From Arthrobacter sp. NtRootA1 (GTDB lineage Bacteria; Actinomycetota; Actinomycetes; Actinomycetales; Micrococcaceae), in contig NZ_AP024630.1 in the NCBI RefSeq assembly GCF_019976975.1, forward strand, positions 4,588,001 to 4,652,000: 64,000 nucleotides of DNA, written 5' to 3'. Both the position numbers and the translations under genes were made by a program. Below are positions 1-64,000 of this stretch, piece by piece. A model generated the notes under the pieces. That model ran no database searches, was not told the DNA's origin, and was given only the letters and a program-made list of their open reading frames with translations. The first letter of the stretch is position 1. Each line of letters begins with the position of its first letter.

Positions 1-1006
1 CGAACTGGTGACGCTGGACATCAACCTTCCGGACATCGACGGCATGGAAGTCTGCCGGCGCATGCGTGAGTTCTCGGACGCCTACATCATGATGCTGACG
101 GCCCGTGCCGACGAGATTGACCGGCTCAACGGTTTGGACACCGGGGCGGACGATTACATCAACAAGCCGTTCAGCCCCAAGGAACTGCAGGCCCGCATCC
201 GGGCGCTGTTCCGCCGCGCCCGGACGCCCGCTGCACCCGCCGAGGACACGCGGCAGACTGACGAACTCGCGCGCGCTGCGGTGGTGCAGAAGAGCCTCCT
301 CCCGCAGGAAACAGTCCGGCTGAACGATTACGACGTCGCTGGCGCCTTCCGCCCGTCGCGCAGCGTGGGTGGGGACTTCTACGACTGGTACCAAACCAGC
401 GACGGCATGCACCTGACGTTCGCGGACGCCATGGGCAAGGGCATGGGCGCAGCCTTGATAGCTGCCACAGTCCGCGCCGTGATGCGGTCCGTGGCTGACA
501 CCCCGGCTATTGCTGACGCTTTTGAGTCCGCCAGCGCCACCCTCACCGCCGATCTGGACCAGTCCGGATCTTTCGTGACCATGTTCCACGGGCGACTGGA
601 CAGCGCTTCCGGCAAGCTCAGCTATATCGACGCCGGTCACGGACTTGGCCTGCACGTCCCGGTCGAGGGGGCGGCACGGAGGTTGGTTTCCGCCGGGCCA
701 CCTGTCGGGATCATGGACGGACAGCAATGGCCGGCCGCGGAACTGCAGCTGGAGCCCGGCGATTCGCTGGTGATCGTTAGCGACGGCGTGCTCGACGCGC
801 ACGATTCCCTTGAAGAGTTCGTGAGGAATGTAGAGAAGGCGGCGCGGAGCGGGGGCACCTCGGACGACGTCTGCGCTGCCCTGCTCGAGCTGGCACCGGC
901 GGACACAGCGGAAGATGACGTGACCGCCGTCGTGGTTCACCGACGGCGTGAGATTGGCCGGCTGGAAAGCAACGACGGCGGAGTTGCTCAGACCATCCGG
1001 TACTAG
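1..1006 (+). CDS. Response regulator with PP2C (SpoIIE-type) phosphatase domain, 5' truncated
   Basis: The gene is cut by the left window edge; the frame is open to base 2, so the GTG at 8 is probably internal. The visible protein starts inside a receiver domain: TLDINLPDIDG carries the likely phospho-accepting Asp, MLTARAD the conserved Thr, and NKPF the conserved Lys. From about residue 95 follows a PP2C/SpoIIE serine phosphatase with the metal-binding motifs GGDFYDW, DAMGKGMGAAL, DAGHG, VSDGVLDAH and EDDVTAVVV. Proteins of this design (RsbU/RssB-like) dephosphorylate a STAS antagonist when the receiver is phosphorylated. Such an antagonist and an RsbW-like kinase lie two and three genes downstream, so the operon can encode a complete partner switch. 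The input kinase should lie left of the window. Domain calls are secure; the true target is inferred. Confidence 0.9.
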   Translation, partial: ELVTLDINLPDIDGMEVCRRMREFSDAYIMMLTARADEIDRLNGLDTGADDYINKPFSPKELQARIRALFRRARTPAAPAEDTRQTDELARAAVVQKSLLPQETVRLNDYDVAGAFRPSRSVGGDFYDWYQTSDGMHLTFADAMGKGMGAALIAATVRAVMRSVADTPAIADAFESASATLTADLDQSGSFVTMFHGRLDSASGKLSYIDAGHGLGLHVPVEGAARRLVSAGPPVGIMDGQQWPAAELQLEPGDSLVIVSDGVLDAHDSLEEFVRNVEKAARSGGTSDDVCAALLELAPADTAEDDVTAVVVHRRREIGRLESNDGGVAQTIRY

Positions 1007-1024
1007 TCACAAAAAGGGGGGAAC

Positions 1025-3031
1025 GTGACGCGATTCTGGACTCGGCTTTGTGTTGTCCTAACGGTCATTCTGGGCGTGAACTACGTGGCGTGGCGCTGGC
1101 TGGCTTCGCTGAACTGGGAGGCGTGGTGGATCGCTGTACCGCTGGTGATTGCCGAGACTTACAGCCTCATTGACGTCATGCTTTTCGGCCTGACTGTGTG
1201 GAACCTGAAGATTCGCAAGCCACCGCCCGCGGCGCCAGACACCGCTACGGTCGACGTTTTCATCACCACGTACAACGAACCCTTGGACCTGGTGATGACC
1301 ACGGCCCTCGCCGCCAAGGACATCCGCTGGCCGCACAGTACCTGGATCCTGGACGACGGCAACCGGCCTGAGATGCGCGAGCTCGCCGAGTCGAACGGGA
1401 TCGGCTACGTGACCCGCGGTGCCGATTGGACACCGGACATGCCGCGGCACGCCAAGGCCGGCAACCTGAACAACGCGCTCATGGTCACCTCGGGCGAATA
1501 CCTGTTGATTCTCGACGCCGACCAGATCCCCGAACCGGACATCCTGGACAAGACGCTGGGCTACTTCAACGATGACCGCGTGGCGTTGGTCCAGACGCCC
1601 CAGTACTTCATCAACGTTCCTGCCGACGATCCCCTGGGTAGCCAGGCACCCCTCTTCTACGGCCCCATCCAGCAGGGCAAGGACGGCTGGAACGCGGCGT
1701 TCTTCTGCGGCTCCAACGCAATCCTGCGCAGGGAAGCCCTGATGCAGCTCGGCTTGGTGGGCTACGTGAAGGCCACGGAGAAGAGTGTGCGCCGTGCTCT
1801 GGCTGCGTCGCGCTCTGCCATCAAGAAGGCCCGGCGCTCGGCGGAGGCGGAGAACCCGCTGGTGGAGCAAATGCTCAACGAGGTGGAAGCCGCGACTGAA
1901 AGTGCACAGCAGGAGCTCGAAGCCGGGGCATCCTTGAGCGAGATCACGTACCGCGTACGCCGCAAAGTGGACGACGCCGTTCGCACGCTGGTGGCTGCCG
2001 ACTTCTCGGCGCTCCAATCGGACCTCGAAGAAATCGCGGCAATGGAACTGGCCCACGTCGGCGAGTCTGGCGTCACGACTGTGGCGAGTGACGCCGTCGA
2101 CCGTATGTCCGGACGCGACTGGTCACCGCTCGGTGCCCTCGAGTCCGTCCACGCAGTCCTGGACGCCATCTCCGTGGAACGCACCGACGAAGCCCAGCCG
2201 ATCATGCCCTTGGCCACCATCTCGGTCACCGAAGATATGGCAACAGCGATGCGCCTGCATGCACTTGGTTGGAAGAGCGTGTACCACCACGAAATCCTCG
2301 CCAACGGGCTGGCTCCCGAGGACATCAAGACCATGCTGACCCAGCGCCTCCGCTGGGCCCAAGGCACCATGCAGGTCCTCCTGCGCGAAAACCCTCTGGT
2401 CCAACGCCGCCTTACCTGGGGCCAGCGGCTCATGTACTTCTCCACCATGTGGAGCTACCTGAGCGGCTTCGCGGCCGTGGTGTACTTCGCGGCGCCCATC
2501 ATCTACCTGACGCTCGGCATCCTTCCGGTGACCAGCCTGAGCTTCGACTTTTTCATCCGTTTCATACCGTTCATGGTGGTGAACCAGATGCTGTTCGTCA
2601 TCGCCGGGCACGGGATACCCACCTGGCGCGGGCAACAGTACAGCCTCGCGCTGTTCCCCACTTGGATCAAGGCCTGCACGACGGCGGCGCGTAACGTCTG
2701 GTTTGGCCGTCCCCTCGGATTCGCTGTCACCCCCAAGGCACGGCAAAGTGGCGGACCCAGCTGGAGCCTGATTCGTCCGCAGATCATCGTCGCTGCGTTG
2801 CTGGCCTTGGCCATGGTGGTTGGAGTCCTTCGCCTCCTCTCCGGTATGTCGGAGCCGCTGGGAACGCTGGTGAACGTAGCGTGGGTAACCTTCGACCTGG
2901 TGGTCCTGAGCGTCCTGGTCAAGGCAGTTTTGTACAAGGGCTTTGTGCCTGAGGAATTGGCGGCTCCAGAAGGTCCTGAAAGCCCCGAACGTCCCGAACG
3001 CCCCGAAGAGAGGAATGCTGATGCAGTTTAG
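1025..3031 (+). CDS. Membrane glycosyltransferase family 2 (cellulose synthase-like) with large helical insertion
   Basis: 668 aa, GTG start 18 bp after the phosphatase gene behind a purine-rich AAAAAGGGGGGAA site. Two N-terminal membrane segments (about 8-58) precede a GT-A domain with DD (110-111), DAD (164-166), TED (402-404) and the QxxRW signature (Q440-W444); at least four membrane segments follow (about 466-640). This is the layout of processive beta-glycan synthases such as BcsA, but there is no C-terminal PilZ-like domain; the tail is short, charged and Pro/Glu-rich. Between NAILRR (231-236) and TED lie about 155 extra residues, rich in Ala, Glu, Arg and Lys and probably coiled-coil. 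The gene sits inside a partner-switch operon and its stop overlaps the next gene, so synthesis of an exopolysaccharide or wall glycan may be controlled by that switch. The product polymer cannot be told from sequence. Confidence 0.88.
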   Translation: MTRFWTRLCVVLTVILGVNYVAWRWLASLNWEAWWIAVPLVIAETYSLIDVMLFGLTVWNLKIRKPPPAAPDTATVDVFITTYNEPLDLVMTTALAAKDIRWPHSTWILDDGNRPEMRELAESNGIGYVTRGADWTPDMPRHAKAGNLNNALMVTSGEYLLILDADQIPEPDILDKTLGYFNDDRVALVQTPQYFINVPADDPLGSQAPLFYGPIQQGKDGWNAAFFCGSNAILRREALMQLGLVGYVKATEKSVRRALAASRSAIKKARRSAEAENPLVEQMLNEVEAATESAQQELEAGASLSEITYRVRRKVDDAVRTLVAADFSALQSDLEEIAAMELAHVGESGVTTVASDAVDRMSGRDWSPLGALESVHAVLDAISVERTDEAQPIMPLATISVTEDMATAMRLHALGWKSVYHHEILANGLAPEDIKTMLTQRLRWAQGTMQVLLRENPLVQRRLTWGQRLMYFSTMWSYLSGFAAVVYFAAPIIYLTLGILPVTSLSFDFFIRFIPFMVVNQMLFVIAGHGIPTWRGQQYSLALFPTWIKACTTAARNVWFGRPLGFAVTPKARQSGGPSWSLIRPQIIVAALLALAMVVGVLRLLSGMSEPLGTLVNVAWVTFDLVVLSVLVKAVLYKGFVPEELAAPEGPESPERPERPEERNADAV

Positions 3032-3353
3032 CTACGAAGTCAGAGACACTTACGCGGAGGTGAAGGGCGTTGGCCGGTTAAACATGGTGGCAGCCCCGAA
3101 GCTGCGTGAGGTGGTGGCCGAGGTGGTGGCCGGCGGATCCAGCCGTGTAGTGGTCAACCTTGCAGAAACCGACTTCATGGACTCATCGGGGCTTGGCGCA
3201 CTCATCGGCTGCCTCAAGGCCGCCCGCCAGGCGGGCGGCGACTTGCGGATATCGGGTGTGCAGCCGCAGGTCAAAATGGTCCTGGAGCTGACCAACATGG
3301 ACCGGGTATTGACCGCGTACTCCTCAGCGGAGGAGGCGTTCGGAAATGACTGA
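3021..3353 (+). CDS. STAS-domain anti-sigma factor antagonist
   Basis: 110 aa. The ATG at 3021 is chosen because GAGAGGA lies 6 nt upstream; it overlaps the last bases of the glycosyltransferase gene, implying translational coupling. An in-frame ATG at 3015 has no room for a ribosome site. The protein is a single STAS domain (SpoIIAA/RsbV family) with the loop NLAETDFMDSSGLGAL, whose DSSGLG serine is the usual phosphorylation site for an RsbW-type kinase. The kinase gene follows with an 8-bp overlap and the matching PP2C phosphatase opens the operon. In known systems the unphosphorylated form binds the kinase and releases its client. Here no sigma factor is adjacent, so the client could be the glycosyltransferase or a distant sigma factor. 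Confidence 0.88.
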   Translation: MQFSYEVRDTYAEVKGVGRLNMVAAPKLREVVAEVVAGGSSRVVVNLAETDFMDSSGLGALIGCLKAARQAGGDLRISGVQPQVKMVLELTNMDRVLTAYSSAEEAFGND

Positions 3354-3765
3354 AGTAATCGCCCGCAGGGGCTACAGGGGACCCTCCGACGACGACGCGA
3401 TCGAGGCCATCCACACCGAGCTGGACGCTCTGTGGGATGACGCCTCATTCGTGCCGGAGATGGACCGGATGACGTTCACAACCGCCGTCATCGAGTCCGC
3501 CGCCAACATCGTCCAGCACGCGCAGCCCGTGGGCGAGAAGCCGGTGGAGATCGACGTCGACATCACCGTGCAGCCCACCCGTCTCGTGGCAAGGGTCAGT
3601 GCCCACAATGCCCGGGAGCCCTTCGCCGAGGACATGCAGGCAGACTTGCCGGACGAAGAAGCCGAGTCCGGCCGTGGGCTGGCGCTCATCGAGATGCTGG
3701 TGACAACAGTGACCTTCGAGCGCCAGGACGGCACCAACACGTGGATCCTGACCCGCGAAACCTGA
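3346..3765 (+). CDS. RsbW-like serine kinase / anti-sigma factor (HATPase_c_2)
   Basis: 139 aa. ATG at 3346 overlaps the stop of the STAS gene by 8 bp, with GGAGGAGG upstream. The protein is a GHKL ATPase of the RsbW/SpoIIAB type: the N box AVIESAANIVQHA and the G box ESGRGLALIEML are both present, with an Asp-rich region between them. The family binds a client, often a sigma factor, and inactivates its STAS antagonist by serine phosphorylation. Order and overlaps make it the kinase arm of the switch formed with the phosphatase at 1-1006 and the STAS protein. No sigma gene is present in the cluster, which leaves the client open. The operon appears to end here, before a block of intergenic repeats. 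Confidence 0.87.
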   Translation: MTEVIARRGYRGPSDDDAIEAIHTELDALWDDASFVPEMDRMTFTTAVIESAANIVQHAQPVGEKPVEIDVDITVQPTRLVARVSAHNAREPFAEDMQADLPDEEAESGRGLALIEMLVTTVTFERQDGTNTWILTRET

Positions 3766-3769
3766 TCCT

Positions 3770-3923
3770 CGCTCACTTCCCACAGGCTTTCGGGCGATCT
3801 TCTCTCACATCCAACAGGCTTTCAAGCAATCCTCTCTCACCTCCCGCGCCACGTCCCGGACGCAGGGTGGGGTGTTCTGCCCATCGCCAGACATGACGCA
3901 ACTGTGAAAGCATTCCGTGAGCG
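3770..3923. repeat. Intergenic 32-bp periodic CTCAC repeat (family B, copy 1)
   Basis: Three direct units begin with CGCTCAC (3770), CTCTCAC (3802) and CTCTCAC (3834), exactly 32 bp apart. Units 1 and 2 also share CACAGGCTTTC or AACAGGCTTTC. A single inverted GTGAGCG lies at 3917. The same heptamer with the same period occurs near 5976 and 27106. It follows the kinase gene and may act as a terminator or protein-binding array. Confidence 0.75.
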
Positions 3924-3959
3924 CCCGACGTCGAGGGCTTGATGAAACTGGGGGATGAC

Positions 3960-4514
3960 ATGGACCGCCGAACGGGCCGCACTTCACGGAAAGTACTGGC
4001 AGCTGGCCTGATACTTGGGGCGGCAACCATGGTGGGCTGCTCCGCTCCCGACGGCCCCCATACGGAACCCAGCAGTCCCCCTCCCGTGACTGCTGAGCCT
4101 GCCCCTGTTACAGAGAGCTTCGCAAAGTACGACGCCCTGCGCAGGGAGCTGATCGCGGCGTTTGAGAAGACGATGCCGGCAATCACCTGGGCTGTGGACA
4201 AGCCCGCCACCATGACCCTGACCAACGACGGCCGGTGCATTTTCCACCCCGCGAGCATGAAGAGCAGTGCAGATATTGTGGAGCCGTCCAAGAATTATGA
4301 AGCCGTTTTCGCTACGGCCGATCCCATCCTCAAGCAGCACGAATTCCCCGCCTTCGGTGGAATTGATCCGGTTCCCGGCGGCTGGACAGTAACCCGAAGC
4401 ACGGACGCAACCGGGGCCACAGTAATCCTTGAGTCCAAAAGCCCGGCATATCTGCGCATGAACGTTCCCGTGGATTCCAAGACCTGCGAGCCTACGGAGA
4501 TTCCCGCGAGCTAA
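3960..4514 (+). CDS. Secreted lipoprotein, unknown function
   Basis: 184 aa from the ATG at 3960, which has GGGGG five bases upstream; in-frame TTG 3939 and ATG 3942 would add seven residues with a poorer ribosome site. The start RRTGRTSRKVLAAGLILG is a signal peptide ending in the lipobox MVGC, so the mature Cys would be lipidated and the protein anchored outside the membrane. A Pro/Ser/Thr linker and a domain of about 140 residues with two Cys follow. I do not recognise the family. It lies just upstream of the WXG100-calpain gene in the same direction but is separated by 84 bp, so a shared function is possible and unproved. Confidence 0.75.
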   Translation: MDRRTGRTSRKVLAAGLILGAATMVGCSAPDGPHTEPSSPPPVTAEPAPVTESFAKYDALRRELIAAFEKTMPAITWAVDKPATMTLTNDGRCIFHPASMKSSADIVEPSKNYEAVFATADPILKQHEFPAFGGIDPVPGGWTVTRSTDATGATVILESKSPAYLRMNVPVDSKTCEPTEIPAS

Positions 4515-4598
4515 GGGGAAGTTCTACCCATCGCCATGCGCAAGCTCCCACGGGTAACTTGACTAAGGCTTCAGGTTCAAACATAGGGGGACAGAAAG

Positions 4599-5678
4599 AT
4601 GCCGGGATTCTACGGTGCTGACATTGATCAACTTCGGGCGCTCGCCAAGACAATGTCCCGGCACTCGGAAAAAATGAGCACGCTTTCGCTGGAATTGGGC
4701 CAGCTCATATCCAGCGCGCCATGGGACGGCCGTGACGCAGTGATGTTCCGGACGACTTGGGAGTCGGAGCACCGCCCGATGCTGAAGCTGATTTCCGGCG
4801 AGTTGCAAAGCCAGGCCAACGAGCTGAGCCGCAATGCGGACGAGCAGGACAAGACCAGTTCCGAAGGCACCCGTTCCGGCGACGCAGGCAAACAGGATTC
4901 AAATCCTCCCGGCGATCCGGGGCCGTTGGATCCGAATACTTCGGATGTGGATGTTCCAGGCGACGTCCGTAAAGACCCCGATGCAGGTGATCCGGCCGAT
5001 ATCCACCAAGGGCAAATCGGCGACTGCTGGCTCTTGGCAGGCATTGGCTCTGTGGCGCAGACGTTGGAGCGCGAAGGCAAACTCGATGAATTCCTTGCCT
5101 CCCATATGCGTCCCGTAGGAGATCCCCCAACGCACTGGGTTGTGACTCTCTACGAAGACGGCGAACCCGTCGAAGTGACGGTGGAGGCCAAGTCCACTGA
5201 GGGCGGAGTCCGAGGCGCCGACGGCCAGCCGAACTGGCTTTCCATTTATGAACGTGCTGCGGCCGAGCACCGTGGCGGTTCATACGATGACATTGATGGC
5301 GGGTTCAGCAACGATGCAATGGAGCTCATGACGGGACAGTCGGCGGATAAGGACGGCGAACTGGACCTTGAGGAGATCGAAGACAAACTAGCTGACGGTC
5401 AGGCGGTCTCGGTTGGCACCCAAGACGTCAAGGACGACGACTTTGACTGGTTCTGGGAGCCGGACGAGGTCAGCCGCACCGATGTCGTCCCCAACCACGC
5501 CTACATCGTGGTGGACGTAAAGACCAACGACGACGGCGAGAAAGTCGTTGTTCTGGCCAACCCTTGGGGTCCTGCAGGTGGGGAGCTGAATGGTGAGCAG
5601 AAGGCCGGAACCCTGGAACTGACCGAGGATGAGTACAAGGAAAACTTTGACTCCGTGTACTCCGTGGGCGTGAAGTAA
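4599..5678 (+). CDS. WXG100-like domain fused to calpain-type (C2) cysteine protease
   Basis: 359 aa, ATG 4599 downstream of AGGGGGA. Residues 1-85 form an alpha-helical hairpin like WXG100/ESX proteins, with the turn motif WDG at 42-44. A Ser/Asp/Pro-rich linker (about 85-132) leads to a calpain-family protease. The catalytic Cys is C143 in GQIGDCWLLAGIGSV, His is H300 in PNHAYIVVDV and Asn is N321 in LANPWGP, so the whole C2 triad is present. There is no Sec signal peptide; a WXG100 head points to export by a type VII (ESX) system, whose core genes are not in this window. Target and role are unknown: a secreted effector or toxin against other bacteria is plausible. A 92-residue gene follows after 2 bp and may be its partner or immunity protein. 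Confidence 0.85.
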   Translation: MPGFYGADIDQLRALAKTMSRHSEKMSTLSLELGQLISSAPWDGRDAVMFRTTWESEHRPMLKLISGELQSQANELSRNADEQDKTSSEGTRSGDAGKQDSNPPGDPGPLDPNTSDVDVPGDVRKDPDAGDPADIHQGQIGDCWLLAGIGSVAQTLEREGKLDEFLASHMRPVGDPPTHWVVTLYEDGEPVEVTVEAKSTEGGVRGADGQPNWLSIYERAAAEHRGGSYDDIDGGFSNDAMELMTGQSADKDGELDLEEIEDKLADGQAVSVGTQDVKDDDFDWFWEPDEVSRTDVVPNHAYIVVDVKTNDDGEKVVVLANPWGPAGGELNGEQKAGTLELTEDEYKENFDSVYSVGVK

Positions 5679-5680
5679 GG

Positions 5681-5959
5681 ATGACCGTGGAACAGCTAGT
5701 TACAGTCAAGCAAGGCATGCAGCCCACTTTTGACGGCGTCAGGGTTGGGGTTGTGAAGATCGGTATTGCCGACGGTGCTCCCGCCATCCAGTTCTGGATC
5801 CGGACCGCCGAACAGGAACGAAAGCAGGCCTTCCGCGCAGGTCAGTCGGTCGCCCTTCCGGGGGCTGGCCTCCTGACGGTCGCTTCGATCCAGCCCGCCG
5901 ATGGCACCACCCCGGCTTCGGCGACTCTGGCGTACGACGCCGGTCACGTCACCGATTGA
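5681..5959 (+). CDS. Small protein coupled to the calpain gene (DUF6406-like)
   Basis: 92 aa. ATG 5681 lies 2 bp after the stop of the protease gene, so the two are probably translated together. The protein is soluble, with no signal peptide or membrane segment, and looks beta-rich: a short N-terminal strand, VRVGVVKIG, PAIQFWIRTAEQE, then a segment ending in GLLTVASIQPADG. It resembles small actinobacterial proteins of the DUF6406 type, but I am not certain of that assignment. Its tight link to a probable secreted protease makes an immunity, inhibitor or chaperone role attractive; this is inference only. Confidence 0.7.
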   Translation: MTVEQLVTVKQGMQPTFDGVRVGVVKIGIADGAPAIQFWIRTAEQERKQAFRAGQSVALPGAGLLTVASIQPADGTTPASATLAYDAGHVTD

Positions 5960-5970
5960 TCGCCGCCGCC

Positions 5971-6066
5971 GGGATGTGAGCGAGCATCCGCCAGAAAACC
6001 GTCGGGATGTGAGCGAGGACCGATGTTCTCTCAAATAATTGCCGATTTCCCGGAATGCTCGCTCAC
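5971..6066. repeat. Intergenic palindromic periodic repeat (family B, copy 2), likely bidirectional terminator
   Basis: GTGAGCG occurs at 5976 and 6009 (33 bp apart), then CTCTCAA at 6028 and CGCTCAC at 6060 (32 bp apart) in the opposite sense. GTGAGCGAGCATCC pairs with GGAATGCTCGCTCAC across the element. It lies between two converging genes and could end transcription from both sides. Confidence 0.7.
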
Positions 6067-7161
6067 TTACGCCTTGTCGATGGCCTCTTTGAGGGCGCCC
6101 AGCACCAGGGTCACCGAGGCGCTGTTCGCGTTCGGCCCCATCACTCCGATGCGCCAGACCGTATCCGCGAACTCACCCACGCCGGAACCGATCTCCATAC
6201 TGAAGTTCTCCAGAAGGTAAGAGCGGACGGCGGCCGAGTTGACGCCGTCGGGCACTTTCACCGTGGTGAGGCTGGGCAGCCGGGCGCCTTCAGCGGCAAA
6301 CAGCTCAAGTCCCATCTCCTGCAGTCCGCTCTGCAAGGCGGCGCCGGCAGCGCGGTGGCGGGATTGGACGACGTCGAGCCCCTCGGCGAGGATGCGGTCC
6401 AGCGCGGCTTCGAGACCTGCGATCATGGTGACCGGCGCGGTGTGGTGGTACGTGCGGGCACCGCTGGCAGCGCCTACGTAGCCGCCGAGAAGGCCGATAT
6501 CCAGGTACCACGAACGGGGATCCTTGACGCGCCGTTCGAACGCTCGGTCCGAGACAGTGAACGGCGACAGTCCCGGCGGAACGCCCAGGCACTTTTGCGT
6601 TCCGGCATATCCGACGTCGATCCCCCAGTCGTCTGCCAGGAGTTCCAGGCCGCCGATGGACGTCACGGCGTCGGTGATCAGCAAGGCGTCGCCCTTCCCT
6701 GCCCCGAGCGCAGCGATGTCGGAGAGGACGCCGACGGACGTTTCAGCATGGACGGCCGCGATCACCTTCGGATTCGGATGGGCCGAGAGCACGCGATCCG
6801 CGTCCACCGGCTGGCCCCACTCGTGGTCAACCCGAACGACAGTTGCACCGCAACGCCGAGCGACCTCACACATGCGCGCCCCGAATAGTCCATTGACAGC
6901 GATCACTGCTACGTCGCCGTCGGAGACGGTGTTCACGAAAGCGGCCTCCATGCCGCCTGAACCTGTGGCACTCAGCGGGAGCGTGCGCGCATTCGAAGTA
7001 CCCCAGACGGCCCGCAAGCCCTCGCACGTCCGGTCCAAGCGTTCGATAAAGACCGGATCCAAATGCCCGAGCACCGGGTAGGCCAGCGCGGCCATGGCCT
7101 CGGGGTAGCAATTGCTCGGGCCGGGACCGAACAGGAACCTGGACGTCAGTATGTCTGGCAT
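6067..7161 (-). CDS. Class V aminotransferase, alanine/serine-glyoxylate aminotransferase-like
   Basis: 364 aa from the ATG at 7161, preceded by AAGGAG at 5-nt spacing; a GTG two codons upstream is less likely. The protein starts with the family signature LFGPGPSN and continues with ATGSGGMEAAF, the acidic PLP contact ITDAVTSIGG, and the PLP lysine in GTQKCLG. The C-terminal domain carries the expected substrate-binding Arg in WRIGVMG. Family members transfer amino groups between Ala or Ser and glyoxylate or related keto acids. The gene stands alone, facing the calpain-pair genes. Placing near the ureide genes downstream would fit glyoxylate produced from urate breakdown, but that link is inferred. 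Confidence 0.88.
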   Translation of the reverse strand: MPDILTSRFLFGPGPSNCYPEAMAALAYPVLGHLDPVFIERLDRTCEGLRAVWGTSNARTLPLSATGSGGMEAAFVNTVSDGDVAVIAVNGLFGARMCEVARRCGATVVRVDHEWGQPVDADRVLSAHPNPKVIAAVHAETSVGVLSDIAALGAGKGDALLITDAVTSIGGLELLADDWGIDVGYAGTQKCLGVPPGLSPFTVSDRAFERRVKDPRSWYLDIGLLGGYVGAASGARTYHHTAPVTMIAGLEAALDRILAEGLDVVQSRHRAAGAALQSGLQEMGLELFAAEGARLPSLTTVKVPDGVNSAAVRSYLLENFSMEIGSGVGEFADTVWRIGVMGPNANSASVTLVLGALKEAIDKA

Positions 7162-7298
7162 GTGCACTCCTTCAGCTGGTTCTCGTCATTCTGCCCCAGC
7201 CTGTTGTCCGGGGCGAGCCCGTGGCCGCCAATCCTCCAGCCCAGACTGCTAAGGTTGCTCACCAATACGGAGGCAGCAGCTGTGGGGGCAGCCACCAC

Positions 7299-7341
7299 GG
7301 TGAGGGGAAGCCTCCGGTGAGGGGAAGCCTCCGGTGAGGGG
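7299..7341. repeat. 17-bp tandem repeat across the PAP2 ribosome-binding region
   Basis: GGTGAGGGGAAGCCTCC occurs twice in tandem (7299-7315, 7316-7332), followed by a third partial copy GGTGAGGGG from 7333. The last copy provides the purine-rich tract before the GTG start at 7348. Copy number changes would alter the leader length. Confidence 0.9.
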
Positions 7342-7347
7342 ACAAGG

Positions 7348-8178
7348 GTGACGACTGAAGGAAAAGAGCAGCCGGAGCAGGGCGTCCGCGGCGAGGTAAG
7401 CCAGGACCGGTTCGTCGCAGGGAAGGACCTCACACGGTGGAAATCCCCTGTAGGCCGCGTCATCGCGGGAGCTGCACAGCGCATCACCACACTGCTGGGC
7501 CCGTATGCAGCGCTGATCATCACGTTGGCCGTGGGGCTTGTCATTGCCGTGTCCCTTGCGGTGGCTTTCGGCGAGGTCTACGAGTCAGTCACCGAAGCCG
7601 ACGGGGTTGCGGGTCTTGACCACCCGGTCCTTGACGCCGCCAAGTCAGTTCGATCCCCTGGCCTGGACCTCGCAGTGACGGCCTACACCAACGTCGGCGG
7701 CACGGTTGGCATGCCCATCATCGCGGTGGGGATCATGATCGCCCTGGCCACCAAGCGCCGCTCTTGGACGCCTGTCATCCTGATGCTGACAGCGGGGCTG
7801 GGCTCACTCCTCATGACCGTCCTAGGCAAGCCCCTGTTTGGCCGCACCCGCCCTGACCTCGCGGACGCCATTCCGCCGTACGAGCACTCGGCGTCGTTCC
7901 CCAGCGGCCACTCCCTGAATTCAATAGTGATCGCAGGCATCGTGGCTTACTTGATCATTCTTCGCCTCAAGACGGCCAAGACCAGAGCCATCACGGTGGT
8001 GGTGGCATCAGCGTTTGCCGCAACCATGGGCTTGAGTCGCGTCTACCTCGGGCACCACTGGCTCACTGATGTCCTGGCCGCCTGGATTCTCGGGATAGCC
8101 TGGCTTGCTTTGGTCATCACGGCGCACCGCCTCTATCTCACTGTGAGAACGCGGCGCTCCAACGCGGTACTCTCTTGA
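7348..8178 (+). CDS. PAP2-family membrane phosphatase
   Basis: 276 aa, GTG start after GGTGAGGGGACAAGG. A hydrophilic N-terminus of about 50 residues leads into about six membrane segments. The three PAP2 motifs are complete: KPLFGRTRPDL, SFPSGHSLNS and SRVYLGHHWLTDVLAAW, giving the catalytic His pair and Asp. Such enzymes remove phosphate from lipid phosphates such as phosphatidate or undecaprenyl diphosphate at the outer membrane face. Nothing around it fixes the substrate. The tandem 17-bp repeat directly before the start codon is unusual. Confidence 0.9.
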   Translation: MTTEGKEQPEQGVRGEVSQDRFVAGKDLTRWKSPVGRVIAGAAQRITTLLGPYAALIITLAVGLVIAVSLAVAFGEVYESVTEADGVAGLDHPVLDAAKSVRSPGLDLAVTAYTNVGGTVGMPIIAVGIMIALATKRRSWTPVILMLTAGLGSLLMTVLGKPLFGRTRPDLADAIPPYEHSASFPSGHSLNSIVIAGIVAYLIILRLKTAKTRAITVVVASAFAATMGLSRVYLGHHWLTDVLAAWILGIAWLALVITAHRLYLTVRTRRSNAVLS

Positions 8179-8234
8179 CACCAGCCCAAGTGCTCGGCTT
8201 AACTATTTACGTATGCTGAAATAACAGTTCCATG

Positions 8235-8287
8235 ATGCGGAAGACTAGAAGCAAGCTTCCTCCTGCTGGAAAGCAGGAGTTCCGCAT
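8235..8287 (+). promoter_or_regulatory. Structured leader of uraD: nested inverted repeats
   Basis: ATGCGGAA (8235-8242) is exactly complementary to TTCCGCAT (8280-8287). Directly inside the 3' arm sits a hairpin, CTCCTGCT-GGAA-AGCAGGAG (8260-8279), with a GNRA-type loop. GGAAG (8239-8243) could instead pair with CTTCC (8256-8260), giving two competing folds. The element ends about 45 bases before the uraD start. It may be a leader RNA switch or an operator for a purine regulator. Confidence 0.5.
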
Positions 8288-8332
8288 AGCCCACACCATG
8301 GATGCCAGCATTTGCACGAGGATGACACAAGC

Positions 8333-8842
8333 ATGGAGCTTGCAGTATTCAACAGTGTTGACCGGGACGAGGCCATCAGGACCCTGACCCCTTGCCTGGA
8401 CATCAGCCGCTGGGTTGAGGACGTCGCAGACGCCCGACCCTTCACGAGCGTCGACGAACTGCTGGGGCAGGCCCGCCAAGCAGCCGAGCCGTTCACGCCG
8501 GAAGAGGTGGAGTCCGCGCTCGCCCACCACCCCCGGATCGGCGAAAGGCCCAAGGCCCAAACTACCGAAGCGGCCATGTCCCGTTCGGAACAGGCCGGAG
8601 TGGACCCCAGCGACGACGGCACAGCCGCCGCCCTCGCCGAGGGAAACCGCGCCTACGAAGAGAAGTTCGGCAGGGTCTTTCTGATCCGCGCGGCAGGACG
8701 CAGCGCCCAGGAGATCCTTAGTTCGCTTCAGGAGCGGCTCACCCACACCCCCGAAGAAGAAGACGCAATCGTGGCTGGCCAGCTGCGGGAGATCGCGTTG
8801 CTGAGACTCGCAGGCGTGATCAGCGAAGGAGAAAATGCATGA
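8333..8842 (+). CDS. uraD: 2-oxo-4-hydroxy-4-carboxy-5-ureidoimidazoline (OHCU) decarboxylase
   Basis: 169 aa from ATG 8333, with CGAGGA ten bases upstream; an in-frame TTG at 8312 would add seven residues. OHCU decarboxylase carries out the last step from urate to S-allantoin. The catalytic-site segment ALAHHPRIGERP with its His, the acidic segment EEKFGRVFLIRAAGRS, and the C-terminal helical part EILSSLQERL are all as in the family, and the length is normal. It overlaps the next gene, uraH, by 4 bp (ATGA), as expected for partners in one pathway. The upstream leader holds nested inverted repeats. No urate oxidase gene lies beside the pair. Confidence 0.93.
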   Translation: MELAVFNSVDRDEAIRTLTPCLDISRWVEDVADARPFTSVDELLGQARQAAEPFTPEEVESALAHHPRIGERPKAQTTEAAMSRSEQAGVDPSDDGTAAALAEGNRAYEEKFGRVFLIRAAGRSAQEILSSLQERLTHTPEEEDAIVAGQLREIALLRLAGVISEGENA

Positions 8843-9180
8843 CTGTTTCACAGGTAACCACGCACATCCTGGATACCGGTTCCGGACGGCCGGCGGCGGG
8901 GGTCGCCGTCGTACTTTACGTCCGCGAAGGTGACAACTGGACTCTGATCGCAAAGGGCGAGACCGACGCCGACGGCCGTATCAAGGATCTCGGTCCGGAG
9001 CGGATTCCCGGCGGCGCCTACCGTCTGAACTTCGCCACTGGCGCCTATTACGAGGGTCTTGGCGCGGAAACGTTCTTCCCTGAAGTCGACTTGAACTTCA
9101 CCGTTTCCGATGCCGGCGAGCACTATCACGTGCCGCTGCTGCTGAGCCCCTTCGCGTTTTCGACGTACCGCGGCAGCTGA
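8839..9180 (+). CDS. uraH: 5-hydroxyisourate hydrolase (transthyretin-like)
   Basis: 113 aa, translationally coupled to uraD through ATGA. It hydrolyses 5-hydroxyisourate, the product of urate oxidase, to OHCU, which UraD then decarboxylates. The N-terminal signature THILDTGSGRPAAG and the C-terminal tetrapeptide YRGS, which closes the active site in HIU hydrolases and separates them from transthyretins, are both present. Length matches the family. A hairpin terminator follows at 9204-9234. The missing uricase suggests it lies elsewhere or that a different urate-oxidising enzyme is used. Confidence 0.95.
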   Translation: MTVSQVTTHILDTGSGRPAAGVAVVLYVREGDNWTLIAKGETDADGRIKDLGPERIPGGAYRLNFATGAYYEGLGAETFFPEVDLNFTVSDAGEHYHVPLLLSPFAFSTYRGS

Positions 9181-9203
9181 CTCCGCCTAATTTGTTTGCA
9201 GCT

Positions 9204-9234
9204 AATGCCCCTCCAGAGCAATCTGAGGGGCATT
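9204..9234 (+). terminator. Hairpin terminator after uraH
   Basis: AATGCCCCTC (9204-9213) and GAGGGGCATT (9225-9234) form a perfect 10-bp stem with an 11-nt loop. There is no T run after it. It closes the uraD-uraH operon. Confidence 0.8.
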
Positions 9235-9270
9235 ATCTGTACACAAACCCGGAACGGTAGGCTGGAAGGC

Positions 9271-9615
9271 ATGGCTTCTGAGGACACCAACGCCCAATCC
9301 GGAAATGGCACTGCCCGCCGCGAAATTACAGTTCGCCGCGCACCCAGGTTCGTTCCGTTCATGATTCTCGGTGCCATTGTGGGTGCAATCGCCGCCGCCT
9401 TCATCGCGTACGGCCGTCCTGCGGACCCCGCTTTCGACGCCAACACCGTCTTCGGCTTCTTCCTGGTGGCCTGCGTTTCCGGTGGCGTCATCCTGTTCTC
9501 CATCCTCGCGCTGGTCCTGGACCGGATCAGCGTCAAGCGATCCAAGCGGGCAGTAGTGGAGGCCGTTCCGGATTCGGTCCCGGATGAGGGTCCAGAGCAC
9601 GACGGCGCCCGCTAG
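9271..9615 (+). CDS. Two-pass membrane protein, conserved hypothetical
   Basis: 114 aa from ATG 9271. TAGGCT at 9258-9263 sits 7 nt before the start, a -10 box spaced for a leaderless mRNA; GGAAGG also lies there. The protein has a basic N-terminal stretch TARREITVRRAPRF, a membrane segment FMILGAIVGAIAAAFIAY, a short outside loop, a second segment with GGVILFSILALVL, and a charged tail. I do not recognise a function. Small membrane proteins of this layout are often found just before purF in related genomes, but that is recollection, not shown here. Confidence 0.75.
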   Translation: MASEDTNAQSGNGTARREITVRRAPRFVPFMILGAIVGAIAAAFIAYGRPADPAFDANTVFGFFLVACVSGGVILFSILALVLDRISVKRSKRAVVEAVPDSVPDEGPEHDGAR

Positions 9616-9749
9616 GCACCCAGCCCAGCGCACCGCTTTCGGGGGTACCACTGTGAGACACACCGCATTTTGGCCGAATCGGGCGTGTTCATGGGGTCAC
9701 AAAGCCGGAGCGGGAACTTACCACGGCCACAACATGAGACAATCGACCA

Positions 9750-11375
9750 GTGGCACGTGGCGACGGAAAACTTTCTCATGATCTTCTCCCCGGCGAAAAA
9801 GGCCCTCAGGACGCTTGTGGCGTCTTTGGGGTCTGGGCTCCCGGTGAAGAAGTAGCAAAACTCACCTATTACGGGCTGTATGCGCTGCAGCACCGCGGAC
9901 AAGAGTCGGCTGGTATTGCTACCAGTGACGGCAAGCGCATCAATGTCTATAAAGACATGGGCCTTGTATCCCAGGTCTTCGATGAGACAACCCTGAACAC
10001 CCTTACCGGACACCTGGCCGTTGGCCACTGCCGGTACTCCACCACTGGTGCAAGCCACTGGGCCAATGCGCAGCCCACCTTGGGCGCAACCGCGACCGGC
10101 ACGGTTGCCTTGGCCCACAACGGCAACCTGACCAACACTGCTGAACTCCGGGAAATGATCCTCGAGCGCAACGATGGCCAGTTGACCGGTGAAATGAAGC
10201 AGGGCAACACCTCGGACACCGCCTTGGTGACCGCACTCCTTGAGGGCGAGGAGGGCAAAACCCTGGAGCAGACCGCTCTGGAGCTGCTGCCGAAGATCAA
10301 GGGTGGCTTCTGCTTCGTCTTCATGGATGAAGGAACCCTCTACGCCGCCCGCGATACATACGGCATCCGGCCGCTGTGCCTGGGCCGCCTGGAGCGCGGT
10401 TGGGTTGTAGCTTCCGAGCAAGCTGGCCTTGCCACGGTTGGTGCGAGCTTCATCCGTGAGATCGAGCCCGGCGAGTTCATTGCCATCGACGAGGACGGCG
10501 TCCGCTCCCAGCGTTTTGCCGAGGCAACCCCCGCTGGCTGTGTCTTCGAATACGTTTACCTTGCCCGGCCGGATGCGGCCATTGCCGGCCGCTCCGTGTA
10601 CGAAGCCCGTGTTGAAATGGGCCGCCAGTTGGCCCGCGAGAACACCCACGAGGCCGACATCGTCATTCCGGTCCCGGAATCGGGCACGCCAGCCGCAGTT
10701 GGTTATGCCGAGCAGTCCGGCATCCCCTTCGCACATGGCTTCGTCAAGAACGCCTACGTGGGGCGCACCTTCATCCAGCCATCGCAGACCCTGCGCCAGT
10801 TGGGCATCCGCTTGAAGCTCAACGCCTTGGAATCAGTCATCCGGGGCAAGCGCGTTGTTGTGGTGGATGACTCGATTGTCCGTGGCAACACGCAACGCGC
10901 CATCGTAAGGATGCTCCGCGAAGCAGGTGCCGCGGCTGTCCACGTGAAGATTTCTTCCCCCCCGGTCCAGTGGCCCTGCTTCTACGGCATCGACTTCGCC
11001 TCGCGTGCAGAGCTGATCGCCAACGGCGCCACCATCGAGGAAATCTCCCAGGCAATCGGTGCCGACTCGCTGGCTTACATTTCCGAAGACGGCATGATCG
11101 GCGCAACCCAGCAGCCGCGCGAGCGCCTCTGCACGGCTTGCTTCACCGGCAAGTACCCGATTGAGCTGCCGCATGCTGACAAGCTGGGCAAGAACCTGCT
11201 GGAGCGCACGGACCTCGGCGGTTTGCCCCCCGCTGCTGAGTCCGCCGATGACATCGAGGATCCGGCCGAGAAGCCCGGAGCTACGGGCTGCGATCCGGGC
11301 CCGGATGCTGAATTCGAGAACCTGCTGACCGACGCTGATCGTTTGACCGACGCCGACAAGAAAGAGTCTGTATGA
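9750..11375 (+). CDS. purF: Amidophosphoribosyltransferase
   Basis: 541 aa. It makes 5-phosphoribosylamine from PRPP and glutamine, the first committed step of purine synthesis. The catalytic Cys is C23 in PQDACGVFGVW; the residues before it are a propeptide, as in Bacillus-type enzymes. The glutaminase domain shows LQHRGQESAGI and GHCRYSTTG; the PRPP loop is VVVVDDSIVRGNT. Cysteines of a probable iron-sulfur cluster site are present (for example LCTACFTGKYP). A C-terminal acidic extension of about 60 residues is typical of actinobacterial forms. GACAAT lies 6 nt before the GTG start with no good ribosome site, so the message may be leaderless. It overlaps purM by 4 bp. Confidence 0.96.
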   Translation: MARGDGKLSHDLLPGEKGPQDACGVFGVWAPGEEVAKLTYYGLYALQHRGQESAGIATSDGKRINVYKDMGLVSQVFDETTLNTLTGHLAVGHCRYSTTGASHWANAQPTLGATATGTVALAHNGNLTNTAELREMILERNDGQLTGEMKQGNTSDTALVTALLEGEEGKTLEQTALELLPKIKGGFCFVFMDEGTLYAARDTYGIRPLCLGRLERGWVVASEQAGLATVGASFIREIEPGEFIAIDEDGVRSQRFAEATPAGCVFEYVYLARPDAAIAGRSVYEARVEMGRQLARENTHEADIVIPVPESGTPAAVGYAEQSGIPFAHGFVKNAYVGRTFIQPSQTLRQLGIRLKLNALESVIRGKRVVVVDDSIVRGNTQRAIVRMLREAGAAAVHVKISSPPVQWPCFYGIDFASRAELIANGATIEEISQAIGADSLAYISEDGMIGATQQPRERLCTACFTGKYPIELPHADKLGKNLLERTDLGGLPPAAESADDIEDPAEKPGATGCDPGPDAEFENLLTDADRLTDADKKESV

Positions 11376-12529
11376 CCTCCGCAACCCCCGCCGCTGGAAG
11401 CACCCCGAATTCAACAGGCATCACCTACGCCTCCGCGGGTGTCGACGTCGAAGCGGGAGACCGCGCAGTCGAGCTCATGAAGGACGCCGTCAAGGCGACC
11501 CACAACGCCTCGGTGATTGGCGGCGTCGGCGGTTTCGCTGGCCTGTACGACGTCTCGAAGCTGCTCACCTACAAGAAGCCGTTGCTAGCCACGTCCACTG
11601 ACGGCGTGGGAACCAAGGTTGCCATTGCGCAGGCCATGGACATCCACGACACCATCGGTTTCGACCTCGTGGGCATGGTTGTGGACGACATCGTTGTGGT
11701 TGGTGCTGAGCCCCTCTACATGACGGACTACATCGCTTGCGGCAAGGTTGTCCCGGAACGCATTGCGGACATCGTCCGCGGTATCGCAGCTGCTTGCTCC
11801 GTTGCCGGCACCGCCCTGGTTGGCGGCGAGACCGCTGAGCACCCGGGCCTGCTGGGTGAGCACGAATACGACGTCGCCGGTGCCGCTACGGGTGTTGTCG
11901 AAGCTGACGCCTTGCTCGGTCCGGACCGCGTCCGCGCCGGCGATGTGGTGATCGGCATGGCTTCCTCGGGTCTGCACTCCAACGGCTACTCCCTGGTCCG
12001 CCGCGTTATCAACCACGCCGGTTGGGCCTTGGACCGCCAGGTTTCCGAGCTCGGCCGCACACTTGGCGAAGAGCTCCTTGAGCCGACCCGCGTCTACGCA
12101 GCCGACTGCCTGGACCTCGCCCGCACGTTCCCCGTCTCAGCCGGCGCAGCCGTCCACGGCTTCAGCCACGTCACCGGTGGTGGCCTCGCTGCCAACCTGG
12201 CGCGTGTCCTCCCTCAGGGTCTGGTGGCCACAGTTGACCGCAACACGTGGGAACTGCCGGCGATCTTCAAGCTGGTGTCCGAGCTCGGCAACGTGCCCCT
12301 CGCCGACCTTGAGCGCACGCTGAACCTCGGCGTCGGCATGGTAGCCATCGTGTCCCCGGAAGCCGCTGACGCTGCCGTGGCACGCCTCAACGAGCGCGGC
12401 CTGCCGTCCTGGATCATGGGTACGGTTACTGCGGATTCCGACTCGATCGACAAGACTGGCCCGGACTACGTCCAGGGCGCCAAGGGTGTCGACGGCGGTG
12501 CCGTACGTTTGGTGAACGCCTACGCCTAG
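11372..12529 (+). CDS. purM: Phosphoribosylformylglycinamidine cyclo-ligase
   Basis: 385 aa, starting at ATG 11372 inside the purF stop (ATGA). PurM closes the imidazole ring, turning FGAM into AIR with ATP. Motifs typical of the PurM/ThiS-like fold are present: ATSTDGVGTKVAIA, DLVGMVVDDIVVVGAEPLYMTDY, GGETAEHPG and SSGLHSNGYSLVRR. Its position directly after purF gives a normal purine operon. A strong Rho-independent terminator follows 20 bp after the stop. Confidence 0.97.
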   Translation: MTSATPAAGSTPNSTGITYASAGVDVEAGDRAVELMKDAVKATHNASVIGGVGGFAGLYDVSKLLTYKKPLLATSTDGVGTKVAIAQAMDIHDTIGFDLVGMVVDDIVVVGAEPLYMTDYIACGKVVPERIADIVRGIAAACSVAGTALVGGETAEHPGLLGEHEYDVAGAATGVVEADALLGPDRVRAGDVVIGMASSGLHSNGYSLVRRVINHAGWALDRQVSELGRTLGEELLEPTRVYAADCLDLARTFPVSAGAAVHGFSHVTGGGLAANLARVLPQGLVATVDRNTWELPAIFKLVSELGNVPLADLERTLNLGVGMVAIVSPEAADAAVARLNERGLPSWIMGTVTADSDSIDKTGPDYVQGAKGVDGGAVRLVNAYA

Positions 12530-12549
12530 GCGCGTTTCCTCTTAGTGAA

Positions 12550-12598
12550 AGAGCGGCCGGACAGTTGAACTCAACTGCACGGCCGCTCTTTTGTTTTT
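12550..12598 (+). terminator. Rho-independent terminator of purF-purM
   Basis: AGAGCGGCCG (12550-12559) pairs with CGGCCGCTCT (12580-12589). The inner part, CAGTTGA-AC-TCAACTG (12562-12577), is itself a perfect hairpin, and the T tract TTTTGTTTTT follows. This is the clearest intrinsic terminator in the window. Confidence 0.95.
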
Positions 12599-12761
12599 GC
12601 TGCTTGTATGGTCCCGACCCTTTTTGATCGTTCAGGCCTGCCGACACGCCGCAACCCCCGGCGAGTCCTGGGATGTCCTGGCTCAAACAGGGTCAGGACG
12701 CCACGTTCCTCCCCGAGCCAACATCCCAAAGCTGCGGAGATTTTCCCCGGCGCCTGGATTT

Positions 12762-13532
12762 TCAGACCTGGATCAAGCTGAGAACGCCGCCCTGGGGATC
12801 CTGGATGGTAGCCAGAGATCCTGGTTCTGGCTTGTCTTCCGGCTCCACGAGCACCACTCCACCTGCGACTAGCGCTGCTTCGGCGGCTTTACGAACATCC
12901 GCCACGCCGAAATAGATCTGCCAACCGGCTTCTTCGCCCTCTTCGGCAGGGACAACCCCCGCCACTTCCCCGCCTTTGACCATCAGCGTGCTGTAGCTGC
13001 CGCCGTCGTCTTGGGGATATTCGGTGACTTCATGTCCGAAAAGCTGCTGGAAAAACGCGATGGCTGCTTGAGGTTCTGGAGTCAGCAGCTCAGCCCAAGC
13101 CAGGGCGCCGGCCTCATTGAACAGATGGCTTCCAATGTGGGTACCCGCTTGCCAGATCCCCGTAGTCCCGCCGCCGGGTGGCTCGATGAATACCAGGACG
13201 CCTGTATCGGCCACTTGCTCCGGGCCGAACGCGAGCTTCCCACCAGCATGGACGGCGTCTTCCGCTATCTCCTCAGCGTCCGTTGCAGCGAGATAGATGT
13301 TCCATTGGCCAATCTTGCCAGCAGCCTCCTGCAGGGGATTCTGCGGAGCGATGACCGCCACCAGGTCCTTGCCGACAAAAGCCTGAGCGTAACTTCGGCC
13401 GTCAGGGGTGGGCAGGTCAGTGAAGTTCCAGTCGAACAGCTTGCTGTAGAACTCCCTGGCCGCGGAAACATCGGGGGTCTGCAGATCGGCCCAGCAGGGT
13501 TCTCCGCTTGAATAATGGGTCCGGGAAGTCAT
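12762..13532 (-). CDS. VOC (glyoxalase-like) family protein, two-domain
   Basis: 256 aa, translated from ATG 13532, which overlaps the stop of the upstream gene by 4 bp. Two vicinal-oxygen-chelate modules are visible, each starting with the pattern SGEPCWADLQTPDVSAAREFY or LAWAELLTPEPQAAIAFFQ and ending with the DPQGG/EPPGG type turn. The C-terminus AAFALIQV-like strand (GGVLSLIQV) closes the second module. The 27-kDa two-module form is common in actinobacteria (Cfp30B-like); activity is unknown, and the exact metal ligands cannot be fixed by eye. With its neighbour it forms a tandem duplicate pair in one operon. Confidence 0.85.
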   Translation of the reverse strand: MTSRTHYSSGEPCWADLQTPDVSAAREFYSKLFDWNFTDLPTPDGRSYAQAFVGKDLVAVIAPQNPLQEAAGKIGQWNIYLAATDAEEIAEDAVHAGGKLAFGPEQVADTGVLVFIEPPGGGTTGIWQAGTHIGSHLFNEAGALAWAELLTPEPQAAIAFFQQLFGHEVTEYPQDDGGSYSTLMVKGGEVAGVVPAEEGEEAGWQIYFGVADVRKAAEAALVAGGVVLVEPEDKPEPGSLATIQDPQGGVLSLIQV

Positions 13533-14311
13533 GCGGCCAGTCCTGTCATGATGCTGAATGCGGCGCCGGCCGGGTCCATGAGCACAGCCATTCGCCCGAT
13601 GCCTGGAACATCGAAAGCCGGAGCGATGACGTGTGCTCCAAGCTCAACAGCCCGTGCCACTCCGGCATCCACGTCCTCGACGCCGAAGTACGTCATCCAG
13701 AAAGGCGAGAGTCCTTCAATCGGCAGCTTGAGGGCACCGGCAATCCGCTTTCCATCCACCAGCAGGCTGGTGTACTCCTGAAGATCTCCTGCTGGTGCGG
13801 TTTCGCTGCTGCACCCCGTCACGGCCTCGTAGAACTTCACGGCCTTGGGGACGTCGTCAGTCTGTAGTTCATTCCAAATCATCGTGCCGGGCTCATTTAC
13901 CAAGCCGGATCCGGGATGGGTTCCAGCCTCCCAGAAGCCGATCTGTGCCCCCGTGGGATCTATGGCGAAGAACATCCGTCCGCTGCCGTTCGGCACGTCG
14001 TCAGGTTCGAACAAGATGGACCCGCCTGCCGCCACAGCCCGTTCCGCCGCGTCATCCGCGGAGTCCACGGCTATGTAGTTGGCCCAATAGGACGGCATTC
14101 CCTCCGGAGCATCCGGCATTTGCTGCATCATGCCGGCAACCTTCCGTCCGTGGAGCTTCGCCATGTAGTACGTCATGCCGTTACCGGCGTCCATGGGATC
14201 CAGTTCCCAGCCAAAGAGCTCGGTGTAGAACTTCTTTGAGACCTCGACGTCGGTGGAGGACAGGTCCACCCAACACGGAGTCCCCTGCTTGTAACTCTCG
14301 ACCACCGGCAT
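13529..14311 (-). CDS. VOC (glyoxalase-like) family protein, two-domain, paralogue
   Basis: 260 aa, first gene of a two-gene operon with the paralogous VOC gene (4-bp overlap). Module one opens with QGTPCWVDLSSTDVEVSKKFY and module two with GTMIWNELQTDDVPKAVKFY; each closes with an aromatic/acidic strand (AQIGFWEAGTH, AAFSIMTG). The parallel openings in both genes indicate internal duplication followed by gene duplication. The protein is cytosolic, with no signal peptide. Function is not known: relatives include glyoxalase/bleomycin-resistance/dioxygenase-like proteins. The 5' flank holds a long palindrome of repeat family A. Confidence 0.85.
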   Translation of the reverse strand: MPVVESYKQGTPCWVDLSSTDVEVSKKFYTELFGWELDPMDAGNGMTYYMAKLHGRKVAGMMQQMPDAPEGMPSYWANYIAVDSADDAAERAVAAGGSILFEPDDVPNGSGRMFFAIDPTGAQIGFWEAGTHPGSGLVNEPGTMIWNELQTDDVPKAVKFYEAVTGCSSETAPAGDLQEYTSLLVDGKRIAGALKLPIEGLSPFWMTYFGVEDVDAGVARAVELGAHVIAPAFDVPGIGRMAVLMDPAGAAFSIMTGLAA

Positions 14312-14329
14312 GCCGTTCCCTTTCCTAGC

Positions 14330-14392
14330 AACGCGGGGTCACATACGGCCCATGTTGAGGCCTGGAATGGGCCCTAAGTGACCCCGCGTTGG
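14330..14392. repeat. Long intergenic palindrome (family A, copy 1)
   Basis: CAACGCGGGGTCAC (14330-14343) is inverted as GTGACCCCGCGTTG (14379-14392), with an inner pair GGCCCAT (14348-14354) and ATGGGCC (14368-14374). The same outer arms and the shared block TACGGCCCATGTT occur at 58276-58340, so this is a dispersed element rather than a local terminator. Here it lies upstream of the VOC operon. Confidence 0.88.
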
Positions 14393-14510
14393 AGTCCATG
14401 GGGACTACGCTATGGCGCTTCCACTGCTTGCGCCATACGTACGCCTGATTACGCGGGTTCGAGGGAGGCCGCCCGATGGGAGCCATTGGCAAGATCCAAA
14501 TTTCCAGACA
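14393..14510. other. Non-coding stretch before the DUF3073 terminator
   Basis: No convincing gene is present. One hairpin is visible: TATGGCGC (14411-14418) and GCGCCATA (14430-14437), with an 11-nt loop. GGGTTCGAGG near 14453 looks like a tRNA T-arm fragment but no cloverleaf can be drawn. Confidence 0.6.
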
Positions 14511-14562
14511 AAAAAGAGGCCCGCGGGTACACCAACGACTGGCGTGCCCTACGGGCCTCTTT
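14511..14562 (-). terminator. Rho-independent terminator of the DUF3073 gene
   Basis: On the minus strand CGAAAGAGGCCCG-type arms (AAAGAGGCCCG at 14513-14523, CGGGCCTCTTT at 14552-14562) are followed by TTTTTT, encoded by the A run at 14509-14516. It sits about 95 bp beyond the DUF3073 stop. Confidence 0.85.
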
Positions 14563-14654
14563 CAGAGATATTCGGCATCCGGAGATGCGCGACGACCTTA
14601 ATGTACGACGGCGGTACGCATGTCAGCGCCAGAGGCACCGATTGTTTGCGACAG

Positions 14655-14879
14655 CTATCCGATACGGCGGGTGTCTACCTCGTCGTCATCGTCTTCCGCG
14701 TACTTGTCCTCATAAGCCGAGTAGTCCGGCTCCGGGGGATCTTCGGGGAAGTGGCTCTTTACACGACTGGATGGGCCCGTGAGCTCACGCTCAAGTGCCG
14801 AGTAGTCAGTGTTCGGGGAGTAGTACTTGATGTCCCGAGCCTGCTTGGTAGCTTTTGCCTTTTGACGGCCGCGCCCCAT
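14655..14879 (-). CDS. DUF3073 family small protein
   Basis: 74 aa from ATG 14879, preceded by AAAAGGGGG on the minus strand; in-frame starts further upstream (to 14954) lack a ribosome site and would add residues not found in the family. The protein begins MGRGRQKAKATKQARDIKYY and continues SPNTDYSALERELTG, the hallmark of DUF3073, then becomes very acidic (YAEDDDDEVD). DUF3073 proteins are small, conserved and restricted to actinobacteria; their role is unknown. The basic head and acidic tail suggest nucleic-acid binding, but this is inference. A terminator follows at 14511-14562. Confidence 0.92.
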   Translation of the reverse strand: MGRGRQKAKATKQARDIKYYSPNTDYSALERELTGPSSRVKSHFPEDPPEPDYSAYEDKYAEDDDDEVDTRRIG

Positions 14880-15060
14880 GGCGTGACCCCCTTTTGTACT
14901 TGGACCGGAGGTGGTCACCTTGGCTATCGGTGAGGCCCCGGAATGTTTGGTCAATTTGTCGTATGTCTAGATTACATGCTTTCGGGGGTGCCTGTGTGCC
15001 ACCTTGGACCTGCGTCGGGTACAACTGCAGCCCAAACCGCTCCCCACCACCTCCAATACA

Positions 15061-15079
15061 CCCAAAAATTGGGTAGAGT
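15061..15079 (+). promoter_or_regulatory. Palindrome and -10 box before the septum-formation-family gene
   Basis: CCCAA-AAA-TTGGG (15061-15073) abuts TAGAGT (15074-15079). The latter is a fair -10 box 8 nt before an ATG at 15088, so the palindrome could be an operator over the promoter. Confidence 0.5.
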
Positions 15080-15087
15080 CTGCCTCA

Positions 15088-15126
15088 ATGCGGCTCCAAA
15101 GCAGGAAGGCAGACTCCGGGATATGA
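15088..15126 (+). CDS. Possible 12-codon leader peptide coupled to the next gene
   Basis: An ATG eight bases after the TAGAGT box opens a 12-codon frame (MRLQSRKADSGI) whose TGA overlaps the ATG of the next gene as ATGA. The geometry suggests a leaderless mini-gene that delivers ribosomes to the downstream start, which has only a distant GGAAGG site. There is no homology evidence, so it could be chance. Confidence 0.35.
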   Translation: MRLQSRKADSGI

Positions 15127-16058
15127 GCGAGGACAACACCCCACCACGTGATGATTCACCGCGGGATAAAGGCGAGGCCGGAGTGCCGCCTGCGCCCAAG
15201 GTACCGCCCACGCCGCCGCAGGCCCCCGGAGAGCAGCCGCCGCGTGCCCCCGGAGACCAGCCGCCGCGTGCCCCCGGAGAGCAGCCGAAGCAACCTTCGG
15301 GAACACAGCCCGAGGCTTCAGGCCTCCAGCCCGATCCTGCGCCCGACCTTGACCCGGACTTCGTGCCCAATCCCAGCGACCAGCCTGATCCTGCGCTGCC
15401 CGCTTACTCCGGCCAGCCAGAGCCCTCAGGCCAGCCAGAATATCCTGACCAGCCAAAGCATCCGGCCCAGCCAGCAGGCCCCTACCAGCCACCCGGTTCC
15501 TACCAGCCAGGGGATCCCGCCCAGGATCCTCAAAACCCTCCGCACGGGGACCCTGTGAAACGCCAGCGGCTTGTCATCGGCGGAATCGTGGTGGGTGTCC
15601 TGGTGCTCATCGGTGTCGTGATCTGGGTGCTGTTGAACCTGTTGGGTACCCGGCCGCAGGCTGTGGTCACTACCCCGAGCCCCACCGTGAGCCTTGGCCC
15701 GTTACCACGGGATACAGAAGCCAAGGACTTCCAGGTAGGCGATTGCTTTGCCGACTTCGACCCCAATGCTCCCAAGGCCAGGGCCGTTCCCTGTGACACT
15801 GAGCATTCAGCCCAACTGGGCGCCGTCCACATATACCCCGCGGATGATTCCTTTCCCGGCACGAACGCGCTGAAGGACAAGGGCCGTGAAGTCTGCGGCA
15901 ACGTAAAGCTGAATCACGAGGCGGCCGATAAGTACGTACTGCTTCAGCAGAACGTCTACCCGAGCACCACCAGTTGGGATCGGGGCGACCGCCGCGTTGA
16001 TTGCTTCATCGTTGTGGATTCGGGCAACACCATCAAGGAAGACCTCCTCAGCAGGTAG
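15123..16058 (+). CDS. Septum-formation-family membrane protein with Pro-rich cytosolic tail
   Basis: 311 aa from ATG 15123, which begins MSEDNTPPRDDS; longer in-frame starts are not supported. Residues 1-145 are rich in Pro, Gln, Glu and Gly, with repeats of the type APGEQPPRAPGDQPPR and later QPEPSGQPEYPDQP. One membrane helix follows (about 150-174, LVIGGIVVGVLVLIGVVIWV). The outside domain has the septum-formation-family pattern VGDCFADF and AVPCDTEHSAQLGAVH, with four Cys likely in disulfides. This domain is widespread in actinobacterial surface proteins; a direct role in septation is shown for few. Topology is N-terminus inside. It converges on clpB. Confidence 0.82.
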   Translation: MSEDNTPPRDDSPRDKGEAGVPPAPKVPPTPPQAPGEQPPRAPGDQPPRAPGEQPKQPSGTQPEASGLQPDPAPDLDPDFVPNPSDQPDPALPAYSGQPEPSGQPEYPDQPKHPAQPAGPYQPPGSYQPGDPAQDPQNPPHGDPVKRQRLVIGGIVVGVLVLIGVVIWVLLNLLGTRPQAVVTTPSPTVSLGPLPRDTEAKDFQVGDCFADFDPNAPKARAVPCDTEHSAQLGAVHIYPADDSFPGTNALKDKGREVCGNVKLNHEAADKYVLLQQNVYPSTTSWDRGDRRVDCFIVVDSGNTIKEDLLSR

Positions 16059-16066
16059 CTCCCGAG

Positions 16067-18724
16067 TTACTTCTTCCGAACCAGTAGGCCTGTGCCCACG
16101 GACGGGCCGCCGTCGGGACCTGTCAGTGACTCGAGTCCGTCAATGGTGAGTTCATCAAGGTCGGCCGCAGTATCGACCAAAACGGTGTCGCCATCGGTGA
16201 TCGTTCCGGCAAGGATTTCCTTGGCCAAGCGATCGCCGATCTCGCGCTGGACAAGGCGCCGCAGGGGTCGTGCACCGTACGCGGAGTCATAGCCGGACAT
16301 CGCGAGCCAGGCGCGGGCTCCGTCGGTCACCTCGAGGGTCAGGCGGCGGTCCCGCAGTCGCTTGGTGAGTTCGGCAACGTGGAGCTCCACAATCCGGGCA
16401 AGCTCGTCCACGGACAGGGGGTCGAACAGAACGATCTCATCCAAACGGTTCAGGAACTCCGGCTTGAACGAGGCCTGCACCACCGCCATGACGGCATCAC
16501 GCTTGGCTTTGTCATCCAGGGACGGGTCCACCAGGAACTGGCTTCCGGAGTTGGACGTCAGCACCAGGATCGTATTGCGGAAGTCCACCGTCCGCCCTTG
16601 ACCGTCTGTGAGGCGGCCATCGTCCAGGACCTGCAGGAGGATGTCGAACACCTCTGGATGGGCCTTTTCCACCTCGTCGAGAAGCACAACAGAGTACGGG
16701 CGACGACGAACGGCTTCCGTCAGCTGGCCGCCTTCCTCGTAGCCGACATATCCCGGAGGGGCACCGACCAAGCGCGCTACAGAGTGCTTCTCTCCATACT
16801 CGGACATATCGATCCGGATCATGGCGCGTTCATCGTCAAAGAGGAAGTCGGCCAGGGCCTTTGCCAGCTCGGTCTTGCCGACGCCGGTTGGACCCAGGAA
16901 CAGGAACGAACCCGTGGGGCGATTGGGGTCGCTAATGCCCGCCCGGGCACGGCGGACGGCGTCCGAAACTGCCTGCACGGCCTTGGTTTGGCCGATCAGG
17001 CGCTTGCCGAGTTCTTCTTCCATGTGCAGCAGCTTTTGGGATTCACCCTGCAGCATGCGCCCAGCGGGGATGCCGGTCCACGCGGAGATGACCTCGGCAA
17101 TATCGTCTGCGGTCACATCTTCCGCAACCATGAGGTCCGGTTTTGCATCGCCCCGGGCGGACTCCTCTTCGGCAGCCGCATTGAGCTCACGTTCAAGGGC
17201 AGGCAGCTCGCCATAAAGTATCCGCGAGGCCGACTCAAGGTCGCCTTCGCGCTGGTACTTTTCGGCGGCAGATCGCAGCTCGTCGATCTTCGCTTTGAGG
17301 TCACCGACCCGGTTGAGTCCGGCTTTCTCGGCTTCCCAACGGGCGTTCAGGGCCCTGAGTGCTTCCTTCTTGTCCGCCATGTCCGCGCGGAGGGCAGCCA
17401 GCCGCTCAACGGAAGCAGGATCGGTCTCGCCCTGAAGGGCCAGTTCTTCCATGGTCAAGCGGTCGACGGAACGGCGGAGCTGATCGATCTCCTCCGGCGC
17501 TGAGTCAATCTCCATGCGAAGCCGGGATGCGGCCTCATCCACGAGGTCGATCGCTTTGTCCGGAAGCTGACGGCCAGAGATGTAGCGGTTGGACAGGGTT
17601 GCTGCTGCGACCAAGGCGGAGTCGGCGATAGCCACCTTGTGGTGGGCCTCGTACCGTTCCTTCAGCCCACGCAGAATGCCGATGGTGTCCTCGACGCTGG
17701 GCTCGCCCACGTAGACCTGCTGGAAACGGCGCTCCAAGGCAGGGTCCTTCTCGATGTTTTCGCGGTACTCGTCCAGCGTGGTGGCACCAATGAGGCGCAG
17801 CTCGCCACGGGCCAGCATCGGCTTAAGCATGTTGCCCGCATCCATTGCACTGTCACCCGTTGCACCAGCGCCAACAACCGTGTGGATTTCATCAATGAAC
17901 GTGACGATCTGGCCATTGGAGTTCTTGATCTCCTCAAGAACTGCCTTGAGCCGTTCCTCGAATTCGCCGCGGTATTTGGCACCAGCAACCATGGAGGCCA
18001 TATCCAAGGCAATGAGGGTCTTGCCACGGAGGCTCTCCGGGACGTCGCCCGCAACCATGCGTTGGGCGAGGCCTTCAACGACGGCGGTTTTGCCAACGCC
18101 AGGCTCACCAATGAGCACAGGATTGTTCTTGGTGCGCCGGCTCAGGACCTGAACCACGCGTCGGATCTCGCTGTCGCGCCCGATCACCGGATCCAGCTTC
18201 CCTGAACGGGCGATAGCAGTAAGGTCCGTGCCGAACTTCTCCAAGGCCTGGAACGTATTTTCGGGATCCGGCGAGTTGACCTTACGGTCGCCCCGGACAC
18301 CCGGCAAGGCGGCGAGGAGCGCTTCATGGGAGGCGCCGGCGTCGCGCATTAACTTTCCGACGGCGTCACTGCCGGCGGAGAGCCCCAGCAAAAGGTGCTC
18401 GGTGGAGACGAAGGAGTCACCGAGTTTGTCGGCCTCATTTTGGGCAGCCTGGATGGCCTGCATGGACTGCCGGGAGAGCTGGGCTTGCTGGACCGAGCTT
18501 CCGGACGAGGACGGCAGCGCCTTGATGGCCGAACTGGCCTGAACACTGACGGCATCCGGATCAGCACCTGTGGCGCGCAGGAGAGCAACAGCAACTCCCT
18601 CGCGCTGATCCATGAGCGCCTTCAGCAGGTGCGCCGGCTCCAGCTGCGGGTTCCCCGCAGTGGAGGCATTCATGGCGGCCGCAGAAAGGGCCTCCTGGCT
18701 TTTGGTAGTGAATTTGACGTCCAA
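16067..18724 (-). CDS. clpB: ATP-dependent disaggregase ClpB
   Basis: 885 aa from TTG 18724 ([13 protein letters not shown] in print), chosen because AAAGGGAG lies 6 nt upstream and this is where the Clp_N domain begins; ATG 18811 would add an unconserved 29-residue head across the promoter. ClpB unfolds aggregated protein with DnaK. Two Clp_N repeats, AAA1 with GEPGVGKTA and DEIH, the coiled-coil M domain (about 405-525), and AAA2 with [14 protein letters not shown] and LLDEVEKAH are all present. A HAIR-like inverted repeat overlaps the promoter, so HspR heat-shock control is expected. It lies alone, away from dnaK in this window. Confidence 0.96.
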
Positions 18725-18760
18725 AGAGAGCTCCCTTTCTGGAGTGAGACCAATACTTTC

Positions 18761-18787
18761 AAAGTTGAGTCTACTACGCTCAACTTT
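18761..18787 (-). promoter_or_regulatory. clpB: HAIR-like HspR operator upstream of clpB
   Basis: AAAGTTGAG (18761-18769) and CTCAACTTT (18779-18787) form a perfect 9-bp inverted repeat with a 9-bp spacer. The core GTTGAGT-N7-GCTCAAC matches the HspR element CTTGAGT-N7-ACTCAAG closely. It sits 36 bp before the clpB start. Confidence 0.8.
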
Positions 18788-18899
18788 GCTTTGTGGTCCA
18801 CTGCTTTCCATGTTTGCCCACGGCGAAACCTCTGTCCAGACAAAACCACAGCTATGTTAATAACAGGGGGCCAGAAGCCCTCACCCGTAGGCTGAGGCC

Positions 18900-19517
18900 A
18901 TGGAATCAATCTCCACTGTGGAACAACTGGAACAATTGATCGGTCTACCCTTGGACCGCGTGCGCCGAAAAGTGCGCACCTCACTGAGCGATTTCGACCG
19001 GCAGTGGCTGGCCGCCAGTCCTTTCTGCGTCATCTCGACGGCGGATGCCCAAGGCCGGGTGGACGCGTCACCAAAGGGCGACCCTGCAGGATTCATCGAG
19101 GTCCTGGATGACTCCACTATTGCCATCCCGGAGCGCCCAGGAAACAAGCTCGCCTTCGGCTTTCGCAACATCCTGGAAAACCCGAACGTCGGGATTTTGT
19201 CCGTGGTTCCTGGACGCACGGACACGCTGCGAATCAACGGAACGGCACGCATCGTCAGCGACGCCGACTTCTTCGAGAAGATGACGGTCAAAGGCCACCG
19301 GCCGCGCGCCGCCGTCGTGGTCTCCGTGGAAGAAGTATTCACGCACTGCGGCAAAGCGTTCATGCGCAGCGGCTTGTGGGAACCGTCAACCTGGGACTCG
19401 GAGGGCTTGCCGAGCATCGCGATGCTCTCCAAAACCTATGTCCAGCCCGAGGCTCCCCTGGAGGACCTTGAAACCTACTACGGGCCCGGCTACGCGGAGC
19501 GTCTTTACCGGGAGTAG
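18900..19517 (+). CDS. PPOX-class FMN-binding flavoprotein (MSMEG_1061-like)
   Basis: 205 aa. TAGGCT at 18888-18893 stands 6 nt before the ATG, with no ribosome site, so a leaderless message is likely. The split-barrel flavin fold is shown by SPFCVISTADAQGRVDASPKGDP, a strand LAFGFRNILENPNVGI, and the C-terminal RINGTARIV and HCGKAFMRS motifs. Members of this group are pyridoxamine-phosphate-oxidase-like, often 5-deazaflavin or FMN reductases of unknown substrate. Divergent from clpB; no operon partner. Confidence 0.85.
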   Translation: MESISTVEQLEQLIGLPLDRVRRKVRTSLSDFDRQWLAASPFCVISTADAQGRVDASPKGDPAGFIEVLDDSTIAIPERPGNKLAFGFRNILENPNVGILSVVPGRTDTLRINGTARIVSDADFFEKMTVKGHRPRAAVVVSVEEVFTHCGKAFMRSGLWEPSTWDSEGLPSIAMLSKTYVQPEAPLEDLETYYGPGYAERLYRE

Positions 19518-19520
19518 GTC

Positions 19521-20600
19521 CTAGGCGGGATAGATCGAAACCAGCGCGGACTTCACGACGAACCGCACGTTCATGCCGGGCACCAGACCGAGATCGGCAG
19601 AGGCCGCAGGAGTGATATCGGCTGACAACGTGCCGCGCTCCCCCGTACCCGACCCGGCCGCCCTGACGCGGATCTGGTCGCCGTGCGGCTCCAGATCCCT
19701 GATGGTTACGGGAAACGAGTTGCGCGGGCTTCCGTGGACGTCGCCAAGGAAAACGGAAACGGCCGACGGCGGAAAGGCCGCCACGCCTTCCTGGCCGGGA
19801 GCAGGTGACCACCCCGGATCGTGCTGTCCGGCGAAAAACTGGCCATCCGGCGTCGTGATTCCCTGCTCTGTGATCATTCCGCTGACGAGGTTGAGCCCCG
19901 CAAGTCCGGCTGCAAAGTGGCTTCGAGGGCGTTCGAGAACTTGGCGGGTTGGGCCCTCCTCGGAAATGCGCCCGTTCTCTACGACGACGACGCGATCGGC
20001 GAGCATGTAGGCGTCCAGGACGTCGTGGGTAACGATGATGGCGCTGCGTCCGGCCAATACCCGTTTGAGGACGCGGCGCAGCAGCGGCGCCGCGTGGATA
20101 TCCAAGGCTGACATTGGCTCATCGAGGAGCAGCAACTCGGGCTCGGCGGCGAGCGCGCGGGCTACGGCCACGCGTTGCGCTTGACCACCGGACAGCTCTG
20201 CCGGCTTACGGGATTCGAGGTGAAGGGCCCCCACCTCTGTCAGCCACAGCCGCGCGGTTTCGCGGGCTGCAGCCTTCGATGCGCCCTTGCTGCGCGGCCC
20301 AAAGGCGACATTTTCCAGCACGCTCAGGTGCGGAAACAGTAACGCCTCCTGGGCGAGCAGCGCAGTGCCGCGCAGGTGCGGGGCACTCCACCGGTGGTTG
20401 CCGCCGTCGAGGTCAAAAAGCTGCCTGCCGCCAATTTGTGCACGTCCCGAATCCGGCCGCAGCAGACCCGAAATCACGCCAAGAAGCGTTGATTTTCCGG
20501 CGCCATTTGGCCCCAGAACCGCCACGGTTTCCGAAGGACCAAGGCTCAGGGACATGTCGAAATCCCTGGCATCAAGGCGTGTCCGCACCTCAAAACTCAC
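19521..20600 (-). CDS. modC: Molybdate ABC transporter ATP-binding protein
   Basis: 359 aa. The GTG at 20600 (first residues [13 protein letters not shown]) overlaps the modB stop by 4 bp, which fixes the start; a longer open frame runs on through modB but is an artefact. Walker A is [12 protein letters not shown], the ABC signature [14 protein letters not shown], and Walker [13 protein letters not shown]. The C-terminal part (about 280-359) is a TOBE/Mop-like domain that binds oxyanions, as in ModC. It energises molybdate import by the ModB channel with ModA as binding protein. It is the last gene of the operon and converges on the PPOX gene 4 bp away. Confidence 0.93.
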
Positions 20601-21415
20601 GGTTGAACCTCCACCCGGGCGCCAGCATTGCGACGACCATAGCTGAGTCCTACAACCGCCACTGCGACTGCCACGAGGACCAGCGACAATGCGACGGCGG
20701 CATCGGCGTCGGTCTCGCGTTGCAGGTAAATTTCCAGCGGAAGGGTTCGGGTTACGCCTTCCAAACTGCCGGCGAACGTCAGCGTAGCGCCAAACTCGCC
20801 CAGGCTCCGGGCGAACGACAACACCGCTCCGGAAGCCAATCCCGGCAAGACGAGCGGCACGGTCACGCGGCGCAGGACGGTTGTGGGACGCGCGCCCAGG
20901 GTTGCGGCGACCAACTCGTAGCGATTCCCTGCTGTTCGCAGCGCCCCTTCGAGGCTGACCACCAGAAACGGCAAAGCCACGAAGGTTTGGGCGAGGACAA
21001 CGGCGGTGGTGGAAAAAGCGATCTGGATACCGGCAACTTCCAGCGACTTCCCCAGCAGGCCTTGGCGGCCGAACGTGTACAAGAGGGCTATACCTCCGAC
21101 GACGGGCGGCAGCACGAGCGGCAACAGGACGAACGCCCTGAGCAACCGTTGGCCAGGGAAGGGGCTGCGAGCAAGAACCAACGCCAGCGGAATGCCTAGG
21201 ATGATGCACAACGCCGTGCTCGCAGCAGACGTGCGGAGACTCAGCCCGAGCGCTGTGACTGAGGATTCCGACGTGATCAGTGGAATGAACTGCGGCCAGT
21301 TGACCTTGGCCACCATCGCAACCAGCGGCAGCAGGACAAAAAGTGCCCCGGCTGCTGCGATGGCGTAAATCCATGGTGGAACGCCGGTATAGCCGGTGCC
21401 ACTGCGACTGTTCAT
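20597..21415 (-). CDS. modB: Molybdate ABC transporter permease
   Basis: 272 aa from ATG 21415. Around six membrane segments are predicted. The coupling-loop signature of permeases is present as [29 protein letters not shown] (here [11 protein letters not shown] then [10 protein letters not shown]). ModB forms the membrane channel that works with ModA and ModC. Its stop overlaps the modC start, and 19 bp separate it from modA. Everything about length and layout is normal for the family. Confidence 0.94.
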
Positions 21416-21434
21416 GAAGTCCTTACCGGGATCC

Positions 21435-22259
21435 CTACGGGGTGCCGAATCCGGCGTCGTTCAGCACCTTCTTGCCCTCGCTGCTGGTAACCATGCCGAT
21501 GAATGCCTGGGCGAGTTCCTTGTTCTTGCTCGCGCCAACTGTAGCAATCGGGTAGGTGTTCACGGCTTTGTCCGACTCCGGGAAAGGGACGCCCTTGACC
21601 TTGTCGCCTGCGTTGCTGATGTCTGTGACGTAGACAAGGCCCGCGTCGGCCTCCTGCGAGGTGACCTTGCCGAGCACGTCGGTTACCGACGACTCTTCAC
21701 TGACCGGTTTCAGCGTGGTTCCGGTCGCCGTCTCAATGGTTTCGGCGGCAGACCCGCACGGAACCTGCGGCGCGCAGACCACAACTTTTACACCCGGCTT
21801 GCCGAGGTCGGCAAAGGAAGCGATCGACGCCGGATTGCCGGGCGGGACGGCGATCTCCAGGACGTTGGTGGCAAAGTTGGTTGCATTGCCGTCGACCAAT
21901 TTTGCATCCGAAAGCCTGGTCATGTTCTTGGTGTCGGCGGATGCGAAGACGTCCGCCGGTGCACCCTGCGTAATCTGCGTGACCAGGTCAGAGGAACCGG
22001 CGAAGTTCAGTTTAACTTTGGTGCCCGGGTTCTTCGCTTCAAAGTCGCTGGCCAGCTTGGTGAACGTTGCCTTCAACGAGGCCGCAGCAAAGACGGTGAT
22101 CTCCCTGGTCAAGGTTCGTGTGGAACTGGCTGTGCCGCTTGATGCCGCCGTGCCGCTTGATGCTGCCGTGCCGGGGGCTCCCGAGGCGCAGCCCACGAGG
22201 CTGGCGGCGAGGGTGCCGGCCGCGAGGAAAGTCCCGACGTTCTTGCGGGTGATGCTCAT
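21435..22259 (-). CDS. modA: Molybdate-binding lipoprotein
   Basis: 274 aa from ATG 22259. A signal peptide with lipobox SLVGC anchors the protein to the outer face of the membrane. After an Ala/Ser/Gly linker with a [12 protein letters not shown] repeat, the solute-binding fold starts with the ModA signature [11 protein letters not shown] and shows [22 protein letters not shown] and [10 protein letters not shown]. It captures molybdate (and probably tungstate) for the ModBC importer. Its start overlaps the stop of the HTH-TOBE regulator gene by 4 bp. Confidence 0.94.
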
Positions 22260-22666
22260 ACGATGCTCTTTCCTGGGGGTGTTTCGATGATGACGGTGGT
22301 GGCCTTGACCACGGCCGTAGCGACTGAGCCGAGCTCGAGCCCGAGTTCACGGACGGCTTCGCTGCTCATCAGGGAAACGACGCGGAACGGTCCGCACTGA
22401 AGCTCTACCTGGGCCATGACTTTGTCCGCCGTGATACCCGCAACGAGGCCCACAAAACGATTGCGGGCCGAACTTCCAGACCGGGCAAGGTCATCGGGGA
22501 GGTGCGACTGGTCGCGTGCAAGCTTGGCGAGTTCCAGCCCATCCACAGCTAGCCTGCCCGATGCGTCCCTTTGGGCGGTCAGGGTCCCGTTCTCCGCCCA
22601 GCGCCTCACTGTGTCATCGCTGACTCCCAAAAAGCGGGCAGCCTCGGAAATTCGTATTTGCGGCAT
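22256..22666 (-). CDS. HTH-TOBE molybdate-responsive regulator
   Basis: 136 aa, first gene of the mod operon. Residues 4-50 form an excisionase/MerR-like winged helix (RISEAARFLGVSDDTVRRWAENG). Residues about 65-130 are a single Mop/TOBE domain (RNRFVGLVAGITADKVMAQVELQCGPFRVVSLMSSEAV), which binds molybdate. This architecture differs from the classic ModE (LysR-type HTH plus di-Mop) but is common in actinobacterial mod operons. It probably represses the operon when molybdate is bound. A candidate operator lies just upstream at 22680-22695. Confidence 0.88.
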   Translation of the reverse strand: MPQIRISEAARFLGVSDDTVRRWAENGTLTAQRDASGRLAVDGLELAKLARDQSHLPDDLARSGSSARNRFVGLVAGITADKVMAQVELQCGPFRVVSLMSSEAVRELGLELGSVATAVVKATTVIIETPPGKSIV

Positions 22667-22679
22667 GAGATGAGTCTAG

Positions 22680-22695
22680 ATCCGTAGATGCGGAT
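22680..22695 (-). promoter_or_regulatory. Candidate operator of the mod operon
   Basis: ATCCG-N6-CGGAT (22680-22695) is a perfect 5-bp inverted repeat 14 bp before the regulator start. It is the only clear dyad in the short upstream region and a fair site for the HTH-TOBE protein. Confidence 0.45.
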
Positions 22696-22853
22696 TAGGA
22701 GTCGTGATTTCACCGCAAACGAAAATATTACTGCCCCTTGGCGAACCCCGTGAGGTGAAGCGAAAGCGTTCCGTAAGCATTACCCATAGCCCGCCGGGGG
22801 CCGCAGCCGTACTCTGTTCTAGGGAGAGAGTCTCAGACGCGAAGGAGCGTCCC

Positions 22854-24188
22854 ATGGAATGGATTCGTCCGGACAACCCGGATTATGACGAAGCCCGTAA
22901 GCTCTTCAACGCGATGATCGACCGCAGACCGGCCGTTATTGCAAAGTGTTCAGATCCCGCCGAAGTGGCCGAAGCGCTCAGCTATGCACGGACCCACAAT
23001 CTGGATGTCGCCGTGCGTTCCGGCGGGCATTCGGTGGCTGGCATGTCTACGAACGACGACGGATTGGTAGTGGACGTCCGTCCCATGAAATCCATCAGCG
23101 TTGACCCCGAGGCCAAGACTGCCACGGTGGGCGCGGGAGTGACGTGGAGCGAGTTCGACCGCGCCACGCAGCAGCATGGGCTCGCAGTCACGGGTGGCCG
23201 CGCATCCACCACGGGCGTTTCCGGTTTCACCTTGGGCGGTGGCTCGGGGTGGCTTGAGCGCTCCTACGGTTTCGCGTGCGACAACCTGCTCTCCGTCGAC
23301 CTGGTGACTGCGTCCGGCGAACGTGTCACTGCCAATGCGGGCGAGAATTCGGAATTGTTCTGGGCACTCCACGGCGGAGGCGGCAATTTCGGCGTGGCGA
23401 CCTCGCTCACCTTCCAACTCCACGACCTCGGCCCTACAGTCATGGCCGGGCTCATGCTGTTCCCCGGCGAGGAAGCCACGGGCCTGTCCCGCGCCTTCCG
23501 GGGATTGGCACTTGAGGTTCCCGACGCCGTCGGGACAGCCCTCGTGTACCTCACCGCCCCGCCGGAAGAGTTCGTGCCGGAGGACATGGTGGGCAAACTC
23601 GCCGTCGGAATGGCCTACCTGTATGCAGGCGATCTTGAGGCCGGAGAACAGCATGCGAAACCATTCCGGGAACTCGGGCCAACAGTAGACCTCGTCTCGC
23701 CCATGCAGTACGCCGATTTCCAGTGCATGATCGATGACCCTCCTGACCATTACAACTATTGGAGCGCCGACTATCACAACGAACTCAACGACGATGCCCT
23801 GGATCTCTTCGTAGCCTCCGCGCACCGGCTGCCAGGTGCGCACTCACAGCAGCTCATTGCACGCTGGGGAGGAGCAGTGAGCGGACCGGCGGCTGCGAAC
23901 ACCCCACTGCAACACCGTGGCGCCGCTTGGGTCAGCCACCCCTTTGGCTTGTCCGAGACCCGTGAGGGCGGTCAGGAAGCCAAGGCCTGGGTCGAGCAGT
24001 TCCGCCAGGAAATCGCTCCGCACACCACGGGCGGAGTGTGGCTGAACTTCATCGGTGACGAAGGCCAGGACCGGATCATGGCGGCCTATGGAGAGCAGAA
24101 TTATCGACGGCTCTCCAAGGTCAAGGCCGCGTTCGATCCTGACAACGTGTTCCGCGGCAACCAGAACATCCTGCCGGCGGAGCGCTGA
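22854..24188 (+). CDS. FAD-linked oxidase, berberine-bridge-enzyme family
   Basis: 444 aa from ATG 22854, with GAAGGAG at 6-nt spacing; an in-frame ATG at 22704 lacks a ribosome site. The FAD-binding part holds VRSGGHSVAG, whose His is the usual covalent 8-alpha FAD link, and STTGVSGFTLGGGSGWL. The C-terminal BBE motif NYRRLSKVKAAFDPDNVF is intact. The usual second attachment Cys is not in the expected place, so single covalent linkage is likely. Substrates range from sugars to alkaloids; none can be assigned here. It diverges from the mod operon. Confidence 0.88.
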   Translation: MEWIRPDNPDYDEARKLFNAMIDRRPAVIAKCSDPAEVAEALSYARTHNLDVAVRSGGHSVAGMSTNDDGLVVDVRPMKSISVDPEAKTATVGAGVTWSEFDRATQQHGLAVTGGRASTTGVSGFTLGGGSGWLERSYGFACDNLLSVDLVTASGERVTANAGENSELFWALHGGGGNFGVATSLTFQLHDLGPTVMAGLMLFPGEEATGLSRAFRGLALEVPDAVGTALVYLTAPPEEFVPEDMVGKLAVGMAYLYAGDLEAGEQHAKPFRELGPTVDLVSPMQYADFQCMIDDPPDHYNYWSADYHNELNDDALDLFVASAHRLPGAHSQQLIARWGGAVSGPAAANTPLQHRGAAWVSHPFGLSETREGGQEAKAWVEQFRQEIAPHTTGGVWLNFIGDEGQDRIMAAYGEQNYRRLSKVKAAFDPDNVFRGNQNILPAER

Positions 24189-24199
24189 GTCCCCTACGC

Positions 24200-24297
24200 T
24201 CCTTCCCAGTTGCTGTGAACCACACAGGCAGTGAAGCCCGTGTTTCCGGGGCGGACGCTCGGCGGTAGCCGCTCCGATGACCGGTAACTGGGAAGGA
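24200..24297. repeat. Long intergenic palindrome (family C, copy 1)
   Basis: TCCTTCCCAGTT (24200-24211) is inverted as AACTGGGAAGGA (24286-24297), with about 74 bp between that carry further small dyads. The same arms recur at 29398-29512. It starts just after the FAD oxidase stop and precedes the DUF4031-HD gene. Confidence 0.85.
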
Positions 24298-24319
24298 TCG
24301 TTTGGCTTACACTTTGGCC

Positions 24320-25189
24320 ATGGCCGTATATGTCGATCCGCCCCTTTGGCCCGCCCACGGCACAGTGTTTTCGCATCTGGTATCGGACAAGTCCTTGGAC
24401 GAGCTCCACGCTTTCGCCGCGGCGGCCGGAGTTCCCGAAAGGGCGTTCGACGGCGACCACTACGACGTTCCTGAACGTCGCTACAACGACCTCGTCGCGG
24501 CTGGCGCCATTCCCGTGGAGGCAAGGGTGCTGGTGCGGAAACTCATCGCGAGCGGCCTTCGCATTCCAGCGCGCGAACGCAGCAAAGCCCTCACCGTTCC
24601 CTTGATGGAGCGCTGGAACAGCACCTACCCCGGGCACGAGGAACTGGGCTTGGAACTCCTGGAAAGGTGGGGGGACGCCAGCCGTAAGTACCACAGCCGG
24701 ACCCATTTGCTCGCCGTCCTCGAAGCCCTGGACATTTTGACGGAGCCGGCCCTCCCTGCCCGCACAGTCACACTCGCGGCCTGGTTCCACGACGCCGTCT
24801 ATGAAGGCGTCGCAGGGCAGGACGAGGAAGAGTCCGCGCTCCTTGCCGAGGACCGGCTGACTGCTGCGCGGCTTGCCCCGGAAGACGTCGCCGAGGTAGC
24901 CCGACTGGTTCGGCTCACATCCGAACATAATCCCAAACCCGACGACCATGCCGGAGCCCTCCTCTGCGACGCTGATCTCTCCGTCCTCGGGGGCGACGAA
25001 CAGGCTTACGCCCGTTACCTGGCCGCCGTCCGGGAAGACTACGTTCACGTCAGTGACGACGACTTCGCCAAGGGGCGTGCCGCCGTCGTGCGTCATCTGC
25101 TGTCACTTGACCCGCTCTTCCATGGCGAACGGGCCAAGGCGCTTTGGCTCGACGCGGCCCGCCGCAACCTCACGGCCGAACTCGCATGA
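24320..25189 (+). CDS. DUF4031-HD domain protein (predicted metal-dependent phosphohydrolase)
   Basis: 289 aa from ATG 24320. TACACT (24308-24313) is 6 nt before the start and no Shine-Dalgarno site is seen, so the message is probably leaderless. The N-terminal ~85 residues, opening MAVYVDPPLWPAHG, are a DUF4031 domain. The rest is an HD-superfamily hydrolase, with KYHSRTHLLAVLEAL, the HD pair in AAWFHDAVYEG, and LLCDADLSVLGG supplying the last Asp. HD enzymes cleave phosphate esters, often nucleotides; the substrate is unknown. ATGA overlap links it to the ComB-like gene, so the two probably act in the same route. Confidence 0.88.
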   Translation: MAVYVDPPLWPAHGTVFSHLVSDKSLDELHAFAAAAGVPERAFDGDHYDVPERRYNDLVAAGAIPVEARVLVRKLIASGLRIPARERSKALTVPLMERWNSTYPGHEELGLELLERWGDASRKYHSRTHLLAVLEALDILTEPALPARTVTLAAWFHDAVYEGVAGQDEEESALLAEDRLTAARLAPEDVAEVARLVRLTSEHNPKPDDHAGALLCDADLSVLGGDEQAYARYLAAVREDYVHVSDDDFAKGRAAVVRHLLSLDPLFHGERAKALWLDAARRNLTAELA

Positions 25190-25950
25190 GCGAAGCCGGA
25201 GCGCCCCAGCGGCAGTTGCCGTACTCGGTCCGGTTTGAATGGGGTCTCGACGGCGCCCGCGCCATAGTGCCTCGTGCGGACCTTGCGGTAGTGGTTGACG
25301 TTCTATCGTTCACGACGTGCGTGAGCGTCGCCGTGGATCGTGGGGCTGCCGTTTTTCCCTACCCGATGAGGGATGCTGCCGCGAGTGAGTTCGCCGCTCA
25401 TCGTCACGCTGCCTTGGCCGGGCCGCGTGGCGGGGAGGGGTTGAGTTTGTCTCCAGCGAGTTTGCGTCATGCGCCGCATCTTGAGCGGGTGGTCCTGCCC
25501 TCGCCCAACGGCTCGACGCTCAGCCATGAGCTCGCCGACTCGGCCCGGCAAGTAGTGGCTGTGTGCCTACGCAACGCCGCGGCGACCGCCGACTGGGTCC
25601 ATGCGAACCTGCCGGATGACGCCGTAATTGCTGTCATCGCCGCAGGTGAGAAGTGGACCAACGGTTCGTTGCGGCCAGCTTTGGAGGACGAGCTCGGAGC
25701 AGGAGCCTTCATCGCCGGACTAGCAGGATCGGGGCGCGGCAATTTCTCGCCGGAAGCCGGATCTGCGGCCGCGGCCTTCGACGCCGCCGAGCCCAAGCTG
25801 GCCTCGGTGCTGCGCGGCTGCTCCAGCGGGCGGGAACTGATCGATGGGGGCTTCGTTGAGGACGTGGCAATCGCCGCCGAGTTGGATGGCAGCACGATGG
25901 TCGCTTTGCTGACGGATGGGGCTTTTCAGGGCGTCCGTGCCACCGGTTAG
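25186..25950 (+). CDS. ComB-like 2-phosphosulfolactate phosphatase family protein
   Basis: 254 aa, start overlapping the HD gene as ATGA. Family motifs are visible: VVVDVLSFTTCVSVA, GPRGGEGLSLSPASL, LPSPNGSTLSHEL and AAGEKWTNGSLRPALEDE. In methanogens ComB removes phosphate from 2-phosphosulfolactate on the way to coenzyme M, a cofactor not expected in this organism. Actinobacterial members therefore probably dephosphorylate a different phospho-acid. Pairing with a DUF4031-HD phosphohydrolase is suggestive of a small house-cleaning or repair module. The stop codon lies inside the arm of a 13-bp palindrome. Confidence 0.82.
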   Translation: MSEAGAPQRQLPYSVRFEWGLDGARAIVPRADLAVVVDVLSFTTCVSVAVDRGAAVFPYPMRDAAASEFAAHRHAALAGPRGGEGLSLSPASLRHAPHLERVVLPSPNGSTLSHELADSARQVVAVCLRNAAATADWVHANLPDDAVIAVIAAGEKWTNGSLRPALEDELGAGAFIAGLAGSGRGNFSPEAGSAAAAFDAAEPKLASVLRGCSSGRELIDGGFVEDVAIAAELDGSTMVALLTDGAFQGVRATG

Positions 25951-26006
25951 ACGACTCGCTGCAGGCCAGACGGTAGGAATCGTCTGCCGGGCTGCGAGTC
26001 GTCTAA
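25947..26006. terminator. Bidirectional hairpin terminator between comB-like and yccF
   Basis: TTAGACGACTCGC (25947-25959) is perfectly inverted as GCGAGTCGTCTAA (25994-26006), with inner CAGACG/CGTCTG arms. It lies between converging genes and includes the comB-like stop codon. Confidence 0.85.
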
Positions 26007-26021
26007 ATGGAGCGGATCACC

Positions 26022-26423
26022 TCAGCGATAGGTGCTGACGAACGGCTGGTTGGTCGGCACAATCTGCTTGCCGAGAGGCATCAGCGACACCGGGATCAGC
26101 TTCAGGTTGGCGATTGCCAGCGGAATACCGATGATGGTGATGGCCATGGCGAAAGCAGTGACCACGTGGCCGATCGCTATCCAGATACCCGCCACGAGCA
26201 ACCAAATCACGTTGCCCAGAAGTGCGAAGACACCCGTTCCGCCGGGCTTCTCCACCACCATCCGGCCAAACGGCCACAAGCAATAAGCGCCGATCCGGAA
26301 CGAAGCGATGCCCCAAGGAATGGTCACAATGAGCACGCAACAGATAATGCCTGCTGCGAAATAGCCCAATGCCAACCAGAAACCACCGAAGACCAGCCAA
26401 ATGATGTTGAGCAGCGTTTTCAT
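26022..26423 (-). CDS. YccF-domain inner-membrane protein
   Basis: 133 aa from ATG 26423, with AAGGGAG upstream; an in-frame ATG/GTG up to 26462 would add 13 residues. Two YccF repeats are seen, each a hydrophobic stretch with the LLNIIWLVFGGFWLALGYF and LGNVIWLLVAGIWIAIGHV patterns followed by PWGIASFRIG or PLAIANLKLI. Four membrane segments are likely. YccF proteins are widespread and small; their function is not established. It ends against the terminator shared with the ComB-like gene. Confidence 0.88.
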   Translation of the reverse strand: MKTLLNIIWLVFGGFWLALGYFAAGIICCVLIVTIPWGIASFRIGAYCLWPFGRMVVEKPGGTGVFALLGNVIWLLVAGIWIAIGHVVTAFAMAITIIGIPLAIANLKLIPVSLMPLGKQIVPTNQPFVSTYR

Positions 26424-26510
26424 AGTCTCAATTCTCCCTTGCCGGACCGACATTAAGCCCAAGGGTCTGCCCTGAATCGGCCCTGACTTTGATGACGTAT
26501 CAAGAGCGAT

Positions 26511-26960
26511 TTAGTCCAACAACGCGTCCAGCTTGTCGAACGAGGTTCCCCAGCCGTCCCGTGTCATTTCCACCCATTCTTCCGATGCGAAGGGGCCTTG
26601 GGTGAGATGCATCCGGGTGCGTCCATTGAGGTCTTCGAATTCGAGGTGCATTTCCTCGTACTCATGATCTGCGTCGGGAGCAGCCTTTGCTCTTGCCACC
26701 AACAGGGCAGGAGCGTCCAGCTCCGTGATGACAGCTTCGATGGGAGCTTCCTGCTCCCCCTCGTCGTCCGTCCATGCCATGACCACTTGCCAGATTCCGC
26801 CTACGCGGGGCTCCACGATGATCTTGTCGCGTGGCGCGTCCACTTCCACGGGCCCGAACCACTTGGTCAGCTGATCGGGGTCCATCCAGGCGTCGAAGAT
26901 CCGCTCACGCGGGGCGTCGAACTCGCGGATCATGGTCAGGGTGTGCTGTTCCGTGCTCAT
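26511..26960 (-). CDS. SRPBCC / AHSA1-type START-like protein
   Basis: 149 aa from ATG 26960, with AGGAG at 7 nt. The fold opens with the typical REFDAPRERIFDAWMDPDQLTKWFGP and closes with the helix EEWVEMTRDGWGTSFDKLDALL. Such single-domain proteins form a deep hydrophobic ligand pocket; the AHSA1 name comes from Hsp90 activators, but bacterial members are mostly of unknown ligand. It stands alone. A 12-bp tandem repeat lies in its upstream region. Confidence 0.87.
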   Translation of the reverse strand: MSTEQHTLTMIREFDAPRERIFDAWMDPDQLTKWFGPVEVDAPRDKIIVEPRVGGIWQVVMAWTDDEGEQEAPIEAVITELDAPALLVARAKAAPDADHEYEEMHLEFEDLNGRTRMHLTQGPFASEEWVEMTRDGWGTSFDKLDALLD

Positions 26961-26970
26961 TGCGTGGCTC

Positions 26971-27029
26971 CTGGTTCCGTGTGGTCCGTTGGCTTGGTTC
27001 CGTGTTTGGTTCCGTGTTTGGTTACGTGT
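26971..27029. repeat. 12-bp tandem repeat upstream of the AHSA1-type gene
   Basis: TTGGTTCCGTGT occurs at 26994-27005 and 27006-27017, and as TTGGTTACGTGT at 27018-27029; a fourth copy, CTGGTTCCGTGT, sits at 26971-26982. The array lies in the 5' region of the minus-strand gene starting at 26960. Confidence 0.85.
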
Positions 27030-27105
27030 GTAAAGTCCAGTGGCGTGTTCCAGTGAATCGTGTTGCCGTCAGCGAGTCCAGGCTGCCAGTGCCAAGTCGG
27101 ATGCT

Positions 27106-27218
27106 CTCTCACATCATCACCCGAATTGCCCAACCTTCTCTCACATCATGAACCCATCCAGGGTTTCCGGCTGCAGGACGTGAGAGAGGAACGCGCCAAA
27201 AGCCGTTGGATGTGAGAG
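27106..27218. repeat. Intergenic periodic palindrome (family B, copy 3)
   Basis: CTCTCAC at 27106 and 27138, then GTGAGAG at 27180 and 27212: both pairs are exactly 32 bp apart and the two halves face each other. It lies just beyond the stop of trpF, so it may also end that transcript. Confidence 0.82.
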
Positions 27219-27222
27219 AACG

Positions 27223-27819
27223 TCAGGCCTTTGCGGCTTCCACGAACGCGCGGATTTTCGCCAGGTCCTTTACTCCCCGGGACGCCTCCACACCTGAGGA
27301 AACGTCCACGCCCCAGGCATCCGCGGCAGCCGCAGCGAACGCAACGTTGCCGGGTTCGAGTCCGCCTGCGAGCAACCACTCCCGGCCGCCAAGTCCCTTC
27401 GCACGCACTGACCCGTAGTCCCAGGACTCTCCCGAACCCGGCACGGCTGCATCGATCAAGAGCAGATCCTCGCCCAGATCGCTGAACTGGTCCGGCGCGG
27501 CACCCATGGTGACGGCCCGGATGAGCCGCATCCCGGCGTCGTGCACTGTTTTGACGTCCTCGGCAGTCCGGGTGCCGTGCAGCTGAACCCAGGTGAGTCC
27601 TGCGGCGCGCGCAACAGAAACGGCGTCGGAGGCAGGCTCATGCCGGAAAACAGCCACAGCATTAACATGTGCGGGCACCAGCGGCAGCAGGATACGCACC
27701 TGGTCAGGACTGACTTCACGTGGGCTCGAAGTCAGCACGAAGCCGACCGCATCCGCGCCGGCGTCGACGGCGGAGCGCACGGATTCCGGCGTGCTCAAGC
27801 CGCACACTTTGACGAACAT
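27223..27819 (-). CDS. trpF: Phosphoribosylanthranilate isomerase
   Basis: 198 aa from ATG 27819, which has GGAGG at 6 nt; the open frame runs on to 27870 without a better start. TrpF converts phosphoribosylanthranilate to CdRP in tryptophan synthesis. The barrel begins with FVKVCGLSTPESV, where Cys is the catalytic base, and shows VQLHGTRTAEDV, LIDAAVPGSGESWDY with the catalytic Asp, and LAGGLEPGNV and GVDVSSGVEA at the phosphate site. Many actinobacteria lack TrpF and use the dual-purpose PriA; a stand-alone trpF outside a trp operon is therefore worth noting. Confidence 0.94.
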   Translation of the reverse strand: MFVKVCGLSTPESVRSAVDAGADAVGFVLTSSPREVSPDQVRILLPLVPAHVNAVAVFRHEPASDAVSVARAAGLTWVQLHGTRTAEDVKTVHDAGMRLIRAVTMGAAPDQFSDLGEDLLLIDAAVPGSGESWDYGSVRAKGLGGREWLLAGGLEPGNVAFAAAAADAWGVDVSSGVEASRGVKDLAKIRAFVEAAKA

Positions 27820-27916
27820 TCCGTGCCTCCAGCCGTATTCACAAACGTTTTCCACATATGACGTTAGCAAGCCGCAATGACAACGCAGAAGCTGTGTCCA
27901 CCACTAGGCTGGTCGG

Positions 27917-28546
27917 ATGGAGATCATCCGCTTTGCCGACATCCACCCCGAACCGTGGCGTAACGGAGGCGGGGTGACGCGCGAACTCGCCAGCCACCCG
28001 AAAGTCGCCTCGGCCCAGGACGGCGCCTGGGATTGGCGCGTCAGCATCGCCGATGTCTCCAAGGCCGGGGACTTCTCCAATTTTCCCGGCATGGAACGGG
28101 TCATCACCATCATTGACGGTGAGCTGCTGCTCCTGACCATCGACGGCGAAGAGCACCCGCTCGAGAAGTATCGTCCGTTCCGTTTCTCGGGAGAGGCAGC
28201 GTCGTCAGCCACGCTACCCACGGGGGATATCCGCGACCTCAACGTCATCGTTCGCGCCAGCGCGTTCAAGGGGTACACGTCCATCGTCGAGATCTCCAAG
28301 AAACGCGCACACCCCGTGTTCGAGGGACAGTTGGCCGTCCTCCTGGAAGGCAAGGCGACGGTTTCGCCTGGGGCAGATCTGGAGGACGAGTCCGACGGCG
28401 CCAGCCCGACTCCCAGCGCGGCCGAGCCGGTGGAGCTGAACCGCTACGACGCCGTGGTGGGCTCGGATACACGGAGCCCCGAGATCTCGGGCCGGGGTTT
28501 TGTTGCCGTGATATCCATCGACAAAGTGGACTCCCCAAACGCCTAA
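27917..28546 (+). CDS. HutD/Ves family cupin-like protein
   Basis: 209 aa. TAGGCT (27905-27910) is 6 nt before the ATG, so the transcript is likely leaderless. The HutD pattern is clear: the start MEIIRFADIHPEPWRNGGG, then DWRVSIADVSKAGDFSNFPG and RVITIIDGELLLL. HutD proteins are bicupins often found with histidine-utilisation genes but without known catalytic role. A Ser/Pro/Glu-rich insert (about 155-175) interrupts the second half. No hut genes are nearby. Confidence 0.87.
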   Translation: MEIIRFADIHPEPWRNGGGVTRELASHPKVASAQDGAWDWRVSIADVSKAGDFSNFPGMERVITIIDGELLLLTIDGEEHPLEKYRPFRFSGEAASSATLPTGDIRDLNVIVRASAFKGYTSIVEISKKRAHPVFEGQLAVLLEGKATVSPGADLEDESDGASPTPSAAEPVELNRYDAVVGSDTRSPEISGRGFVAVISIDKVDSPNA

Positions 28547-28626
28547 GACTGGTGACTTTCGCCACCCAAAGTGGCCACGGTCTGCAGGAGTTGCTAGCCT
28601 GAAATGAAGGTTCCGTTCTGGAGCCT

Positions 28627-28673
28627 CCGGACGACGGTTCAGTACCCGGCACGCGACAAGACTGGCCAAAGGA
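28627..28673 (+). ncRNA. Guanidine-III (ykkC-III) riboswitch before the SMR exporter pair
   Basis: The segment holds the three conserved blocks of the guanidine-III class in order: CCGGACGA (28627-28634), GTACCCGG (28642-28649) and GACAAGAC (28655-28662). CCGG in the first block can pair with CCGG in the second, and CAGT (28640-28643) with ACTG (28661-28664), as required for the class H-type pseudoknot. The SD-like AAAGGA (28668-28673) follows at once, 6 nt before the start at 28680, so ligand binding would act on ribosome access. The genes below encode SMR exporters of the guanidinium (Gdx) type, which fits exactly. Confidence 0.88.
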
Positions 28674-28679
28674 TCTGTC

Positions 28680-28994
28680 ATGTCGTGGTTAATTCTCATT
28701 CTCTCCGGAGCCCTTGAGGCCGTTTGGGCCGCTGCACTTCACCGATCAAAGGGCTTCCGCAAGCCAGTCCCCACCGTTATTTTCCTGGTCAGCGTCGTCG
28801 CCAGCACCGCCGGACTCGCGATCGCCATGCAATCCATTCCCACGGGTACGGCGTATGCGGTGTGGGTGGGTGTCGGCGTCGTCCTGACGTCGGCTTACGC
28901 CATGGTCACCAAGGTGGAACGCGCGACGACGGCCCGGTTGCTGCTGCTCGCAGGTATCGGCGCGTGCGTGGTTGGCCTGAAGGTGGTGGCGTAG
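28680..28994 (+). CDS. SMR-family guanidinium exporter subunit 1
   Basis: 104 aa, four membrane segments. MSWLILILSGALEAVWAAAL includes the essential Glu13 of SMR proteins, and the Gdx-type signature HRSKGF and the stretch GTAYAVWVGVG follow. It lies directly under a guanidine-III riboswitch, so expression should rise when guanidinium accumulates. In relatives, Gdx proteins export guanidinium with proton antiport, and paired genes of this kind form heterodimers. The second subunit gene begins 2 bp after this stop. Confidence 0.92.
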   Translation: MSWLILILSGALEAVWAAALHRSKGFRKPVPTVIFLVSVVASTAGLAIAMQSIPTGTAYAVWVGVGVVLTSAYAMVTKVERATTARLLLLAGIGACVVGLKVVA

Positions 28995-28996
28995 CC

Positions 28997-29383
28997 ATGG
29001 CCGCAACAACCACCACGACCCAGAACTCTGCGAAGAACGGCGTCTTCTGGCTGGTTCTCCTTGCTTCAGCCGTCCTCGAAGCCGTGTGGGCCACTGCTCT
29101 GGGACTCTCCAACGGCTTCACCCAGTTGATTCCCACATTGGTATTCGCGGTGACAGCAGCATTGAGCATGCTCGGACTCGGGATCGCCGTGAAACGAATC
29201 CCCTTGGGCACTGCATACGCGGTATGGGTTGGAATCGGCGCGGCGCTCACTGTTGGCTGGGCCATGCTCAGCGGCGTCGAACCCGCGAGTCCGTTGAAGC
29301 TGCTCTTCATCGCCGGAATCGTGGGTTGCGCTGCAGGTTTGAAGGCGCTGCCGTCCGACAACCCCCAGGCGCCCGCTGAGTAG
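28997..29383 (+). CDS. SMR-family guanidinium exporter subunit 2
   Basis: 128 aa from ATG 28997, 2 bp after the first SMR gene. The core FWLVLLASAVLEAVWATAL again carries the membrane Glu, LSNGFTQLIPTL is the Gdx-like loop, and GTAYAVWVGIG matches subunit 1. It has an extra N-terminal arm of about 16 Thr/Asn-rich residues and a 10-residue polar tail. Two adjacent, unequal SMR genes usually give an antiparallel heterodimer. Both are under the guanidine-III riboswitch. A family C palindrome follows. Confidence 0.91.
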   Translation: MAATTTTTQNSAKNGVFWLVLLASAVLEAVWATALGLSNGFTQLIPTLVFAVTAALSMLGLGIAVKRIPLGTAYAVWVGIGAALTVGWAMLSGVEPASPLKLLFIAGIVGCAAGLKALPSDNPQAPAE

Positions 29384-29397
29384 ACGGCACTCCTCCA

Positions 29398-29512
29398 CGC
29401 TCCTTCCCAGTTGCCTCCCCCGGCACCCCTCGTCCAGCGGCAGAAACCCCGAAATCACAGGGGCGGGCATGCAGGCGTGCCGGGTGCTATCCGGACCAAC
29501 TGGGAAGGAGCG
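29398..29512. repeat. Long intergenic palindrome (family C, copy 2)
   Basis: CGCTCCTTCCCAGTTG (29398-29413) is perfectly inverted as CAACTGGGAAGGAGCG (29497-29512). The arms match those at 24200-24297, but the inner sequence is unrelated. It follows the SMR pair and precedes the aldo/keto reductase gene by about 100 bp. Confidence 0.9.
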
Positions 29513-29610
29513 TCGGCCACACCCGAAGAACCAGCAGGAATACCAAAGCCCGCGGCGGAGTTCACGCCACCAAAGGGCACTTCGAATACCAACACGCATG
29601 GGAGAAGTTC

Positions 29611-30618
29611 ATGACTGCAGTTCAACTCGGCGATGGCCTTACTGTCGGCCCCCTTGGCTTTGGCGGCATGGCCCTGACACCGGTCTATGGGGGAATCGAC
29701 CCCGCTGAAGCCCTGCAAACCCTTAGGCATGCGGTGGATGCGGGAATCACTTTCATCGACACCGCAGATGTTTACGGCGCCGGAAGCAACGAGGAGTTGG
29801 TGGGGCAGCTCCTGAAAGGCCGGCGTGACGAGATCCAGCTGGCAACAAAATTCGGAATAGAGGGCAACGCCGCGAACGGCTACACGGGAGTTCGCGGCGA
29901 TGCGCCCTACGTCAGGCAGGCGGCAGAAGCTAGCCTCCGCCGCCTGGACACTGACGTGATTGACCTCTACTACCTGCACCGCCGTGACCTCCGCGTTCCG
30001 ATAGTGGAAACCGTGGAGGCCATGGCGGAGCTGGTCCGAGAGGGCAAGGTTCGGCACCTGGGACTGTCTGAGGTGACAGCCGAGGAGCTTCGGCAGGCCA
30101 ACGCCGTCCATCCCATTGCCGCGGTCCAAAGTGAATGGTCAATCTGGAGCAGGGATGTTGAGCAAAACGTTGTTCCTGCAGCGAAGGAACTCGGCGTCGG
30201 CTTTGTGCCTTATTCGCCGCTCGGCCGAGGGTTCCTCACGGGAACCATTAGCGCGAGCGACTTGGGCGAAAACGACTTCCGCCACAAGATTCCCCGCTTT
30301 GATGGCGAGGCCCTCGATGCGAACCAGGCCGTCGTGGCCGCGGTTCGCGAGGTAGCCGATGACCTGGGTGCAACTCCTGCCCAGGTAGCACTGGCTTGGC
30401 TGTTCGCCCAAGGCAAGCGCCTTGGGCTGCCGGTGGTCCCCATCCCCGGTACGCGCAAAACGCACCGCATCGACGAGAACCTTCGCGCGCTGTCCCTGCA
30501 ACTGGGAAGTGCGCAACTTGAGGTGCTCGACCAAGCCGCGGACGCCGTCGTCGGTTCGCGTTCTGCCGATCCCAACTGGGTGTCACAAGGCCGCGAAGCC
30601 AACACGACCACTGCATAG
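29611..30618 (+). CDS. Aldo/keto reductase
   Basis: 335 aa from ATG 29611 with GGGAGAAG upstream. The barrel shows the catalytic set: the Asp and Tyr in FIDTADVYGAG, the Lys in LATKFGI, and a His in YYLHRRD. The phosphate-binding C-terminal segment is PIPGTRKTHRIDENL. LGFGGMALTPVYGG at the start places it with the YajO/PhdYhb-like NADPH-dependent reductases (AKR11-13 type). Substrate unknown. The stop TAG is part of the -10-like box of the following gene. Confidence 0.92.
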   Translation: MTAVQLGDGLTVGPLGFGGMALTPVYGGIDPAEALQTLRHAVDAGITFIDTADVYGAGSNEELVGQLLKGRRDEIQLATKFGIEGNAANGYTGVRGDAPYVRQAAEASLRRLDTDVIDLYYLHRRDLRVPIVETVEAMAELVREGKVRHLGLSEVTAEELRQANAVHPIAAVQSEWSIWSRDVEQNVVPAAKELGVGFVPYSPLGRGFLTGTISASDLGENDFRHKIPRFDGEALDANQAVVAAVREVADDLGATPAQVALAWLFAQGKRLGLPVVPIPGTRKTHRIDENLRALSLQLGSAQLEVLDQAADAVVGSRSADPNWVSQGREANTTTA

Positions 30619-30627
30619 ACTGAGCCG

Positions 30628-31278
30628 ATGGATTCGCTTATTCACTCATCGCGTGACGTCACCATCCGGAGCATCTCCGTCAGCGAGATGAACAACAACG
30701 TGTACCTGTTGACCTCGAAGTCCACAGGCGTGCAGCTGTTGATCGACGCCGCCGACGACCTTCCAGCCATTCAGCAACTCCTGAAGGACAGCGAAACGGA
30801 TACTTCCGAAGTGCCGAAGCTCGTCCGAATCGCCACCACCCACCAGCACTGGGACCACATCCGCGCCTTGGGTGAGCTGGTGTCAGCTACGGGCGCCAGC
30901 ACTTCTGCAGGAGCGGACGACGCCGATGCGCTGCCAGTTCCGGTAGATGTCCGGCTTGGTCACGGCGACGTCGAGCGGTTCGGCGACTTCGAGATCACGG
31001 CGGTCCACTTGCGCGGACACACCCCTGGCTCGATTGCTTTCGTTTACCAGGATCCGGATGGGCCCGCCCACATTTTCAGTGGGGACTCGTTGTTTCCCGG
31101 AGGCGTCGGCAAAACACAGGGCGATCCTTCACGTTTCACTTCACTATTGAACGACGTGAAAGAGCGGCTGTGCGACGCCTACCCGGACGAGACCGTGGTG
31201 CACCCGGGCCATGGATTGCCCACGACCCTCGGAGCCGAGCGGCCACACCTTGAGGAGTGGCGCGCCCGCGGCTGGTGA
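30628..31278 (+). CDS. MBL-fold metallo-hydrolase (glyoxalase II-like)
   Basis: 216 aa. TAGACT (30616-30621), which begins with the stop codon of the aldo/keto reductase, lies 6 nt before the ATG; a leaderless transcript is likely in addition to read-through. The metal-binding motif is THQHWDHI (HxHxDH), with HLRGHTPGS, GDSLFPGGVG and HPGHG for the other ligands. Such enzymes hydrolyse thioesters, phosphodiesters or lactones in the cytosol; the substrate is not evident. It converges on the helicase gene 19 bp away. Confidence 0.88.
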   Translation: MDSLIHSSRDVTIRSISVSEMNNNVYLLTSKSTGVQLLIDAADDLPAIQQLLKDSETDTSEVPKLVRIATTHQHWDHIRALGELVSATGASTSAGADDADALPVPVDVRLGHGDVERFGDFEITAVHLRGHTPGSIAFVYQDPDGPAHIFSGDSLFPGGVGKTQGDPSRFTSLLNDVKERLCDAYPDETVVHPGHGLPTTLGAERPHLEEWRARGW

Positions 31279-31297
31279 GCCCCGCCGGGACCGCGCG

Positions 31298-33043
31298 TTA
31301 GCGGCCGCGACGCTCGTTCGAAGCCGGAGCGGATGCACGGCGAGGACCGCTGCGTGCCGGACGACCGGCGCCGGAGCCCCCGCGAGCTGAGTTGCCGGAG
31401 GCACCCGAACCGTAGGATCCGCCGGATGTAGCGCCCGTTGCCGAGGACCAAACAGCCTTGTTTCCGCCAGTACGGGTGCTCGTGGTGGAAGCCGTGCGCG
31501 GGGCCGAAGCTGATCGCTGGCCACCGGTAGCAGCACGCTGGCCCGAAGCCGGACGACCACTGCGGCCGCCCTGACCCTGCGAGCCGGGAACGTCGTTGCG
31601 GTGAGTGGCACCAGCCTTGCCGCGACCACGTGGGCTGCGGGCGACGTCGTCGTTCATTGCTGCGCGACGATCGGCGCGGTTGATGTCGGTGCGAACCGGC
31701 TCAGCTGCCACCTTGCCGCGTCCGCCGCGACCACCACGGCCACCCGCGGTGGGTGCAGCCTGGCCGCCCGTACGGCGTGCGCGCTTGCGCTGGGCGTTGG
31801 CGCCAGTGGACGTGCCGCCGCCCTGCGGGGCTTTCGCCGCGAGGAGCGCTGCACGGGTGCGGGGATCAACCTTGTCAGCGATGTCGCCCACGAGTTCGGC
31901 GACCAACGGCGAGTTGGCAGTGACGCGCTCGAACGATACGTCGACGCCGGCAGCCTTCATGAGCTTCTTGACGTCGCTCTGCTGCTCCGGGAGCGTCAGC
32001 GTGACAACTGTGCCATCGGAGCCAGCACGGGCCGTGCGGCCTGAGCGGTGGAGGTACGCCTTGTGCTCTGTGGGCGGATCAACGTGGATGACGAGTTCGA
32101 CGTCATCCACGTGCACGCCGCGGGCTGCGACGTCGGTTGCCACCAGGACGCGAACGTCGCCGTTGGAGAACTCGGCCAAGTTGCGGTCGCGGGCGTTCTG
32201 CGACAGGTTGCCGTGAAGGTCGACGGCGGGGATGCCGGCGTCCGTGAGGGTCTTGGCAAGTTTGCGGGCGTGGTGCTTGGTCCGCATGAAGAGGACGCGG
32301 CGGCCAGCGCCGGAGGCCAGTTCGACGATGAGCTGCTTCTTGACGGTCTGATCGTTAACTACCAGGACGTGGTGTTCCATAGTGGTGACGGCAGCCTGCG
32401 GGTCATCCACGGAGTGCGTCAGCGGGTTGGAGAGGTAACGGTTGACCAGCTTGTCAACACCGTTGTCCAACGTCGCGGAGAAGAGCAGTCGCTGACCCTG
32501 CGTGGGGGTCATGTCCATGAGCTTCTTGACTACCGGAAGGAAGCCGAGGTCAGCCATGTGATCTGCCTCGTCCAGCACGGTGACCTCAACGGCTTCGAGG
32601 GTCAGGATGCGCTGGCGGATCAGGTCTTCGAGGCGGCCCGGGCAGGCGATGACGATGTCGACGCCGGCGCGCAGCGCCTTTTCCTGGCGCGCCTGGGAAA
32701 TGCCGCCGTAGATCACCGTGGTGTTCAGGCCCATGGCCTTGGCCAGCGGCTCGATCGTGGCGTTGATCTGGGTTGCAAGTTCACGCGTCGGAGCAAGGAC
32801 GAGGCCCATGGGGCGGCCCGGCTTGCGGAAGTGCTTGGCTTCACGCTCGGCCAGACGGGCCACAAGAGGGATGGCGAAAGCGATGGTCTTGCCGGAGCCG
32901 GTGCGGCCTCGGCCCAGGACGTCGCGGCCTGCGAGCGTATCGGGGAGGGTCTTCACCTGGATGGGGAATGCCTCTTCGATGCCGTCTGCGGCGAGGGAAT
33001 CAGCAATAGCCTTGGGCGTGCCAAGGGCAGCAAAAGTAGTCAT
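31298..33043 (-). CDS. DEAD-box RNA helicase (RhlE-like) with RG-rich tail
   Basis: 581 aa from ATG 33043. Helicase motifs: FPIQ (Q motif), GRTGSGKT, APTRELA, GGISQ, DEADHM (DEAD-type), SATLD, and the C-terminal VATDVAARGVHVDDV and HRSGRTARAG. From about residue 415 the tail is a low-complexity Gly/Arg/Ser/Ala-rich segment (RGGRGGRGK, SGASGNSARGG), typical of RNA-binding tails that aid condensation at low temperature. A leader of roughly 230 nt with stem-loops precedes the gene, consistent with cold or translation-linked control. Confidence 0.94.
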   Translation of the reverse strand: MTTFAALGTPKAIADSLAADGIEEAFPIQVKTLPDTLAGRDVLGRGRTGSGKTIAFAIPLVARLAEREAKHFRKPGRPMGLVLAPTRELATQINATIEPLAKAMGLNTTVIYGGISQARQEKALRAGVDIVIACPGRLEDLIRQRILTLEAVEVTVLDEADHMADLGFLPVVKKLMDMTPTQGQRLLFSATLDNGVDKLVNRYLSNPLTHSVDDPQAAVTTMEHHVLVVNDQTVKKQLIVELASGAGRRVLFMRTKHHARKLAKTLTDAGIPAVDLHGNLSQNARDRNLAEFSNGDVRVLVATDVAARGVHVDDVELVIHVDPPTEHKAYLHRSGRTARAGSDGTVVTLTLPEQQSDVKKLMKAAGVDVSFERVTANSPLVAELVGDIADKVDPRTRAALLAAKAPQGGGTSTGANAQRKRARRTGGQAAPTAGGRGGRGGRGKVAAEPVRTDINRADRRAAMNDDVARSPRGRGKAGATHRNDVPGSQGQGGRSGRPASGQRAATGGQRSASAPRTASTTSTRTGGNKAVWSSATGATSGGSYGSGASGNSARGGSGAGRPARSGPRRASAPASNERRGR

Positions 33044-33208
33044 GTACTTATGTCTTTCGGGCGGTGTCCAGTTGCGGACATCGGCCCCCGACGCCGGTTG
33101 GGCCAGGGGTTCGCCGAGGAAAAGTCAGGTGGTCTACCGGTTCACTGCTGGAGCGTTGGCCGGGACCAAATGGAAGCGTTCATCGACGCAGGATGTGCCT
33201 CTCACATG

Positions 33209-33282
33209 AAAAATGCCCCGTCACGTGGCCTTTTGGGCCACCTGCTTCAGGGCGTCACCGCACATCAAGTGTTCCCATTCTA
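33209..33282 (-). promoter_or_regulatory. Leader of the RNA-helicase gene with terminator-like hairpin
   Basis: On the minus strand TAGAAT (33282-33277) is a good -10 box. Just after it, GGTGGCC-CAAAA-GGCCAC and outer GCCC/GGGC arms (33253-33215) lead into ATTTTTC (33214-33208). The hairpin is early in the leader and could act as an attenuator. About 165 nt more precede the start codon. Confidence 0.55.
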
Positions 33283-33297
33283 GCAGTGTTCGGCGTC

Positions 33298-33326
33298 CAG
33301 CCCTGCATCGGGCTGGTGCAGGGCTG
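33298..33326 (-). terminator. Hairpin after the MFS exporter gene
   Basis: CAGCCCTGCA (33298-33307) and TGCAGGGCTG (33317-33326) form a perfect 10-bp stem with a 9-nt loop, about 110 bp beyond the MFS stop. No T run follows. The surrounding stretch (33327-33434) holds no gene. Confidence 0.65.
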
Positions 33327-33434
33327 CGTTGCGTGGCCCGGATTGCGTGCTTCCGGGCCCAAATAGCGCGCAGAGCAGGCCCCACAAGTCGAACGGACCG
33401 CCGCAGTCGGCCGGCACACCAACCTGGCGTCGGG

Positions 33435-34829
33435 CTACTGATGGAGCGAGGGCTCTGGCTGGGCGTCGTGAGTTTCGGAGGCGCCCGCCCGGCTGGCGAC
33501 CCGTGGCGCTATGACAACCCCGACGACGGCGATCACCGCCGTCAGTGCGAAGACCCCCGCAAACGGATTCGTCGTCGTAAATGCGGCAAAGACAAGTCCC
33601 GTCGCAGCGAGAGCGAGCGCCCCGCCCAGGGAGTCGGAGATGGACATTGCTGCACTGTTGAAGCCTTGGTTATCGGGAGTCGAGAGGGCCAACGTCATGA
33701 CGCTCAGCCGTGGGTACATGAGCCCCATGCCCCCGCCGGCGAGGATCCAACCGCCAATAGCAATGGCTGCCGGCAGTGCCAATGCCGCAGTCACCAGCGC
33801 CAGCACGATTGCCACCAGCACCAGCGCGGCACCAATCTTCACGGCGAGGGCATCAGCCAGTTTCGAACCCAACCGGCCCTGCAAAGCGGATGTTCCCGCC
33901 CATGCGAGCGCGGCGCCGGTTAGCGTGAGCCCGGCAAACGTCGGCGTGAAGGCGTACTGTTCGGTCAGCAGGTACGGCAGGTAGACCTCCGCGCCGAAAA
34001 ACGCCGCCGACGCCAGACCGCGGGTGAGGATCACGCTGGGAAGTCCTCGGCGGGCAACCAGTGTTCCGCGCGGGACCAACGGCCTGACCGCCACCACGGC
34101 AAGGACAAGTGCGACGACGGCAATCACCCCGCCCACGCCCGGCACCTCTGCTGACAAGTTCAGCGCGAGGACGGTCAGGGCAGCCAGTGCCGCCCACCCC
34201 ATGCGTCCGAACGCCCACGGAACGGTTTCGGTGACGGGCTCCGAGTCCATCCCCCGCACAGCCGGCACCACCATCAGCAGTGCCGGAACAACCAACCCCA
34301 CCACGCCCAGGAACACCCAGTGCCAACTGCTGAGCTGTGCCACGATGCCCGCGGCGAACGGGCCCACGAGTGAAGGGATCACCCAGGAAGCGGCAAACGC
34401 GGCGAAGATTTTCGGATGCAGAGTCGGCGGGTAGACGCGTGCCACCAAGACATACAGGGCAACGGTCATGGCACCGCCACCAAGTCCCTGCACGAGCCGG
34501 CCGAGCACCAGGACCTCCATGCTCCCGGCTGTTCCTGCGATCAGCAGCCCAGCAACGAACAGTGCCACCGATGCATACAGCGGCGCTGCAGGACCACGAC
34601 GATCGGACCAATTACCTGCCCCAACCATCCCCATCACACCAGTCGCCAACGGACCGGCGAAGGCCAGCGCGTAAAGGGTGGCTCCGTCCAGGTCCCGGCT
34701 GACGAGCGGCATGATGGTGGTTACCGCCAGGGACTCGAAGGCGCTGAGGAAAACGAGCGCGCACGCACCAATGGTGGCCAGCAGATATGGACGGCGGAGT
34801 ATCCCGGCCGTTGAAGTATCAGAGGTCAT
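33435..34829 (-). CDS. MFS drug exporter controlled by SoxR
   Basis: 464 aa from ATG 34829, with about 14 membrane segments of the DHA2-like drug-export layout; LVQGLGGGAMTVALYV resembles motif C. The N-terminus is short and the C-terminus polar. It diverges from soxR. A TTGACC -35 (34867-34862) and TAGGGT -10 (34842-34837) with a 19-bp spacer flank a perfect SoxR palindrome, the layout of promoters switched on by MerR-type activators. Transcription would start at about 34829, so the message is leaderless. It likely exports redox-active compounds sensed by SoxR. Confidence 0.9.
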   Translation of the reverse strand: MTSDTSTAGILRRPYLLATIGACALVFLSAFESLAVTTIMPLVSRDLDGATLYALAFAGPLATGVMGMVGAGNWSDRRGPAAPLYASVALFVAGLLIAGTAGSMEVLVLGRLVQGLGGGAMTVALYVLVARVYPPTLHPKIFAAFAASWVIPSLVGPFAAGIVAQLSSWHWVFLGVVGLVVPALLMVVPAVRGMDSEPVTETVPWAFGRMGWAALAALTVLALNLSAEVPGVGGVIAVVALVLAVVAVRPLVPRGTLVARRGLPSVILTRGLASAAFFGAEVYLPYLLTEQYAFTPTFAGLTLTGAALAWAGTSALQGRLGSKLADALAVKIGAALVLVAIVLALVTAALALPAAIAIGGWILAGGGMGLMYPRLSVMTLALSTPDNQGFNSAAMSISDSLGGALALAATGLVFAAFTTTNPFAGVFALTAVIAVVGVVIAPRVASRAGASETHDAQPEPSLHQ

Positions 34830-34836
34830 GGACGTT

Positions 34837-34867
34837 ACCCTAGAACCTCAACTAATGTTGAGGTCAA
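34837..34867 (-). promoter_or_regulatory. SoxR box within a 19-bp-spaced promoter
   Basis: The perfect palindrome ACCTCAACTAATGTTGAGGT (34845-34864) lies between -35 TTGACC and -10 TAGGGT on the minus strand. The spacer is 19 bp, the overlong spacing used by MerR-family activators. The dyad resembles the known SoxR core CCTCAA-N6-TTGAGG. Confidence 0.9.
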
Positions 34868-34897
34868 TCCACCACGCCCACCACCGGAGGACCAGCC

Positions 34898-35359
34898 TTG
34901 CCACAAGTTCCAGGCAGCGCCCACCGGCCCCTCAGCATCGGTGAGCTTTCCGAGCGCAGCGGAGTATCGGCGTCGGCCCTTCACTTCTACGAACGCAATG
35001 GGCTCATCACGGCTGAACGTACGGCCGGCAACCAGCGGCGGTATCGGCGCGAAATGCTGCGGCGCGTGGCTTTCATCAAAACATCGCAAAGAGTTGGCCT
35101 TCCTCTGAAGGACATCCGGGAGGCGCTGGACTCCCTGCCGGACGGACGGACTCCCACCAAGCGGGACTGGACACGGTTATCGTCGCGGTGGCGCAGGGAA
35201 CTCGACGAACGGATCGCGGCCCTGCAACACCTGCGGAACGATCTGGATGGTTGCATCGGCTGTGGTTGCCTGAGCCTGAAATCATGCACGCTTCAGAATC
35301 CAGCCGACGAACTGGGGGCCACCGGCGCGGGAGCGCAGCGCTGGAACCAGCCAGGATAG
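34898..35359 (+). CDS. soxR: Redox-sensing MerR-family activator SoxR
   Basis: 153 aa, TTG start at 34898 with GGAGGA at 6 nt. The MerR HTH is LSIGELSERSGVSASALHFYE. The [2Fe-2S] cluster ligands are C119, C122, C124 and C130 (CIGCGCLSLKSC), the exact SoxR spacing. SoxR activates target promoters when its cluster is oxidised by redox-cycling compounds. The binding site lies in the 68-bp gap to the divergent MFS gene, which is the obvious target, as in other actinobacteria where SoxR controls export rather than SoxS. Confidence 0.97.
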   Translation: MPQVPGSAHRPLSIGELSERSGVSASALHFYERNGLITAERTAGNQRRYRREMLRRVAFIKTSQRVGLPLKDIREALDSLPDGRTPTKRDWTRLSSRWRRELDERIAALQHLRNDLDGCIGCGCLSLKSCTLQNPADELGATGAGAQRWNQPG

Positions 35360-37336
35360 TTAGATGATCGCCGTCATGACATTCCAGCCCACTCCCACCT
35401 GTACCCGCGGCGAGTATCCGCCGAAGCCCTGTCCTGGGTAAAGCCACAGGGTGCCGCTGGCGTCGCGGGCCAGGATGTCCGGCACGTCGTCGCTGTCGAA
35501 GTCGCCCGGGGTGACGATGGCAGACATGACGTTCCACTCGATGCCAACCAGCAAGGGTGGAAACCAACCGCCCGAACCGTCGGGCTCGTAAAGAAACAGC
35601 GTGCCCCAGGTGTCGCGGGCAAGGATGTCGCGCCCCGGATTCCGCAGGTTCCCGGGGCCCATGATGGCCGTCATCACGTTCCAGCCCGTGCCCACCTTCG
35701 ATCTGGGAAGCCAATCGCCTGAGCCGTTCCCCGGGTATAGCCAGAGGTCACCGGAACTATCCCGGGCAAGGACATCGGCTTTGCCATCGTCATCAAAATC
35801 GCCTGGGGCAACGACGGCGGTCATCGCGTTCCAGCCGACGCCGACTTTGGAGCGGGGCAGCCAACCAGAATTGCCGTCGCCCGGATACAGCCACAAATCA
35901 CCAGCCTCGTCGCGTGCCAGGACGTCCGGTTTGCGGTCACCGTCAAAGTCGCCTGACGCCATCAACAGGTTCATGATGTTCCAACCGGAGCCAACCTGTG
36001 AGCGGGGCAGCCAGCCACTGTTGCCGTTTCCGGGATACAGCCAGAGCCCGCCGGCGGAGTCCCTCGCCAGAACATCCGTGGTGCCATCGGAGTTGTAGTC
36101 CTTCCACACATTCTCCGGATCCGCCGTACTAACAGCCATGACGTAATCGCCCTGGTTGCCCGGAACGACGTACGCCATGGATCCGTCCGGGAGCATGACC
36201 AGCTGACGGGGAAGCAACCCATCTTCCAACAGGATGACCCCTGCTGGTTTGAGCGTCGGCAGGCTGAGAACGTTGATGTCGTGGCCCAGCACATAAAGCC
36301 GCGCACCGTCGGGACTGACCTGGACCGTGAGGTGCCCCATGTTCATGACTGGGCCCTCACCGAGACTGACCCGTGTCAGCGAATTCCCCTGCAGATCGAC
36401 TTCAGCAACGTAATTGTCATTCGGACTCTGGTCCACGACGAATGCCCGGGATCCGTCCGGAGTGAAGCTTGGCGCAGTGGCCACGGATTCGGTCATGACT
36501 TCCCCGATCACGGTGTCCGTGGCGACGCCTGCGATGGCGATGCCGCCTTCGAGCTTGGGGTAATACAGCTTGGATCCGTCCGGGGACATGGACCCTCCGG
36601 TTGACGTCCCGCCGAGCGGAATGGTGCTGGTCACGGTGTTGGTAGACGTCTCAATGGCGGACAACGATTGGTCCAGGAGATTCAGTGCGAACACCTTGGC
36701 CCCATCCGGCGTCACAAGAATCTGCGTTGGCTCGCGACCAACGGGAATGGAGGAAACCACGGACGCCGCCGCCACATCGATGACTGCAACGGATCCCGGC
36801 GTCGAGCCCGTGTCCGCCGGCGTTCCGTACACAGCCGCGTAAACGCTGGACGCGTCAGGGGTAAATGCGAGGCTGAAGACCGGGCCGTCCACCGGTATGT
36901 CCACGACCGTTATGGCGGCGGTGTCCACGACCGTGAGGAAGTATTCCTGGAACTCGCTTGTGGCCAGGTAGACCTTGCCGCCGTCCGGGCTGACCTTCAT
37001 GGCAGTAACATCACGAACATCAATGCTCGCAGTCACAGTACTAGTGGCCACGTCGATCGAGGCGAAAGCCCCGGATGCGGACACTGTGAAAAGCTTGCGG
37101 CCATCCGGGCTTGCCTCAGCAAAGTGTGGGCTCGGAACCTCGATCCTGTTCGGCGTCCCGAAAGTCGCCATAGGTGCGGTGATAGTTGGCGCACTGATGG
37201 TTGGCGCGGTGGCTCCCGCGACGGCGTCGGGCTTTAGCGGATTGGCCTGGGCCGGTAGCCCTGAAGCCATGAGCGTAAAGGCCGCCGCCAAAGCCACAAC
37301 GGCAGCACGCGCAGTGAACGTAAGCGTCCGGAACAT
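35360..37336 (-). CDS. Secreted beta-propeller / FG-GAP repeat surface protein
   Basis: 658 aa counting from ATG 37336; ATG 37339 directly before it is equally placed behind CGGGGGATTC. A signal peptide (cut near SGLPAQA-N) is followed by a YVTN-type propeller, about residues 45-405, with blades such as LFTVSASGAFASIDV and VYLATSEF. Five FG-GAP/VCBS-like repeats of about 48 residues complete it, each with a DxDxDGxxD-type calcium loop, then LARDxxGxLWLYPG and VGxGWNxM. No LPXTG or membrane anchor is seen, so it is probably released or bound to the wall by another route. It shares the repeat block with the protein at 54188-56359. Confidence 0.85.
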   Translation of the reverse strand: MFRTLTFTARAAVVALAAAFTLMASGLPAQANPLKPDAVAGATAPTISAPTITAPMATFGTPNRIEVPSPHFAEASPDGRKLFTVSASGAFASIDVATSTVTASIDVRDVTAMKVSPDGGKVYLATSEFQEYFLTVVDTAAITVVDIPVDGPVFSLAFTPDASSVYAAVYGTPADTGSTPGSVAVIDVAAASVVSSIPVGREPTQILVTPDGAKVFALNLLDQSLSAIETSTNTVTSTIPLGGTSTGGSMSPDGSKLYYPKLEGGIAIAGVATDTVIGEVMTESVATAPSFTPDGSRAFVVDQSPNDNYVAEVDLQGNSLTRVSLGEGPVMNMGHLTVQVSPDGARLYVLGHDINVLSLPTLKPAGVILLEDGLLPRQLVMLPDGSMAYVVPGNQGDYVMAVSTADPENVWKDYNSDGTTDVLARDSAGGLWLYPGNGNSGWLPRSQVGSGWNIMNLLMASGDFDGDRKPDVLARDEAGDLWLYPGDGNSGWLPRSKVGVGWNAMTAVVAPGDFDDDGKADVLARDSSGDLWLYPGNGSGDWLPRSKVGTGWNVMTAIMGPGNLRNPGRDILARDTWGTLFLYEPDGSGGWFPPLLVGIEWNVMSAIVTPGDFDSDDVPDILARDASGTLWLYPGQGFGGYSPRVQVGVGWNVMTAII

Positions 37337-37498
37337 CATGAATCCCCCGTTTCATGCGCCAATGACTTGTGTCCGGCGCTTGGCTCAAACGCTAGTCACC
37401 ATCAAATGGAAAAACCAGATCATTTTGTTCGTATGTGTGTTTTGCCGAAGCAGCAACGGGCGTTGCCTTTAGTGGCCTGCTCACGGCACGCTTGGCTT

Positions 37499-38251
37499 AT
37501 GGCTGAACACACTCACGACGGCGGCACTCCCCACGCCACGAATGGCACCTCTGGCAACGCCCGCCAGGACACCCATCAAGACACTGACCACAGCGGGCCG
37601 AGGCATGGCGGGCTCAACCTTCACGAAGACGCCGACAACGCCGCCGACATGTGGGACGGCATGTACAAGGAGCGTCCACGAGTATGGAGCGGAAATCCGA
37701 ATCCACAGTTGGTCGCCGAAGTAGCCGGGCTCCACGCGGGAACGGCCTTGGACCTTGGCTGCGGCGAAGGTGCAGACGCCATCTGGCTCGCCGGGCAGGG
37801 CTGGATGGTCACCGGCATGGATGTTTCGGCGGTCGCGCTTGAACGTGCGGCAGCCCATGCAGAGGAATCCGGTCACGCTGACCGGATCACCTGGCAGCAA
37901 CAGGATCTGGCCGATTGGAAGCCGGAACCCATCTTTGACCTCGTTTCAGCACAGTTCCTCCACAGCCCCCTCCTGCCGTGGCGCGACTCCGTAGCTTCGG
38001 CGGCAGCCGCAGTGGCGCCGGGCGGCACGTTGCTCGTGGTAGGACATCATCCTCATGGGCTCGCTCCGTGGAGCCACCACCGTGAAACGGGCATGTTCTT
38101 CTCGCCGGAACAGTTGGCTGGATCGCTCCGCCTGGACCGCGAGCCGTGGTTCGTCAACGTCCTGACTTCGCGGGAACGCACGATCACCGGTCCAGAGGGC
38201 GGGACGGCTACCGTTTTGGACACGGTCCTACGGGCCACGAAGCACCCCTGA
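37499..38251 (+). CDS. Class I SAM-dependent methyltransferase (TehB/thiopurine-like)
   Basis: 250 aa from ATG 37499; no strong ribosome site is present, so an earlier in-frame start cannot be ruled out. The first ~45 residues are hydrophilic and rich in His, Asp, Gly and Thr (HTHDGGTPHATNGTSG). The methyltransferase core follows: ALDLGCGEGADAIWLAG (motif I), TGMDVSAVALE, QQDLADW, and FDLVSAQFLH. Proteins like this methylate small molecules, for example tellurite or thiopurines. The His-rich head might bind metal, which is speculative. It converges with the Lrp-type gene. Confidence 0.85.
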   Translation: MAEHTHDGGTPHATNGTSGNARQDTHQDTDHSGPRHGGLNLHEDADNAADMWDGMYKERPRVWSGNPNPQLVAEVAGLHAGTALDLGCGEGADAIWLAGQGWMVTGMDVSAVALERAAAHAEESGHADRITWQQQDLADWKPEPIFDLVSAQFLHSPLLPWRDSVASAAAAVAPGGTLLVVGHHPHGLAPWSHHRETGMFFSPEQLAGSLRLDREPWFVNVLTSRERTITGPEGGTATVLDTVLRATKHP

Positions 38252-38311
38252 TACTGGCGGGAACCGGCACCCAGGCCGGACTCGCCGTCGTCGTGAGCTC
38301 AAGCAAGAAAC

Positions 38312-39349
38312 TTACGCTGTTTCCGGCAGCAACTCCCCATACGGTGCCACCACGGTTCCTGTGGCCGTTGAATCCGGGTTCAGCATCCAGCCAACCCGTT
38401 TGGCCGTATTCAACATAACTACGCTCTCCACGAGCTCGATGCCCGGGATCCGCTGCTGGATGGCGAGTTCCATTTCCATGATCTCGGCCAGCGACCGCAA
38501 CCACATGATCATGGTGAAGTTGGTACGGCCGGTGGTGGACGCTGAAAACCTGACATTCCTGACGGAACGCAGTTCCGTGGCGGCGGCTTCGTGCTGGCCC
38601 GCCGGAACGTTCGCAAACCACTGGACGGTGATGGGAAAACCGGAGAATTTTTGGGCTATCTCGCAGCGGAAAGACAACATTCTGCTGTTCAGCACCCGCC
38701 CCAACTGACGCTGCGCCGTGGCGGGATGCCGCCCCAAAGCCCGGGCTATCTCAGCAGCAGAAGCCCGGCCATCCCGGGATAGGAGCGGGATCAGCGCCAG
38801 ATGGCTCTCGGGTAGCGGCACGACGATGGCGTCGGGAGCAGACGGGTTGGCCGATTCGGGCCCGGCCATTGCCCGAAGCGCCTGCTGTTCCCCCTTGGTG
38901 AGCACATTCAGCCGCCATGCGTAGCCGCTGGTGTGGATCCGGGTGCAGAGCGAGGTGTGGTACTTGGTAAGTCCGCGGACTTCCTTGAGCCGCGGCAGCA
39001 GGCTGGTGCTGAACTGATCGAGGTCCTGGGTGATGACGGTGAGTGTGAGGTCGCGATTGCTCGCCGCTTCTTCGATGGTGATGGCCTCGGGGAGCTCTGC
39101 CAAGGCCGCCGTGACTTGCGGCCGGAGGTCCATCTCGCAGTCGATGTCCACCATGGCAAGGCACATGTTTTTCGGGTCACCCATGAGATGGGCCGTAGTC
39201 CAGGCCGCACCGGCAGCCTTGAGGCGGTCCCAGCGCGCGGCCAAGGTTGTGGCGTGGACGCCCAAGACCTCGCCGGCATCGGACCAGCTGATACGAGGAG
39301 AAATCTGCAGGGCATTGATGAGGCGCAGATCCTCTTCGCTGAGTTCCAT
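38312..39349 (-). CDS. Double-length Lrp/AsnC-family regulator
   Basis: 345 aa from ATG 39349, with AAGGAG at 9 nt. It holds two complete Lrp units in tandem: an HTH (SEEDLRLINALQISPRISW) and sensor domain, then a second HTH (LIPLLSRDGRASAAEIARAL) and sensor domain with an RxxMxxGR-like gap. Usual Lrp proteins are about 150 aa; this fused form folds like a built-in dimer. It diverges from an M20 amidohydrolase and an MHS transporter, which it probably controls in response to an amino-acid-like ligand. A TGCATG/CATGCA dyad lies in the gap. Confidence 0.9.
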   Translation of the reverse strand: MELSEEDLRLINALQISPRISWSDAGEVLGVHATTLAARWDRLKAAGAAWTTAHLMGDPKNMCLAMVDIDCEMDLRPQVTAALAELPEAITIEEAASNRDLTLTVITQDLDQFSTSLLPRLKEVRGLTKYHTSLCTRIHTSGYAWRLNVLTKGEQQALRAMAGPESANPSAPDAIVVPLPESHLALIPLLSRDGRASAAEIARALGRHPATAQRQLGRVLNSRMLSFRCEIAQKFSGFPITVQWFANVPAGQHEAAATELRSVRNVRFSASTTGRTNFTMIMWLRSLAEIMEMELAIQQRIPGIELVESVVMLNTAKRVGWMLNPDSTATGTVVAPYGELLPETA

Positions 39350-39370
39350 GCGTACATTCTCCTTCAACCG

Positions 39371-39404
39371 TGCATGAATCCTGCGTTTTTGGGGTTTCCA
39401 TGCA
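39371..39404. promoter_or_regulatory. Candidate Lrp operator
   Basis: TGCATG (39371-39376) and CATGCA (39399-39404), 28 bp apart, form an inverted pair in the gap between the divergent Lrp and M20 genes. The distance is just under three helical turns and fits a two-site Lrp complex. Confidence 0.45.
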
Positions 39405-39489
39405 TTTTTACAGATGTTTTCAGGATTGTGAGTCAAGTCACCACAGAATTGCAAGAAGAACCCATAACCCAGCAAGAGCAGGAGAACAC

Positions 39490-40707
39490 ATGACCATCGC
39501 CGCTGACGCCAAGGAACTGCAGCACGACATCGTCCGCCTCCGCCACGACCTCCACCGCGAACCGGAGATCGGCCTGCAGCTCCCCCGCACCCAGGAAAAG
39601 GTGCTCAAGGCGCTGGACGGACTCCCGTATGAGATCACACTCGGCAAGGACACGACGTCGGTCACCGCGGTTCTTCGCGGTGGTGCAGCTTACGCTTCGG
39701 CTGAGAAGCCGGTGGTGTTATTGCGGGCAGACATGGACGGCCTTCCCGTCCAGGAAACAACCGGTGTGGATTACACGTCCCGTATAGACGGAGCGATGCA
39801 CGCCTGCGGACACGACCTCCACACCTCCATGCTCGCCGGAGCCGCTACCCTGCTGGCTGAGCGTCGCGACAAGCTGGCCGGCGACGTCGTACTCATGTTC
39901 CAGCCCGGCGAGGAAGGCTTCGACGGCGCCAGCTACATGATCAACGAAGGCGTCCTGGATGCTGCCGGGCGACGGGCAGATACGGCTTACGGCATGCACG
40001 TCTTCTCCTCGCTGGAACCCCACGGCCAGTTCGTCACCAAGAACGGCGTGATGCTCAGTTCCTCCGACGGGCTCGTAGTGACCGTGCTCGGTGCCGGCGG
40101 GCATGGCTCTGCCCCACATTCAGCCAAGGACCCCGTGACCGCAGCAGCGGAAATGGTTACCGCCCTTCAGGTCATGATCACGCGCCAGTTCAACATGTTC
40201 GATCCCGTAGTTCTCACCGTTGGTGTGCTGCACGCAGGTACCAAGCGGAATGTCATCCCTGAAACTGCCCGCATCGAAGCCACCATCAGGACCTTCTCGG
40301 AAGAGTCACGGCAGAAGATGATGGATGTAGTACCCAAGCTGCTCCAAGGCATCGCCGCAGCCCACGGCCTGGAGGTTGATGTGGACTACCAGCAGGAATA
40401 CCCCCTCACCATCAACGACGAGGACGAAACCACCACGGCGGAGAAGGTCATCGCCGGCATGTTCGGCGAGTCCCGGCTGACCCGGATGGCAACTCCCCTC
40501 AGTGGTTCCGAGGACTTCTCCCGGGTGCTGGCCGAGGTCCCGGGAACATTCGTAGGGCTCAGTGCCGTTGCCCCCGGCACCGACCACGCGACGTCGCCCT
40601 TCAACCACTCGCCTTACGCAACGTTCGACGACGGCGTCCTCACCGACGGCGCTGCCCTGTATGCAGAGCTCGCGGTGTCCCGCATCGCGGCCCTCGCCGC
40701 CAACTAA
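39490..40707 (+). CDS. M20-family amidohydrolase
   Basis: 405 aa from ATG 39490, with AGCAGGAG upstream; a long open frame before it is not coding. The metal site is set by ADMDGLPVQE and MHACGHDLHTSM, and by GEEG and HGSAPH-like motifs further on (GGHGSAPHSAK). These belong to the aminoacylase/hippuricase/N-acetyldiaminopimelate-deacetylase-like group, which hydrolyses N-acyl amino acids with two metal ions. The next gene is an MHS transporter and the divergent gene an Lrp regulator, so uptake and cleavage of an N-acyl amino acid or amide is likely. Confidence 0.92.
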   Translation: MTIAADAKELQHDIVRLRHDLHREPEIGLQLPRTQEKVLKALDGLPYEITLGKDTTSVTAVLRGGAAYASAEKPVVLLRADMDGLPVQETTGVDYTSRIDGAMHACGHDLHTSMLAGAATLLAERRDKLAGDVVLMFQPGEEGFDGASYMINEGVLDAAGRRADTAYGMHVFSSLEPHGQFVTKNGVMLSSSDGLVVTVLGAGGHGSAPHSAKDPVTAAAEMVTALQVMITRQFNMFDPVVLTVGVLHAGTKRNVIPETARIEATIRTFSEESRQKMMDVVPKLLQGIAAAHGLEVDVDYQQEYPLTINDEDETTTAEKVIAGMFGESRLTRMATPLSGSEDFSRVLAEVPGTFVGLSAVAPGTDHATSPFNHSPYATFDDGVLTDGAALYAELAVSRIAALAAN

Positions 40708-40738
40708 CTCCCAGCCCTATCCCACCTTGGAGAAACAC

Positions 40739-42031
40739 ATGACCGCCACCGTTGGAACGTCCACCGAAGTCAAGGTCCACAAGTCCCATCTGCGCACGCT
40801 CGTCGGAACCGGCATCGGCAACGCCGTTGAATGGTATGACTGGGCCATTTACGCCACGTTCTCGCCGTTCATCGCGAGTGCTTTGTTCAGCCAGGCCGAC
40901 CCTACGTCCGCCGTGCTGTCCACCTTGGCGATCTTCGCCGTCGGGTTTGTTGCTCGGCCCTTCGGCGGTTTCGTGTTCGGCTGGATCGGCGACCGCATCG
41001 GCCGCAAGACCTCCATGACGGTAGCCGTTGCCCTCGGAGCTCTCGGTAGCCTCCTCATCGGCATCGCTCCGACGTTCCAGGCTGTTGGCGCGTTCGCATC
41101 CGTGATGCTCCTGCTCGCCCGGCTCATCCAGGGCCTCGCCCACGGTGGTGAGCTGCCGTCGTCGCAGACGTACCTGTCCGAGATGGCACCCAAGGAAAAG
41201 CGCGGTTTCTGGGCGACGCTCATCTACACGTCCGGCACCGCCGGCATCCTGGCCGGAACAGTGCTCGGCGCGATCCTCACTGCTGTCCTGTCCAAGGACG
41301 ACATGAGCGCCTGGGGTTGGCGTATTCCGTTCCTCATCGGTGGAGCACTGGGCATCTATGCGCTGTTCATGCGGGCCAAGATGAAGGAAACCCACGCATT
41401 CGAGGCTGAGACGCCCAAGGAAAAGCGCCTGCCGATGTGGCCACAGATCGTCAAGTACCGCAAGCAGGCGCTGCAGGTTATCGGCCTGACCGTTGGCCTC
41501 ACGGTGGTCTACTACATCTGGGGTGTCGTGGCACCGAGCTACGCAGCCACCACGCTGAAGATGGACCGGGGCGCTGCCCTTTGGGCCGGCGTGATCGCCA
41601 ACGTCGTGTTCATTGCCGCACTCCCCTTCTGGGGCAAGCTGTCGGACAGGATCGGCCGCAAGCCGGTGCTCATCGGTTCCTCCATCGGTGCCATGGTCAT
41701 GCACTTCCCCATGACGTGGCTGCTGAAGGACTCCCCGTGGCAGCTGGCTGTGTCCATGTCCGTGATGCTGTTCTTCATCGCTGGTAGCGCATCGATTGTC
41801 CCGGCCGTCTACGCCGAACTCTTCCCGACGCACATTCGCACTGTGGGTGTAGGCGTGCCGTACTCCATCTGCGTCGCGGCCTTCGGTGGCACGGCTCCGT
41901 ACCTGCAGACCTGGCTCGGCAGCATTGGCCAGGGCTACCTGTTCAACGTGTACGCAGTAATCCTGTTGGTGATCGGCATCGCCTTCGCCTTCTCGATCCC
42001 CGAGACCAAGGGCAAGGACCTGACGGCCTAG
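40739..42031 (+). CDS. MHS-family MFS transporter (metabolite:H+ symporter)
   Basis: 430 aa from ATG 40739, with TTGGAGAA upstream, 31 bp after the M20 gene. Twelve membrane segments are visible. The MHS hallmark GTGIGNAVEWYDWAIYATF opens the first segment; GDRIGRKTSM and KLSDRIGRKPVLIG are the MFS loop motifs, and PSSQTYLSEMAPKEKRGF is also typical. Such importers move organic acids, betaines or amino-acid derivatives with protons. The operon partner suggests the substrate of the M20 hydrolase. The gene ends in an 18-bp palindrome. Confidence 0.92.
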   Translation: MTATVGTSTEVKVHKSHLRTLVGTGIGNAVEWYDWAIYATFSPFIASALFSQADPTSAVLSTLAIFAVGFVARPFGGFVFGWIGDRIGRKTSMTVAVALGALGSLLIGIAPTFQAVGAFASVMLLLARLIQGLAHGGELPSSQTYLSEMAPKEKRGFWATLIYTSGTAGILAGTVLGAILTAVLSKDDMSAWGWRIPFLIGGALGIYALFMRAKMKETHAFEAETPKEKRLPMWPQIVKYRKQALQVIGLTVGLTVVYYIWGVVAPSYAATTLKMDRGAALWAGVIANVVFIAALPFWGKLSDRIGRKPVLIGSSIGAMVMHFPMTWLLKDSPWQLAVSMSVMLFFIAGSASIVPAVYAELFPTHIRTVGVGVPYSICVAAFGGTAPYLQTWLGSIGQGYLFNVYAVILLVIGIAFAFSIPETKGKDLTA

Positions 42032-42033
42032 CT

Positions 42034-42096
42034 CGTTGTGAGGCCCGCTCTGTGCCCTAAGTTCGTACTTTGGGGCGTAGAGCGGGCCTCACAACG
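42034..42096. terminator. Bidirectional terminator with 18-bp arms
   Basis: CGTTGTGAGGCCCGCTCT (42034-42051) is perfectly inverted as AGAGCGGGCCTCACAACG (42079-42096). It begins 2 bp after the MHS stop and ends 3 bp before the stop of the converging MFS gene. Confidence 0.9.
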
Positions 42097-42099
42097 CGC

Positions 42100-43407
42100 T
42101 TAAACGAATTTGTTGCGGCCCGCGCGGTAGCCGAAGAACGCCGCCAGCGCTCCGACCACCAGGAACAGGACGCCCGCGGCGGTGAATCCACCCGTGGCTT
42201 GGTGGAGTTGTCCCACGAGCAACGTTCCCACCGAGCCCACTCCGTAGCCGACACCCTGCATCATTCCGGACAGGTGGGCGGCTGTGTGGGCATCTCGGGT
42301 GCGGACCATGATCATGGTGAGGGCCACAGCGGTGAGCGATCCCTGTCCCAATCCCAGCAGTCCGGTCCAGATCCAGATCAGCTCAGTGGGCCCGAAGATG
42401 CTGAGGGCGAAACCGCCGCCGGTCATCAGGGCAACCACGGTGTTGATCACCCTCTGGTCCATGAATCGCGTGGCCAAGGCAGGGGCAAAGAGTGAACCGA
42501 GCATCTGAAGCACGATCGACACCGACACAATCAGGCCAGCCGTCCCACCCTCGATGCCCCGGTCCCTCAGGATCGGCGCAAGCCACGCAAAAACACTGAA
42601 CGACATCATGGCCTGCAGCACCATGAACAGCGTGACCTGCCAGGCCACTGCGGATCGCCACACGTTCACACCGCCGCGGACCGCCTGGTGCCGCACGGGA
42701 TGCTGGCGGATGGCCAGCGGAAGGAAGACCAAAAGCACGACGCCGGCAGGCACCGCCCATGACCACAGCGCCGAAGTCCACTGGCCGGTTGCCGCAAAAA
42801 CCGGATACGTGAAGCCTGCACCGAGCGCTGCGGATGCGCAGATCGCCGTGGTGTACAGGCCGCCCATCAACCCGAGCCTATGCGGGAAGTCTCTCTTGAC
42901 GACGCCCGGCAGGAGGACGTTGCAGAGAGCGATGGCCGCTCCACAAGCTGCCGTGCCGGCGAGGAGTGTTGGAAGGTGCCCTGCTCCGGGGACCTCCGTT
43001 GGCCTGAGCAAGAGTCCGGCCGTGAGGACAGCCATCGCTCCGAGCAGTACCCGTTCTGCCCCGAATCGTCTCGCCAGTACCGGCGCAAGAGGTGCGAAAA
43101 CACCCAGCAATGTCACGGGAACGGTGGTCAGGACCACCACAGCCCAGCCCGGCAGCCCGGCGTCGGACGTTATTTCCGGAAGGACGGCCGAGAAGCTCGA
43201 GAAGACCGTCCGGAGGTTCAGGCCGATCAGGACCAGACAGATGCCGAGGTAGATCAGGCCTCGTTGCGAGCGCAGCTGGGTGGGGGCCGCCGCCGGGATG
43301 TCGTCGATCTCGGCATCCACAGCGATCTCAGGGCGAAGGGCCTGATAGCGGATCGGTTCTGCCGGGCCGCTTGCATCTTCGACGCCGGGCCTGTTCGAGG
43401 AGGTCAC
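42100..43407 (-). CDS. CynX/NimT-family MFS transporter
   Basis: 435 aa from GTG 43407; an in-frame TTG at 43446 has no ribosome site, and CAGAAT lies 7 nt before the GTG. About 55 polar residues precede 12 membrane segments. The pattern LVLIGLNLRTVFSSFSAVLPEI is typical of the CynX/NimT group (cyanate or nitroimidazole-type transporters); most members have unknown substrate. The gene stands alone and shares a terminator with the MHS gene. Confidence 0.85.
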   Translation of the reverse strand: MTSSNRPGVEDASGPAEPIRYQALRPEIAVDAEIDDIPAAAPTQLRSQRGLIYLGICLVLIGLNLRTVFSSFSAVLPEITSDAGLPGWAVVVLTTVPVTLLGVFAPLAPVLARRFGAERVLLGAMAVLTAGLLLRPTEVPGAGHLPTLLAGTAACGAAIALCNVLLPGVVKRDFPHRLGLMGGLYTTAICASAALGAGFTYPVFAATGQWTSALWSWAVPAGVVLLVFLPLAIRQHPVRHQAVRGGVNVWRSAVAWQVTLFMVLQAMMSFSVFAWLAPILRDRGIEGGTAGLIVSVSIVLQMLGSLFAPALATRFMDQRVINTVVALMTGGGFALSIFGPTELIWIWTGLLGLGQGSLTAVALTMIMVRTRDAHTAAHLSGMMQGVGYGVGSVGTLLVGQLHQATGGFTAAGVLFLVVGALAAFFGYRAGRNKFV

Positions 43408-43446
43408 GCGTCCTATTCTGTCAGCCGTGTCCGATCTACTGCTCAA

Positions 43447-43808
43447 GGGCGTGATGTGACCGCGACGGCCTCTCCGCAGCAGTTTTACCCGCCTCCGCCA
43501 CGCATGTGGTTGCCGAAGTTGCTCTCACGGTCTTGCCAAAGAGGCGATTTGACGGTCTCAGCGGACACATCAGAGAGCCGTGAAATTTGCTTTAGTGGCG
43601 ATCACCCGCAAAACGTGACGCAAAAACTCTAGATATTTTAAAGAACCTGCAAAACAGTGCTCGAATGCAATGCAAATCTAAAGAAGATGAGCACTTGAAA
43701 GAAAGAAGACACTAAAAGCCGACCAGTCACCTCTTCCGTCCAGCCCGGCGCTGCGGCAAAAAGCCAGACAGGCCGTCAATCCCATAATCCAGGAAGAGCG
43801 TCCACGAA
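43447..43808. other. AT-rich intergenic region
   Basis: About 360 bp without a convincing gene. The part 43610-43730 is far richer in A and T than the rest of the window (for example ACTCTAGATATTTTAAAG), and the following lipoprotein gene shares the lower GC. No hairpin terminator or repeat family is seen. It may mark the edge of acquired DNA. Confidence 0.6.
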
Positions 43809-44537
43809 ATGAACAGGTCAAGAGCTTCTGTTACGGCGGGCGTGCTGCTACTCATCAGTCTGTCCTCTTGCGCCCCGGGAATCACCAAACCTCTCGACCC
43901 GGGACCAAGTCAGCAAGTGGAGCAGGCCACCCCTCCGAGTCCGAATGACGCATACGCCAACATTCCACCTGACCAGATACAACAAGCTGGCACCGACGTT
44001 GACTTTATTTGGGAACCGAAGGATGCATTTTACGGATTCGACAAGTACCCCGCCGTGGCTCGTGTACACATCGATTCCATCGACAGCGGGCGATCGTTCA
44101 GCCCGATTTCCGATCAGTATGTGTTCCCGCAAACTATTGGAAAGATGTCCGTCCGGGAGGTCTACAAGGGCGACCATGAGCCTGACACTCAAGTGAACTA
44201 TTCAAGGGTTGGCGGAACTGTCACCTACGACGATTACTGGAACAGTCTCAATCAAGCACAGCGGGAAAAGATACTTCAGTTGAACCGGGGCCAAAAACCG
44301 ACTGACGCGAAGTACGTTCAGGCTAAGATCACGGACGACATCGACGTCGAAGTTGGCAAAGAATATGTCGCCTTCCTTCAGCCGCAAACCGCCAAAGACG
44401 GAAGCCTCAAGGAGTACTCAATCACCGGGTATCAGTATGGTCTAAGAGAGGTGAAAGGCACCGGTGCCGAAGCCACGGTTCTCAACAACGAGACCCAGAC
44501 CTGGGAGAGCCTCGGCAGCTACGTGAAGCTTCCTTAG
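43809..44537 (+). CDS. Lipoprotein of unlike base composition, unknown function
   Basis: 242 aa, ATG 43809 behind GGAAGAG at some distance. The signal peptide ASVTAGVLLLISLSSC ends in a lipobox, followed by a Pro/Gln/Ser linker and a domain of about 170 residues with several Asp/Tyr/Trp-rich strands (VDFIWEPKDAFYGFDKYPAV, YVAFLQPQTAKDG). No family is recognised. The gene and its upstream region are clearly less GC-rich and use codons rarely seen in its neighbours (ATA, AAA, TTT), which points to recent transfer. Confidence 0.75.
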   Translation: MNRSRASVTAGVLLLISLSSCAPGITKPLDPGPSQQVEQATPPSPNDAYANIPPDQIQQAGTDVDFIWEPKDAFYGFDKYPAVARVHIDSIDSGRSFSPISDQYVFPQTIGKMSVREVYKGDHEPDTQVNYSRVGGTVTYDDYWNSLNQAQREKILQLNRGQKPTDAKYVQAKITDDIDVEVGKEYVAFLQPQTAKDGSLKEYSITGYQYGLREVKGTGAEATVLNNETQTWESLGSYVKLP

Positions 44538-44663
44538 CCATCGGCCTCGAGCTATTAGGCGCAATCCTTTTGACACCTGTATGCACCTCAATACTTCTTA
44601 CTGAGCCACATCAGGCGACCGCCTCTGCGAAGCGTCCATCGGAACCAAAGTATTCTGGAATGG

Positions 44664-45569
44664 ATGAGTGAAACCCCAGATTCCCCGCGACCAGTAACGC
44701 CCGGCAGCCAGGCTTCCTTCGGAACCTACGGCGGCCGGCCGGTCAGTTTCGTGCGCCGCGGCACCCGTTTGCAGGGCCGCAGGCAGGCCGCGTGGGAGGA
44801 GCACGCCGAGCGTTGGGCCGTCCAGGTTCCGCGTCATGTAGCCAACACTTCGGTGCACCCCGATTACACCTTTGACGCCGAGGCCGTCTTTGGACGCAAA
44901 GCTCCCCTGATCGTCGAGATCGGTTCGGGTTTGGGTGACGCCGTGGTCCATGCCGCCGAACAGAATCCGGACAAGGACTTTTTGGCCGTCGAGGTTTACA
45001 CTCCCGGCCTGGCCAACACCATCATTAAGATCAACAGCCGTGGCCTGACCAACGTTCGGGTGGTGGAAGCAAACGCACCCGAGGTTTTGGAGTCGATGCT
45101 TCCGGCGGGCTCAGTCAGTGAGCTCTGGGTATTTTTCCCCGATCCATGGCACAAGGCACGCCACCATAAGCGCCGCCTGATCCAGCCGGCTTTCGCTTCC
45201 GTAGCTGCCAAGGCCCTGGAAAAGGGTGGCTACTGGCGGATTGCCACCGATTGGTCCAATTACGCAGTGCACGTCCGCGAGGTCCTGGCAGGCTCGACGG
45301 AATTTGAAAACATGCACGAAGGCGAGCGCAGCGGCGAGGAGAGCCCGCTGACGCAAGTGTGGCAATCCGGCGTCGAATCTGTTGTGGGAGGGGCGCCGGT
45401 GCGGGAAGGTCGCGCACCTGTCAGCACCGAGCACACGGGTCCGAACGAGGGCGTGGACGAGGAAGGCGGCTGGGCTCCCCGCTTCGAGGGCCGTATCCGC
45501 ACAAGCTTTGAAAACAAGGCCCACGAGGCCGGCCGAATGATTTTCGACCTCACGTATCGCAAGATCTAG
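44664..45569 (+). CDS. trmB: tRNA (guanine-N7-)-methyltransferase
   Basis: 301 aa. TATTCT (44651-44656) lies 7 nt before the ATG and there is no ribosome site, so a leaderless start is likely. TrmB makes m7G46 in tRNA. Motif I is VEIGSGLGDAVVHAA, the family signature VFFPDPWHKARHHKRRLIQP is complete, and the end segment TSFENKAHEAGR matches the family C-terminus. A basic N-terminal arm and an inserted Gly/Glu-rich stretch (about 213-265) make it longer than the E. coli protein, as in other actinobacteria. Confidence 0.96.
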   Translation: MSETPDSPRPVTPGSQASFGTYGGRPVSFVRRGTRLQGRRQAAWEEHAERWAVQVPRHVANTSVHPDYTFDAEAVFGRKAPLIVEIGSGLGDAVVHAAEQNPDKDFLAVEVYTPGLANTIIKINSRGLTNVRVVEANAPEVLESMLPAGSVSELWVFFPDPWHKARHHKRRLIQPAFASVAAKALEKGGYWRIATDWSNYAVHVREVLAGSTEFENMHEGERSGEESPLTQVWQSGVESVVGGAPVREGRAPVSTEHTGPNEGVDEEGGWAPRFEGRIRTSFENKAHEAGRMIFDLTYRKI

Positions 45570-45591
45570 CGCACGGACTTTGGGGGGAGTT

Positions 45592-45975
45592 ATGAATTAC
45601 CAGCCACCGGTTGAGTACCAGCATCGGTCCAGAACACCCGGTTTGGGTGCGGGCATCACGAGTATTGTTTCGGCTGTACTTTCGCCAGTGGCCGCGGTGG
45701 TCAGCATTCCCCTGGGCGTTGCGGCAGTCGCGTCCCAGATCAGCCGATACAACCAGGGAAATGATGCTTGGTGGATTGGCGCATTGGCCTTTGCCGCGCT
45801 TGCAGTTCTCTTGTCCATCGTGGCGATCGTCTGTGGGCTTGTTGCCGTCTTCCGTGCGGGGCGTATGAATGCTGGACGCGTTACCGGAATCATCGGCCTG
45901 GCGATCATGGCGGTCAACGTTTTTGGTGTTGCCTTCATGGTGCTCTTGGTGCTCGGTTCCGGGCAGGGGTCCTGA
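45592..45975 (+). CDS. Small DUF4190-like membrane protein
   Basis: 127 aa from ATG 45592, with GGGGGGAG at 4 nt; a TTG at 45580 in frame is less likely. A short Tyr/Pro-rich head (NYQPPVEYQHRSRTPG) precedes three membrane segments (GITSIVSAVLSPVAAVVSIP, GALAFAALAVLLSIVAIVCG, VTGIIGLAIMAVNVFGVAF), a layout seen in DUF4190-type proteins of actinobacteria. Function unknown. Its TGA stop is directly followed by the ATG of the SRPBCC gene, so both are likely co-translated. Confidence 0.75.
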   Translation: MNYQPPVEYQHRSRTPGLGAGITSIVSAVLSPVAAVVSIPLGVAAVASQISRYNQGNDAWWIGALAFAALAVLLSIVAIVCGLVAVFRAGRMNAGRVTGIIGLAIMAVNVFGVAFMVLLVLGSGQGS

Positions 45976-46458
45976 ATGCCACAGGTTCGCGCTGAACGTT
46001 TTATCCGACTGGATGCCGAGACAGCCTTCGCACTTTCGCAGACCACTGGCGAATTCAGGCTCAGATGGGATCCGTTCATTTCAGCGCAAAGCTTCGTGGA
46101 CGGAGCCAAGGCGGCCGGCAAGGGGGTACGTACACGAACCGTCTCCAGAATGGGGCTGAAGATGGTCAGTGAGTACGTCTCCTACACCCCGCCCCGCAAT
46201 GTAGGAATGACCATGGTGTCCGGGCCTTGGTTCTTCGAGAACTTCGGCGGTGGCTGGCGGTTCACCCCCGACGACGGCGGCACTCGGGCAGTCTGGAAGT
46301 ACACCTTTTCCTGCCGCCCGGCTGCGCTAAAGCCTTTGGCAGAGAAGATCGGGAGCTGGCTGTTGGGCCGCGAGATTGAACGGAGAATAGAGGCGTTTGC
46401 CCGGGCATGCGAGGACCCGGCCCTCGTAGCAGAGGTGCGGGCAAACCTACGGGACTGA
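45976..46458 (+). CDS. SRPBCC-fold protein (polyketide cyclase/dehydrase-like)
   Basis: 160 aa, ATG immediately after the stop of the membrane-protein gene, with CAGGGG upstream. It has the SRPBCC start RAERFIRLDAETAFALS, the central RWDPFISAQSF, and the closing amphipathic helix REIERRIEAFARACEDP. It probably binds a hydrophobic ligand in the cytosol. The coupled membrane gene suggests a role near the membrane, but nothing firm can be said. Its 3' end overlaps the converging anti-sigma gene by 12 bp. Confidence 0.83.
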   Translation: MPQVRAERFIRLDAETAFALSQTTGEFRLRWDPFISAQSFVDGAKAAGKGVRTRTVSRMGLKMVSEYVSYTPPRNVGMTMVSGPWFFENFGGGWRFTPDDGGTRAVWKYTFSCRPAALKPLAEKIGSWLLGREIERRIEAFARACEDPALVAEVRANLRD

Positions 46459-47121
46459 AATCGACGCCACTGTCTTTTCATCCTCATCCCGGAGCTCCAC
46501 ACCGGCTATGCCGCCAAGCTGCACGGGCGTAGCACCTGTGATCTTGATGCGACCACTCGGCGTCGCCGTCCAGCCGCAGGTACGCTCTTCCGCTCCGTCC
46601 CTGCCCTTCACCCACAAGTAAAGAGTTCCTTCGAGCGGCATGCTCTTGCCCTCCACCTCAAGCTCCGTGCCCCAGGTCTTCTTCACCATGCCCACTGTCA
46701 GTTGCAGGCCTGTTTCAGCCTGTACAGAGTAGCTGGCATCGGGTTTCGGTGGCTGGTTCAAGAGTGGACCGGCAAGGAATCCAAGTGCCAGGCACGCCGC
46801 GGCGACTGCCCCCACCAAACCCGCCCACCGGCGTCGTGATTTCTTCCTACGAGCCGAAAGGTCAACCAGGATCTTCTGCGGCAGTGCTTCCCGGCCCGGT
46901 GCCAATGGTGCCAGGGCACCGGCGGTACCCGTCGCGGTGAGAGCGACGGCGTCGGAGGCAGGAACGGCGTCGAGCAGCGCGGGGAGGCTTTCCAACTCCT
47001 CAAGTTCGCGCCGGCACGCAGCACATCCGGCGAGGTGCTCTTCAAAGGTGCGAGCCTCCTCGGAGTCGAGCCCGCCCAGCAGGTAGGCGCCCAGCAGTTG
47101 GTGGACGGGATTGCCGTTCAT
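46447..47121 (-). CDS. RskA-type membrane anti-sigma factor
   Basis: 224 aa from ATG 47121, overlapping the sigma gene stop by 4 bp. The zinc-binding anti-sigma motif is H29-x3-C33-x2-C36 (HLAGCAAC). One membrane helix (about 100-120, AGLVGAVAAACLALGFLAG) separates it from an outside RskA domain with GMVKKTWGTELEVEGK and LYLWVKG strands. It holds the adjacent ECF sigma factor at the membrane until a signal triggers release. Operon coupling and mirrored promoters point to autoregulation. Confidence 0.92.
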   Translation of the reverse strand: MNGNPVHQLLGAYLLGGLDSEEARTFEEHLAGCAACRRELEELESLPALLDAVPASDAVALTATGTAGALAPLAPGREALPQKILVDLSARRKKSRRRWAGLVGAVAAACLALGFLAGPLLNQPPKPDASYSVQAETGLQLTVGMVKKTWGTELEVEGKSMPLEGTLYLWVKGRDGAEERTCGWTATPSGRIKITGATPVQLGGIAGVELRDEDEKTVASISVP

Positions 47122-47615
47122 CGTTCCACCCCCATTTCATCAAGGATCGTTCGGAGGGCTTTCACAGCATAGAAAGCCCGGGATTTCACAGTGCCGGCAG
47201 GGATGTTCAGCTGCAGTGCTGCCTCACTGACGGTGAACCGCTGGTAGTGCAGGGCAACAAGGACCTCGCGGTGTTCGTGGCTGAGCCGCAGGAGCGCCTC
47301 TTCCATAAGGACTCGGTTCAGGAGCTCATCAACGCGTTCCGTCGCAACATGGTCTGGAAGGTCGTGCTCGCCAGCCTCGACAGGGCGACGCTGTGACTTC
47401 CGATAGTTGTCGATGATGACGTTGCGGGCAGTCCGGAAGAGGTAGCTGCGCAGGCTGCCTGTAATCTGCGGCGCGTGCTGCCACACCTTGAGGATGGTCT
47501 CCTGCACGACGTCGTCGGCCTGGTGCGTGTCCGAGATGCAGCTGAGCACAAAGCGTTTCAGGGCCACGCCGTGATCGCGGTAGATTGCCGCAACGACGTC
47601 CTCGTCCAACGGCAT
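47118..47615 (-). CDS. ECF (group 4) sigma factor
   Basis: 165 aa from ATG 47615, behind GGAGG at 5 nt; an open frame to 47765 crosses the promoter and is rejected. Sigma region 2 is ISDTHQADDVVQETILKVWQ and SYLFRTARNVIIDNYR; region 4 is LSHEHREVLVALHYQ with the HTH TVSEAALQLNIPAGTVKSRA. There is no region 3, as expected for ECF. It drives its own operon and the divergent lipoprotein gene through matching TGAACC/CGTCGTA promoters in the gap. The anti-sigma gene follows with ATGA overlap. Confidence 0.95.
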   Translation of the reverse strand: MPLDEDVVAAIYRDHGVALKRFVLSCISDTHQADDVVQETILKVWQHAPQITGSLRSYLFRTARNVIIDNYRKSQRRPVEAGEHDLPDHVATERVDELLNRVLMEEALLRLSHEHREVLVALHYQRFTVSEAALQLNIPAGTVKSRAFYAVKALRTILDEMGVER

Positions 47616-47665
47616 AGCCACCTCCTTCGCTGTGTTTCCCGCTGCCCTACCCTGCCCTACCCCCA

Positions 47666-47729
47666 TACGACGCCACGCGCGGGGAAAAGGTTCAGTTGCT
47701 TGAACCATTCTTCCCCTGCTGGCGTCGTA
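47666..47729. promoter_or_regulatory. Mirror-image divergent ECF promoters in a nested palindrome
   Basis: Plus strand: TGAACC (47701-47706), 16 bp, CGTCGTA (47723-47729). Minus strand: TGAACC (47694-47689), 16 bp, CGTCGTA (47672-47666). The spacers differ but carry GGGGAA/TTCCCC arms. Both promoters can be read by the same ECF sigma factor, one toward the sigma operon and one toward the COG4315 lipoprotein. Confidence 0.88.
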
Positions 47730-47776
47730 GGGGTTAGCGCCGACCCATCCCGGCCGGCCCGTCAAAGGAGCTAAAC

Positions 47777-48325
47777 ATGAGAAATAGACTCAGCGTTGGA
47801 CTCGGCGCCGTGGTTTTCGCCGTGGCTCTTGCCGGTTGCGCCGGAAGCCCCGGGACAAGCACCTCGTCCTCTGCCGCGCCCACAGCCGCCACTTCCTCTA
47901 CGGCCCCTACGTCTATGTCGCCAAGCACGGATGCCATGTCCAGCCCGGCGGCGGCGGGCGCAGAGATGAAAGTAGCGTCATCCAGCTCCGGGCAGATCGT
48001 TGTGGACAGCAAGGGCATGAGCCTGTACTTCTTCACCAAGGACGTCAAGGACTCAGGAACCAGCGCATGCACCGGCGCCTGCCTCACGGCTTGGCCCGTT
48101 TTCACGACGACGTCGGACAAGCCAACCGTTGACGGCGTCAGCGGCACCGTGGGAACCATAGCGACCCCTGACGGGAAGAAGCAGGTCACCCTCAACGGCA
48201 TGCCGCTGTACTACTACGCCAAGGACAAGGCTCCGGGCGATGTCAACGGCCAGGGCGTGATGAACGTCTGGTACCTGGTAAGCCCCAGCGGCGAGATGAT
48301 CAAGGGCGCTGCAGCCGGCTACTGA
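47777..48325 (+). CDS. COG4315-type lipoprotein with two secreted repeats
   Basis: 182 aa, ATG 47777 with AAAGGAG at 6 nt. Signal peptide with lipobox ALAGC, Ser/Thr/Ala-rich linker (to about 65), then two PF03640-type repeats: KGMSLYFFTKDVKDSGTSAC with CTGACLTAWPVF, and GMPLYYYAKDKAPGDVNGQG with WYLVSPSG. The Tyr-x-aromatic-x2-Asp motif and paired Cys are typical. Function is unknown in the family; links to redox or ECF-controlled envelope stress are common. Its promoter mirrors that of the sigma operon. Confidence 0.92.
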   Translation: MRNRLSVGLGAVVFAVALAGCAGSPGTSTSSSAAPTAATSSTAPTSMSPSTDAMSSPAAAGAEMKVASSSSGQIVVDSKGMSLYFFTKDVKDSGTSACTGACLTAWPVFTTTSDKPTVDGVSGTVGTIATPDGKKQVTLNGMPLYYYAKDKAPGDVNGQGVMNVWYLVSPSGEMIKGAAAGY

Positions 48326-48350
48326 CGGCTTCATTTTCGGGCTCGTTCAC

Positions 48351-48468
48351 CGGGTTCGCGCGAATCCTGCCATTTCGTAGGGAAGTTTCCCTACGAGTGT
48401 GACGGGTTCCCGCGAATCCTGCCATTTCGTAGGGAAGTTTCCCTACGAGTGTGACGGGTTCCCGCGAA
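48351..48468. repeat. 52-bp tandem repeat with internal palindromes
   Basis: Two near-identical 52-bp units (48351-48402, 48403-48454) and a 14-bp start of a third. They differ at one base (CGCGCGAA/CCCGCGAA). Each contains CGTAGGGAA-GT-TTCCCTACG (48376-48395, 48428-48447), a 9-bp-armed hairpin. The array lies between converging genes. Confidence 0.93.
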
Positions 48469-48469
48469 C

Positions 48470-49435
48470 TCAGCCCTGCGGGGGTGAAGCCCGCAACGCT
48501 CGAAGGATGCGCTCTTTGAACGCGCGCTCTTGAAAGAGGTCCTTCCATTCGATCCTGATGAACCGCCAGCCTTCCTCGATGAGGGCTTTCTCCCGGCGCC
48601 GTTCTTCAAAGATGACCTCGTCGGTGGGTTTGAAGTCGAAGTACTTGGTCCGTCCATCGAATTCCAATGCCAGCTTTTCCTCCTTCCATGCGAAGTCCAT
48701 GCGATAGAGACCTACGCGGGACTGGACCTCGTATTGTGGCTGTGGAGGTTTGATTCGCAGCCTTTGTATGAGGTTGCGGGTCATCGTTTCCCCGGCGGAC
48801 TCAGAGCTGGGGTCCGCGTTGTCCAGAGCTTTCCGAAGGGTTCGGACACCTCGTTTTCCCGCGGATGCGGCTGCCATGCGGGCCAACAGGGTGGCGTCGG
48901 CACCCAGCCGCAGGCCGTGGTCCATGATCACCAGTGCTTTGGGGTAGCTGAGCATCATGGCACAGTCGGCTATGGTGCGCTCCAGCGTTGTCGCCCGTAG
49001 TCCCCTAACTGTGGCGACGTCGTCTTCATCGCAGATTCCCGTGTGTCCCCGAACGTCCATGCCCCACCGATCCGACGAAGGCCTGGAGGGGTGCAGGATG
49101 TGGACTTTGTCGTCCACACCCCACACGAAAAGACCGTGAAGTCGTGCAGCCGAAAGGTGGCTGTAGACGAAGCCACCCGTAGACGTGGTGAGTGTGCCAT
49201 GGGCGTGTGCGATGATCCGCTCCATGGCCTGCCTCCGAGGACCCTGCGCTTGCCACGTACTGGACCTTATATAGCAGCCATACCTCATTCGGTGCAGTTG
49301 GCCGGCATCTACCAATGCCTTGATGCTTCGGCTGCTGTGCCCAAAGCGAAGCAATTCGTCGGTCCGCCACATGTAACCACGCTCAGGCAAGGCGCGGACG
49401 GACATGGGTGCGGGTGCGTTGGATTCTATTTCCAT
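48470..49435 (-). CDS. AbiEi-like / DUF559 (Vsr-fold) protein
   Basis: 321 aa from ATG 49435; start not certain, since no ribosome site is clear and ATG 49405 is possible. The N-terminal half is a winged-helix like type IV antitoxin AbiEi (LLRFGHSSRSIKALVDAGQLHRMRYGCYI). The C-terminal ~100 residues are a DUF559/Vsr-type nuclease fold: MDFAWKEEKLALEFDGRTKY and RREKALIEEGWRFIRIEWKDL. In AbiE systems AbiEi represses and counters the AbiEii toxin; no AbiEii is adjacent, so this is an orphan of a type common in Micrococcaceae. Role unknown. Confidence 0.75.
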   Translation of the reverse strand: MEIESNAPAPMSVRALPERGYMWRTDELLRFGHSSRSIKALVDAGQLHRMRYGCYIRSSTWQAQGPRRQAMERIIAHAHGTLTTSTGGFVYSHLSAARLHGLFVWGVDDKVHILHPSRPSSDRWGMDVRGHTGICDEDDVATVRGLRATTLERTIADCAMMLSYPKALVIMDHGLRLGADATLLARMAAASAGKRGVRTLRKALDNADPSSESAGETMTRNLIQRLRIKPPQPQYEVQSRVGLYRMDFAWKEEKLALEFDGRTKYFDFKPTDEVIFEERRREKALIEEGWRFIRIEWKDLFQERAFKERILRALRASPPQG

Positions 49436-49652
49436 CGGTTCAGGATGGCCGCGGCGCCTTGAGTGACGTAAGGGGATGGCCGGCCTATGTGGACATCCGA
49501 CCAGCGAAACCGCGGAAACAGTGCGAACTCGCGGGAAGGTTCCCCGGGCTGTCGCAGTTTTCCGGCGATGTCGTGGCAAGGGCGGGACGGCAGGCACCCG
49601 AACAGCGGGGTCCAGCCCGCAAAGGTTGCCTGCCGTCCAGCCCTGGAGAAGG

Positions 49653-50501
49653 CTACGCGTCCGCGAACTCGTCCGACTCTTCGAACTCCACCGCCGCGAT
49701 GATTTCCTTGGTCTCCGGGTGGATCATGAAGGCTTCCTCGTCGTCCTCCACCATGATGTAGTCGCCGTGGTCGGTGGAGAAGTGCCAGGCGAGGGTCTTC
49801 ACGCCGTCGTGCTCGTAGTTGGGGTCTCCCATGGTGATCTTCTGCAGCGCGTAGCCTGCCACATCGCACAGCTCTCGGATGATGACCTCGAACTCAGGAG
49901 CGTTTGCCAGGGCTTCTTCGTCTGCTTCGGCCTGGCGCTCGGCAAGGTCCGGAATCAGGGCAACGCGCTTGGCAATGTGTGCTTCCAACTCGTCGTCGGA
50001 GAGAACCAACAGCCCGGGCTGGTTCCGGAGGTAAGCGGCGTTGAGGTCGATGATGTCCTCTTCCTCCAGCAACGCTTCAAACTCGCCATCGAGCTCATCC
50101 AGGACAACAACTGCCTCGAGAGGCGCTTCGGAATCGTCCAGCTCGCCGTCGAGGTAGGCCTCGGCGTCGTCCTCACTCAACGCATCAAAGGCTGCAGCGG
50201 TGCGGTTGAACAGGTCCAGGTGCCGGGTGGCGCCCATGCCTTCCAGACCGGCACGCACGTAGGCGTCCACCTCTTCACGTTCCGGGGCGGTGAACACGTA
50301 CTGGGCAAATCCCCCGGCCAACGCCTGGGTCAGGTAGAAATCAACAAAGTAGCTGTTGAGCGCAGGGGTCGAGATTTCGTCGCTGTTGAGGAGCTCCGCA
50401 TACATCTGGTTCACGACGTTGACGTTGGAATCCACAACATCCGCATTGCCTGCTTCGAAGCTGGTCTTGCTCAGGACGACGGGGTATTCGTTGGTAGTCA
50501 T
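49653..50501 (-). CDS. DMP19/DUF4375-like acidic cytosolic protein
   Basis: 282 aa from ATG 50501, with GAGGA upstream. Residues about 25-90 resemble the DMP19 domain (TPALNSYFVDFYLTQALAGGFAQYVF). The middle is very acidic (DGELDDSEAPLEAVVVLDEL), and the last ~70 residues (YALQKITMGDPNYEHDGVKT, WHFSTDHGDYIMVEDDEEAFM) form a separate small domain I do not recognise. No signal peptide. DMP19-like domains occur near toxin-antitoxin and DNA-binding functions, but no partner is seen here. Confidence 0.72.
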   Translation of the reverse strand: MTTNEYPVVLSKTSFEAGNADVVDSNVNVVNQMYAELLNSDEISTPALNSYFVDFYLTQALAGGFAQYVFTAPEREEVDAYVRAGLEGMGATRHLDLFNRTAAAFDALSEDDAEAYLDGELDDSEAPLEAVVVLDELDGEFEALLEEEDIIDLNAAYLRNQPGLLVLSDDELEAHIAKRVALIPDLAERQAEADEEALANAPEFEVIIRELCDVAGYALQKITMGDPNYEHDGVKTLAWHFSTDHGDYIMVEDDEEAFMIHPETKEIIAAVEFEESDEFADA

Positions 50502-50666
50502 GGGAAATCCTCACTGCTAAAAGCTGTTGGTGCTCCGGACCCTTTCAACGTACGCGCGGGAGCGGCGCGGCAATCGAGGTAGAGGTTAACAGAGGGCGAA
50601 GTTTGGGAGCCGTTTTCTGCTGACTAAGATTGAGCAGATAACCTCCTGCCGAAAGTAGCCCGACGC

Positions 50667-53600
50667 ATGCCGTCCCACACAGACGAAACCTGGGAACTGG
50701 CCATTCAGACTCCTGCCATAAACGACCGCTCCTTGGCGGCCGGATTGGCCTATGCCATGGGCAGCCGCGTGAGCGGAATTTCGTTCGATTCGGCCACCGG
50801 CCTCTTGCTTGGCAAGGTCCGCGGCACCGGTCCGCAACCATATTCGACGTCGGCAAAGCTGGTTCGCAAGCCCAGCGGCTGGAGCTGCACAGTAGGTATT
50901 TGCAGCTGCCCTGTTCGCAAGGACTGCAAGCACGTGGCCGCCTTGCTTTTCACCGCTGAAGACCACCCCACCATCCGTGCCCAGCTCCTGTCCCAGGCTC
51001 CCGGGATCCAGACCTCGCGCCTTGGTTCCTCCGAGCAGGGCGGTTCGGCGCGGCCGGCTTGGGAGCAAGCCCTCAACAGGCTCATCGCGAAGCCGGGCAC
51101 TGCGCCGAGCACTGCCGGCATTCCACTCGCCCTGCAGTTCGAGGTTGAGGAACCGGCAGCCCACTTCTCCTACACAGGCCGCCGCGACCCCATGCGCAGT
51201 GTCCGGCAACTCAAGGCACGGCCCGTGATGATGGGCGCCAAGGGCAAGTGGATCCGCGGCGACGTCTCCTGGAACAACCTCAGCTACATCAGTTTCCGCC
51301 GCGAGTTCAATGAGGCACACGTCGAGTGGCTTCAGACTTTCCTCGCTGCCCATGGTTCCAGTAATGGTCGCCAGCAACCGTCGGGCGCCATGTGGTTAAG
51401 CCTGAATGATTTCGCTGCCAAGAACCTCTGGACCCTTCTCGCCGACGCTACAAAAGCCGGCATTCCGCTGATTCACGCCGCTGGTAGCGAGCCCGTCCAC
51501 GTCGAGACCCAACCCGCCGTCGTCGGACTCAGCTTGGCGCGCCTTGAAGCGCAGGGCGCCGAAGACGGAATGAAAACGCCCGACGGCGGCCTGCAGCTTG
51601 CGCCGTCGGTTGCGGTGGGCGGTGAGCAGATTGATGCCGGAACTGTGGGCTTCCTGGGCAAGCCCGCGTACGGGATCTTCTTCACGCATTCCGGCGTCGA
51701 AGCCCTGCCCGGGGTGCCGCAGCAGAACAACCTGATCACGCTCGCCCCGATTGAGGGCGGTATCAGTGACGAACTGCTCGAGTTTGTCACTGAGGGCGAG
51801 ACGCTTCTGATTCCGGCCGAAGATGAGAGCCGCTTCCTGACCTCGTTCTACCCGAAGCTGCGGCAGTCGACGCCCGTCAAGGCAGTGGATGAATCCGTGG
51901 AACTGCCAACTCTGGCGGTCCCGACGCTCTCTCTGCTCGCCAATTACGGCACTGATCACAAGGTGCGCCTGCACTGGGAATGGCACTACAAGTCCGGCAC
52001 GTTGGTCACCGCGCAGCCCTTGTGGCGGCACCCGGATGACCGTGGCTACCGAGATGACGTCGAGGAAGCTCGGATCCTGGATTCGATCGGTCGGCCGTGG
52101 GACGTGGTTCCGGCGTTGGCGGAATCCGCTACCGGCGGCTGGGGCGCTCCGCGGCTCGCGGCCTCGGCTGAGCTTTCCGGTCTGGACACGCTGGCTTTCA
52201 CCGAGGAGATCCTGCCGACACTCAAGGACCTGCCCGACGTCGTCGTAGAGACCTCGGGCGACATCGCTGATTACCGCGAGGCCGCCGAAGCTCCCGTCGT
52301 TTCCATCTCCACGAAGGAAACGGCGAGCGGCGACTGGTTCGATCTCGGCATCGTCATCACCCTCGAAGGCGAGCCCGTCTCGTTCGCCGCCGTGTTCTCC
52401 GCCCTCGCTGCCGGCATGAGCCGCATGCTGTTGCCCAGCGGCGCCTACTTCTCCCTCGACCTGCCTGAGCTGCACCAGCTGCGCGCACTGATCGACGAAG
52501 CCAGGTCCCTGCAGGACAACCCGGATAACAAGGACGGCACCCTGCAGATCAGCCGATTCCAGGCCGGGCTCTGGGATGAGCTCGCGCAACTCGGCATCGT
52601 TGACGAGCAGGCCGCCGCGTGGCGTGAGGCCGTGGGCGGATTGCTCGACGACGGCGTGACCGGGCTACCGCTGCCGGCGGGCCTTAACGCCGAGCTGCGT
52701 CCGTATCAGCTTGACGGTTTCAACTGGCTCAGCTTCCTGTTCAAGCACAGCCTGGGGGGCGTGCTGGCCGATGACATGGGCCTGGGCAAGACTGTGCAGG
52801 CGATCGCGCTGATCTGTGCGGCCAAGGAGTTGGCTGCGGCTGTGGCACCCGATTCCTCGGCCGGGCTGACACCCCGCGCTCCGTTCCTGGTGGTTGCGCC
52901 CACCAGCGTGGTGAGCAACTGGGCCGCGGAAGCGCAACGCTTCGCTCCAGGGCTTGTGGTGCGGACCGTCGGTGAAACCTTTGCCAAGAACGGGCTGTCA
53001 CCTGTCGACGCGTTGGCGGGTGCCGACGTCGTTATTACCTCCTATGCGCTGTTCCGCATTGATTACGATGCCTACGCATCGTTCCAGTGGGCTGGGCTCA
53101 TGCTGGACGAGGCGCAGTTCGTGAAGAACCACCAATCCAAGGCCTACCAGTGCGCGCGCAAGCTGCCGGCCCGGTTCAAACTGGCCATCACGGGTACTCC
53201 GCTGGAGAACAACCTCATGGAGTTCTGGGCACTGACGTCGATCGTGGCGCCCGGCCTGTTCCCGAGTCCCAAGCGGTTCGCGGAAAACTACCAGAAGCCG
53301 GTGGAGAAGAACGGTGACTCGGCGCAGCTGGCCAAGCTCCGGCGTCGTGTCCGTCCGCTGATGATGCGCCGCACCAAAGAACAGGTCATCAAGGACTTGC
53401 CGCCTAAGCAGGAACAGGTCCTTGAGGTCGTGCTGAACCCGCGGCATCAGAAGGTTTACCAGACGCACCTCCAGCGCGAGCGGCAGAAGATCCTTGGACT
53501 GATCGACGACGTCAACAAAAACCGTTTCACGATCTTCCAGTCCTTGACGTTGCTGCGTCAGCTGAGCCTGGATGCGTCGTTGGTGGATTCGTCGTTGTCA

Positions 53601-54116
53601 GGAGTGCGCTCGTCCAAGCTCGATGTGCTGTTCGAACAGTTGGAGGATTTGATCTCCGAGGGCCACCGGGCCCTGATCTTCAGCCAGTTCACCGGATTCC
53701 TGGGCAAGGTTCGGGAGCGTTTGGATGCCGAGGGCGTGGAGTATTGCTACCTCGATGGCAGCACCCGCAACCGCGGGGATGTGGTGAGCGAGTTCAAGAA
53801 CGGTGCCGCGCCGGTGTTCCTGATTTCGCTGAAAGCCGGTGGCTTCGGGCTCAACCTCACTGAGGCGGATTACGTGTTCTTGCTGGATCCATGGTGGAAC
53901 CCGGCGTCCGAGGCTCAGGCCGTGGACCGGACGCACCGCATTGGGCAGGCCCGCAACGTGATGGTCTACCGGTTGGTTGCGAAGGACACCATCGAAGAGA
54001 AGGTAATGGCGTTGAAGGCCAAGAAGTCGCAGCTGTTCGCGGATGTGATGGAAGGCGATGCCCTCGCTGGCGGCTCGTTGACCGCGGAGGACCTGGCGGC
54101 GCTGTTCGCGGAGTAG
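50667..54116 (+). CDS. SWIM zinc-finger SNF2-family helicase/translocase
   Basis: 1149 aa from ATG 50667. The N-terminus holds a SWIM zinc finger, C79-x-C81-x5-C87-x-H89 (CSCPVRKDCKHVAALL). The SNF2 ATPase follows from about residue 680: ADDMGLGKTVQAIAL (motif I, about 700), LDEAQ (DEAQ box, about 812), ITGTPLENNLMEFW, and the C-terminal LKAGGFGLNLTEADYVF and VDRTHRIGQ. It is a DNA translocase of the HepA/RapA-like SWIM-SNF2 class common in actinobacteria, thought to act on protein-DNA complexes or stalled RNA polymerase. No restriction or BREX/DISARM-type partners are adjacent. Confidence 0.94.
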   Translation: MPSHTDETWELAIQTPAINDRSLAAGLAYAMGSRVSGISFDSATGLLLGKVRGTGPQPYSTSAKLVRKPSGWSCTVGICSCPVRKDCKHVAALLFTAEDHPTIRAQLLSQAPGIQTSRLGSSEQGGSARPAWEQALNRLIAKPGTAPSTAGIPLALQFEVEEPAAHFSYTGRRDPMRSVRQLKARPVMMGAKGKWIRGDVSWNNLSYISFRREFNEAHVEWLQTFLAAHGSSNGRQQPSGAMWLSLNDFAAKNLWTLLADATKAGIPLIHAAGSEPVHVETQPAVVGLSLARLEAQGAEDGMKTPDGGLQLAPSVAVGGEQIDAGTVGFLGKPAYGIFFTHSGVEALPGVPQQNNLITLAPIEGGISDELLEFVTEGETLLIPAEDESRFLTSFYPKLRQSTPVKAVDESVELPTLAVPTLSLLANYGTDHKVRLHWEWHYKSGTLVTAQPLWRHPDDRGYRDDVEEARILDSIGRPWDVVPALAESATGGWGAPRLAASAELSGLDTLAFTEEILPTLKDLPDVVVETSGDIADYREAAEAPVVSISTKETASGDWFDLGIVITLEGEPVSFAAVFSALAAGMSRMLLPSGAYFSLDLPELHQLRALIDEARSLQDNPDNKDGTLQISRFQAGLWDELAQLGIVDEQAAAWREAVGGLLDDGVTGLPLPAGLNAELRPYQLDGFNWLSFLFKHSLGGVLADDMGLGKTVQAIALICAAKELAAAVAPDSSAGLTPRAPFLVVAPTSVVSNWAAEAQRFAPGLVVRTVGETFAKNGLSPVDALAGADVVITSYALFRIDYDAYASFQWAGLMLDEAQFVKNHQSKAYQCARKLPARFKLAITGTPLENNLMEFWALTSIVAPGLFPSPKRFAENYQKPVEKNGDSAQLAKLRRRVRPLMMRRTKEQVIKDLPPKQEQVLEVVLNPRHQKVYQTHLQRERQKILGLIDDVNKNRFTIFQSLTLLRQLSLDASLVDSSLSGVRSSKLDVLFEQLEDLISEGHRALIFSQFTGFLGKVRERLDAEGVEYCYLDGSTRNRGDVVSEFKNGAAPVFLISLKAGGFGLNLTEADYVFLLDPWWNPASEAQAVDRTHRIGQARNVMVYRLVAKDTIEEKVMALKAKKSQLFADVMEGDALAGGSLTAEDLAALFAE

Positions 54117-54187
54117 TCGCTGACTGGCTATAGACTCTCCTTTGGACCAAGAATGTGGTCGCTGGCACATTAATAGGGGGAGCCGCA

Positions 54188-56359
54188 GTGACCACTCTGC
54201 CGTTTTCGACGCATGAACATTTGAGGGCCCGTTCGAAGGGACTCCTACGGACTCTTTCCGCTACGCTGCTTGCCGTGAGCCTGACGGCCGCCGCTCTGTT
54301 CGGAATGGCCTCGCCGGCGCAGGCGGACGTGCGAATCGCAGACATCGTGACAGGCAGCGGGCCGGACACCACCGTAGTGAACCCAGTGACGAACAAAATC
54401 TACGTCTCGCATCTGGGCAGCCCCTACATCTTGGTGGTTGATGGGGCCACCAATGTTGCTACAAACATCCCGCTCCCCGGTCTGGCTACAGGCCTGGCCA
54501 TCAATACTGTCACCAACACGGTCTATGCATCCGTGAACGGAACAATCCTTGCCATCGACGGCGCAAGCAAAGCTGTCGCCGTTGTGTACTCGGGCCCTGG
54601 TGTTGGGAAATTGTTGGTCAACGAGACGACCAACCAGATCTTCGCCCGAGGCGGCGGACCCGACAGTGTTCTCATTTTCGACGCCGCCACTAAGGCAAGC
54701 GCGACAGTGGCGGTGGGAACCTACTCGTCCGACATGGCCCTGAATCCTGTCACTAACAAGGCGTATGTAACGGATGCGGACAGCAACACAGTTTTCGTCG
54801 TCGACGGGACCCGTAAAACGTCGATTCCAGTGGCGGTAGGGGAGCGACCTATTCACGTTGCCGTGAACTCCGCCACCAACAAGATCTATGTGAGCAATGA
54901 GCAAAACAGCCTCAGTAGCGGATACATCGTTAACGTCATTGACGGCGTCACCAACACCATTACTGATATTGGCATTACTGACGCACCTGGTGACCTTGCA
55001 GTAAACAAGAAAACCAACAAGGTCTACATTTCCACGGGTGCCTACTACCTGTCCGAATTGGACGGGGCAACGAACAAGGTCAAGAGATTCCAGTACGGCG
55101 ACTTCCTTGATTCCCCCGTCAGCCTGGTGGTCAACGAAACCACCAACAAGGTCTACGGCGTCATTGAAAACCGCGGCAAGCTGATAGTACTTCGCGCCGG
55201 CACGGGCACCACGGAGATCATCCAAGTCGGCAACTGGCCCAAGGTAGCGGCCGTAAACGAGGCGACGAACAGGACCTACGTCGCAAACCAGAGCGGCGGC
55301 ACACTTTCAGTCATCGACGGCGCTGACGCTCCTCCGGCATTTACGGCAAGCCAGCCTCCGGTAGCGGCAACGGTAGGCTCGGCCTACAAATACACCTTCC
55401 AAGCGAAGGGCTCTCCAGCACCTAAATTCTCTGTCTACGCGGGCACGTTGCCTCCAGGCCTGACCCTGGACAAGCAGACCGGCGTTCTTTCCGGAATCGC
55501 CAACAAGGCCGGAACCTACAAGGTCCAGGTCGCCGCCACCAACGGAGTGAGCCCCTCGGCTTTCACGAAGTGGTTTTCGATTACCGTGAACCCTGCCAAG
55601 AACGACTTCACTTCCGACGGGAAGGCCGACACGCTGGCCCGCGATGCAGCAGGCACCCTGTGGCTTTATCCCGGTGACACCGGCGGGCACTTCCTGCCAC
55701 GAATCCAGGTGGGGTCGGGCTGGAATGTAATGACCTCCTTGGTGGCTCCCGGCGACCTGAACGGCGACGGCAAAGCGGACGTCCTGGCACGCGATACGGC
55801 AGGTGTCCTGTGGCTCTACCCGGGCAACGGCTACGGTGAATGGTTCCCGCGATTGCAAGTAGGCGCCGGGTGGAACGTCATGACCTCAATAGTTGGCCCC
55901 GGCGATTTCAACGGCGACGGCAAACACGACATCCTGGCCAGAGACTCCGCGGGAGTTCTGTGGCTCTACCCCGGCAACGGAACCGGAGGCTGGCTAGCCC
56001 GCACCCCGGTCGGATCAGGCTGGAATGCCATGGACAAGATCGTCGGCCCCGGCGATTTCAATGGTGACGGCAACCATGACGTTATCGCCGCCGACCCCGC
56101 AGGCGCTTTGTGGCTCTACCCCGGCAACGGCAGGGCTGGCTGGCTCCCTCGAGTACAGGTGGGCTCGGGCTGGGACTACATGACCGGCGTCGTAGGTCCG
56201 GGCGACTTCAACAGCAACTTCCCGCCGGACGGCACCGCGGATCTCCTGGCCCGCGACAAGGACGGCATCCTCTGGCACTACCCCGGTGACGGCAGGGGCG
56301 GTTGGTTGCCCCGATTCGCAGTGGGGTGGGGCTGGGGTGTCATGACGGCGGTTCTGTAA
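54188..56359 (+). CDS. Secreted propeller / He_PIG / FG-GAP surface protein
   Basis: 723 aa from GTG 54188, behind TAGGGGGA; a signal peptide (SATLLAVSLTAAALFGMASP) ends near AQA. About residues 45-380 are a YVTN-type propeller rich in the repeat VNxxTNKxYV (NPVTNKIYVSHLG, NSATNKIYVSNE). An Ig-like He_PIG domain (about 385-470, GSAYKYTFQAKGSPAPKF) follows, then five FG-GAP repeats with DxNGDGxxD calcium loops and LWLYPGNG/VGSGWN motifs. The repeat block is nearly shared with 35360-37336. No wall-anchor motif is seen. It may bind polysaccharide or another surface ligand. Confidence 0.87.
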   Translation: MTTLPFSTHEHLRARSKGLLRTLSATLLAVSLTAAALFGMASPAQADVRIADIVTGSGPDTTVVNPVTNKIYVSHLGSPYILVVDGATNVATNIPLPGLATGLAINTVTNTVYASVNGTILAIDGASKAVAVVYSGPGVGKLLVNETTNQIFARGGGPDSVLIFDAATKASATVAVGTYSSDMALNPVTNKAYVTDADSNTVFVVDGTRKTSIPVAVGERPIHVAVNSATNKIYVSNEQNSLSSGYIVNVIDGVTNTITDIGITDAPGDLAVNKKTNKVYISTGAYYLSELDGATNKVKRFQYGDFLDSPVSLVVNETTNKVYGVIENRGKLIVLRAGTGTTEIIQVGNWPKVAAVNEATNRTYVANQSGGTLSVIDGADAPPAFTASQPPVAATVGSAYKYTFQAKGSPAPKFSVYAGTLPPGLTLDKQTGVLSGIANKAGTYKVQVAATNGVSPSAFTKWFSITVNPAKNDFTSDGKADTLARDAAGTLWLYPGDTGGHFLPRIQVGSGWNVMTSLVAPGDLNGDGKADVLARDTAGVLWLYPGNGYGEWFPRLQVGAGWNVMTSIVGPGDFNGDGKHDILARDSAGVLWLYPGNGTGGWLARTPVGSGWNAMDKIVGPGDFNGDGNHDVIAADPAGALWLYPGNGRAGWLPRVQVGSGWDYMTGVVGPGDFNSNFPPDGTADLLARDKDGILWHYPGDGRGGWLPRFAVGWGWGVMTAVL

Positions 56360-56374
56360 TCGAACCACGGGGAT

Positions 56375-57553
56375 CTAGTCGTCCAGGCTTACCCCGCGCA
56401 GCAACAGCATGGTTCCGCCCACGGCCACAGCGGACGCCAGGAACACCCCCGCCGCGCCGAGCCCTACCGCCACGACGCCGATTGCGCTTGGCAGGACCAC
56501 CTGTCCCACCCTGTTGCCGGCGAGCCTCAAAGCCAGAGCACGGCCGCGTTGGCCTTCGGGTGCTTGGGCGGAGAGCCATGACATGGTCAGCGGCTGGCCG
56601 ATTCCCAGGCCCAGGCCCAGGAATGCCATGACGATGAACAGCAGCCACACGGGCATAGGGATGGCGGCGACGGCCAGCGAAGCCGTTGAGACGATGAGGC
56701 TCAGGACGAGCACCCGCATCCGCCCAAGCTTTCTGGAGACGCGTCCGAGGCCGAGCCGGGACACCATCGAAAACATTGCCCGGACAGCCAGCATCAGGCC
56801 TACGGTTGCCGCCGTGATCCCCCGTTCGGCGCCCAGGGCCGGGAGGTAGACCACTGTCAGGTCGACCACAGCCAGCACCGTTGCACTTGTAGCCAACGCC
56901 CTGACGACGCCCGGGGTTTTGAGCAGTGAGACAGCACTGCCCTTACTTCGTTGAGCGCCCTTCGCCACCCGCTTCCGCCTACTGACGCGGGAGGACACAA
57001 CGAACGTCGCGAGGAAAAGAACTAGGCTCATGCCAACGGACAAAATGAAAATTGCCTGCGTGTTGGGGCGTACCGATGCCCCGCCAACCAGCGAAATAGC
57101 CAAAGGACCAAGGGCCTGACCAAGCGAGGCTGCGAACGTCAGGTATCCGAAGGCTGAATCAAGCCGCGTCGATTCCGCATTATTAGCGACCACGGCCTGC
57201 TGACCCACGACGCACGCCAACTGACCCGCGCCGAGCAGCGCTGTGCCGGCGATCAGTGCCGCTACCGACGTCCCCCAGAACAGCAGGAACGCAGAACAAG
57301 CGAGGACGACGGCGGACCCCACCGCCATGAGCCGACGCTCACCCAACCGGTCCACCAAGGAACCGATAGGCAGGGCAAGCAGCAACGGGAAGACCGCATA
57401 ACTGGCAGCGAGGACCCCAAGTGCGAACGCGGGAACGTCGAGTTCGAGTGCCCGATAAGTAGCAGCTGGACGGACGAGGAACGTCACTGCCTGGATAAGG
57501 GCCGAATGCAGCAGGAGAGCCGTGGACGAGCGCCAACCGAGTTCGCCGATCAT
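56375..57553 (-). CDS. MFS transporter, GntR-linked
   Basis: 392 aa from ATG 57553, overlapping the stop of the GntR gene by 4 bp. Twelve membrane segments, with GSLVDRLGERRLMAVGSA as the loop 2-3 motif and LGLGLGIGQPLTMSWL in the second half. The group is unassigned (sugar- or metabolite-export-like). Being second in an operon with a GntR regulator suggests it moves the ligand or product of that regulator. Confidence 0.87.
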   Translation of the reverse strand: MIGELGWRSSTALLLHSALIQAVTFLVRPAATYRALELDVPAFALGVLAASYAVFPLLLALPIGSLVDRLGERRLMAVGSAVVLACSAFLLFWGTSVAALIAGTALLGAGQLACVVGQQAVVANNAESTRLDSAFGYLTFAASLGQALGPLAISLVGGASVRPNTQAIFILSVGMSLVLFLATFVVSSRVSRRKRVAKGAQRSKGSAVSLLKTPGVVRALATSATVLAVVDLTVVYLPALGAERGITAATVGLMLAVRAMFSMVSRLGLGRVSRKLGRMRVLVLSLIVSTASLAVAAIPMPVWLLFIVMAFLGLGLGIGQPLTMSWLSAQAPEGQRGRALALRLAGNRVGQVVLPSAIGVVAVGLGAAGVFLASAVAVGGTMLLLRGVSLDD

Positions 57554-58215
57554 TCGGCTACGAGCCCCTGGCCAGCAATGGCCCGTAGAGTCTCATCCCG
57601 GGCGGCTATGACGTGGTCGAAAGCGATCTTCGCCGCCTTATCAGGCTCCTTGGAAGCTATGGCCTCCACCAGCACTCGATGATCGGCAAGAGCCTCCTCA
57701 CGACGATCGGGCGAGTTGTTGGTGAAATGCCGATAGCGCTCCACCTGGCTCGATATCTGATCGTGGAAGCGCCGGGCCCAGGAGTTGCCGGCGATCCTGG
57801 CAATAGCAGCGTGCAGTGTCACTCCATACTTCATGGCTTCTTCCGCAAACCCGACCATGGCGGCGTTGCGCTCGAGGATCCCGTGAAGTTCCTCGATATC
57901 GGCGGGAGTGGCCCGGGCGCAAGCTTCGCGTGCCATCAATGACTCCAATGCAGCACGCACATCGTAGAGCTCGGAAATCACTTGTTCGTCCAGCGGCGGA
58001 ACCACCACTCCCCCGGTGGCTTGCTGTTCCAGGAGGCTCTCCGAAATCAACCGCCGGATGGCTTCCCGTAGAGGCGTGCGGCTGACTTGCAGCGCAGCGG
58101 CCATAGCGGGTTCGTAGATGCGCTCGCCCGGTTTGAGCTCGAGGCTAAGGATGCGCCGTTTGAGTTCGCTGTAGACCAGGTAGGCCCCGGTGTTCCGCGG
58201 TTGTGTGTCTGCCAT
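57550..58215 (-). CDS. GntR-family (FCD) transcriptional regulator
   Basis: 221 aa from ATG 58215, with AAGGTAGC upstream; the open frame to 58251 crosses an operator-like site. N-terminal winged helix: LVYSELKRRILSLELKPGERIYE and ALQVSRTPLREAIRRL. The C-terminal FCD sensor domain is helical, with metal-binding residues likely in DVRAALESLMA, HAAIARIAGN and DHRVLVEAI. These regulators respond to organic acids or sugar acids. TGTATACA lies just before the start. It shares an operon with an MFS gene and diverges from the GH30 gene. Confidence 0.9.
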   Translation of the reverse strand: MADTQPRNTGAYLVYSELKRRILSLELKPGERIYEPAMAAALQVSRTPLREAIRRLISESLLEQQATGGVVVPPLDEQVISELYDVRAALESLMAREACARATPADIEELHGILERNAAMVGFAEEAMKYGVTLHAAIARIAGNSWARRFHDQISSQVERYRHFTNNSPDRREEALADHRVLVEAIASKEPDKAAKIAFDHVIAARDETLRAIAGQGLVAE

Positions 58216-58242
58216 CGCTACCTTGGCTAGAAAATGTGTACT

Positions 58243-58257
58243 TGTATACATCTATAC
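58243..58257 (-). promoter_or_regulatory. Operator-like dyad before the GntR gene
   Basis: TGTATACA (58243-58250) is self-complementary and is followed by TCTATACA, giving a direct and inverted TATACA pair. AT-rich TnGTnnACA-type sites are usual for GntR/FCD proteins, so autoregulation is likely. Confidence 0.5.
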
Positions 58258-58275
58258 ATTGCACGCGGAGCCAAA

Positions 58276-58340
58276 GCAACGCGGGGTCATTTACGGCCCA
58301 TGTTCTCGGCATTAACCGGCCGGAAGTGACCCCGCGTTGC
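58276..58340. repeat. Long intergenic palindrome (family A, copy 2)
   Basis: GCAACGCGGGGTCA (58276-58289) is inverted as TGACCCCGCGTTGC (58327-58340). It shares its arms and the block TACGGCCCATGTT with 14330-14392, more than 43 kb away. It lies between the GntR and GH30 genes, which diverge, so it cannot be a simple terminator. Confidence 0.9.
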
Positions 58341-58497
58341 AGTCGAGGGCGACCACTTCTGACCAATCGCGACCGAGGCTGTTCGAGTGCCTTGTGACTC
58401 CCCCGGCGCCCTCATAGTCTCGGCTTGCCTGGCGGCGACGGAAGCCGGGCAAAAAGCACCCACCTACAACACCGAAACCCGACGATGAGGTCCTCCT

Positions 58498-61400
58498 ATG
58501 GCGTTTACCCCGCGAAGATTCCGAAAGCCAGTGGCCGTACTGGCCGCAGCTGCCACGGCGGCAGCGAGCCTTGCTCTGGTGCCCGCAACAGCACCGCAAG
58601 CCCACGCAGATGACGCAACCGCCGTCACCATCACTCCGAACCCCGCCAGCCGCGGCGAAGCGTTCGAAGGCTGGGGAACCAGCCTCGTCTGGTTCGCGAA
58701 TGCGACCGCGGGTTACTCTCCCGAGCTGCGTGAGGAGCTGTACCAGAAGGTCTTCAGCGAGGACGGGCTCAACCTCAATATCGCCCGCTACAACGTGGGT
58801 GGTGGGAACGCTTCGGACGTTGCCAACTACCTCAACGACGGCAGCGCCGTAGAGGGATGGTGGAAACCGGTCCCAGAAGCTCAACCCGGCCAGCCGGCGT
58901 CGAACCTTTACAACCCTGACGGAACCGTTGACAAGACGCAGGCCAACAAGCTGGCCTTCCTCAACGCGTGGGACCCGGACGATCCCGCCTCCTACAACCC
59001 CGACGCAGACCAGAACCAGCGTTGGTGGGTGGAGCGGCTCGCCCAAGATCAGCAGATTACCCATTGGGAAGCCTTCAGCAACTCCCCGCCTTGGTTCATG
59101 ACAAAAAGCGGCTACGTCTCCGGCCAGGTCAACACCAACAAGGGTGAGAACCTCCTGCCGGAAGCGGAAGGCAAGTTCGCCGCATACATGAGGCACGCTG
59201 TAGAACTCCTTGAAAAGGGCAGTGGAATCACCGTTGACACCATCGATCCGTTCAACGAACCCAACTCCGGTTACTGGGGCACGGACATCAACGCCACCAC
59301 CGGCAAGCCGCCCACGACGTACACGCAGAAGCAGGAAGGTTCGCTGATCTATCCAGCCGCCCAGGACCGCGTCACCAAGCTTTTGGCTGCCGAACTCACG
59401 AAAGGCAGCACAGGCGCGGTCATCTCCGCGATGGACGAGACTGACCCCACCAAGTTCATGACCAACTGGAACGGCTACAGCCAGGAAGCCAAGGACGCCG
59501 TCTCGCAGCTCAACGTCCATACCTACGGGACCAATGACCGCCGCCGGGTCCGCGACCTGGCCAGCTCCACCGACAAGCCGCTGTGGATGAGCGAGGTAGG
59601 CGGGTTCTGGACCGGCAACCCGGCGCTCGGCGATTCCACCAGCGGTTGGGACCGCTCCAACATCACCAACGGTCTGGGCATCGCGAGCCGCATGGTCAAC
59701 GATCTCCGCGAGCTGGATCCCAACGCCTGGGTCTTCTGGCAGCCGGTGGAGGACACGTATAAGCAGGAGAAGGCCGACAAAGGCTGGGGTTCCATCTACG
59801 TCGATTTCGACTGCAACTACGCTGGCCGTGAGGGCTATTCCAACCGCCGGCTCAATGACGGCGCTACCTTGGATGCAGCCAAGTGCAAGGTGCTGACCAA
59901 CCAGAAGTACAACACCACCCGGAACTTCACTCACTACATCCGACCGGGCGACTTCCTCGTCCCGAACGACAACGCCAAGACCGCAAGCGCCCTCCGTGCG
60001 GACGGCACTGGAGCCACTCTGGTCCACTTCAATGACACCGCGACCCCGGAAAAGGTCACCATCGATCTCAGTCGCTTCGGGTCCATCGCGCCAGACGCCA
60101 AGGTCACCCCCGTGGTCACCACGAAGTCCCCGTTGGACGACATCGAGAAGAACGCCCTTGTGAAAGGCGAGCCTGTCGCCGTCGATACCTCGGCTAAGGC
60201 CGCGACACTCGAGGTGCCTGCAGCGTCCGTGGTGACGTTCGTCGTCGACGGCGTCAGCGGGGTATCGGACGATGCGGCACCTGTGCGCGACGGCCACAGC
60301 TACCACCTCACCGGTGAGGCTAGCGGCAAGTACCTTCAGGGTGGCGCGAACGGTGCGGTGTCAATCGAGGAGCTAGGTGTGGACGCTGCGGGCGTTGCTC
60401 CGCAGATCTGGACTTTCAACGCTGTGAATGCTGACGACGAGTTCGCGAATGACCGCCGATGGGTCCTGACCAACAAGGAGGGACGGGTGCTCACGGGCAG
60501 TGGTGGAGTCATGAATGGCAGCCAATCGGGTGCTGCTTCGCTTGCCTCCCTGTCACTCGAACAGGCTAAGGCGACCCCTTCCGCACAGTGGACTGTGACC
60601 ACGGAGAACGGGAAGCAATGGACCTTGGTGAACGCCGGCGCCGCGATTGCCTTGCAGGTTTCCGGCAACCAGACCGCCGCCGGTACGGGTGTGGCGTTGG
60701 CTTCGTCTTCGGGGACTACGGCTACTGCTTCAGCAAGCCCCCACCAGGCCTGGGCGTTCACGGACATCGCCGATTTGAAGCTCCTCGGTGTTTCCCCGAT
60801 TGACGTGAGCACGCCTGTTGGCGCCCTGCCTGTCCTGCCAGCCACCGTCGTTCCGGTTTACGAGGCAGGTCCGGGCAGGCCGCTGCCTGTTACGTGGACC
60901 TCCGTTGATCCGACTGCCTGGCAGAAGGCAGGGAAAGTGACTTTGTATGGTTTCGGCGTCGATCCCTACGGGCAGGCGTTCGAGGCTGTTTTGACCGTGA
61001 CAGTGGGCACTTACGCCGCGACGGATCCTGTCTCGGCGACTGTGGGTGTTGGATCGTCTGTTGCGGCCGTTCAGGCTGCCGCTCCAACCAGCGTCCCCGG
61101 TCAGATCGCCGACGGTCCAGCGCGGAATCCCCTTGCGGTGACGTGGAACTGGGCCTCGCTTTCTGAGTCCGCACTTCAGTCCGTTGGTGCCGTGAGCGTT
61201 TCGGGCACCGCTGGCGGACTCCCCGCAACACTGACTGTGATTGTGGTGGACCGGGTTCTTTCCGTGAACATCTGCAAGGACGATCCCGGCACATCAGTCA
61301 CCGCCAGCTACACCGAGGGCTCCTACATCGCCAGGAACACCTGCGATACCAACACCTCAACGCGCTGGTCCAACTGGGTGAGTGGTGGCCGCAACGGCGA

Positions 61401-62016
61401 CTCCCTCAGCTACTCATTCAGCCGCGACTACACCGTTTCTTCAGTGACCGTCACGTCTGCGGAGAAGGCCGCGCAGAGCCTCAATGTGCAGTACCAGGAT
61501 GCAACGGGAGCGTGGAAGGACACGTCTGCGGGGGCAGTTACGGGGCTTTCCATTACTGCACACGCTACCGTTTCCTTCGATCCGGTCACCACACGCGCCA
61601 TCCGCGTCTCATTCGTGACCACGGGCTCCTACACCAAGGTGGCCGAGGTTGCGATTGCCGGGTCCCGCTTGGCAGATGCCGGGCTGGCGGACCTTGGGCG
61701 CCTCCTCGTCAACCAGGCATCCGTGGTTGGTTTCGGCCCGGCAACCACCGGCTACAGTGCGCTGACGGCGACGGCGACTCCCGCCGTCGCTGGCTACCCA
61801 TTGGATACGAACGCCAAGGTGACGGTCCAGCAGCCCACAGCTGAAAGCCCGACGGCGGTAGTCACCGTGACCGCGCCGGACGGGACCGTGAAGGAATATC
61901 GTGTGACGATTTCGACCGGGAAGGAGGCGTGCAAGGACGATGGGTGGAAGCGGAGTCCCTCGCCTGTGTTTGCAAACCAGGGGCAGTGCGTGAGCAGCTT
62001 CGCGGCGGGGATGTAA
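58498..62016 (+). CDS. Secreted multidomain GH30 glycosidase (endo-beta-1,6-galactanase-like)
   Basis: 1172 aa, ATG 58498. A Sec signal peptide is cut near APQAHA-DD. The GH30 barrel carries the acid/base E254 (DPFNEPN) and nucleophile E366 (PLWMSEVGGFW); it resembles endo-beta-1,6-galactanases. After a beta domain (to about 590) come a ricin-like trefoil (about 600-760), two Ig-like Big_4 units (TFGVDPYGQAFEAVLTV type), an F5/8C or CBM32-like unit with NTSTRWSNW and SYSFSRDYTVSSVTV, a further beta unit, and the end motif CKDDGWKRS...NQGQCVSSF. It probably cuts plant arabinogalactan or a related beta-glycan outside the cell. Confidence 0.9.
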   Translation: MAFTPRRFRKPVAVLAAAATAAASLALVPATAPQAHADDATAVTITPNPASRGEAFEGWGTSLVWFANATAGYSPELREELYQKVFSEDGLNLNIARYNVGGGNASDVANYLNDGSAVEGWWKPVPEAQPGQPASNLYNPDGTVDKTQANKLAFLNAWDPDDPASYNPDADQNQRWWVERLAQDQQITHWEAFSNSPPWFMTKSGYVSGQVNTNKGENLLPEAEGKFAAYMRHAVELLEKGSGITVDTIDPFNEPNSGYWGTDINATTGKPPTTYTQKQEGSLIYPAAQDRVTKLLAAELTKGSTGAVISAMDETDPTKFMTNWNGYSQEAKDAVSQLNVHTYGTNDRRRVRDLASSTDKPLWMSEVGGFWTGNPALGDSTSGWDRSNITNGLGIASRMVNDLRELDPNAWVFWQPVEDTYKQEKADKGWGSIYVDFDCNYAGREGYSNRRLNDGATLDAAKCKVLTNQKYNTTRNFTHYIRPGDFLVPNDNAKTASALRADGTGATLVHFNDTATPEKVTIDLSRFGSIAPDAKVTPVVTTKSPLDDIEKNALVKGEPVAVDTSAKAATLEVPAASVVTFVVDGVSGVSDDAAPVRDGHSYHLTGEASGKYLQGGANGAVSIEELGVDAAGVAPQIWTFNAVNADDEFANDRRWVLTNKEGRVLTGSGGVMNGSQSGAASLASLSLEQAKATPSAQWTVTTENGKQWTLVNAGAAIALQVSGNQTAAGTGVALASSSGTTATASASPHQAWAFTDIADLKLLGVSPIDVSTPVGALPVLPATVVPVYEAGPGRPLPVTWTSVDPTAWQKAGKVTLYGFGVDPYGQAFEAVLTVTVGTYAATDPVSATVGVGSSVAAVQAAAPTSVPGQIADGPARNPLAVTWNWASLSESALQSVGAVSVSGTAGGLPATLTVIVVDRVLSVNICKDDPGTSVTASYTEGSYIARNTCDTNTSTRWSNWVSGGRNGDSLSYSFSRDYTVSSVTVTSAEKAAQSLNVQYQDATGAWKDTSAGAVTGLSITAHATVSFDPVTTRAIRVSFVTTGSYTKVAEVAIAGSRLADAGLADLGRLLVNQASVVGFGPATTGYSALTATATPAVAGYPLDTNAKVTVQQPTAESPTAVVTVTAPDGTVKEYRVTISTGKEACKDDGWKRSPSPVFANQGQCVSSFAAGM

Positions 62017-62034
62017 GCTCCTCTTCGCCTCGAT

Positions 62035-62073
62035 CTCGGGTCTCCTCCAATTGCGTGTTGGAGGAGACCCGAG
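62035..62073. terminator. Hairpin terminator after the GH30 gene
   Basis: CTCGGGTCTCCTCCAA (62035-62050) and TTGGAGGAGACCCGAG (62058-62073) form a perfect 16-bp stem with a 7-nt loop, 18 bp after the stop. No T run follows. Confidence 0.88.
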
Positions 62074-62152
62074 GGCCTAAATGCAATAAGGACGTCGTAA
62101 CTCACCGTCCTGGTCCTGAGCCGTCCCGGACTCGCTAGCCACGCTCCCATCG

Positions 62153-62380
62153 CTACGGGGTAGTCGTAGAGACTTTGAGCAGGCCTGAACGTTCCAGAAT
62201 CGGGCGGGAGAATTCGGTCGAGTCGCTGTGGATGAGCGTCTTGCCCATGTTGAGCGCGGATTGGGCACGGCGGGCAGTGAGTGCACGGTAGATCGCCCGG
62301 CCGCGCCATTCTTCGAGCGTCGCACCGCCCCAGACCCCGGCAAAGCTCGTGCCGGGGACGGGCTCAAGGCGCCCCGCACC
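62153..62380 (-). pseudogene. Remnant of a GNAT N-acetyltransferase gene (C-terminal half)
   Basis: Reading the minus strand from about 62380 to the TAG at 62155-62153 gives some 75 codons typical of the second half of a GNAT enzyme: RLEPVPGTSFAGVWGGATL, EEWRGRAIYRALTARRA (acetyl-CoA loop), and LIHSDSTEFSRPILERSGL. An in-frame stop (TAG, plus 62381-62383) cuts it off upstream, there is no start codon or ribosome site, and the end is shortened after VSTTTP. No frame begins here, so the gene is broken. It lies between the GH30 and DUF2264 genes. Confidence 0.75.
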
Positions 62381-62444
62381 CTAGGTAGTCAACCGCTTCG
62401 ATGGCTTGCTGCACACCATGCCGCGCGCAACGTCGAATGCGCAG

Positions 62445-64000
62445 CTAAGCCCCGAAACGGGCGAGGGCCTCGGCGGAGATGCGGGTGCCATCGGGAAACT
62501 CGAAGCGGCCTCCGGCATACCTGACCCCGGCATCCGGCGAATGACCTCCCTCACCGGCGAGAATCACGACGGCGGCGTAGTCGCCGTCGTGCGCCGGGCC
62601 GGAGGTTCCCACCCAGGGGATGGTCAGTTCAGAACCCATCGGGTGCGCGCCGGGCCGGACGAACGTCCCGGACTCCACCAAAGCAGAGCCGAACCCGGGC
62701 ACTTCCCGGACGGAGCTCACCATGGAAGAACCAGCATCCACCGGCCACCCGCCGATCCGCAGTGAAGCTCCGGAGGACCCCGCGCCCTCAATGCGAACCA
62801 GCCGCAGCTCAACGGCACCACGCGTTGCGGAAACCACAGTCACAACGGGACCAGGAGTCGCCGTCCCGGAGACGCCGCTGCCGTGATCGGGCCCGGCGGC
62901 GGGATCGGGCTCGATCCAATTGGCCGTGAAACGCGAAGCCCCCACCTGCACGCCGTCCACGGAACCCGACCCCAGGTACTCGAACCCCGTCCGATGCGTC
63001 TGCCCACGCTCGGGATCAACAAAGACTACGCCGTTATCCAGAGACTCAGAGGTGAGGTCCGGGAATGTGTGCGTGGAGTAGCCAAGCCGCGCATACAAGG
63101 GCGAGTCGGCCGCGGCAACCCCAACGTTTGCGTGATCCGTCGCGTGGTTCCGGATCCGCACTACCCCGTCTGCCTGGGTCCCATCCATCTGCCAGCCGGG
63201 CGCCGATATCAGCCGTTGTGTGTCGCCAAGCTCAACGGGCAAAGGTGCTTCAACGGACGTCCACACGGCATGGTCCGCCGGCAACGCGAGCCCAAGCATC
63301 CCCTTCGCGGCCCAGTATGGAGAACCGGCACCAGAGTACGCCTGCTTCATTCCAGCGAACTCGTCATGCCAACCGATCGAGAGAAGCCCATCTGAAGTGA
63401 TGGAGCCATGGCGCGCGAAGTAATCTAGCATCCCCGAGGCAGCACGACGAGCCAGGCCCGGGGCCAAACGGGTGTGGCCGGACAGCTCCCCCACCCAGAA
63501 TGGGGCGGCTGCGGCGAACCGATAGATCAAGCTGCGGCCCTGGATGAGAGGAGCCCCGTTGGCACCAACAAGATAGGCAGCGTCGTCGAGGAAATCAGCC
63601 AGCCGATCGCCGTCGACTTTCTTCCTGGCCGCAACCCGCGGATCGTTAGGCGCCATGAGCGCCCACAGCTGCGGGTAGACCTGGAAAGCCCAGCCGACGT
63701 AGTGGTCGTAGGCGCGTTCGTGACCGTCGGCGAACCAACCACCGCCCCGATACAGCGAGTCATGGATGGCGAGGCCAGCGTCGATGTCCTCGTCGGAGTA
63801 GTGTCCGCCAACTGAGGCCAGGAAGGTCTCCACCACAATCTGGAACCACACCCAGTTGATGGGTGGATATTCCTCGCCAATCACCGTCTCGAACCAGGCG
63901 ATGAGCTGCTCCTGCACGCGGTGCGGCAGCTTGTCCCACAGCACGTCGCGGGTCAGCGCCAAGCCAACAGCCAACGACGCCGCCTCCACCTTCGCCTGCC
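62445..64000 (-). CDS. DUF2264 protein, 5' end outside the window
   Basis: At least 517 residues; the frame stays open to the right window edge, so a GTG at 63989 is not taken as the start. The visible part is an alpha/alpha toroid (EYPPINWVWFQIVVETFLAS, GWFADGHERAYDHYVGWAFQ, LIYRFAAAAPFWVGEL) followed by a beta domain (about 270-510). This is the DUF2264 family, found in polysaccharide and glycosaminoglycan use loci and related in fold to unsaturated glycosyl hydrolases/lyases; activity is not established. With GH30 beside it, it may act on a side product of plant or wall polysaccharide. Confidence 0.88.
   Translation of the reverse strand, partial: QAKVEAASLAVGLALTRDVLWDKLPHRVQEQLIAWFETVIGEEYPPINWVWFQIVVETFLASVGGHYSDEDIDAGLAIHDSLYRGGGWFADGHERAYDHYVGWAFQVYPQLWALMAPNDPRVAARKKVDGDRLADFLDDAAYLVGANGAPLIQGRSLIYRFAAAAPFWVGELSGHTRLAPGLARRAASGMLDYFARHGSITSDGLLSIGWHDEFAGMKQAYSGAGSPYWAAKGMLGLALPADHAVWTSVEAPLPVELGDTQRLISAPGWQMDGTQADGVVRIRNHATDHANVGVAAADSPLYARLGYSTHTFPDLTSESLDNGVVFVDPERGQTHRTGFEYLGSGSVDGVQVGASRFTANWIEPDPAAGPDHGSGVSGTATPGPVVTVVSATRGAVELRLVRIEGAGSSGASLRIGGWPVDAGSSMVSSVREVPGFGSALVESGTFVRPGAHPMGSELTIPWVGTSGPAHDGDYAAVVILAGEGGHSPDAGVRYAGGRFEFPDGTRISAEALARFGA

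Follow-up and report, generated by a model that had tools for sequence, protein, structure and literature searches.

An operon on the 5.28-Mb chromosome of Arthrobacter sp. NtRootA1, of a kind present in soil actinobacteria, raises the question of whether a partner switch can act on the synthesis of a glycan through the synthase itself. Partner switches are best known as controllers of transcription; in the textbook case RsbW is held from its sigma factor by unphosphorylated RsbV. The operon described here encodes the protein kinds of such a switch, together with a BcsA-like glycosyltransferase (GT). Our answer, which we hold with slightly better than even confidence, is that this partner-switching module outputs to the glycan synthase instead of to a sigma factor, and that the unphosphorylated STAS protein is the direct effector of the GT.

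Gene layout of the operon

The window, by which we mean the whole stretch of DNA that was analysed (64,000 nt), holds four genes in a row and in one direction, in the order response regulator-PP2C phosphatase (RR-PP2C), GT, STAS protein and RsbW-type kinase (Table 1). The first of them crosses the window edge, its start lying 155 bp upstream (full ORF at L002:12846-14006). A preliminary description of this DNA had reported a PP2C phosphatase, a STAS antagonist and an RsbW-type kinase with no sigma factor in the operon, and a GT gene in overlap with the STAS gene. Both points hold. Pfam recognises the three families, there is no sigma factor near the operon (the closest Sigma70_r2 match that the genome has lies some 44 kb off, at about window position 47,385), and the GT stop codon (3029-3031) and the STAS start overlap by 11 bp. 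The STAS gene is read from the ATG at 3021, with an alternative start at 3015, to the stop codon at 3351-3353, and it overlaps the kinase gene by 8 bp. Its DSSG motif is kept in all STAS rows aligned. In the kinase the Glu and Asn of the N box and the G2 box are conserved; the Asp of the G1 box is present in 11 of 16 diverse kinase rows and absent from five, including those of the window's clade, in whose kinases nucleotide binding is possibly altered. The closest named relatives of the GT come from Paenarthrobacter, with identities of at most 95%.

Elsewhere in the window, at 4599-5675, an ORF joins a WXG100-like N-terminal stretch (E 0.0018, under the model's cut-off) to a calpain-type cysteine protease domain (5.7e-18). 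It resembles a type VII secretion effector, and the 92-aa ORF after it could be the partner of this candidate.

Table 1. Features of the operon, in window coordinates
Feature	Position	Strand	Evidence
Response regulator fused to SpoIIE-type PP2C phosphatase, 3' part	1..1006	+	Pfam SpoIIE 9.7e-35, Response_reg 9.2e-17
BcsA-like family-2 glycosyltransferase (GT), 668 aa, GTG start, without PilZ	1025..3031	+	ORF, Pfam, NCBIfam, phmmer, motifs
Helical insert of GT, 154 residues (residues 244-397), between FFCGS and TED	1754..2215	+	phmmer, alignment, AlphaFold
STAS-domain protein, DSSG motif, predicted phospho-serine S55 (codon 3183-3185)	3021..3353	+	Pfam STAS 4.2e-18
RsbW/SpoIIAB-type serine kinase (predicted)	3346..3765	+	Pfam HATPase_c_2 1.4e-12

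The glycosyltransferase and its helical insert

The motifs of the GT are DDG (residues 110-112), DADQ (164-167), FFCGS (226-230), TED (402-404) and QRLRW (440-444), and the D, DxD, TED and QxxRW catalytic motifs are invariant across 35 aligned GT sequences. Pfam matches the protein to the Cellulose_synt and GT2 families, while phmmer aligns residues 3-244 and 396-632 with solved BcsA chains and leaves the insert between them unaligned. The GT thus has its catalytic motifs and core alignment in common with the BcsA cellulose synthase, but differs from it in the helical insert, in a score below the cut-off of the NCBIfam CelA model (356.2 bits, the cut-off being 699.1) and in PilZ, whose absence had been claimed before and for which a Pfam scan at E 1 gives no match. 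The whole GT was also modelled with AlphaFold, but at a mean pLDDT of 60 the model was too poor to base claims on.

The preliminary description had also placed a coiled-coil insertion of 155 residues, at about residues 243-397, between the DxD and TED parts of the active site. A helical insert does lie there, and we put it at 154 residues. AlphaFold models it as all-helical (mean pLDDT 69, pTM 0.58), with helices predicted at residues 3-30, 37-58, 63-102, 111-122 and 128-141 of the insert segment; going by this model, ‘helical’ appears a safer label than ‘coiled coil’. Its length is nearly fixed: by a slightly wider cut it is 156 in 81 of 88 rows (a few species are repeated among these), 154-159 in six and 170 in one. 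With a profile prepared from 22 inserts, 23 of 394 genomes sampled across the class proved to have the insert (in one it is only a broken partial form), as did 2 of 396 sampled across the phylum; the window's own genome is counted in both samples. In a plasmid collection no GT covered 80% of the query.

A Foldseek search of the PDB with the insert model gave no match below E 0.3, and Pfam gave no family for the window's own insert, with weak matches to TraB_PrgY_gumN in seven of the 22 inserts (best 1.2e-4). VIA-align matches reached Z 8.9, mostly to designed helical bundles, a value within the range that the program's notes give for common helical arrangements, and we claim no relative from them. 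Flagellins, matched when the 22-insert profile was run against PDB sequences (best E 0.0023, over one helical stretch), were set aside as helix bias.

Linkage of the insert to switch genes

A search for related loci, together with stretches taken from genomes, gave 121 distinct loci with an insert-bearing GT, and at 109 of these PP2C, STAS and kinase genes all lie on the same strand within 1.5 kb of the GT. Three others have STAS and kinase with no PP2C (L079, L142, L188), and two have PP2C only (L055, L137), the contigs ending beside both GTs. None of the three genes adjoins the GT at the remaining seven. Two of these (L071, L072) have STAS and kinase a few kb from the GT on the opposite strand; four (L064, L187, L189, L190) have a complete RR-PP2C/STAS/kinase cassette elsewhere in the same genome as the GT; and one (L185) is a frame-split second GT copy, in a genome whose intact operon is L186. 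The displaced cassette at L216 adjoins a histidine kinase. The score cut leaves outside the 121 both L149, where the insert GT is broken and a PP2C fragment accompanies it, and the short-insert GTs treated below. Nine further insert GTs beyond the 121 (L257-L265) have PP2C, STAS and kinase without exception.

The comparison set consisted of 13 insert-free GT loci (L159, L163-L174), two of them on short contigs (L159 and L170, the latter with only part of the GT). STAS, kinase and PP2C profiles at E 0.01 matched at none of the 13. A neighbourhood survey had been proposed to learn whether the insert is equally common in GTs without switch genes, and by these counts, 109 of 121 insert loci with the cassette and 0 of 13 insert-free ones, it is not.

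The link also appears at the level of genomes. Of 245 from the Micrococcaceae, 46 give a GT match at E 1e-60, 52 give a kinase match at E 1e-10 and 46 give both, which places the kinase in 46 of 46 genomes with the GT and in 6 of 199 without it (phi 0.93), as raw counts that are not corrected for phylogeny and come from searches with different thresholds. Three of the six kinase-only genomes (G943, G1006, G1035) have a full RR-PP2C/STAS/kinase cassette (L268-L270) and no insert GT at E 1e-60. Another (G1024) has STAS and kinase, and G1077 the kinase only. In G1119 (L267:5126-6458) an RR-PP2C stands beside 24 codons left of a GT and a kinase match that is shortened, apparently a decayed operon. 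A more distant GT in any of the six could fall under the cut, and cassettes without a GT possibly have another client.

STAS protein or kinase as the probable ligand

The genus also has another type of GT, whose insert is shorter (112-113 residues); of 206 genomes, 20 contain a match to it over its full length. Immediately downstream of each of these 20 GTs lies a STAS gene whose product has alanine at the phosphosite (GASG in 19, AASG in one). No kinase or PP2C match was found in flanks of up to 1.5 kb around any of the 20, nor within about 6 kb at the three seen on 14-kb stretches (L162, L183, L184). One full-length-insert GT (L266, in genome G1223) shows this pattern too: its STAS protein reads DAMG, with alanine at the phosphosite, and there is no kinase or PP2C match in the 14-kb stretch that holds it. 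Passages on the Vibrio protein SypA give its phosphorylated serine as S56, next to D55 (PMC4517449, PMC8256260), so that the residue lost to alanine in STAS is the equivalent of the phospho-acceptor.

A tree of 35 GT cores, built after the insert was taken out, puts both the short-insert clade and L266 beside the GTs that lack this insert (support 0.89 and 0.95), with the cassette GTs beyond. Either these lineages have therefore lost the kinase and phosphatase, or the two were added to a GT-STAS pair that already existed, and both readings leave STAS, to judge from the sequences, as the constant partner of the GT. Since STAS with alanine stays beside GTs that lack a linked kinase or phosphatase, we take STAS to be a likelier GT ligand than the kinase. 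The preliminary description had read either the kinase or the STAS protein as binding the insert and switching glycan synthesis, a view that these gene comparisons support in part. The unphosphorylated form more likely activates the GT, because a permanently inhibiting STAS would make the short-insert genes useless. The alanine STAS could instead bind the kinase of a second operon rather than its own GT: all 20 short-type genomes have a second GT too, about 50-54% identical to the short type, and its full insert was verified in G085, G1039 and G1054.

These same GTs bear on the best-placed competing explanation, in which the kinase inhibits the GT through its insert, and unphosphorylated STAS draws the kinase off, as with RsbW, RsbV and the sigma factor. 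We consider it unlikely, although it matches the textbook partner switch, the kinase co-occurs with the GT in all 46 GT genomes, and the distance correlation between insert and kinase is 0.50. Calculated over 75 dereplicated loci with the GT core held fixed, the corresponding values are 0.56 for insert and STAS, 0.52 for kinase and STAS, and 0.13-0.23 for pairs with PP2C. Such figures agree with a switch model, and as sequence correlations they do not separate STAS from kinase as the partner. What argues against the kinase is the set of 21 GTs (20 with the short insert, one with the full insert) that have STAS and no linked kinase, where a lone antagonist would have nothing to oppose unless it acted on the kinase of another operon.

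A proposed model for control of the synthase

With STAS as the ligand, we propose that a sensor kinase would act on the receiver domain of the RR-PP2C, whose fused PP2C would strip phosphate from Ser55 of STAS. The free, unphosphorylated STAS would bind the GT, probably through the helical insert, and the STAS-bound GT would be switched on to make and export a beta-linked extracellular glycan. Phosphorylation or sequestration of STAS by the RsbW-type kinase would switch it off. In its fullest form this proposal has STAS activate a processive membrane glycan synthase directly and allosterically, via the helical insert between DxD and TED, with serine phosphorylation replacing c-di-GMP and PilZ, and with the kinase-free lineages permanently on through a non-phosphorylatable STAS. 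We judge the chances that it is right in this form to be evenly balanced.

The insert might instead serve assembly of the enzyme, into oligomers or with another subunit, and the switch might act on a different step of glycan production. Plant cellulose synthases offer a precedent, having extra cytosolic regions of the catalytic domain that are discussed, in passages of one paper, as sites of assembly or interaction (PMC8306620), and the three genomes that hold a cassette and no insert GT are in keeping with such a role. Yet the 13 GT loci that lack linked switch genes showed no insert, and one is present, short or full, in all examined actinobacterial GT lineages with a linked STAS, a Nostoc locus (below) being the exception. 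We regard a role in assembly as quite improbable.

A possible sigma factor client in trans

Regions 2, 3 and 4 are all present in a group-3 sigma factor encoded by the window's genome (L234:7715-8491, corresponding to G000:C1:87714-88490), and within its 17-kb stretch there is no STAS, kinase or PP2C match to the cassette profiles. At E 1e-20 this sigma factor occurs in 70 of the 245 genomes, 30 of them shared with the kinase and 40 without it (phi 0.33), and at that cut it is missing from 18 genomes having both GT and kinase. The preliminary description had named a sigma factor client among the findings that would speak against its reading; the one candidate examined tracks the kinase poorly. 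Sigma-like ORFs were seen at seven of 184 loci scanned, three of them of housekeeping type, a weak negative in that 15 of 21 sigma loci were used and, for several of those on the minus strand, the wrong strand was taken. That the switch governs a sigma factor in trans, for example this one (G000:C1:87714), with the GT merely co-transcribed, would suit a sigma gene that has no such cassette within its 17-kb stretch and an operon kinase that, alone among the 16 HATPase_c_2 matches of the genome, sits in a short open frame, but the phi value, the genomes with one partner and not the other, and the few sigma-like ORFs in that scan of 15 sigma loci make it improbable.

The probable glycan product

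Genes around related loci bear on what the GT makes. One cluster of 21 neighbour ORFs recurs at 17 of 35 diverse insert loci, and the nine of its members that were tested with Pfam comprise five GH26 and four OpgC proteins; at L187 GH26 and OpgC are in a single reading frame. The short-insert loci L162, L183 and L184 continue with a GH26 protein, and on their upstream side is a divergently oriented GH16 lectin-domain enzyme (by Pfam at L162, read by sequence at the other two). Three ORFs downstream in the window, tested with Pfam, include no GH26- or OpgC-type neighbour. GH26 enzymes are mainly endo-beta-1,4-mannanases, as summarised in part of one paper (PMC13390465). From the GH26, OpgC and GH16 neighbours of its relatives, we infer that the product is probably a beta-linked, possibly acylated, extracellular glycan.

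Related systems

The RsbU-RsbV-RsbW and SpoIIE-SpoIIAA-SpoIIAB systems have their families in common with the window (PP2C, STAS with DSSG and a GHKL-type kinase), whereas the window has no linked sigma factor and has a glycan synthase beside the cassette. Closer in output is SypA of Vibrio fischeri, described in passages of two papers as a single-domain STAS protein that is active when unphosphorylated, has one phosphorylated serine and governs biofilm polysaccharide, its direct target being stated there as unknown (PMC4517449, PMC8256260). The SypA/SypE pair resembles the window's system in tying a phosphoserine STAS to a polysaccharide; it differs in having kinase and phosphatase in one protein, and the passages on it name no insert-bearing synthase. 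HmpU, HmpV and HmpW of Nostoc punctiforme belong to a locus for motility and polysaccharide, where they are the phosphatase, the STAS protein and the kinase, the STAS being suggested to be active when dephosphorylated and its direct target again stated as unknown (PMC8256260). They are the same three kinds of protein as in the window, but the passage on them gives no GT partner. The same source describes all4160 of Anabaena as a STAS domain and a glycosyltransferase in one protein, a likeness by description, and a fusion unlike the separate STAS and GT genes here (PMC8256260). Among the open-licence papers listed by literature searches, none deals, by title and abstract opening, with a partner switch whose target is a glycan synthase.

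In another phylum, plasmid pn1 of Nostoc sp. UHCC 0926 (L273:6236-15187) has a BcsA-like GT near a switch-type gene set. This GT lacks the insert, with 27 residues at that site, and its interval from DDG to HAKAGN runs to 130 residues, against 28. Near it are a PIG-L protein, a STAS protein with DSSG, a PP2C, a receiver protein, an RsbW-type kinase and a hybrid histidine kinase, along with an ORF without a Pfam match between PP2C and receiver, and a weak GH26 match below its cut-off. A single locus, it widens the link between GT and switch but weakens the case for this insert as a universal docking site.

For STAS proteins linked to polysaccharides, the Arthrobacter locus offers a candidate direct target, namely the synthase itself. 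Its insert, of near-fixed length, is a testable candidate docking domain, and the STAS proteins with alanine at the phosphosite provide natural variants. If our proposal is true, a BcsA-like synthase without PilZ would be under post-translational control that is independent of c-di-GMP.
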